DNA of 33,895 nucleotides from Bacteroidota bacterium (GTDB taxonomy: Bacteria; Bacteroidota; Bacteroidia; Bacteroidales; VadinHA17), in NCBI GenBank assembly GCA_030613125.1, contig JAUWMO010000003.1:1-33895 (forward strand), read 5' to 3'. Shown piece after piece: positions 1 to 33,895 of this stretch. Below the pieces are notes generated by a model. That model had not been told where the DNA came from and ran no database searches. It saw nothing but the letters and a program-made list of their open reading frames with translations. The position numbers and the translations under genes are program-made. Position 1 is the first letter of the stretch. Every line of letters begins with the position of its first letter.

Positions 1-164
1 CAGGGAACTACCGCGCCGGTGCCACACTCTGACGATTCAGAATTATAATAAGCCAGGTGTGGGTAAATGCCACTGATATTTACCGGTTTTTCCGGTTTTT
101 TATCGGGTGCCTGACATGAAATAAAAAAGATTAAAACTCCAGTGAATAAAAAATTGATTTTCAT
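1..164 (-). CDS. Secreted lipoprotein, N-terminal part only (runs off left edge)
   Basis: Minus-strand ATG at 164 gives MKINFLFTGVLIFFISCQAPDKKPEKPVNISGIYPHLAYYNSESSECGTGAVVP, with a lipobox-like ISC; open to the window edge. Confidence 0.7.
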   Translation of the reverse strand, partial: MKINFLFTGVLIFFISCQAPDKKPEKPVNISGIYPHLAYYNSESSECGTGAVVP

Positions 165-358
165 TGTTTTATTATATCTGTAATTTTAACTCATTTTCTA
201 CACTTCAAAAATACAACGATTTGTCAGACAAGACTATACGGGAATAAAAAAATTCTTTGGCACTACGTTTTTTGAAAATCATATGATTCCAAATCGTGAG
301 TCATTATTATTATAAAGATAAGATTTTTAATATTGGAACTAACTGTAGAAGAAAAGTC

Positions 359-543
359 AGACTAAATAGTGCTCGCAAGAAAACTCCAATTGCTGCGTTA
401 CGCTCGCCCGAAAATTGGTCATCCGTCAGCCGACGGACTCTCAATTTTCAGACTTCGCATCCCTGATAGCTATCGGGATGCACTTGAAGTTTTCTTATCA
501 AGCACTTTTGCAAAATGCAAGTTTTCTTGCAGAGACTAAATAG
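359..543. mobile_element. MITE-like non-coding element (370-532) with 11-bp direct flanking repeats AGACTAAATAG
   Basis: AGACTAAATAG at 359-369 and 533-543; terminal inverted repeats CTCGCAAGAAAACT (left) and CTGCAAGAAAACT (reverse complement of right end); no ORF. Confidence 0.65.
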
Positions 544-793
544 AAAATAAGTAACGGTTATCAAAGTTTTATATAAATTTGTTGATAGAGAGACATTAAG
601 CACCTAATACCATGAAAATACTTTCAACAAATATCAGTACTTGAAACTTGTATTGAAATTAATACATAATGATTGTATATCAATAAACAATTTTGAACTT
701 AGTCACGCTGCAAGCGTGGCGATCTTCCCGATTTTCGGGAAACGAAGTGAGTAAATTCCTATACATTAAAATAATATATTAAAATCGTATGAA

Positions 794-2068
794 ATGAAAA
801 AACTAATTTTTATTTTGTTTGTGTTATCGAATGTTGCTTATGCACAGTATGAAGATTTTAAAATTGATGCTCTCCTTACTCCAAAGCATAAAGGAGTTGT
901 AATTACTGTCGGAGGGGAACAGGCTGATATTCATGGATTTTCAAATGAGTCCATTCAATTGGCTGTGAATGCTTTGCCAGTTGAAGGCGGTACGGTAAAA
1001 CTAAATGCAGGTATTTTCGAACTGAAAGATGCTGTACGTCTCCGGTCTAATGTAAAATTGATTGGATCAGGCCCTGCTACTATTTTGAAACGAGCTGAGG
1101 GTTTCAAATCAAGGCTGATTGATGATGCCGATATTGGGGAACTTAAGTTGATGGTGGAAGATGCTTCAGGTTTTGAGGCTGGTATGAGTGTACAGATATG
1201 GGATGAGCACTGGTCATCTTGTTGGAATGTGTCTGCCGGTGCTATTACTGACATCGCAGAAAATATACTTTATATTGATAGCTATCTGGTCAGGGATTAT
1301 CGTGCCGACAAGAATGGATGGGTTTCTAATGCCGGTTCAGGAGTCTTGATAAAAGATGCTGAAAATGTTTTTGTATCAGATTTTGTAATAGATGGAAATA
1401 AAGAACATCATGAGTCGGTGGATGGGTGCAATGGAGGTGGTGTTGCAATTTTCAAATCAAGAAATGTAACCATTGACAAAATTCATGTAAAAGATTTTAA
1501 CGGTGAGGGTATAACCTGGCAAATCACTGAAAATATTACCGTGCAAAATTGCGAGATCGAGGGTTCTGCCAATATGGGTATGCATCCCGGTACCGGATCT
1601 CCCAAATCAAGGATTCTGAATAATAACAGCCATCATAATTCCGTTGACGGCATGTTTATTTGCTGGCGCGTTCATCACAGCGTTGTAAAGGGCAATCAAT
1701 TTCACCATAATGGCAGGTATGGAATATGTACAGGCCATAAAGATACCGATGTTATTTTTGAGGATAATCATATTTTTGAAAATGGTAGCGATGGCGTAAA
1801 TCTCCGGAATGAAAATTCGCGAAATTCACCTCATCATAATACATTTACAAATAATTTAATCGAAAATAACGGCCAAAAAGGGGAGGGTTATGGCTTTGCT
1901 ATTTATAGTGCCCCGCAATACCTGGTAATAAAAGATAATACTATTCGTGATACGGGCAAAGGAACTCAAAAAGCCGGAGTTTTTCTTCGAAATGATGCCC
2001 CGGAAGTAACGATAGAAGGCAACAAAATAAGCGGTCATGTGAAGGGCAATGTGATTGAAGAAAAGTAA
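794..2068 (+). CDS. Secreted right-handed parallel beta-helix protein (pectate-lyase-like fold)
   Basis: Signal peptide MKKLIFILFVLSNVAYAQ; repeated beta-helix rungs such as NNSHHNSVDGMFI, GNQFHHNGRYGI, DNHIFENGSDGVNLR. Confidence 0.8.
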   Translation: MKKLIFILFVLSNVAYAQYEDFKIDALLTPKHKGVVITVGGEQADIHGFSNESIQLAVNALPVEGGTVKLNAGIFELKDAVRLRSNVKLIGSGPATILKRAEGFKSRLIDDADIGELKLMVEDASGFEAGMSVQIWDEHWSSCWNVSAGAITDIAENILYIDSYLVRDYRADKNGWVSNAGSGVLIKDAENVFVSDFVIDGNKEHHESVDGCNGGGVAIFKSRNVTIDKIHVKDFNGEGITWQITENITVQNCEIEGSANMGMHPGTGSPKSRILNNNSHHNSVDGMFICWRVHHSVVKGNQFHHNGRYGICTGHKDTDVIFEDNHIFENGSDGVNLRNENSRNSPHHNTFTNNLIENNGQKGEGYGFAIYSAPQYLVIKDNTIRDTGKGTQKAGVFLRNDAPEVTIEGNKISGHVKGNVIEEK

Positions 2069-2154
2069 ATAATCATTACTGCAACAACTTAAAAAATATT
2101 AAATTTGATTTCTCTGACTGTGAAACCTCCCAACGAAGAAAAACTTAAATTGTA

Positions 2155-4821
2155 ATGAGTAAAAGTAAAACAATCGCCTTATTTATCCTGCTTTTTACAT
2201 TGAGCAGCATCTTTGTATCAGCCCAAAAACCTGATAACTTCAAGTATGAGGGCGGAGATGTACAACCACTCAAAAATGTGGTTCGAAATGAAAATCAATT
2301 CAATGGTTATACCAATTACTGGCATGATACCTACAATAACTGGTACCGGTATGGGAACCTGTTTAAAATGGTAATTTATGATTTAGAGAAGACCATCATG
2401 CAAAGCAAGGTGGATATTGCTGAAGATATGGGGATACCCGGGCTGGTGATGCAGGAGGGGTTTATAAGTGGTTTATTGTCAGAGCAATATATTTCATTAG
2501 ACCAGCCATCTGTTGAAGAATTGGAAAGTGATCTCAAAAAGGGGAATGTTCTTGTTTTTGTTGATCCAGGCTCAGATGTTGGCGAAAAAGTCAGTGCAAA
2601 GTTGCCACAAAATATTTGGCCTGATAAACTGAAGAGTCATCAATATAATTCACCAGATCTTGTGATGGCAAATGCTTTTTATCTTGAACATGGTGATAAA
2701 AAATTATTTGTAGTTAGTTCAATAGAAAAAAATACACGTAATAAAATAAAAGGCCAAATCAACAACACAATAGAAATAATTAAAAAGTTTGATTTGTTTA
2801 AAGGCTGGTTTGGAGTTGAGACCTTGCTCAAAAGTGTAACATGTACAAAAGGACATCCATTAGAGGTTATCGGAGCAGGTATGAATGAAGGAAACAGTTG
2901 GTTTGTATTTAATGGCTACATGGATTTTCTGGCAAAAAACGAACTTGACAGGTGGATGAAGCAAGTGAAACTTCCTGTTATAACCGATGTAGGATTCTGG
3001 CCTATTTTCGGATGCAGGGATTATGACGGATTGCAGGTAGAGAGCATGTTCACCACGGAATCGTGGATTGATTATGCCCTGGAAAAGGGAGGATATGTAT
3101 TTCGTCAGGTTTGGGATACTGCAGCCGACCCGTATAATTATGATGGTTATTTAGCCTCTGAAGGAAACAAGGAGCAAATTGACAATGAGAATGTTCCATT
3201 TATTTTAAGAACAGGAAAGTTGGATGAAGATGCACTATCAAGTATGGTACTTTTTATAGAGAAAGGCCGGACTTTAACCCGGGAATCTATGTGGGAGGCC
3301 ATCCTTGACCGGCGTGAGGTTGGAGTTTTGGAACAGGGAAAAATGATGGGACCGGCATTGTACCGGAATGCCGTGCAAATGATGTTACTTGACAGAACAT
3401 TTCTTGAAGAATATTTTGGAGACCGCATCAACCTGGAGGCCATTGTTGAAGGCTATGAATTGCAGGTGACAATTACAAATACCTCAGCAAGTTCTGTGTC
3501 AGGAACTTTGGAAATTTCACTTCCCTCTGATTTGAAAGTAAAAGGTAATTCATCGGTTTCTATAAACCTCCCATCAGGAAGTTCAAAAACCCAGCATTTC
3601 ACTTTGCAGCCTGGAGCAGAGGCCATGGACTATACAAATCCTGTCGCAGTACATTACAAATGGAATGGAAAAAAGAAAAGTACACTGACTATTCTGGATT
3701 TACCGCCGGCCATTTCAGTACAACGCCTTTTATATGCTCATGCCCCTCAGGTAAGTTATCCGGTAACGATCCATAACTTCACCGGTAAATCTTCTTTCCC
3801 TGTAAAAGTTCAGGTAGTGGATGCTGATAATGAAAAGAAGGTAATTTATAAAACAAGTCAACCCTGTCAGACCGGAACAGGTACTTTTAAGGATATGTTG
3901 TTTGAGTTGGATGTGCCTGCCGGGAATTATAAAGTTAAGGTGTCTACCCTGGGAATTGATTATATCTCACAACTGGGTGTCGGCAAAGCAGAAGGAGCGC
4001 CTTACGCCTATGAGCTTGATTTAAACAACGATGGTGTCATGGAGTACCGTATGGAAAACGACAGTGTACAGATCACGCTTCTGGCGACTGGTGCAAGAGT
4101 AATTGAATATATTGTTAAGAGCCGTAACGATAATGTCCTTTTCAAACACTGGCCTGAGAAAGCCATTGATGATAAGCGCCCTTTCCGAAAAAGAGGCTAT
4201 TATCCATATGGAGGGTTTGAGGATTTTCTCGGGCAGGCCAGTATGGAAACTCACCAGGTTTATGAAGCTGAAATTGTTAAAAAGGATGGCGATTATGTCC
4301 GGGTCAGGATGTGGACATATTATTTTGGCAACAAGCTGGAAAAGACATTCACCCTTTATGGGAATTCGCCTTTACTTGAAGTCCGTTATGCCCTGACATT
4401 TAAAAATCCGGAAGCCAATGTATTGGGTCCCCAGCCGATCCTCGAACTGGGACGAAAACACTGGACTGAAGATGTTTTTATAATTCCGGAGTTGGATGGC
4501 TTACATGAATACCGCATGAAGCCTGAAAAATATTTTGGTCGGTTATTTTTCCCGAAGGAAGGTTGGAATGCAGGCTATGATACTAAGGAAGACATTACTT
4601 TTGTTGGGGCTTTTCCTGTTGATCAACCATTGTTTCTTCACATGTGGATGAACCATCCCGATAATAATGATGCCCATCATTATTATGCTGAGTTTCAGCC
4701 ATGGACACCCATATTTCAAAAAAGTACCATGTATTTTTCCTACTATATTTGGGGAGCTGGTGGACCATGGGAGAACGGAGTGAGAGCTTTAAGAGAGAGG
4801 AATTTGATTACCACGAGATAA
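2155..4821 (+). CDS. Large secreted protein of unknown family; C-terminal part looks like a beta-sandwich carbohydrate-active domain
   Basis: 888-aa ORF with signal peptide; aromatic-rich segments (NYWHDTYNNWYRYGNLFK, MYFSYYIWGAGGPW); no family motif I recognise. Confidence 0.75.
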   Translation: MSKSKTIALFILLFTLSSIFVSAQKPDNFKYEGGDVQPLKNVVRNENQFNGYTNYWHDTYNNWYRYGNLFKMVIYDLEKTIMQSKVDIAEDMGIPGLVMQEGFISGLLSEQYISLDQPSVEELESDLKKGNVLVFVDPGSDVGEKVSAKLPQNIWPDKLKSHQYNSPDLVMANAFYLEHGDKKLFVVSSIEKNTRNKIKGQINNTIEIIKKFDLFKGWFGVETLLKSVTCTKGHPLEVIGAGMNEGNSWFVFNGYMDFLAKNELDRWMKQVKLPVITDVGFWPIFGCRDYDGLQVESMFTTESWIDYALEKGGYVFRQVWDTAADPYNYDGYLASEGNKEQIDNENVPFILRTGKLDEDALSSMVLFIEKGRTLTRESMWEAILDRREVGVLEQGKMMGPALYRNAVQMMLLDRTFLEEYFGDRINLEAIVEGYELQVTITNTSASSVSGTLEISLPSDLKVKGNSSVSINLPSGSSKTQHFTLQPGAEAMDYTNPVAVHYKWNGKKKSTLTILDLPPAISVQRLLYAHAPQVSYPVTIHNFTGKSSFPVKVQVVDADNEKKVIYKTSQPCQTGTGTFKDMLFELDVPAGNYKVKVSTLGIDYISQLGVGKAEGAPYAYELDLNNDGVMEYRMENDSVQITLLATGARVIEYIVKSRNDNVLFKHWPEKAIDDKRPFRKRGYYPYGGFEDFLGQASMETHQVYEAEIVKKDGDYVRVRMWTYYFGNKLEKTFTLYGNSPLLEVRYALTFKNPEANVLGPQPILELGRKHWTEDVFIIPELDGLHEYRMKPEKYFGRLFFPKEGWNAGYDTKEDITFVGAFPVDQPLFLHMWMNHPDNNDAHHYYAEFQPWTPIFQKSTMYFSYYIWGAGGPWENGVRALRERNLITTR

Positions 4822-4859
4822 TACATTAAATCAGTTCACTAACTGAAAACAAAATACTT

Positions 4860-6680
4860 ATGAAAAAGCACCTCTTTTATTTCTTAAACATCTTTATCCT
4901 TTTATTTATTACTGCACTAGGTTTTGGCAAAGGAGATAAAAATAAGGAATTGATAATTCACAAACTCGAACTGGGTTACCCATGTCCTGCCATACCTTTT
5001 TATCATTTTATTGCCGAAATACATTTACCCCAGGCTTCAATAATTGAAGTTGAGACAGCAGTAAATAATAAAATGCTTCGCTTCACAGACTTGCATAGGG
5101 CTGATGATATCACCGATATGAGCAGACCGGCTTTAAGCCATCGCCCCCCATCAGGCTATGGATTATCACAGGACGGAACTTTATATAAAAATCCCCATAT
5201 AGTTGGTTGGGTTATGTGGGAACCAAGTGAAAAATATGAGATCCGCGTTAAGGTCCGAATAAAGAAAAATATTCACGGTTCAAAAGATGATGTATATTTG
5301 ACTGCTACCAGAACTCTAACTGCACCAACAGGAGTCCCGGTTTTTGACAAAGCCTGGAAGAACTATAAAGCTCTGGTAATTTCTGAAACGGCAGGATTGG
5401 ATCGTAAGGAAGAACCCGTTGAGGTTTTACTTCCCTTTTACCCCGATGAGGCACAACATCTCACTCGTGAAGTGCGGGTTGTATCTGTTGATCCGGAGAC
5501 CTATGCTTTAACAGAAGTACCCAGCCAGGTTTACGATATTAAAAGATTCCTGAAAGAAGATGATCTTGCTCCGGATGATAACGGAAATCCCACTCGTGAA
5601 ATCCCCCTTTGGATGCCTACGGTCACTGCACGTGTTGCATTTCTTGCTGATGTACCGGCAAAATCAAGCAAGGTATTTTTAGTTTATTACAATAATGAGG
5701 ATGCCATTGCCAAAATGTATAAAACCGATCTTCGGGTACAGGGAGAGGCTCCCGGACTCAAAATTGATAACAGTATCTATTCAATTGTATTGCATCCAAA
5801 TTCGGGCCATTTGGATCAAATTACACTGAAAAGTAAACCTCAAACACCATTGTTTCACAGAATGGAAACAAATGGAGCAATACACTGGAATCCGGGTGCT
5901 TATACACCGCCCCGCCCCTGGACCCATACTGCTGACTGGAAGCCTCCTAAACATATAAAATTCATGGCTGGTCCTATAATCTCAACTGCTGAAATGTGGG
6001 ATCACTTAAGGGAACTCCCGGAAGTAGATGCCTCTGTACGTTATGAGTTTTATCCGGGTTTACCTTATTTTGTCAGTACTACAACAATGAGAATAAACAA
6101 AAGGATTGATTGTATCGCACTTCGAAATGGGGAAATTGTATTTAAACGTGAGCAGATGACTCATGCTGCCTGGTATGATGTTATTAGTGATAGTGTCATT
6201 GTATATGATGTAACTAAAATGCCTGACCTTACCGATCTGTTCATGGAGGCTGATGTTCCCTGGATTACGTTTTACAATGAAGAAACCGGGATTGGGTTTT
6301 GTGGTATCCAGCTAAGCTATGCCAACGCAGGACTGGAATCAAAACCACGATTGCTTAATCCATATATGTACATTGTTGGAGGGCCATGGATCTATTGGGC
6401 GCGTGCATTGTCTTTAAGTTTTTTATCATCGAATATGCAACAGGTAATTCCTGCTTTAAAAGGTAATTTCTTTGCAGAGAAATGGGCCTACCTTACTTAC
6501 GAGATTGATAAGGGCGCAACACCATATAAACCAATCCTTGATTGGCAAAAACGCCTGACCAATCCTTTGCGGGTTCGCCTGGTTGAAGAGGTAGATGAAC
6601 GGGTATCCAGGACTGTTCACGAAATATATATTGATGAGGGCAAAAGTGGCTGGGAAGACCGGGAAACTGGCAGACACTAA
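4860..6680 (+). CDS. Secreted protein of unknown family, possibly carbohydrate-active
   Basis: 606-aa ORF with signal peptide, 38 nt downstream of the previous gene on the same strand; motifs METNGAIHWNPGAYTPPRPW and YIVGGPWIYWARALS. Confidence 0.75.
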   Translation: MKKHLFYFLNIFILLFITALGFGKGDKNKELIIHKLELGYPCPAIPFYHFIAEIHLPQASIIEVETAVNNKMLRFTDLHRADDITDMSRPALSHRPPSGYGLSQDGTLYKNPHIVGWVMWEPSEKYEIRVKVRIKKNIHGSKDDVYLTATRTLTAPTGVPVFDKAWKNYKALVISETAGLDRKEEPVEVLLPFYPDEAQHLTREVRVVSVDPETYALTEVPSQVYDIKRFLKEDDLAPDDNGNPTREIPLWMPTVTARVAFLADVPAKSSKVFLVYYNNEDAIAKMYKTDLRVQGEAPGLKIDNSIYSIVLHPNSGHLDQITLKSKPQTPLFHRMETNGAIHWNPGAYTPPRPWTHTADWKPPKHIKFMAGPIISTAEMWDHLRELPEVDASVRYEFYPGLPYFVSTTTMRINKRIDCIALRNGEIVFKREQMTHAAWYDVISDSVIVYDVTKMPDLTDLFMEADVPWITFYNEETGIGFCGIQLSYANAGLESKPRLLNPYMYIVGGPWIYWARALSLSFLSSNMQQVIPALKGNFFAEKWAYLTYEIDKGATPYKPILDWQKRLTNPLRVRLVEEVDERVSRTVHEIYIDEGKSGWEDRETGRH

Positions 6681-6752
6681 TTTTTTTAAATTACTCTTTC
6701 CTTTCAGACTTTATAAATTGGAATTGCTATCCAACATAAATATATAATTAAA

Positions 6753-8090
6753 ATGAAAAAAAAATTTAATCGTAGGGATTTTATGAAAATCACTACTGCC
6801 GTGGCCGGAGGCTATGTGTTTTCCCATTTAGGAATGGCCCAATCATATCTGAATGAAGAAAAATCTCTCCGTATAGGTTTTGTAGGAGTTGGCGACCGCG
6901 GTTCTTATCATCTTGATGCGGCACTTGGCATTGAAGGAGTTGTCGTTCCGGCTGTTTGTGATATAAAAGATGCTCATCTGTACCGCGCAAAAAGATGGGT
7001 TGAAGATTCCGGGCAACCAACTCCAGCTTTATACGGGAAATCCGATACAGATTTCGTGAGAATGTGTGAGCAGGAAGATCTGGATGTTGTTATATGCTCA
7101 ACTTCATGGAAATGGCATGCGCCGGTATGTCTGGCTGCCATGAAAAACGGGAAACACGCGGTTAGTGAAGTTCCCATTATTCTTACTCTCGACGAAGCCT
7201 GGGAAGTTGTGGAAACTTCTGAGAAAACAGGCAAGTGGGCAACCCTGGCTCTTGAACAGGCATTGCTTGAATCGCATTATGCTATGGCTGTTTTGAATAT
7301 GATACAGCAGGGTGTATTTGGTAATATAATACATATTGTAGGCGGTTATGTGCATGATCTCAGGATGGTAAAGTTTAATCCTGAAGCGGAACCCTGGCGG
7401 TTGCAACATTCTGTTGACCGAAACGGAAACCTTTACCCTGATCACCCCATGAATAAGATCATTGCCATGATGGACATAAATCATGGTGACAGGTTGGATT
7501 ATCTTGTTTCTGTGAGTTCAGGCGCCGCCATGCTCAATGAATATGCTGAACAATATTATGGGAATGCTCATCCTTACGCCACGCAAAAAATGACCCAGGG
7601 TGATACCAATGTAAGCCTTATGCGTACAGTTAAAGGCAAACTCATTACATTGAATTTTGACACCAATACACCTCATCCAAGAGGCATTTTTAAAGTTCAG
7701 GGAACCAAAGGAGCTTTTATACAGGGCAGCGGACTAGGTTCCCATGTGTATATTGATGGTATAAGTCCTGAATCACATCAATGGGAAGACTCCGAAAAGT
7801 GGTTACAGGAATACCAGCACCCACTGGTAAAAAATTATAACCCTGCCCCAAGAAAAAATGCTATCCGGGGACATGGAAGCCAGGGAAAAGTAACGCCACT
7901 GACCTGGCACCTGCTTGTAAAAGCCCTTCGTGAGGATAAAATGCCATTTTTTAATGTTTATGATTCTGTAACAAGCAGCGCTGTTTCCCCATTATCCGAA
8001 ATGTCAGTGGCCAATAAAGGCCAGTCGGTATCTTTTCCTGATTTTACAAGAGGTGAATGGGAAAAGCAGCCACCTATAAGTTTCATTTAA
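6753..8090 (+). CDS. Tat-signal Gfo/Idh/MocA-family protein, GH109-like
   Basis: RRDFMK twin-arginine motif; Rossmann GFVGVGDRGSYH; EVPIILTLDEAW, YPDHPMNK and HGDRLDYLVSVSS resemble GH109 alpha-N-acetylgalactosaminidase motifs. Confidence 0.85.
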   Translation: MKKKFNRRDFMKITTAVAGGYVFSHLGMAQSYLNEEKSLRIGFVGVGDRGSYHLDAALGIEGVVVPAVCDIKDAHLYRAKRWVEDSGQPTPALYGKSDTDFVRMCEQEDLDVVICSTSWKWHAPVCLAAMKNGKHAVSEVPIILTLDEAWEVVETSEKTGKWATLALEQALLESHYAMAVLNMIQQGVFGNIIHIVGGYVHDLRMVKFNPEAEPWRLQHSVDRNGNLYPDHPMNKIIAMMDINHGDRLDYLVSVSSGAAMLNEYAEQYYGNAHPYATQKMTQGDTNVSLMRTVKGKLITLNFDTNTPHPRGIFKVQGTKGAFIQGSGLGSHVYIDGISPESHQWEDSEKWLQEYQHPLVKNYNPAPRKNAIRGHGSQGKVTPLTWHLLVKALREDKMPFFNVYDSVTSSAVSPLSEMSVANKGQSVSFPDFTRGEWEKQPPISFI

Positions 8091-8104
8091 AAAACTAACT
8101 AAAC

Positions 8105-8183
8105 AACTATGCACTGAAGGTACATAGGTTTAAATATGAACACGAATGAAATTCGTTTAAAATTGCAATGAAATTGCATAGTT
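8105..8183. repeat. Intergenic imperfect inverted repeat
   Basis: AACTATGCA (8105-8113) and TGCATAGTT (8175-8183) enclosing small palindromes CGAATGAAATTCG and GCAATGAAATTGC. Confidence 0.5.
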
Positions 8184-8216
8184 TCAACTAACAACTTAGA
8201 CCAATAAGCTATTCCT

Positions 8217-10631
8217 ATGAAAGACTTTATTCTCATTACAATACGGTTAAGGATGGGATATTACCTGTGGAAATTACTCGTTCTCCTTTTTTTAATGGCA
8301 TTATTTAACGGTAATCTTCTTTCATGTAAGCAAATCCCGGAAAAAAAAACCGGTCAAATGGTTCAACCTGAAGCAGATCAGTCATATTCTCTGCAAAATG
8401 ATCCAATGGTATTGCAACCAGGACCTGCCCAGGGAGATTCTCTCCTGACCAATCCTCCGGGATTCCACTGGCCACAGGAAAACGGAGATGCAGGTTTTAT
8501 ACTTGAAATTTCAAAAAACAATGGTTTTACCGGCAGTGACCAGTTATTGAAAAAGGCTAAAAAAGATGGGATCCTAATTCCTTCTTCTTTGTCAGAAGCA
8601 CCAGAGGTTTATAAAGGAACTAATTCCTGGTTAATTGCAGGTTTACCACTTCCTCTTCACAGGCCATCATTTGTCCTTGAAAAAGGAAACTGGTATTGGC
8701 GCTGGAGGTCAGTAACAAATAGCAGAAAAATTTCTGCTCCTTCCGCACCCATACAATTCACTGTTTCTAAAAAAAGTATTGAATATAAAGTTCCCCCTCT
8801 AAAAGAGTTATTTGCCCGAATTCCGAAAATGCATCCCAGACTCTTTGTCCGTCCGGAAAATCTTGACAGTTTACGTATGCTTCAAACTTCAAGTAAGCCT
8901 CATAGAGATCTTTTTTCCCGTATTTCCGATTATGCCGATACACTTCTGCTTATACCAATTAATCAGGAACCCGATTTTCTGCCTCAGGGCGGAGATTTTC
9001 CATACAAAATATGGCGCGACTATTATGATCAGGCCAGGAAATCAGGACAAATTCTCGATTTTCTTAGCTTCTGTTATATGATGACCGGTGAAGAAAAATA
9101 TGCAGAACGAACCAAACAATGGCTGTTCAGTTTTGTAAAATGGGATCCTGAGGGCCCCAGTTCCATGGATTCTAACGACGAGGTGGCCATGCCAATACTG
9201 CTAAATGGAGCCAGGGCATATGACTGGATATATGATTATCTGAGTGAGGATGAACGTTCAGCAATAAGAGATATGCTGGTGATAAGAGGAGAACAAGCTT
9301 TCTTAAGGTGGCAAAATGGTAATTATCATTATAAGCCATATAGCAGTCATACTACCAGATTGGTTAGTTATATGAGTCAGGTTGGTATAATTCTGTATGG
9401 TGAGGCAAATGAGGCTGAAAAGTGGCTTGGTTACCTTATTCCTATGGTAACTACTTTTTACCCTCCATGGGGGGGAAGGGATGGGGGCTACTCGGAAGGT
9501 CCCAGTTACTGGATGATGTACTTCAACTACATGCTGCAGTCTGCCTATTGTATTCAGAGCGCAATGAGTCTTGATATATTGAAAAAAGAGTTTTACCGGA
9601 ACAATGGCTGGTATAAAATCTATGCTTATCCCTACTATGGAGCAATGCGTCCTTTTGGAGATACAGGGATCGGGCATTACTGGCCGGCCGATAAGATGAA
9701 TCTTTACCGGTTGGCTTCAATATTTAATAATTCATACTTCCGCTGGAGAGCTGACATGAGCCAGCCCGATGAAATGCCTGTTGCTGAAACAATAATTCCC
9801 ACAGGTATAATGAGCTTTTTTTGGTTAGATGAAGGTGCGGATGCAGTCAAACCCGTTCCACCTGACAATTTGCCGGGTTCCCGTCTCTTTCGCGATATAG
9901 GTCTTGTTGCATTTCATGAAGATCCGGGCAATCCTGATGAGACCTATTTCCTGTTAAAAAGTTCTCCGTATGGTTCATGGAGCCATATTCATGCAGATCA
10001 GAATTCATTTTATATTCAGGGATTTGGTGAAGCTCTTGCCATTCAGTCAGGGTATTACCCTCATTATGGCCATCCCCATCATAAAGAATGGACATGGAAA
10101 ACACATGCCCATAATTCCATACTTATTGATGGAGTTGGACAAAAAATACGTGACAGAGCTTCACGTGGAAAAATAATCGCCTTCAGAACAGGTAATGGGG
10201 AGCCTGGAAGTATTGATTATGCAGCAGGAGATGCCACAGCAGCATATTCAGGCCGGCTGAATAAATTTATTCGTCATGTATATTATTTTCGGCCTAGAGA
10301 TTTTCTTTTAATTGATGAGCTTGAAGCGCCAGAGCCGGTTCGTTATGACTGGTTATTGCATTCCCTGGAAAAAATGGAAATTGACAAAAAAAATAAAGAA
10401 GTTACAATACGAAAAGGACAAGCCATTTTGGTATTGAAATTTTTATTCCCTGAAGACCTGGAGTTCTCGCAAACAAATAAATTTATAACCGAACCCGGTT
10501 TGTCGTATCCTGAAGGCTATGCCTATCCTGACCAATGGCACCTTAGGGTCTCTACAATAAACAGGTCTAAAGCTGCAAGCTTTATTGTAAGGATGAAGGT
10601 CAGGTCTGTGAACAACCAGAACTATAAGTAA
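8217..10631 (+). CDS. Heparinase II/III-like polysaccharide lyase, lipoprotein
   Basis: Lipobox-like LLSC; central alpha/alpha-barrel-like region; SHIHADQNSFYIQGFGEALAIQSGYY and THAHNSILIDGVGQ typical of heparinase II/III-like C-terminal domains. Start may be the internal ATG (MGYYLWK). Confidence 0.85.
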   Translation: MKDFILITIRLRMGYYLWKLLVLLFLMALFNGNLLSCKQIPEKKTGQMVQPEADQSYSLQNDPMVLQPGPAQGDSLLTNPPGFHWPQENGDAGFILEISKNNGFTGSDQLLKKAKKDGILIPSSLSEAPEVYKGTNSWLIAGLPLPLHRPSFVLEKGNWYWRWRSVTNSRKISAPSAPIQFTVSKKSIEYKVPPLKELFARIPKMHPRLFVRPENLDSLRMLQTSSKPHRDLFSRISDYADTLLLIPINQEPDFLPQGGDFPYKIWRDYYDQARKSGQILDFLSFCYMMTGEEKYAERTKQWLFSFVKWDPEGPSSMDSNDEVAMPILLNGARAYDWIYDYLSEDERSAIRDMLVIRGEQAFLRWQNGNYHYKPYSSHTTRLVSYMSQVGIILYGEANEAEKWLGYLIPMVTTFYPPWGGRDGGYSEGPSYWMMYFNYMLQSAYCIQSAMSLDILKKEFYRNNGWYKIYAYPYYGAMRPFGDTGIGHYWPADKMNLYRLASIFNNSYFRWRADMSQPDEMPVAETIIPTGIMSFFWLDEGADAVKPVPPDNLPGSRLFRDIGLVAFHEDPGNPDETYFLLKSSPYGSWSHIHADQNSFYIQGFGEALAIQSGYYPHYGHPHHKEWTWKTHAHNSILIDGVGQKIRDRASRGKIIAFRTGNGEPGSIDYAAGDATAAYSGRLNKFIRHVYYFRPRDFLLIDELEAPEPVRYDWLLHSLEKMEIDKKNKEVTIRKGQAILVLKFLFPEDLEFSQTNKFITEPGLSYPEGYAYPDQWHLRVSTINRSKAASFIVRMKVRSVNNQNYK

Positions 10632-10711
10632 AGTAAGTATCATTTCAAACTCTCAATTAATAAAACCGAATAAAAAAAGTCAACAAACAATAAAACAAAA
10701 AGCTTTAAGTC

Positions 10712-12070
10712 ATGAAAATTAACATTTTTACGAGAAGAAAGTTTATTATTAGCGCTTCTGCAGGAACAGCCGGTGCCTTATTATCATACAAGGTGCCTGT
10801 ATTCGGAATTTCAAATAAAGTGTCGGTTTCTGAACTCGCTCTTAAGGGTGGCAAACCTGTCAGGACCGATGACTGGATGAAATGGCCGGTATGGAATTCT
10901 GATGCTGAAGAACCAATGTTATCCGTCCTTAGAAGTGGAAACTGGTACCGCGGATGGGGTACTAAAGTTACCGGATTTGAAAATAAATATGCTGATCTGA
11001 TTGGGGCCAAACGTGTCCTTGCGACGGCGAGTGGAACAACCGCTTTAGAAACAGCCCTTCATGTTATGGGAGTTGATGCAGGTGATGAGGTCATTGTGTC
11101 TCCTTATACCTTTATTGCGACCTATAATGTGGTTTTTAATCAAAAAGCGCTTCCGGTTTTTGCTGATACCGATCAGGAAACATTCAACATTAATCCACAT
11201 AAGATTGAAGAGAAGATTACGGAACGCACCAAAGCCATCCTTCCTGTACATATTCTTGGCCTGCCAGCTGATATGAGACGGATTATGGCAATTGCCAGGA
11301 GGAACAATCTTGTTGTGATTGAAGATGCCTGCCAGGCTTGGCTGGCTGAATATGAGGGAAAAAAATGTGGCACATTGGGAGATTTGGGATGTTTTAGTTT
11401 CCAGAATTCCAAAAATATTCCTTCGGGAGAAGGAGGGGCTGTTGCAGGGAATAATGATAAGATTATGGACCTTTGCTATTCTTACCATAATTGTGGCCGG
11501 GCATATGGCAAAACTATGTCTGAGTTCAGCGGTTACCCCTTTCGTGGAGGGAACAAAAGAATGACGGAGTTTCAGGCGGTTATATTAATGTCACAGATGA
11601 AGCGGGCGAAAAGGGATGCGGATAAACGTCTGGAAAATGCCTTATATCTGGACTCAAAATTAAAAGATATTCCCGGGATCATTACATATAAACTAGCAGA
11701 TGGGGCAACCCGCTCGGCTTATCACCTTTATCCGTTCCGGTATAAAAAAGAGTATTTTGATGATCTGCCGAGGGAGAAATTTCTTGCTGCTCTTACTGCA
11801 GAAGGAATTCCTTGTTCGGAAGGGTATGGACCACAATATAATGACGGTTTGATAGAGGAAGCTTTGAATTCTAAAGGGTATAAAAGACTGTTTTCAAAGC
11901 AAAGATTGAACACTTACCGGGAGGAACTAAAAAATCTACCCGATAACGATCAGTTAACCCGGGAGGCTGTCTGGTTTTTTCAGAACATGTTGCTGGCTGA
12001 CCGTAAAGATATGGACGATATTGTAAATTCAATACAAAAAGTATTTGAAAACCGAAAGCAATTGCTTTGA
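10712..12070 (+). CDS. DegT/DnrJ/EryC1/StrS-family PLP-dependent enzyme with N-terminal Tat-like signal
   Basis: FTRRKFIISASAGTAGALL signal; ATASGTTALETALHVMGVDAGDEVIVSPYTFIAT; GCFSFQNSKNIPSGEGG with the expected PLP lysine. Confidence 0.88.
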   Translation: MKINIFTRRKFIISASAGTAGALLSYKVPVFGISNKVSVSELALKGGKPVRTDDWMKWPVWNSDAEEPMLSVLRSGNWYRGWGTKVTGFENKYADLIGAKRVLATASGTTALETALHVMGVDAGDEVIVSPYTFIATYNVVFNQKALPVFADTDQETFNINPHKIEEKITERTKAILPVHILGLPADMRRIMAIARRNNLVVIEDACQAWLAEYEGKKCGTLGDLGCFSFQNSKNIPSGEGGAVAGNNDKIMDLCYSYHNCGRAYGKTMSEFSGYPFRGGNKRMTEFQAVILMSQMKRAKRDADKRLENALYLDSKLKDIPGIITYKLADGATRSAYHLYPFRYKKEYFDDLPREKFLAALTAEGIPCSEGYGPQYNDGLIEEALNSKGYKRLFSKQRLNTYREELKNLPDNDQLTREAVWFFQNMLLADRKDMDDIVNSIQKVFENRKQLL

Positions 12071-12262
12071 TCATTCATAGAAAACCACGTCCTTGTGCCT
12101 CCGCTTCCACCTTCGCGAAAGCTTCGGTAGGACGAGGAATGTTATTCGTCACAAGATGTGACTCATTAGGTTTTCACTCTCCGCCTATATATAAATAAAA
12201 AATATGAATATCCAATAACAATAATATATGTATAAGAATGCAGTACTGTCCGACTAAAATAA

Positions 12263-12925
12263 TTAAAAGAAGCAGGGGTATGGCAACATACAATAATTAT
12301 CTATATTTCTGACAACGGTATTGCCTTTCCAGGCACTAAAACGAACCTTTATGATCCCTCCATGCGATTACCCTGCATTATTAAACTACCTCATTCAAAA
12401 TTCATTAATACTGTTAGTGATGCAATAGTCACATGGGCTGATCTGGCCCCAACAATACTGGATTTATGTGACGCCATTCCGAAAAAGTATAGTTTTCAGG
12501 GTCGATCATTTAAGGAGGTCTTCGGCCAAGAAAAAGCGAATGGCTGGGATACCATATACGCTTCTCATACTTTTCATGAAATTACCATGTATTATCCCAT
12601 GAGGGTAATTCAAACACGCAAATACAAATTGATCTGGAACATTGCATCAGGACTGGATTTCCCCCACGCCAGTGATTTATTGGCATCCCCAACCTGGCAG
12701 AAAGCAATAAATCAACCGGAAAAACCATATGGAAAAAGAAAAATTGCTGATTGTCTGAAAAGACCAGCTTTTGAGTTATATGATCTTCAAAACAATCCTG
12801 ATGAAACAGATAATTTGTCATATAAACCCTAATATTCCGGAGTCGTAAATAAACTTAAGGGAAAAATCAAAGCCTTTCAAAAAAGGACCAAAGATCCATG
12901 GATTATCAAATGGAAGCATGAATAA
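12263..12925 (+). pseudogene. Sulfatase remnant: C-terminal part only, with in-frame stop
   Basis: Translation LKEAGVWQHTIIIYISDNGIAFPGTKTNLYDPSMRLPCIIKLP... continues to ...LSYKP*YSGVVNKLKGKIKAFQKRTKDPWIIKWKHE*; no N-terminal catalytic region upstream, TAA at 12260-12262. Confidence 0.85.
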
Positions 12926-12975
12926 CAGTTTGCCTTCTTAAAACCCTGTCGGGGTTAAAAACACTTTATAGTAAA

Positions 12976-13079
12976 GCGACTTTCCAAGTCGCTAACGACT
13001 CTTCCAAAGCTCCAAAGCTCCGAAGGAGTTCCTGTGGGAGAATGCCTTAGGTAGAATACCTTCGGCAGGAGAGTCGTTA
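12976..13079. repeat. Nested palindromic intergenic element
   Basis: GCGACTT-TCC-AAGTCGC (12976-12992); TAACGACTCT (12993-13002)/AGAGTCGTTA (13070-13079); CCGAAGG (13020-13026)/CCTTCGG (13059-13065). Confidence 0.6.
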
Positions 13080-13155
13080 TACTAAGAAAAAAACCAACAG
13101 GGTTGCTGCTCGAACCCTGAGTCAAGAGGCTATATGAAAATAAAGATAAATGAAT

Positions 13156-13193
13156 AACCCCGCCTCCAGATAGTTATCGGGATGGCGGGGATT
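13156..13193. terminator. Possible hairpin terminator between convergent sulfatase remnant and heparinase gene
   Basis: Stem CCCCGCC...GGCGGGG with ~19-nt loop; no strong U-tract. Confidence 0.3.
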
Positions 13194-13236
13194 AAGATGA
13201 ATAACTAATATCGGGCGGGGAATATAAACCCATGAT

Positions 13237-15135
13237 TTAATCCCCTGAAAGCCGGACTCTGATTTCCCCTAAGTTGTTTTCAAACTTCCATGCCGGAATT
13301 CTTAGTTCAATACGTTTCAATCCTTCTATCTGACGGTCGAGTTCCAGCGGTGCCGGGTGTAAGGAAACTACTGAAATGGTAAAATCAGGATGTGACAGAT
13401 TTTCCAGTTTAAGTTTTTTCCCGTCTTGTTTTAAAACGGCTCCCCCTTTAACAATTTCTACATCGGCAGTTGTCATCAATTGCCAGGTAATCATTTTTGT
13501 TTTTTCTGAAAGTTCGAGTTTATCTTCAATAAGTAACGATGTTGGGCTGTCTTTTACAAACCTTCTTTTAACGCTTTTAAGCTGCCCTTCAAAAGTTGGG
13601 GTCATGTCGATGGTAACTTCCGGGTTGTTGCCTGTTTTAAAGCGGGCAATTGTTGCTTTTCCGTCAACAACATGGAACTGGTTGTTTACTGAAATTGTGC
13701 TGTGCCCGAAATTATTTTTGGTGAGTAATGTCCAGCGTTCACAATCCTGGCAGCGCTCCCATAAATTAAAGCCGGTTTTTTCGAGTTCGTGATATGACTG
13801 ATTGCCCGGATCAACTACCCAGCGTACTCCGTTTAATTCAAAAATGAATGAGCCACCATCCATATTTCCGTGATTAACAGAACCCCTTCCACCTTTTCCA
13901 CCAAAATAATATTGGTGTGGGTCATCTTCTCCTCCGGTAAAAATTACAATTGGATTTGCCCCTTCGCCTTTCCAGGCGGTGGGCATTTTAACTTCATTTT
14001 CCCCCTCATACTGAGAGAGCCAAACCAATCCGGCGCTCGCGTTGCGAGATAATTTGCCCATTTCCTCCGGCGAACGTAAGAACCTTTCTTTTTCGAAAAA
14101 CACTTTATTGCCGGTTTTTGCAGCGAACCAGGCCAGTGTTATGTCGCCATTTTTACTTCTTGAGACTCCACAGTCGGCAAAATTGTAATACCATCCGGAC
14201 GGTGCATTACACAACACCCTAAATACAGAGCTTTCCATAAACGAAGGATATTCAGCCAAACCAAAATCGGTGCCAAATGCACTTTCAAACATGGCTGCAG
14301 TTAATACTGTAAAACCGGTTCCGTAACCCCAGTAAGTAGACCCTTCAGGGTAAACACCATCGGGGCCATATTCCACCAAAGCATATGGCATTCCGTCCAG
14401 TGCACGGCTGATAGTTTTTACAGCCAGTTCCAGGTCTTTTTCGGCAATGGTAATTGCAGCGGCAATCATTCCGCCGTGGCACACCTGATTCCAGTTGTTG
14501 GTGCCTGTAACCCAACCGGTATTTCCTTTTTTATTATAACTCGGTTTTATCCCTTTTTCAATCAATGCCGTTTTGGCCAGTTCGATGGTTGATTTGGGTA
14601 GTTTCCCGGCAGTCCAGTCGAGGGCAAAAGCCACTGCCATCGACATTTCTGCCACATCGAGGTAGTGCGATGGGTTCCAGTCGGAAAAATTACAAACTGC
14701 AACCACTTCTTCGTTTATGCGCTGTAATATTTTTGGGTCTTTCTCAATGCGGTAAACCATGCCCAGCATGTTAATGCGGTATAGCATTTCTCTGGAAACT
14801 CCAAGCAGCCTGCGACCGGTTTTAATTCTTTCCAGCAGAGGTTGTTTTTGAATTTTGGCTGCATTTAACTGAATGGCTTTATACATGTTCTGAATAACCG
14901 GATCGGTTTTCAGTTTTTTCTTTAGATTTTTTTCAATGGTGGAATTAAGTACCAGACGGGGACTTTGTTTACGCAGATTTCTTTTCAGGTATTGGACCGA
15001 CATTGGGTTCTGCAATTTTGGTATCTCTTCGCCGGCAGATTTCGATGATGGATTGTTTACATTGGCTGTTGCAATAATTGGAACAATTAAAACAAAGCAT
15101 AAAAAACTTAGCAGGTAATTAAATTTTAATTTCAT
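13237..15135 (-). CDS. Heparinase II/III-like polysaccharide lyase, secreted
   Basis: Signal peptide; NWNQVCHGGMIAAAITIAE, SVNHGNMDGGSFIFELNGVRWVVDPGNQSYHELE typical of heparinase II/III-like proteins. Confidence 0.85.
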   Translation of the reverse strand: MKLKFNYLLSFLCFVLIVPIIATANVNNPSSKSAGEEIPKLQNPMSVQYLKRNLRKQSPRLVLNSTIEKNLKKKLKTDPVIQNMYKAIQLNAAKIQKQPLLERIKTGRRLLGVSREMLYRINMLGMVYRIEKDPKILQRINEEVVAVCNFSDWNPSHYLDVAEMSMAVAFALDWTAGKLPKSTIELAKTALIEKGIKPSYNKKGNTGWVTGTNNWNQVCHGGMIAAAITIAEKDLELAVKTISRALDGMPYALVEYGPDGVYPEGSTYWGYGTGFTVLTAAMFESAFGTDFGLAEYPSFMESSVFRVLCNAPSGWYYNFADCGVSRSKNGDITLAWFAAKTGNKVFFEKERFLRSPEEMGKLSRNASAGLVWLSQYEGENEVKMPTAWKGEGANPIVIFTGGEDDPHQYYFGGKGGRGSVNHGNMDGGSFIFELNGVRWVVDPGNQSYHELEKTGFNLWERCQDCERWTLLTKNNFGHSTISVNNQFHVVDGKATIARFKTGNNPEVTIDMTPTFEGQLKSVKRRFVKDSPTSLLIEDKLELSEKTKMITWQLMTTADVEIVKGGAVLKQDGKKLKLENLSHPDFTISVVSLHPAPLELDRQIEGLKRIELRIPAWKFENNLGEIRVRLSGD

Positions 15136-15184
15136 TTTAGTTGGTTTTAGCTTTTTTCATTATTTAAGTCTATTCCTTAGCGCC

Positions 15185-15345
15185 AATTTTGAGTCCACTC
15201 CGAAAAGTTTTTTTTGCCACAAAGACACGAAAGCACAAAGATACACAAAAGTTAAGGTACTGGAAATAAACCCTTTGTGAATTTTAGTGTCTTAGTGTTT
15301 TAGTGGCATTTTCTTTTTTTGACTTTTCGGAGAGGACTCAATTTT
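15185..15345. mobile_element. MITE-like element (15191-15339) with 6-bp target duplication AATTTT
   Basis: Terminal inverted repeats GAGTCCACTCCGAAAAGT / ACTTTTCGGAGAGGACTC; AATTTT at 15185-15190 and 15340-15345; interior ccacaaagacac-type arms also inverted. Confidence 0.75.
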
Positions 15346-18297
15346 TAAAGTTATTTTATCCAGATATTCCGGTTGAAGAGATATATTCTTCATATAATTT
15401 CCCCACAGTAAACTGGAATAATCCCATAAACTATTGATATACAAAACAGAACCTCTCTCATTTAAATTAAACCGGCAGGCTTTAGTCCCCTTGTCCAGTA
15501 CACCTAACTGGTTGTTGGCCAGGGTAATTAAAGTGTACGAATAAATGTATTCTTTCAACGAACGGGCAATATTGCTCAAAGGTAATTCCTTTTCCATGCC
15601 ATGGTAATAAAAATTTTTGTTATCAAATTCCCATGCGTGCTCCGGATATTCCCTGTATTTCATCTGAACCTTGTAAGTAATATCTATATCACCTTCAGGC
15701 ACGCCCAGGTGCATTGCCGGGTAAGCCGTCCAGTATGCATCCCTCTTCCACGCCAGCTTTTTAAAAGCCGGTCCGGTGAGGAATTTTATTCCCAACTCCT
15801 GTACTTTTTTACCTCCCGGAGCTCCTTGCAGGCTGTACTGAATTTGAATGGTTCCATTATCGTCTATAACGAGATGATAATCCACTGCAATTTTTCCGTA
15901 CTTTCCTTTTATAAAAATATTAGCGATACCCTCCTTAATTTCGTATTTTACATCATCCGGATGCCAGTTTGTTCCCAGGTCATCCATCGAAATGGTGGAA
16001 TAATACGGACGAGTACCCGGGACTTTCAGGTTCAACCAGGGTCCTGATTTAATCAGTGTGTCTGTACCAATACAAAAATCATTGATCAAACCACTTTGCT
16101 TGTTGAGAATAAAAGTAAATGCCTTACCTGTGAAAAGCACTATAGAATCATTATCTGAAACTACCATTCTACCGGGCTGGCAAACAGGTAATTCCATTTT
16201 TTTGGCTCCCAGGCATAAATTGTACTCATCAACCAGGCAGGTATCGTTCCGGTAAAATTGAAGTTTGATGTTCTCACCATTTTGCCAGTCGTTCCCGGCA
16301 ATGTTAATGGTTCCCTTTTGGTGTGGTGGAATACTCGTCTTTTTCATTATGCCTGTTTGATCCCGATACCACCATTTTATGCTTAACTCGTTAAGGTCTG
16401 TATGGTCGAACCTGTTATGCACCGGTATACTTATTGTTGCTCCTGGATGAAAATCTTCTATTGTTTTAGTGAGGACCCTGACAGGGGAATAAGCTTTTTT
16501 AGTATTCCAGAATTCCGGTTTCTTACGCCTCCAGGTATCGATGATACCCCATTCGCCATAACCTACACAATGTCCTTCGTAAATCGCAGGCAACACATTT
16601 TTGTCCATCTTACCCCACCAGTCGGTAAAGCCTGACAGTGTATCCGGGAGCATAAAGGTTTCATCAATATAACCCCAGATTGCTCCACCAAGACCCCCTT
16701 TAGATTCAAAAATATTTATCCACATACTGTCGAGGCTTTGTCCCCAAAAATTTCTGACATTCGGGTCAAGTTTTAAGGTTGGTTTATTGTAGCAGGCCAC
16801 ATGTGCCCATTCGTCATACAGGGCCGGCATGTCATCATATTCAAAACCTTTTGTGGATAGGCCCCATTGGCTCAAATCACCGCTTACAGGAGGATAATGC
16901 ATGCTTAAGATTTCAAAGCACTTTACAGTATCAGGAACATTTCCCGGATAACTGAACATAACAGGACGGGTTGGGTCAGTTCTTTTAACGAATTCATATG
17001 CCAGTTTAAAATTCCCGTCATACATATTCTCATTACCAACCGACCAGATAATAACTGACGGATGGTTTCGGTGATAATGCAACATTTCCTCAACCTGTGA
17101 AAGGTGTTGATCAATAAACTCAGGGCCTGACTGTTTTACTGAGCTATAATCTTTTGTTCTGTGCGTGTTTACAAAGCAAACGGCTGATTCATCTTCAACG
17201 TAAATACCAAATTCATCACAATAAGCCAGAAAAGTTTCTGATGGAGGATAATGAGAAGTACGGATAAAATTCATATTGGCTTCTTTGGCGAGCAATACGT
17301 CCTTCTTATCGTATTTAGGTGTGGTTGTCCTTCCCAGGAGCGGATGAATATCATGACGGCAGGCGCCCCGGAGTTTCACAGGGCTTCCGTTCACAAAAAG
17401 CTTATTATCTTTTACTTCCACTTCCCTGAAACCGATTTTTTGCGTTTTAGAATACAAGCTTTTACCGACAGGGTCAGACAATTCGGCGACGAGGGTATAA
17501 AGCCTGGGATGTTCGGCGTCCCACTTAAAGGGCTTCGACACAGAAATGGTAATGGTTTGTTTTTCCCCTGTAAGTTCAAATCGACTTTTCGCCAGGCTGA
17601 CTTTCCTGCCTGCCGGATCGTACAACCTGAAAATAAGTGAAGTATTTGTCTGAATAGCAGGCTGAACCTGAATAATCAGATTTGCATCCTGGTAGCTTTC
17701 ATCCAGATCAGTTTCTACATATAAATAATTTAAATGATTTTCAGGCAAAGCCATCAACCAAACGCTCCGTAAAATTCCCCCTATCTGGTGTTTTGCATAA
17801 CCACTGCCATAGGAAATTTCATCTCTTTTATCTGTGATCTCAACTGTGAGTTCTGCTAATTCACCAGGATTTACAAAATCGGTGATGTTACATTCCCAGG
17901 CTGTAAATCCTCCGTAATGCTCACGTACAAAATGACCGTTCACCCAAACACGGGTGTAGCTGTAAACACCATCGAACTTAAGTTTAACAACTTTGTTTTT
18001 GTAATCAGCCGGGATACTGATGGTTGTTTTGTAGGCATACGGAACATCATGTTTGATGGCAAAGCCCTGCATGGCACATTCGCCCGGCACCTGGATATCC
18101 TGCCAGTTTTCGGCTGAAACCTCGTATTTCCAGAACTCTTCAGGCGGATTCATAGAGAATTTCCAGTAACCATTCAAAGATATCAAAGGATTTGTCGTAC
18201 CGTACACCTTTAATCCTTCCTTACTATCATGATTTATCCTGCCACATCCCAATAAAAAAAAAGCTATAAGTAAAACAAAGCCAAATGTCGTTTTCAC
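15292..18297 (-). CDS. Glycoside hydrolase family 2 (beta-galactosidase/glucuronidase-like)
   Basis: Lipoprotein signal LLGCG; GH2 motifs LFVNGSPVKLRGACRHDIHP, NFIRTSHYPPSETFLAYCDEFGIYVEDE, SVGNEN (acid/base), YDEWAH (nucleophile); 3' end lies in the MITE-like element. Confidence 0.92.
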   Translation of the reverse strand: MKTTFGFVLLIAFFLLGCGRINHDSKEGLKVYGTTNPLISLNGYWKFSMNPPEEFWKYEVSAENWQDIQVPGECAMQGFAIKHDVPYAYKTTISIPADYKNKVVKLKFDGVYSYTRVWVNGHFVREHYGGFTAWECNITDFVNPGELAELTVEITDKRDEISYGSGYAKHQIGGILRSVWLMALPENHLNYLYVETDLDESYQDANLIIQVQPAIQTNTSLIFRLYDPAGRKVSLAKSRFELTGEKQTITISVSKPFKWDAEHPRLYTLVAELSDPVGKSLYSKTQKIGFREVEVKDNKLFVNGSPVKLRGACRHDIHPLLGRTTTPKYDKKDVLLAKEANMNFIRTSHYPPSETFLAYCDEFGIYVEDESAVCFVNTHRTKDYSSVKQSGPEFIDQHLSQVEEMLHYHRNHPSVIIWSVGNENMYDGNFKLAYEFVKRTDPTRPVMFSYPGNVPDTVKCFEILSMHYPPVSGDLSQWGLSTKGFEYDDMPALYDEWAHVACYNKPTLKLDPNVRNFWGQSLDSMWINIFESKGGLGGAIWGYIDETFMLPDTLSGFTDWWGKMDKNVLPAIYEGHCVGYGEWGIIDTWRRKKPEFWNTKKAYSPVRVLTKTIEDFHPGATISIPVHNRFDHTDLNELSIKWWYRDQTGIMKKTSIPPHQKGTINIAGNDWQNGENIKLQFYRNDTCLVDEYNLCLGAKKMELPVCQPGRMVVSDNDSIVLFTGKAFTFILNKQSGLINDFCIGTDTLIKSGPWLNLKVPGTRPYYSTISMDDLGTNWHPDDVKYEIKEGIANIFIKGKYGKIAVDYHLVIDDNGTIQIQYSLQGAPGGKKVQELGIKFLTGPAFKKLAWKRDAYWTAYPAMHLGVPEGDIDITYKVQMKYREYPEHAWEFDNKNFYYHGMEKELPLSNIARSLKEYIYSYTLITLANNQLGVLDKGTKACRFNLNERGSVLYINSLWDYSSLLWGNYMKNISLQPEYLDKITLKIESSPKSQKKKMPLKH

Positions 18298-18442
18298 TAG
18301 ATTAGATTTTTTTAAACAATAATTAACCCGGGTTCAACTTCAGATGAACAAATATATATCTAATTACACAAACTTAATTAACGTGAGTTCGATATATTAA
18401 ATATTGATAAACATTAAATTCAACTGCATTATTCAGAAAATA

Positions 18443-18469
18443 TTGGTAATGTAAAAAATATTAACTTTG
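18443..18469 (+). promoter_or_regulatory. Bacteroidota-type promoter for the MNT-HEPN pair
   Basis: TTG at 18443-18445 and TAACTTTG (TAnnTTTG) at 18462-18469, 18 nt upstream of the ATG. Confidence 0.5.
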
Positions 18470-18487
18470 TAATGAGAGGATAGTAAG

Positions 18488-18796
18488 ATGACAAAAGAAG
18501 AACTGTTACATAATGTTAAACAAACCGTGCTTGCATTTGATAAAAATGCAACGGTAATTTTATTTGGGTCACGGGCACGTGGAGATTATAGTGATTTATC
18601 AGATTGGGATTTCTTATTATTATTTAATCATGATGTAGATTCCCGTCTGATGCGTAAAGTTCGTGATAAGCTATTTGAAACAGAATTGGAAAGTGATCAG
18701 ATATTTAGTTCAATAATCCACTCGAAGTTTCAATGGGAAGCTATGAAAATAACCCCTTTTTATAAGAATGTGATCAAAGAGGGTATCAGGATATGA
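18488..18796 (+). CDS. MNT-type minimal nucleotidyltransferase (antitoxin-like)
   Basis: GSRARGDYSDLSDWDFLLL matches the GSxxxG-x-D-x-D nucleotidyltransferase signature. Confidence 0.88.
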   Translation: MTKEELLHNVKQTVLAFDKNATVILFGSRARGDYSDLSDWDFLLLFNHDVDSRLMRKVRDKLFETELESDQIFSSIIHSKFQWEAMKITPFYKNVIKEGIRI

Positions 18797-19176
18797 CGTA
18801 TTCTAATGAAGATCTTATAGAATATAGAAAAAGGAGAGCCTTTGAAAGTTTTGAAGAGGCAAAACTATTAGCAGAGAAGGACCATTGGAATACTGTAACC
18901 AATAGATTATACTATTCATGTTTTTACATTCTTACTGCTCTTTTTGCTAAAGACTCCATAAATACTTCAACTCATAACGGTGTTAAATCTGAGTTTCATA
19001 GAAGATATATTAAAACCGGTCTTATAGATCCAAAATTCGGTAAAACATATAACGACCTGTTCAACAGAAGACAAATTGGTGATTATGAGGATTTTCAAAC
19101 TTTTACTGAAGATGATATAAAATCTCTGATATCTGAAACAGAAATTCTTCTTAATAAAATCGACACATTACTATAA
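18793..19176 (+). CDS. HEPN-domain protein (toxin-like partner of MNT)
   Basis: ATGA overlap with the MNT gene; NRLYYSCFYILTALF and LFNRRQIGDYEDF typical of HEPN proteins. Confidence 0.85.
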   Translation: MTYSNEDLIEYRKRRAFESFEEAKLLAEKDHWNTVTNRLYYSCFYILTALFAKDSINTSTHNGVKSEFHRRYIKTGLIDPKFGKTYNDLFNRRQIGDYEDFQTFTEDDIKSLISETEILLNKIDTLL

Positions 19177-19195
19177 AAACTTTGCCAATCGGCTA

Positions 19196-19238
19196 GTATA
19201 TGAAGCGTACGGAGCGATAGCGGAACGATTTCATATAC
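19196..19238. repeat. Palindromic hairpin between convergent HEPN and mutS2 genes
   Basis: GTATATGAA (19196-19204) / TTCATATAC (19230-19238). Confidence 0.5.
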
Positions 19239-19316
19239 ATTGTTAACTTCTGATATTCTAGTATTCTTTTAATTTGATTTAAGAACAAATCCTTTTGTTT
19301 TCTTGCTTGAAACTAA

Positions 19317-21815
19317 CTATATATCCAGCCTTACCAGCGTAATACCTGCCCCGCCCCTGTCGGGGTGCTCATCATGATATGAATGGACAATATCCATGGC
19401 TGAAAGAAATTCCCGGATCATCTGCCTTAATATTCCGTTTCCCTTACCATGAAGGATACTCAGGTCTTTTGACTCTACCATAACTGCATCATCAATAAAG
19501 TCCTGAACCATTTGCAGGGCTTCGTCAGCCCTTTTACCCCGTACATCAAGATTGGGATGAAAACTGAGGCGTCGTTTGTATAGCCCGGTAGCAATGAGAT
19601 CAGAAGGTTGCGGGTTCCGCGTAAGATCTTTAAACTCTGACTTGCCAATCTTTTTGATCTTTTCCCCGGGAAGGGTTGTAGTCATATGCCCAAATGCAAC
19701 AATGTAGTTTTTACCATGTGTTTCAAGTACTTCACCCACCATTTCCTGTCCTTCCAATTTTACCTTATCTCCTACCCTAATTGCCGGATCTTTTTCTATC
19801 TCCCCTGCCTTACGGATCTCTTCCTCCTCTCTCCTCACTTCATGATTTGCACTTTTAACTTTGACCTTTTTACTTTGATCGTTTAGCAGTCTGATCTTTT
19901 TTTCAATCCTGTCCTCATTATCGGATGTTCTCCCCTTCAAATTCTCTCTCGTTTTTTCCAGTTCTTTTCTTGCTCTTCTGGTCTGTTCTTTTTCTGCCTG
20001 CGTTTCTTTAATAACTCTGATCGTTTTTTCAATTTTCCTGTTCACGCCGCTTAATAACTCTTCTGCCTCCTTTTGGGCATTCTCAAGTATCTCTTTCTTC
20101 TGGCTTTTGATTAAGCTCAGTTCTCCGGCATATTTTTCAAGGATCTCTTCCAGTTTTTTTTCGGCTTTACGAATCCTGGACCGTTTATTTTCCCAATATT
20201 TTTTATCACGGGCAATCTCGCGCAGGTGCTTATCAAAATGAATATGTTCTTCACCAACTCCTTTGGTGGCATCTTTCAGTATATTCTCTGGTAATCCAAT
20301 TCCACGGGCAATTTCAAATGCAAAAGAGCTTCCGGGTTTACCAATAAACAATTTATACAAGGGTTTCATCATTTGATGATCAAACAGCATGGCACCATTC
20401 TCAATACCATTAACTGAAGAAGCAAAATGTTTGAGATTTGAGTAATGGGTGGTGATAATCCCAAAAATGTTTTGTTCATTTAGTCTGCCCAGTATAGCCT
20501 GAGCAATTGCTCCTCCCAGCATAGGTTCAGTTCCTGTGCCAAATTCATCTATTAATATAAGTGTACTATCATCAGCATTCTTCAAAAAGTATTTCATATT
20601 CAACAGATGTGAACTGTAAGTGCTCAAATCATTTTCAATGGATTGTTCATCACCAAAATCCAGGAAAATCTTATTAAATACGCCAAATCTGGAATTCTCA
20701 TTAACAGGGACAGGTAGTCCGCACTGGAACATATACTGCAGTAAACCGACTGTCTGTAGGCAAACCGATTTACCTCCGGCATTTGGCCCTGAGATAAGCA
20801 GAATATGCTTTTCTTCACTTAACCGGATATCAAGTGGGACAACTTCTTTCCCTGATTCGATAAAATTCAGGTAAAGTATTGGGTGAACAGCTTTTTCCCA
20901 TTCTATTGCAGGATTATCTTCTATTCCCGGTATTACCGCCTTGAACTTCCGGGCCATTATAGCTTTTGACCGGATAAAATCAATGACCCCAAGGAATAGA
21001 AAAGAAGCATTGATCTCATCAAGGTATGGCCGGATTGAGTCAGCAAAAGAAGTAAGTATTCTAATGATCTCTCTTTTCTCTGCATATTCCAGTTCTTTTA
21101 TCTCATTATTCATTTCCACTATTTCAGCCGGTTCAACAAAGGATGTTTTACCTGAAGCTGACTCATCATGGACTAATCCCCCAATTTTTCTTTTATCAGA
21201 TGAACGTAATGGGATTACCATCCTGCCATTACGCATTGTAAGTTCCGTACCATCCTCTACCAGACCTTGTTCTCTTGCCCTCTTCAGGATAGAATGCATC
21301 CGGGAAGAGACCTTTGCCGATCTTTCTTTCAGGCTTTTCCTTAAACGTCCCAGATCAGGCGATGCATTATCCTTTATTTTTCCCTTGCTGGTAATTATCC
21401 TGTTAACTGACTCAAGAATAAAGGGATACACATTTACTTCTTTCGTCATTTTTTTTAACACCGGATATTTATCTCCTTCTTCACCTTTGAAAAATACCAG
21501 TACTGATCTTATAACTTCCTGAGATAACTTAAGTTCAAACAGTTCATGGACTTCCAAAAAAGTTCCTTCAATGTGTATCTTTTTCATAACTGCAGTCAGG
21601 TCATAATAATTGTCAACAGGGAACACCCTGTCAGAATTCAGGATCTCAAGAAATTCGGAGGTCTGTCTGTGTAAAATTTTAATTTCCCGGGTATCTGTAA
21701 TAAAATGCATTGACCTTACCTGTTCCCGGCCTAATTCAAAAAGGCAGGATCCGTCTAATATTTCCCTGATCCGGTTAAATCCTATTTTATTTTCAAAATT
21801 ATCGGGATAAATCAC
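19317..21815 (-). CDS. mutS2: MutS2 family protein with C-terminal Smr domain
   Basis: Walker A GPNAGGKSV, LILIDEFGTGTEP, Smr motifs LDVRGKRADEAL and HGKGNGILRQ. Confidence 0.95.
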   Translation of the reverse strand: MIYPDNFENKIGFNRIREILDGSCLFELGREQVRSMHFITDTREIKILHRQTSEFLEILNSDRVFPVDNYYDLTAVMKKIHIEGTFLEVHELFELKLSQEVIRSVLVFFKGEEGDKYPVLKKMTKEVNVYPFILESVNRIITSKGKIKDNASPDLGRLRKSLKERSAKVSSRMHSILKRAREQGLVEDGTELTMRNGRMVIPLRSSDKRKIGGLVHDESASGKTSFVEPAEIVEMNNEIKELEYAEKREIIRILTSFADSIRPYLDEINASFLFLGVIDFIRSKAIMARKFKAVIPGIEDNPAIEWEKAVHPILYLNFIESGKEVVPLDIRLSEEKHILLISGPNAGGKSVCLQTVGLLQYMFQCGLPVPVNENSRFGVFNKIFLDFGDEQSIENDLSTYSSHLLNMKYFLKNADDSTLILIDEFGTGTEPMLGGAIAQAILGRLNEQNIFGIITTHYSNLKHFASSVNGIENGAMLFDHQMMKPLYKLFIGKPGSSFAFEIARGIGLPENILKDATKGVGEEHIHFDKHLREIARDKKYWENKRSRIRKAEKKLEEILEKYAGELSLIKSQKKEILENAQKEAEELLSGVNRKIEKTIRVIKETQAEKEQTRRARKELEKTRENLKGRTSDNEDRIEKKIRLLNDQSKKVKVKSANHEVRREEEEIRKAGEIEKDPAIRVGDKVKLEGQEMVGEVLETHGKNYIVAFGHMTTTLPGEKIKKIGKSEFKDLTRNPQPSDLIATGLYKRRLSFHPNLDVRGKRADEALQMVQDFIDDAVMVESKDLSILHGKGNGILRQMIREFLSAMDIVHSYHDEHPDRGGAGITLVRLDI

Positions 21816-22064
21816 ATGGATTGGTATTACAAAAACCTTTCCTGCAAAATTAGTAAAAGTAATTACAACTCTTTTGATCAGGGAATCTCAGAATTATAGC
21901 CTTAATAATTGCACTTCAGGTTATTTCTTCATAAATTAGCTAACAAAAACGAATCTGACTTTTTACTATTTAGAGTCTGTCTATAAACTATAAATTGTTG
22001 ATAATTAGGATAAAAAGTCCATTGCTACAACAAAATTCCTTTGTAAATTACTAAAAAAAAAGGA

Positions 22065-23399
22065 ATGAAACTATTTGAAGATTTTAAGATTAAGTTCGAA
22101 AGGCCTGATTGGTCAAGGAATCTGGAGTTAGGATTAATTGACACCATCTTAGAACAGCATCCTCACCTTATCACCTTATTGGAAGAAGACATAACCAGGG
22201 GGCAGAAATCAAGTGTATTTGGCAGGAAAGACACTCCAAGTGTTGAACAAATAGTGCGTGCTGCTATTTACAAGGAATTAAAAGGGTTGGAATATAGGGA
22301 ATTAGAATATCATCAGACAGACTCGAGGATATGTGCGACGTTTATAAAGATAGATGATTTGCGACCATATAGTTTTCAGGTTTATCATAAATACATCTCT
22401 CAAATATCGTCGGACAACTTGCAGAAATTGTTGGTAGAACTCAACAAGATAGCCATAAATGAAGGATTGGAAGATATAGAAAAGCTCAGGCAAGACAGTA
22501 CCATTGTGGAGACGAACATACATTACCCGACCAACAACTCAATACTTTGGGATTGTATCAAAGAAGCCCACCGGTTATTAGGGCATTTGAGCGAAGAGAT
22601 TAACACGTTTAGTTACCGCGATTATACTACACAGGCTAAAAAGACATATTACAAGATCAACATTATAAAAGGGCAGGATAAACGAGTAGAGTTGTTCCGT
22701 AAGCAGTTGGTACTATTTGTAAAGACCATCAACCAGGTATCGAACGTGATAAAAAAAAATCCATTCTGCGGCATTGAAGCCATGGCGCTTATATTACAAC
22801 TTGAAAGGCACCTTGAAGTGATGAATTTGGTGTATGATATGGTTTACCTTAAGGAAATAAAAGGAGAAAAGGTGCCCAATGAGTCAAAAATATATTCGAT
22901 ATACGAACAACATACAGATATAATCGTGAAAGGGGGCCGCGAAGTAAAGTTCGGACATAAGGTTGACCTATGTAGTGGCAAAAGCAACCTGGTACTTAAC
23001 TGCCAAGTGTTGCGGGGCAATCCGTCCGATACAGAATTATTTGCACCGACCGTTGATGCCATCGTCGACAATTATTGCAAAGTACCAAGAGATTATGCAA
23101 CCGATGGCGGATATGCATCGTTGGTTAACCAAAACCATGCAAAAGAAAAAGGAATAACCAATATAGTGTTCAATAAAGTTGTGGGAAGCCTTCAAAACAT
23201 TGCTAGCAGCAAAAATATCGAAACACGGCTGAAAAAGTGGCGAAGCGGAATGGAAGCTGTCATTTCAAACATAAAACGGGGATATAATCTTGCCTGCTGC
23301 ACGTGGAAAGGTTGGGAACACTTTGTAGCTAAAGTATTATGGAGTATAATAGCATACAATATCAGGGTAATGACAACCCTGGTTGTCTCGCGGATCTAG
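22065..23399 (+). CDS. Transposase, probably ISNCY-type
   Basis: 444-aa ORF between terminal repeats; LRQDSTIVETNIHYPTNNSILWD motif and C-terminal RGYNLACCTWKGWEHFVAKVLWSIIAYNI. Confidence 0.85.
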   Translation: MKLFEDFKIKFERPDWSRNLELGLIDTILEQHPHLITLLEEDITRGQKSSVFGRKDTPSVEQIVRAAIYKELKGLEYRELEYHQTDSRICATFIKIDDLRPYSFQVYHKYISQISSDNLQKLLVELNKIAINEGLEDIEKLRQDSTIVETNIHYPTNNSILWDCIKEAHRLLGHLSEEINTFSYRDYTTQAKKTYYKINIIKGQDKRVELFRKQLVLFVKTINQVSNVIKKNPFCGIEAMALILQLERHLEVMNLVYDMVYLKEIKGEKVPNESKIYSIYEQHTDIIVKGGREVKFGHKVDLCSGKSNLVLNCQVLRGNPSDTELFAPTVDAIVDNYCKVPRDYATDGGYASLVNQNHAKEKGITNIVFNKVVGSLQNIASSKNIETRLKKWRSGMEAVISNIKRGYNLACCTWKGWEHFVAKVLWSIIAYNIRVMTTLVVSRI

Positions 23400-23423
23400 G
23401 TCAAGAAAAGAAAAACTTACTAA

Positions 23424-23444
23424 CCCCCTTAAAACTGTAAGGGG
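23424..23444 (+). terminator. Hairpin downstream of transposase, inside the IS
   Basis: CCCCTTA-aaactg-TAAGGGG stem-loop ~25 nt after the transposase stop. Confidence 0.4.
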
Positions 23445-23666
23445 AACAGGATAAGTATGCACTAAAAGTTGAAATATGCAGTGTTTTAATAGAAATATTG
23501 AGTATCACTGACAGTATTGAGCAGTAAGAACAAAACAACGTATATTATTTAGAATGACTCTAAGTATTAAAGGGAAAATAATCCAATTTCATCGACTTTA
23601 TAGACAGACACTATTTAGAGGAGTTGGGTCAGAGGGAATAAGTTTTATTTAATACATTCACTATCC

Positions 23667-24614
23667 ATGAAGCGGCGAAAATTCTTTGAAAAATCACTAA
23701 TTGGGGGAATGGCTTTGTCTGCCTTTCCTTTCCTTGGAAAAAGCAATCATCATTATCTCCCGTCCGAATTCCCCACACGAAAACTGGGTAAAACAGGTGA
23801 AAAGCTGTCAATTATCGGATTTGGCGGGATAATGGTAGCTAATACTGAGCAATCGAAGGCAAATAGTATGGTTGCCAGGGCATTTGAGATGGGAATTAAT
23901 TATTTTGATGTTGCACCTTCCTATGGTAATGCTGAGGACCAGTTAGGACCGGCACTGGAACCATACAGGAATAAAAGTTTTCTTGCTTGCAAGACTCTTG
24001 AACGTGATAAAGCAGGTGCAAAAAAAGAGATGGAGGAGTCACTAAAAAACCTAAAAACAGATTATTTTGATTTGTACCAGTTACATGCCCTTACAAAAAG
24101 AGATGATGTTGAAAAAGCTTTCGGACCTGACGGTGCCATGGAAACCTTTCTAAAAGCAAAGAAGGAAGGCAAAATCCGTTACATTGGGTTTTCTGCCCAT
24201 TCCCAGGAAGCTGCCCTGCTGGCAATGGAAAAATTTGATTTCGATACAATTCTGTTTCCAATAAATTTTGTATGCTGGCACCAGGGGAGTTTCGGACCGC
24301 AGGTAGTTAAAAAAGCCCGGGAAAAAGGAATGGGGATTCTGGCCCTGAAAAGTCTGGCCTTTACAAGAATTCCTGAAGGTGAGAAAAAACCTTATGAAAG
24401 GCTCTGGTATATTCCAATTGAAGACAAAAAAACTGCTGACCTGTCATTGCGGTTTACATTGTCACAGGGAGTCACTGCGGCAATTCCTCCGGGGGATCAC
24501 CAGTTCTGGGATATAGCCCTGAAAATTGCACAAAATTATACACCACCTGACCAGAAGGAACTTTCAGAATTAAAAGAAATATCATCAGGCATTGCACCCC
24601 TGTTTAAAGCCTGA
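23667..24614 (+). CDS. Aldo/keto reductase with N-terminal signal-like segment
   Basis: RRKFFEKSLIGGMALSAFPFLG N-terminus; RKLGKTGEKLSIIGFGGI, YFDVAPSYGNAEDQLGPAL, DYFDLYQLHAL. Confidence 0.9.
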   Translation: MKRRKFFEKSLIGGMALSAFPFLGKSNHHYLPSEFPTRKLGKTGEKLSIIGFGGIMVANTEQSKANSMVARAFEMGINYFDVAPSYGNAEDQLGPALEPYRNKSFLACKTLERDKAGAKKEMEESLKNLKTDYFDLYQLHALTKRDDVEKAFGPDGAMETFLKAKKEGKIRYIGFSAHSQEAALLAMEKFDFDTILFPINFVCWHQGSFGPQVVKKAREKGMGILALKSLAFTRIPEGEKKPYERLWYIPIEDKKTADLSLRFTLSQGVTAAIPPGDHQFWDIALKIAQNYTPPDQKELSELKEISSGIAPLFKA

Positions 24615-24681
24615 TCAATAATATCCTTCGATAAAACAAGATTATTTTACTAAAATATTTTTAGGTTACTTTATTTTTTCT

Positions 24682-24700
24682 AACTTTGTACTGCAAAGTT
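24682..24700. promoter_or_regulatory. Palindromic operator-like site A
   Basis: AACTTTG-TACTG-CAAAGTT, overlapping TAACTTTG (24681-24688). Confidence 0.5.
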
Positions 24701-24920
24701 CTTTTAATTTCAATAGTATTCTAATAACATGTTATTCAGAGTTGAATTTATGACTTAATCTTGATTTAAAATTTTCAAGGCATGAAACCCTCATCCTGCC
24801 AGGCCAAAACAAAAAAAAATGAGTAAATTTTATAAGGGTTCCACGGAAACAGAAATGATAAGTTTAAAATATAGAATGTAATTATCATATTTATAGTTGT
24901 TTAAATAAAGCTTTATACTT

Positions 24921-25565
24921 ATGAAAAACCAACAGGATTACCTAAATGACCTCAGGCAGATCAGATCCATTATGGAACGATCTTCGAGATTCCTTTCACT
25001 TAGTGGTTATTCCGGGATTTTTGCAGGCATTATTGCTCTGGCCGGTGGTATATTTGCATTCTGGTATCTGCACGATTCCGGTTTTCTGACAGTAAATGAG
25101 ATTTATCTGTCTTCAGGTATCCTTGCTGACAAAATTGTACGGTTTTTATTTTATGATGGGTTGATCGTCCTGATCCTGGCTTTAGTTTCATCACTGTTTT
25201 TTTCATGGTTGAAAGCAAAACGCCTTGGGTTACATTTATGGGATCATACTACTAAAAGAGTACTGGTTAATCTTGCTATTCCCATTATGGCAGGAGGGAT
25301 ATTTACTGTAATGGTGATGATTAATAATCAACTTTACCTGATTGCACCCGTTACATTATTATTTTATGGAATGGCTCTGCTTAATGCCGGAAATTATACA
25401 TTAAGTGAAGTCAGGTACCTTGGTATGGCAGAGATTGCAACCGGAATTTTTGCTACAATTTTTCTGAGATATGGACTCTATTTCTGGATATTCGGGTTTG
25501 GTATCCTGCATATTGCATATGGCTTGATAATGCACTTCAGGTATGATGTAAATCGGGAAGGGTAA
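24921..25565 (+). CDS. Multi-pass membrane protein of unknown function, upstream of wHTH/CreD
   Basis: 214-aa ORF with several hydrophobic helices. Confidence 0.8.
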   Translation: MKNQQDYLNDLRQIRSIMERSSRFLSLSGYSGIFAGIIALAGGIFAFWYLHDSGFLTVNEIYLSSGILADKIVRFLFYDGLIVLILALVSSLFFSWLKAKRLGLHLWDHTTKRVLVNLAIPIMAGGIFTVMVMINNQLYLIAPVTLLFYGMALLNAGNYTLSEVRYLGMAEIATGIFATIFLRYGLYFWIFGFGILHIAYGLIMHFRYDVNREG

Positions 25566-25579
25566 TATAATAGTCAGAT

Positions 25580-25634
25580 GGTAGTAATTAGGTAGTAATT
25601 AAGTGGTAATTAGGTGGTAATTGAGTGGTCATTG
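25580..25634. repeat. Tandem repeat, 5 x 11 bp
   Basis: GGTAGTAATTA / GGTAGTAATTA / AGTGGTAATTA / GGTGGTAATTG / AGTGGTCATTG. Confidence 0.9.
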
Positions 25635-25739
25635 AGAAACATGGAATGTTGGAAGAATGTTCGTGAGACTAGCTTTCTACAACGTAGAATGCTTTAGTCG
25701 AACAATCCCGATAGCGAAGCTCATCGGGAGAATAATGGA

Positions 25740-25858
25740 ATGTCATCCCGAACCGCAGGGAGGGATCTCCTCAACTATGTAATTCTGACTATTTTAGATA
25801 GTAATAAATTCAGGGAGATTCTTCGACTCAATTCGTCGCTCAGGATCCAATGTTCAGG
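25740..25858. repeat. Dispersed palindromic repeat, copy 1
   Basis: atgtcatcccgaaccgcagggagggatctcct...cttcgactcaattcgtcgctcaggat...gttcagg; second copy at 27574-27700. Confidence 0.8.
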
Positions 25859-25860
25859 CA

Positions 25861-26172
25861 ATGAAAAAAAAAATTATGAAAAACCCAATCAAAGGTTTGA
25901 ATAAAATCTTCGACAGCAGGGTCAGGCTTGGAATAATGTCAGCACTGGTTGTTAATGACTGGCTGGACTTTAATTCGCTCAAGGAATTGCTTGAGGTAAC
26001 TGACGGGAATCTTGCCAGTCATCTTAAAGCCCTCGAAAAACATGAATATATTAAATTTAAGAAACAATTTATCGGACGTAAACCCCATACTTCATATCGC
26101 AGTACAACCAAAGGGAAAAATGCTATCACCTTCCATTTGAATGCTCTTGAAAAACTGATCAAAAATGAATAA
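25861..26172 (+). CDS. Winged-helix transcriptional regulator (ArsR/MarR-like fold)
   Basis: RLGIMSALVVNDWLDFNSLKELLEVTDGNLASHLKALEKHEYIKFKKQFIGRKPHTSYRSTTKGKNAI. Confidence 0.88.
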   Translation: MKKKIMKNPIKGLNKIFDSRVRLGIMSALVVNDWLDFNSLKELLEVTDGNLASHLKALEKHEYIKFKKQFIGRKPHTSYRSTTKGKNAITFHLNALEKLIKNE

Positions 26173-26188
26173 ATTTTTTTACAAATAT

Positions 26189-26205
26189 ACTTTGTATTAC
26201 AAAGT
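26189..26205. promoter_or_regulatory. Palindromic operator-like site B upstream of creD
   Basis: ACTTTG-TATTA-CAAAGT followed by TCTTTT as at site A. Confidence 0.5.
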
Positions 26206-26235
26206 TCTTTTTATAATTATTAAATTCTATTTAAA

Positions 26236-27564
26236 ATGGGAACAATTAAAGAAAACACTCAAAAGATTTCTTCATCGGTAATGATGAAGATGGTAATTAT
26301 AGGGATAGTTATCCTGACTCTGTTGATTCCAGCAGGAATGATCAAAAACCTGATAAGGGAAAGGGAAGAGTTCAGGAGAGCAACGAAGATGGAGATCCAG
26401 GATAAATGGGGAAAAGATCAAACAATTTCGGGACCCATTATTACTATTCCCTACCTCCGCCGTATAAGGGAAAAAGACATTCTGGTAAAACACAAGGCAT
26501 ACATATATATTTTACCTGAAAAATTGAAAATAACCGGAAACATTGAACCTGAAATCAGGTACAGAAGTATTCATAAAGTGGTTGTTTACAATACAAATCT
26601 TACAATTACAGGACACTTTGAAAAGGGCCGGGAAATTCTCAATAATATTCCTTTAGAAGATATTCAATGGAAAGAAATAAAAATTGATTTTGGTGTTTCC
26701 GATATGCGGGGAATACAGAAGGAGATTCAAATATTTCTTGATGAAAAAACTATAATTACAAAATCAGGTGCTTCAACTGATAGTCCGATTAAACAAGGAT
26801 TTCACGGATCATCGTATATGGATATAAATACACTTGACAATCCGTATAATTTCCGCATCGAAATAAGCCTCAATGGAAGTGGTTCCCTGAATTTCATTCC
26901 CCTGGGAAAAACCACTGATGTCCGGTTATCTTCAGAATGGATGGATCCGGCATTTTACGGAGCATTTCTGCCAGATGACCGGACTATAGATAATAATGGG
27001 TTTTCTGCACACTGGACCATCCTTCATTATAACAGGAACTATCCCCAGATCTGGTTGAACCAAAAATATGAGACCAGTCCGTCATCCTTCGGGGTCAGTT
27101 TATTTCTTCCTGTTGATGAATACCAGAAAACAATGCGCTCAGTTAAGTACGCTATTCTTTTTCTAACGCTGACCTTTACTTTGTTTTTCTTTATCGAGGT
27201 TCTTAACCAAAAAAAGGTTCATCCGGTACAATACCTGATGGTTGGAGCCTCATTAATAGTTTTTTACATCCTCCTTCTGTCATTATCAGAACACATAGGA
27301 TTTTTGGTAGCTTATTTAATTTCAGCAGCAGCAATTATTCTGCAGATTAGCCTTTTCATATATATGATAATTAACTCCCTGAAATTGACCCTGTTAACAT
27401 CTGTAATCTTAACTGCATTGTATAGTTATCTTTTTGTATTGCTTCAAATACAAGACTATGCCTTACTAATAGGAAGTGTTGGTTTATTTGTTATACTGGG
27501 AATTATAATGTATTTATCAAAGAATATCAACTGGTACAAACCTATTTCTACAGGGGAAAGTTGA
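26236..27564 (+). CDS. creD: CreD family inner-membrane protein
   Basis: SGPIITIPYLRR, C-terminal block of hydrophobic helices, EHIGFLVAYLISAAAIILQI and YLFVLLQIQDYALLIGSVGLF. Confidence 0.9.
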   Translation: MGTIKENTQKISSSVMMKMVIIGIVILTLLIPAGMIKNLIREREEFRRATKMEIQDKWGKDQTISGPIITIPYLRRIREKDILVKHKAYIYILPEKLKITGNIEPEIRYRSIHKVVVYNTNLTITGHFEKGREILNNIPLEDIQWKEIKIDFGVSDMRGIQKEIQIFLDEKTIITKSGASTDSPIKQGFHGSSYMDINTLDNPYNFRIEISLNGSGSLNFIPLGKTTDVRLSSEWMDPAFYGAFLPDDRTIDNNGFSAHWTILHYNRNYPQIWLNQKYETSPSSFGVSLFLPVDEYQKTMRSVKYAILFLTLTFTLFFFIEVLNQKKVHPVQYLMVGASLIVFYILLLSLSEHIGFLVAYLISAAAIILQISLFIYMIINSLKLTLLTSVILTALYSYLFVLLQIQDYALLIGSVGLFVILGIIMYLSKNINWYKPISTGES

Positions 27565-27573
27565 ATAAGAGAA

Positions 27574-27700
27574 ATGTCATCCCGAACCGCAGGGAGGGAT
27601 CTCCTTAACTATGGAATTCTGACTGCTTTAAATAGTTATAAAACTTAAGGAGATCCTTCGACTCACTTCGTTCGCTCAGGATGACAAATCAATATTCAGG
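27574..27700. repeat. Dispersed palindromic repeat, copy 2
   Basis: Near-identical to 25740-25858; ends cgaaccgcagggagggatct and agatccttcgactcacttcgttcgctcaggatgac are imperfectly inverted. Confidence 0.8.
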
Positions 27701-27903
27701 TTAACAATATATTTGCCGACTAAACCATTTGATGCGAGGACAGAGTTCATGCAAATGACCCACCTACGCAAGCTTCGGGCGCCTATGCTAAAGCTTGTGC
27801 CTCCGTCCTCGCCGTCGCGTAGCCGCTATGGCGAAGCACGGTAAAGCTACGGCGACACGCGGACAGCGACAGCATGCGGACAGGCACGAATGATTGCGAG
27901 TCT

Positions 27904-27940
27904 CGAAAAACTACCAAATCATAGATTTGGTAGTTTTTCG
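27904..27940. terminator. Bidirectional intrinsic terminator between convergent creD and S9 peptidase genes
   Basis: Perfect 17-bp stem CGAAAAACTACCAAATC-ATA-GATTTGGTAGTTTTTCG; A5/T5 tracts flank the GC part of the stem on both strands. Confidence 0.7.
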
Positions 27941-27978
27941 GGATGAATGACAGAATCAGTCTTCAGACAGTGAGCATA

Positions 27979-30144
27979 TTATTCCGTTATCCCAACCAGG
28001 TTCAGCATAAAAGCATATTCCAGTGCCGTTTCCTTATATCTCCTGAAACGTCCGGACACTCCGCCATGACCTGCCTCCATATTTATTTTAAACACCAATA
28101 AGTTATTATCTGTTTTCATATCCCGTAGTTTGGCAACCCATTTTGCCGGCTCCCAATATTGGACCTGAGAATCCCAGTAACCGGTTGTCACCAGGATATT
28201 AGGATAATCCATATCCTGCACGTTATCGTAAGGTGAATAGGACATCATATAGTTATAATATTCCTTTTCATTTGGATTCCCCCACTCATCATATTCAGAA
28301 GATGTTAAAGGTATTGACGAATCCAGCATGGTGGTTACCACGTCTACCCAGGGAACAGATGCCACAACACCTTTATACAGGTCAGGCCGCATATTCAGAA
28401 TAGCACCAATCAGCAGACCTCCTGCACTTCCTCCCATGGCAAACAGATGGTCAGGATTTGTATATTGTTTTTCAATAAGATATTCCGCACAGGTATTGAA
28501 GTCGGTAAAAGTGTTTTTCTTTTCCAACAATTTCCCATTTTCATACCACCAGCGTCCCATTTCACTACCACCCCTGATATGGGCAATGGCATACACAAAT
28601 CCTCGATCAAGGAGGGTTAACCTGACAGAACTAAAATAAGCCTCCATTGAAGACCCATAAGAACCATAACCATAAAGCATAGTCGGATTGGATCCATCCA
28701 ATTTTAAACCTTTTTTATATACAAGTGAGACAGGCACTTCAATCCCATCTTCAGCAGTGGCATACAAGCGTTTTGCCACATAATTATTTTTGTCAAAATC
28801 TCCTAAGACATCTTCTTCTTTTAACAAATTCTTTTCTTTGCTAACCATATTGAAATCAATGGTTGAAATAGGTGTGGTCAATGAAGAATATATATACCTG
28901 AGCTGATCGGTGTCAAATTCAGGATTTGCAGATATCCAAGCAAGATATGTTTCTTCCCCGAAATCAACAAAATAATCTTCGCTCCCATCCCAGCTTATCA
29001 AGCGCAAATTTGTTAGTCCCTTAATCCTTTCACTAACAACCAGATAATCCTTGAATATTTCAAATCCCTGCAACAGAACATCATTCCGGTGAGGGATCAC
29101 ATCCGTCCAATTTTCTTTAGTAAGTTTGTTAATAGATGTTCTCATTAGTTTAAAATTCAGAGCACCATCTTTGTTGGTACGGATATAGAAATGATCTTCA
29201 TAATGAACTATATGATATTCATGATCTTTTTCCCTGTTTTGTACAATCCGGAACTCACCTGTTGGATCGGAAGCATCAAGTATCCTGTATTCTGTTGACA
29301 GTGTTTGAGAAGATCCAATCACGAGATATTTTTTTGATTTTGTTTTAGAAACAAATGTTCCAAAGGTCTCATCCTTTTCATAATACACCTCCACAGGAGA
29401 GTTTGATCCCAGCACATAGCGATTTATCCTGTCAGATCTGAGTGTTACCGGATCTTTGGTACTATAGAAAACTGTTTTGTTATCATGGGCCCAGGTCACC
29501 CCACCTGTAGTATTAGAAATCTGGTCTGCCAGTAGTTCACCTGTTTCAAGGTTCTTGAAATAAATTGTGTATCGACGCCTGCTTACTGTATCGACACCAT
29601 ATGCAAGTGTTTTTGAATCTTCACTAACATTCACTCCCACAACCTGGAAAAAATCATGTCCTTTAGCCAAAAGATTAACATTGAGCATTATTTCTTCTTT
29701 GGCTTCCAGGTTTCCTTTTTTCCTGCAATACAATGGATATTCATTCCCTTTTTCATATCTGGTATAATAAAAGTATCCATTCCTTTTTACAGGAACAGAC
29801 TCATCGTCCTGTTTTATCCTGCCAATAATCTCTTCAAACAGTTTCTTCTGGAAAGCTTCTGTATGATTCATCACCGCATTTGTATAGGCATTCTCAGCAT
29901 TTAGGTAATCCAGCACTTTCTGTGTTTGTTTATCAACCGCCTCGGCATTCTTTTGCTCATCTGTGAGCCTCATCCACAAATAATTATCTACCCTGGTGTC
30001 ATCATGGATAGTTAATTCTTTTGGGCTTTTCTCTGCAACCGGAGGTTTCATATCAACTGTTCTTGGTTTAGGGTTACATGCCCATATAAACAGTATTAAA
30101 ATACCTGTAATAATTATTTTCAGATTTTGGGTTTGGTTTTTCAT
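27979..30144 (-). CDS. S9 family prolyl oligopeptidase / oligopeptidase B-like, lipoprotein
   Basis: Lipobox-like IWAC; MAMGGSAGGLLIGAILNMRPDLYKGVVASVPWVDVVTTMLD; catalytic His region MEAGHGG. Confidence 0.93.
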   Translation of the reverse strand: MKNQTQNLKIIITGILILFIWACNPKPRTVDMKPPVAEKSPKELTIHDDTRVDNYLWMRLTDEQKNAEAVDKQTQKVLDYLNAENAYTNAVMNHTEAFQKKLFEEIIGRIKQDDESVPVKRNGYFYYTRYEKGNEYPLYCRKKGNLEAKEEIMLNVNLLAKGHDFFQVVGVNVSEDSKTLAYGVDTVSRRRYTIYFKNLETGELLADQISNTTGGVTWAHDNKTVFYSTKDPVTLRSDRINRYVLGSNSPVEVYYEKDETFGTFVSKTKSKKYLVIGSSQTLSTEYRILDASDPTGEFRIVQNREKDHEYHIVHYEDHFYIRTNKDGALNFKLMRTSINKLTKENWTDVIPHRNDVLLQGFEIFKDYLVVSERIKGLTNLRLISWDGSEDYFVDFGEETYLAWISANPEFDTDQLRYIYSSLTTPISTIDFNMVSKEKNLLKEEDVLGDFDKNNYVAKRLYATAEDGIEVPVSLVYKKGLKLDGSNPTMLYGYGSYGSSMEAYFSSVRLTLLDRGFVYAIAHIRGGSEMGRWWYENGKLLEKKNTFTDFNTCAEYLIEKQYTNPDHLFAMGGSAGGLLIGAILNMRPDLYKGVVASVPWVDVVTTMLDSSIPLTSSEYDEWGNPNEKEYYNYMMSYSPYDNVQDMDYPNILVTTGYWDSQVQYWEPAKWVAKLRDMKTDNNLLVFKINMEAGHGGVSGRFRRYKETALEYAFMLNLVGITE

Positions 30145-30207
30145 CTGCTACATGTTTAATTTTTTTTTTCATCTACACACGTTAATTAAACAAAACACTT
30201 AGATAAG

Positions 30208-30861
30208 TCAAAACTCCAGACTAATAAAAAAGGCCGTGACCGGATTAAATCTGGATCTATAATCCGATTTATTAACATCCGACAGATCAGGTATCTCAGT
30301 GGGACTCCAGAAATAGACACTTCCCTCTTCCCTGTACATCAGCATTTCAACATTCGTTTCAATTGAAAAAGAGAGTGGGGTTTTAGTTTCAAACTTAACT
30401 CCTAAAGTTGGTGAAATTCCTATACCAAGTTTGTTTATATCATACTTTTCATAACTTGGATTTAAATTATTATTTCTTTCTTCGACCAGATTTCCTCCCA
30501 TAATTTTAAGATCAACAGCAATGTATGGTTTTATCCAGGAATTCAAAAAACCCCTTTGATAGCCCAGTCCGAATTCTATTTCCGAATAATTTCCGCTTGA
30601 TTCAGACTGAGAGTTATCTATTTTATCAATCTTTTGAAAGTAGTTGAAATTAAAACGGATAGCATTCTTGTTAAAATGCCTTTTATAACTTAATCCATGC
30701 AAAAAATTCAGGTAATACTTTTTCCCTCCTTCAACCACATAACGATTTTTCACACTTAATAAATTGAAAGAAAACTCATTCTTAGGAAGCTCGATTTCCT
30801 CCTGTCCTTTAACCGGGAAGGAAATAAATATTATACTTAGAATGGTAAAAAAATATTTCAT
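30208..30861 (-). CDS. Secreted outer-membrane beta-barrel-like protein
   Basis: Signal peptide; alternating strands ending in aromatic FFISLEF. Confidence 0.65.
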   Translation of the reverse strand: MKYFFTILSIIFISFPVKGQEEIELPKNEFSFNLLSVKNRYVVEGGKKYYLNFLHGLSYKRHFNKNAIRFNFNYFQKIDKIDNSQSESSGNYSEIEFGLGYQRGFLNSWIKPYIAVDLKIMGGNLVEERNNNLNPSYEKYDINKLGIGISPTLGVKFETKTPLSFSIETNVEMLMYREEGSVYFWSPTEIPDLSDVNKSDYRSRFNPVTAFFISLEF

Positions 30862-30941
30862 TGATTTTTATTGAGAAAGGTAAAAATACATATTTACATG
30901 CCATTTACAAACAGAAGACAAGATGGTTTCAATAATTTACA

Positions 30942-31247
30942 TTAAATTGAATTGATCTGATTCTTCAGCTTAAGCAAAGGAACAATCAATAATAAAAGTA
31001 CAGAAATAGTAAAGAGCCCCCATCCTACTCCAAACCTGTCGGCCATAAAACCGGCAACAAGAGTTAAATTCAGGGCATATCTCAGATTTCCGGATCTTTC
31101 AGCCATTACACCTGATTTCCTGGAGGCCAGGGAGGTGTTAATATATATATTACAAATGAGATGATGCAAAAAGTTCACTCTTCTTAAAGTGAGGAAATGG
31201 TTATATTTACACTGCACAAACCTGATAATTACTAAATATGCTGACAA
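30942..31247 (-). pseudogene. Possible C-terminal remnant of an MFS-type transporter
   Basis: LVAGFMADRFGVGWGLFTISVLLLLIVPLLKLKN looks like the end of an MFS transporter; residues before it are not convincing protein. Confidence 0.4.
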
Positions 31248-31339
31248 TTGATTAACTGACTAATTACGTATTACTTATTACTTATTGCTTTTTACGATTC
31301 AAATACTTTACAAAACAACATGAAACGAGTATGAACTTA

Positions 31340-31501
31340 GGAGCTGTCTTAAAAGTAGCCTAAAGGCATCATTCCATACTTGATACGAAATCTCTATCAC
31401 CTAAAACCAGAGGTTTATGGATTCCCGCGTTATTCGCTACGCTCATGAGGGCTAAAGCCGTTCGCGGGAATGATGTATAATCTGACTTTTGAGACAGTCC
31501 T
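31340..31501. mobile_element. MITE-like element with imperfect terminal inverted repeats
   Basis: Left AGGAGCTGTCTTAAAAGT versus reverse complement of right end AGGACTGTCTCAAAAGT; inner stem ATTCCCGCG/CGCGGGAAT (31421-31429/31463-31471). Confidence 0.6.
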
Positions 31502-31507
31502 GGTCTC

Positions 31508-32533
31508 ATGAAAGCATTAATTAAAAATTTTAAACGGATGAAGACAAGGCAATTTGGAAATACCGATTTAATGGTGAGTGAAGCAGGTTTCGGTGCATGG
31601 GCAATTGGTGGTCCGGCAATGGCAGGAGATATTGCGATTGGTTGGGGGAAAACTGATGATGACACATCAATAAAAGCTCTGAAAAAAGCAGCTGATCTGG
31701 GAGTTAACTTTTTCGACACTGCTGATTTTTACGGATTGGGACACTCTGAGGAACTGATTGGTAAAGTGTTTGGAAAAGGTCCTTCAATAATTGTTGCCAC
31801 AAAAGTTGGTCACAGATTAGCCTCAGATAATTCCATCTTTGTTGACTACTCAAAAAATTACATTCTGAGGGCCTGTGAAAAAAGTTTAAAAAGATTGAAA
31901 CGTGAATATCTTGACTATTACCAGCTTCATACTGCCAAGGTTCATGATCTTGAGAACAGTGAATGCATTGAGGCTATGGAAAGTTTAAAGAAACAGGGCA
32001 AAATCAGGTATTGGGGAGTCTCTCTGAATACTTATGATCCATATCCGGAAGCTGATTTTTTAATAAAAAATAGTATGGGGTCAGGATTTCAGATTGTGTT
32101 TAACATACTAAATCAAAGGGCAAGAAAATTATTGGATTCAGCATATCGAAATGAATTCGGAATAATTGCAAGAATGCCTCTTCAATTTGGTCTGCTTGCT
32201 AATAAATTCAGATTAGCTTCAAAATTTAGTAAAAATGATCACAGAGCATTCCGCTTGAACAAGAGAATATTAAAAAAAGTACTTCCTGAACTAAAAAAGA
32301 TATGGCCTGTAAAAGAACATTATAATATTACTCCTGTTTCACTGAGTTTAAGTTTCATCATGAGTTTCAAGGAAGTTTCCACTGTTATCCCAGGCATTAA
32401 AAATGCTGATCAGGCTTTTGAAAACGCAACAGGGATTACTGTTATCAAAGAGGAAGATAAGAGGTTTTTAGTTGATCTCTATGACCATAAACTGTGGAAA
32501 CTGGTTGAATTCCTGGAAAAAGAAGAGATTTGA
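31508..32533 (+). CDS. Aldo/keto reductase
   Basis: RQFGNTDLMVSEAGFGAWAIGG, NFFDTADFYGLGHSEELIGK, YLDYYQLHTAK; true start probably the in-frame ATG at 31538. Confidence 0.93.
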   Translation: MKALIKNFKRMKTRQFGNTDLMVSEAGFGAWAIGGPAMAGDIAIGWGKTDDDTSIKALKKAADLGVNFFDTADFYGLGHSEELIGKVFGKGPSIIVATKVGHRLASDNSIFVDYSKNYILRACEKSLKRLKREYLDYYQLHTAKVHDLENSECIEAMESLKKQGKIRYWGVSLNTYDPYPEADFLIKNSMGSGFQIVFNILNQRARKLLDSAYRNEFGIIARMPLQFGLLANKFRLASKFSKNDHRAFRLNKRILKKVLPELKKIWPVKEHYNITPVSLSLSFIMSFKEVSTVIPGIKNADQAFENATGITVIKEEDKRFLVDLYDHKLWKLVEFLEKEEI

Positions 32534-32564
32534 ATACTCCCGAAAAATCCTCCTGCTTTCTTTT

Positions 32565-33752
32565 CTATTCAACATACAATACAAGCCCTTTCATATATTC
32601 TCCTTCCGGATGGTAAATACTCACAGGATGATCAGCTGGCTGGCTCAGATTATGCAGGATCCGAACTGACCTCCCCGTATTGGCTGCAGCAACAAATACT
32701 GATTTCCTGAAATTTTCCCTGCTTACTACCTGAGAGCATGAAAAAGTAAACAGGAAACCTCCGGGACGGATGGAATTTATGGCTTTTGCATTTAACCTTT
32801 TGTAGCCCTGTAATGCCTGATGCAATACATTTTGATGTTTTGCAAAAGCCGGAGGATCCAGTATTATCAAATCATATTTGTTATCCGATTCATCCAGATA
32901 TTTAAAGGCATCGGCAGTAAAAGCCTTATGGCGGGATGAACCCGGAAAGTTTAATTCCACATTTGTCTCTGCCAGTTTAATAGCTGAAGCAGAACTATCA
33001 ACTGTATGTACAAGATTGGCATCTCCCCTGAGTGCATATACAGAAAACCCTCCTGAATAACCAAACATATTCAAAACTTTTCTATCAATGGAATATTCTT
33101 GTACCAATTTCCTGTTTTCTCTCTGATCAATATAAAAACCTGTCTTTTGACCTGATTCACAATCAATTTTAAAGATATTACCGTACTCTTTTACAGGTTT
33201 TATACTCTCTTTTCCAAATACCCATCCATCAAGAGGTTCAACAGGTGCTTTATAGGGAAGGGTTTTCTGGCTTTTATCATAAATGGAAAGCAATTTTTTC
33301 CCTATGATTTCAGAAAAAATGTCAAACAGGATATCCCTTATAAGATACATACCAACAGAATGAAACTGGACTACCAGAGTACCATCATAATAATCTGCAA
33401 TCAATCCCGGCATTCCGTCTCCTTCTGCATTTACAATACGGTAAACATTTGTTGACGCCGAGTTTGCCAGTCCAATAATTTGCCGGTATTTAAAAGATTC
33501 GGCAATTTTAATGTACCAGAATTCCCTGTCCGGTTCCTTATCTTCAAAAGACAAAACTCTTACTGCAATAGATCCGACCTGATAATGGCCCATGGCCAGA
33601 AATTCCCCTTTATTATCAAAGACTTTCACAATGTCACCATCTTTGGGGTTTCCAATCATTTTTTTTATAGCTCCTGAAAAAATCCAGGGATGATATCTCC
33701 GTAGTGACTGATCTTTTCCTGATTTCAGGATAACCTGCTTAAGATAGGGCAT
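32565..33752 (-). CDS. Class I SAM-dependent rRNA methyltransferase, RlmI-like with N-terminal PUA domain
   Basis: RRYHPWIFSGAIKKM, VLNMFGYSGGFSVYA, DLIILDPPAFAK, GGFLFTFSCSQ. Confidence 0.93.
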   Translation of the reverse strand: MPYLKQVILKSGKDQSLRRYHPWIFSGAIKKMIGNPKDGDIVKVFDNKGEFLAMGHYQVGSIAVRVLSFEDKEPDREFWYIKIAESFKYRQIIGLANSASTNVYRIVNAEGDGMPGLIADYYDGTLVVQFHSVGMYLIRDILFDIFSEIIGKKLLSIYDKSQKTLPYKAPVEPLDGWVFGKESIKPVKEYGNIFKIDCESGQKTGFYIDQRENRKLVQEYSIDRKVLNMFGYSGGFSVYALRGDANLVHTVDSSASAIKLAETNVELNFPGSSRHKAFTADAFKYLDESDNKYDLIILDPPAFAKHQNVLHQALQGYKRLNAKAINSIRPGGFLFTFSCSQVVSRENFRKSVFVAAANTGRSVRILHNLSQPADHPVSIYHPEGEYMKGLVLYVE

Positions 33753-33895
33753 ATCTTAAGTTTAGAAGTTGATTGTAAATTTCATAACAGGCCCAGGCAT
33801 CAGTGGCAGCATAATTTAGCTGTTGGGGAATGAGTTTGACAGACTCCCAATTTGACAGTTGTTGTGACTTCGAAATTTTGAATTTCAGAATATTA
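33739..33895 (-). CDS. 3'-5' exonuclease (RNase D / DEDD-like), C-terminal end only
   Basis: Minus-strand reading NILKFKISKSQQLSNWESVKLIPQQLNYAATDAWACYEIYNQLLNLRYALS*; LxYAAxDAWACYxIY motif; overlaps the start of the next gene by 14 nt. Confidence 0.8.
   Translation of the reverse strand, partial: NILKFKISKSQQLSNWESVKLIPQQLNYAATDAWACYEIYNQLLNLRYALS

Follow-up and report, generated by a model that had tools for sequence, protein, structure and literature searches.

A small non-autonomous transposon at the 3' end of a Bacteroidales GH2 gene, with the ancestral gene end readable beside it

Small mobile elements that rewrite the 3' ends of genes are already known from enterobacteria and from Coxiella. 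In Erwinia, an amidase gene lost its normal stop codon and gained a longer C-terminus through the element RU-1 at its 3' end (Delihas, 2007, PMC2759123). The QMITE1 and QMITE2 elements of Coxiella burnetii, described in 2018, inserted at the 3' ends of functional genes and altered their C-termini, generally raising the predicted pI; Dugway enhC, for instance, takes its C-terminal 33 residues from a QMITE element (PMC5896051). A further group of comparable elements, the IS1182-derived MITEs of Methanosarcina acetivorans (2013), measure 160-169 bp, occur in 7-14 copies and have 25-26-bp ends, and the sections of that report on which we draw describe no effect on gene ends (PMC3852290).

Here, we describe a MITE at the 3' end of a GH2 gene in a Bacteroidales genome, within a window of 33,895 nucleotides (the whole stretch of DNA that was analysed). 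As with the Coxiella QMITEs, a MITE at the end of a gene changes the C-terminus; unlike them, it belongs to another family in another host, QMITE2 duplications being 7-9 bp long, and one gene is affected rather than several. Like the enterobacterial elements RU-1, RU-2 and RU-3, it is a small mobile sequence fused to a gene end, but neither the sequences nor the hosts are related, and the RU reading frame crosses more of the element. The MITEs of the archaeon Methanosarcina, attributed in the sections cited to IS1182-family insertion sequences (ISs), are of similar size, but their direct repeats are given there as 4 or 0 bp, versus 6 bp here, and the ends of our element are 18 bp long. What is new is the MITE family, its link to IS1182-like ISs and the clean reconstruction of the ancestral gene end, and current understanding remains unchanged because the same effect is known from enterobacteria and Coxiella. 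The features of the locus are as follows.

13237 to 15135, minus strand: heparinase II/III-like gene (PF07940), the next gene on the same strand
15170 to 15184, minus strand: stranded ancestral end of the GH2 gene, codons GGC GCT AAG GAA and the stop TAG (GAKE, then stop)
15185 to 15190, plus strand: target-site duplication AATTTT, left copy
15191 to 15339, no strand assigned: complete non-autonomous MITE of 149 bp, with paired ends, an exact 6-bp duplication and multiple copies in its own and related genomes
15191 to 15208, plus strand: terminal inverted repeat GAGTCCACTCCGAAAAGT
15216 to 15251, plus strand: left arm of the internal hairpin (GCCACAAAGACACGAAAGCACAAAG...)
15271 to 15307, minus strand: right arm of the internal hairpin (GCCACTAAAACACTAAGACACTAAA...)
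15292 to 15339, minus strand: element-derived end of the GH2 gene, 15 codons ESSPKSQKKKMPLKH and the stop TAA (15292-15294)
15322 to 15339, minus strand: terminal inverted repeat GAGTCCTCTCCGAAAAGT
15340 to 15345, plus strand: target-site duplication AATTTT, right copy, which also forms the last native GH2 codons AAA ATT on the minus strand
15340 to 18297, minus strand: native part of the GH2 gene, 986 codons, with a secreted lipoprotein-like start MKTTFGFVLLIAFFLLGCG (Pfam PF02836, PF00703 and PF02837); homologues align up to residues 986-988

Two other places in the window deserve mention. A 156-aa frame at 12362-12832 resembles, by its translation, the C-terminal part of a sulfatase and is possibly a truncated gene. 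At 18488-19176, the translations of two adjoining small genes resemble a nucleotidyltransferase (MNT) and HEPN pair, and the pairing of MNT and HEPN is a common toxin-antitoxin-like arrangement.

The insertion of the MITE into the 3' end of the GH2 gene is real and clean. A sequence-only reading of this DNA had proposed an element at 15191-15339 with inverted ends and AATTTT duplications, and every coordinate checks: the inverted ends are 18 bp long and identical at 17 of 18 positions, and both outer edges abut AATTTT, an exact 6-bp duplication. No transposase gene lies inside, the longest open frame from either end being at most 29 codons. Short and gene-less, with inverted repeats, a target duplication, dispersed copies and a candidate autonomous partner, the element is thus a MITE. 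All six entry frames contain stop codons, after tails of 29, 25, 20, 15, 12 and 17 residues, all of them rich in Lys/Arg; therefore, insertion in any frame or orientation would soon end the protein, with a basic tail.

Counts of further copies rest on searches of the host assembly (3.26 Mb in 390 contigs, 84% complete) and of related genomes. BLAST with the element returned 24 matches in its own genome, many of them partial. Seven complete own-genome copies share the same interior and have an exact 6-bp duplication, namely the GH2 copy itself (L084) and six more (L009, L010, L161, L165, L168 and L183), as anticipated from sequence alone; among the relatives, 18 of 60 gave MITE matches. A paired-end scan of the examined loci yielded 23 candidates, 19 of which, the GH2 copy included, are MITE-sized with an exact 6-bp duplication, the other four being a chance pair (L172), a full IS (L146) and two elements with one-mismatch duplications (L134 and L014). 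Those 19 elements, together with the 24 BLAST matches, exclude a chance origin. The duplications include AATTTT, AAAGTT, AATATT, AAGATT, AACTTT, AACCTT, AAATTT and AAGTTT, and 13 of the 19 exact ones fit a target preference for AANNTT. For these 13, the boundaries could equivalently be drawn at TTGAG...CTCAA with a 2-bp duplication inside AANNTT, leaving the same empty site; the 6-bp reading, which we keep, is favoured by the six elements whose duplications depart from AANNTT. The host genome also holds a second type of MITE (L138:1503-1681, on contig C254 of G000) that has the same ends and a 6-bp duplication, AAATTT, around a different interior (CTACAAATTGATTTTCACC...); L143, from 1501 (contig C185 of G000), is of this type too. 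Such elements suggest that one transposase may serve several MITEs.

On the minus strand, the GH2 gene now occupies 15292-18297 (1001 codons) and its product runs through YLDKITLKI directly into ESSPKSQKKKMPLKH, so that the last 16 codons, TAA included, are wholly element sequence; this frame bears out the earlier proposal that the final 15 codons and the stop come from the element. When the element and one AATTTT copy are deleted, AAAATTGGCGCTAAGGAATAG directly follows the LDKITL codons, and the frame reads ITLKIGAKE to a stop at 15170-15172, giving 990 aa instead of 1001. This restores the native end that had been suggested. It also agrees with the proposed exchange of four residues (GAKE) for a basic tail of 15, among which are five Lys, one His and one Glu. 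The gap between the GH2 stop and the heparinase II/III-like gene is now 156 bp, compared with 34 bp in the empty-site reconstruction.

Homologues of the GH2 protein were sought in 60 relatives and 393 genomes of the order. The five nearest (L085, L153, L086, L087 and L154; 43-56% identical) end in GRATIGINKD, GKVVLSVK, EVILKINTHSNRVGG, GQATLQF and GEMKIVF, respectively. They thus terminate 0-9 residues beyond the equivalent of LKI, and all five lack the tail ESSPKSQKKKMPLKH, in keeping with the expectation that orthologues should end a few residues after KI. For L153, L085 and L086, local BLAST alignment to the query ends at residues 986-988; residue 986 is the last one before the element. At such identities, the exact last native residues rest on the reconstruction. 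The same fusion of GH2 and MITE was found in no second genome among the 60 relatives and 393 genomes of the order, and a scan of genome contigs with the GH2 protein, at one genome per species, gave no match to a same-species empty-site allele.

As for the vehicle, ISs of about 1.8-1.9 kb with a distantly IS1182-like transposase carry the same ends as the MITE, with all 18 bases identical in several copies, and the two share these ends only, with no common interior. The transposase in G032 (L127, 579 aa) adjoins GAGTCCACTCCGAAAAGT, and that in G011 (L118, 585 aa) adjoins GAGTCCACTCTAAAAAGT. MITE-type ends accompany the IS in all of the relatives found (L127, L118 and L145-L151); the transposase is present in 8 of 117 genomes of the family, and a scan of named genomes revealed 63 relatives, most of them from Bacteroidales and other Bacteroidota records. 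Six intact ISs have exact 6-bp duplications (L199 AAGATT, L205 AAAAAC, L208 AATAAT, L210 AACTTT, L215 AATATT and L228 ATTGAT), L210 being the same element as the L146 IS (1862 bp, exact AACTTT duplication). Pfam DUF772 (PF05598) scores above its cut-off in both proteins, and the best curated NCBIfam family is IS1182, at 113 and 74 bits; these scores lie far under the cut-off of 270 bits, and we therefore use the term IS1182-like. A 6-bp duplication is no obstacle to the assignment, since the direct repeats on record for the IS1182 family range from 2 to 60 bp (PMC7335449). Searches of the host assembly (84% complete, 390 contigs) revealed neither the transposase nor the autonomous IS. The identity of the ends makes it probable that an IS1182-like transposase mobilised the MITE in trans.

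Another candidate lies closer at hand: a complete ISNCY-type IS occupies 21973-23611 of the same window (NF033593, 363 bits, above cut-off), and its transposase might have moved the MITE instead. No other ISNCY_1 copy was found in the host genome, and this IS starts with GAGTC and has a 6-bp duplication, TATTTA. However, its ends, GAGTCTGTCTATAAA and GTGTCTGTCTATAAA, agree with those of the MITE in the first five bases only, whereas IS1182-like ends match in full in several copies. Because it shares no more than its GAGTC tip and the length of its duplication with the MITE, we set ISNCY_1 aside as the weaker candidate and regard it as an improbable mobiliser. Less probable still is a repeat-mediated chimera that placed the MITE beside GH2 during assembly. 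The assembly is fragmented and the element repetitive, but a chimera would not yield an exact 6-bp duplication fitting the AANNTT preference, nor would deletion of the element then restore an in-frame end where the homologues end. It is also tempting to suppose that the basic tail is an adaptive innovation with a selected function, such as attachment to the surface or to glycans, given that it is strongly basic and sits on a lipoprotein-like secreted enzyme and that the predicted pI of affected proteins was raised in the Coxiella QMITE study too (PMC5896051). We give this idea little credence: Lys/Arg-rich tails of 12-29 residues arise from every entry frame, which makes basicity a consequence of the element's base composition, and the fusion is confined to one of the genomes searched and to one of the 22 complete elements. 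No ATG-started frame of at least 60 codons runs into any of the remaining 21. Such a ratio makes the capture of a gene end exceptional for this MITE family, and the GH2 case looks like a tolerated accident past the last conserved residues.

Overall, we are highly confident that a non-autonomous MITE, moved in trans, rewrote the C-terminus of this GH2 enzyme. In the scenario that we favour, a transposase recognising the 18-bp ends GAGTCCACTCCGAAAAGT would have moved the MITE, and a staggered cut, usually at AANNTT, would have produced the 6-bp duplication, in this case at an AATTTT overlapping the last GH2 codons. Translation would then enter the element for 15 codons and stop, converting KI-GAKE into KI-ESSPKSQKKKMPLKH. 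The predicted tail is presumably translated, and the insertion was probably tolerated because it lies beyond the last conserved residues.

The insertion may also matter at the RNA level. Folding of a transcript over the MITE gives a long stem (-54.4 kcal/mol, z = -7.7) whose 5' half contains the new stop codon, and a strong RNA hairpin would now stand between GH2 and the next gene; any effect on the mRNA is conjecture. For Coxiella, cleavage of such a stem by RNase III, with loss of the stop codon, has been proposed (PMC5896051), and the GH2 stem might possibly be cut and stripped of its stop in the same way. An Rfam match to a microRNA precursor (32 bits against a cut-off of 211) was taken as a long-hairpin artefact.

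Finally, we would like to comment on the core of the element (15216-15307), which is built of period-8 units CACNAAGN with arms GCCACNAAGNCACNAAG... At up to two mismatches, the core pattern matches the host genome 30 times, compared with none for a reversed control pattern. Many of these matches fall in a second MITE-like family with the ends ACGTGAGTTCGATATA; a few others belong to copies that lack both types of end (core loci beyond the GH2 MITE: L155, L156, L158, L162, L164, L166, L173 and L175; L167, L172, L177 and L179). Across the phylum, 64 of 396 sampled genomes contain the pattern when at most one mismatch is allowed, and some contain it tens of times; the reversed control stayed near zero in this survey, bar one genome with 24. 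Where inspected in other genomes, the core usually consists of one arm or a short pair and lacks the GH2-MITE and ACGTGAGTTCGATATA ends. Small palindromes (TCCGATAGCTATCGGA, CCCGAAAGCTTTCGGG and CCCGGTACAGTCATTC...GGGGCAGG) are nested within the core at L009, L010, L014, L155, L164, L166, L173 and L177, as if a smaller palindromic element had inserted into the core of both MITE families. A literature search with the core sequence gave, judging by titles, unrelated primer or oligonucleotide matches. One could speculate, tentatively and against the greater likelihood, that the core exists in its own right, as a sequence interspersed throughout the phylum that either moves by itself or binds a conserved protein, and that it was captured by at least two unrelated MITE families (GAGTCC... 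and ACGTGAGTTCGATATA...); the GH2 insertion would then be one by-product of it.

The locus provides a well-resolved case in Bacteroidales of a C-terminus rewritten in one step by a small transposon, with the ancestral end still readable alongside. Since the MITE family is tied to a probable transposase, the event could be reproduced.
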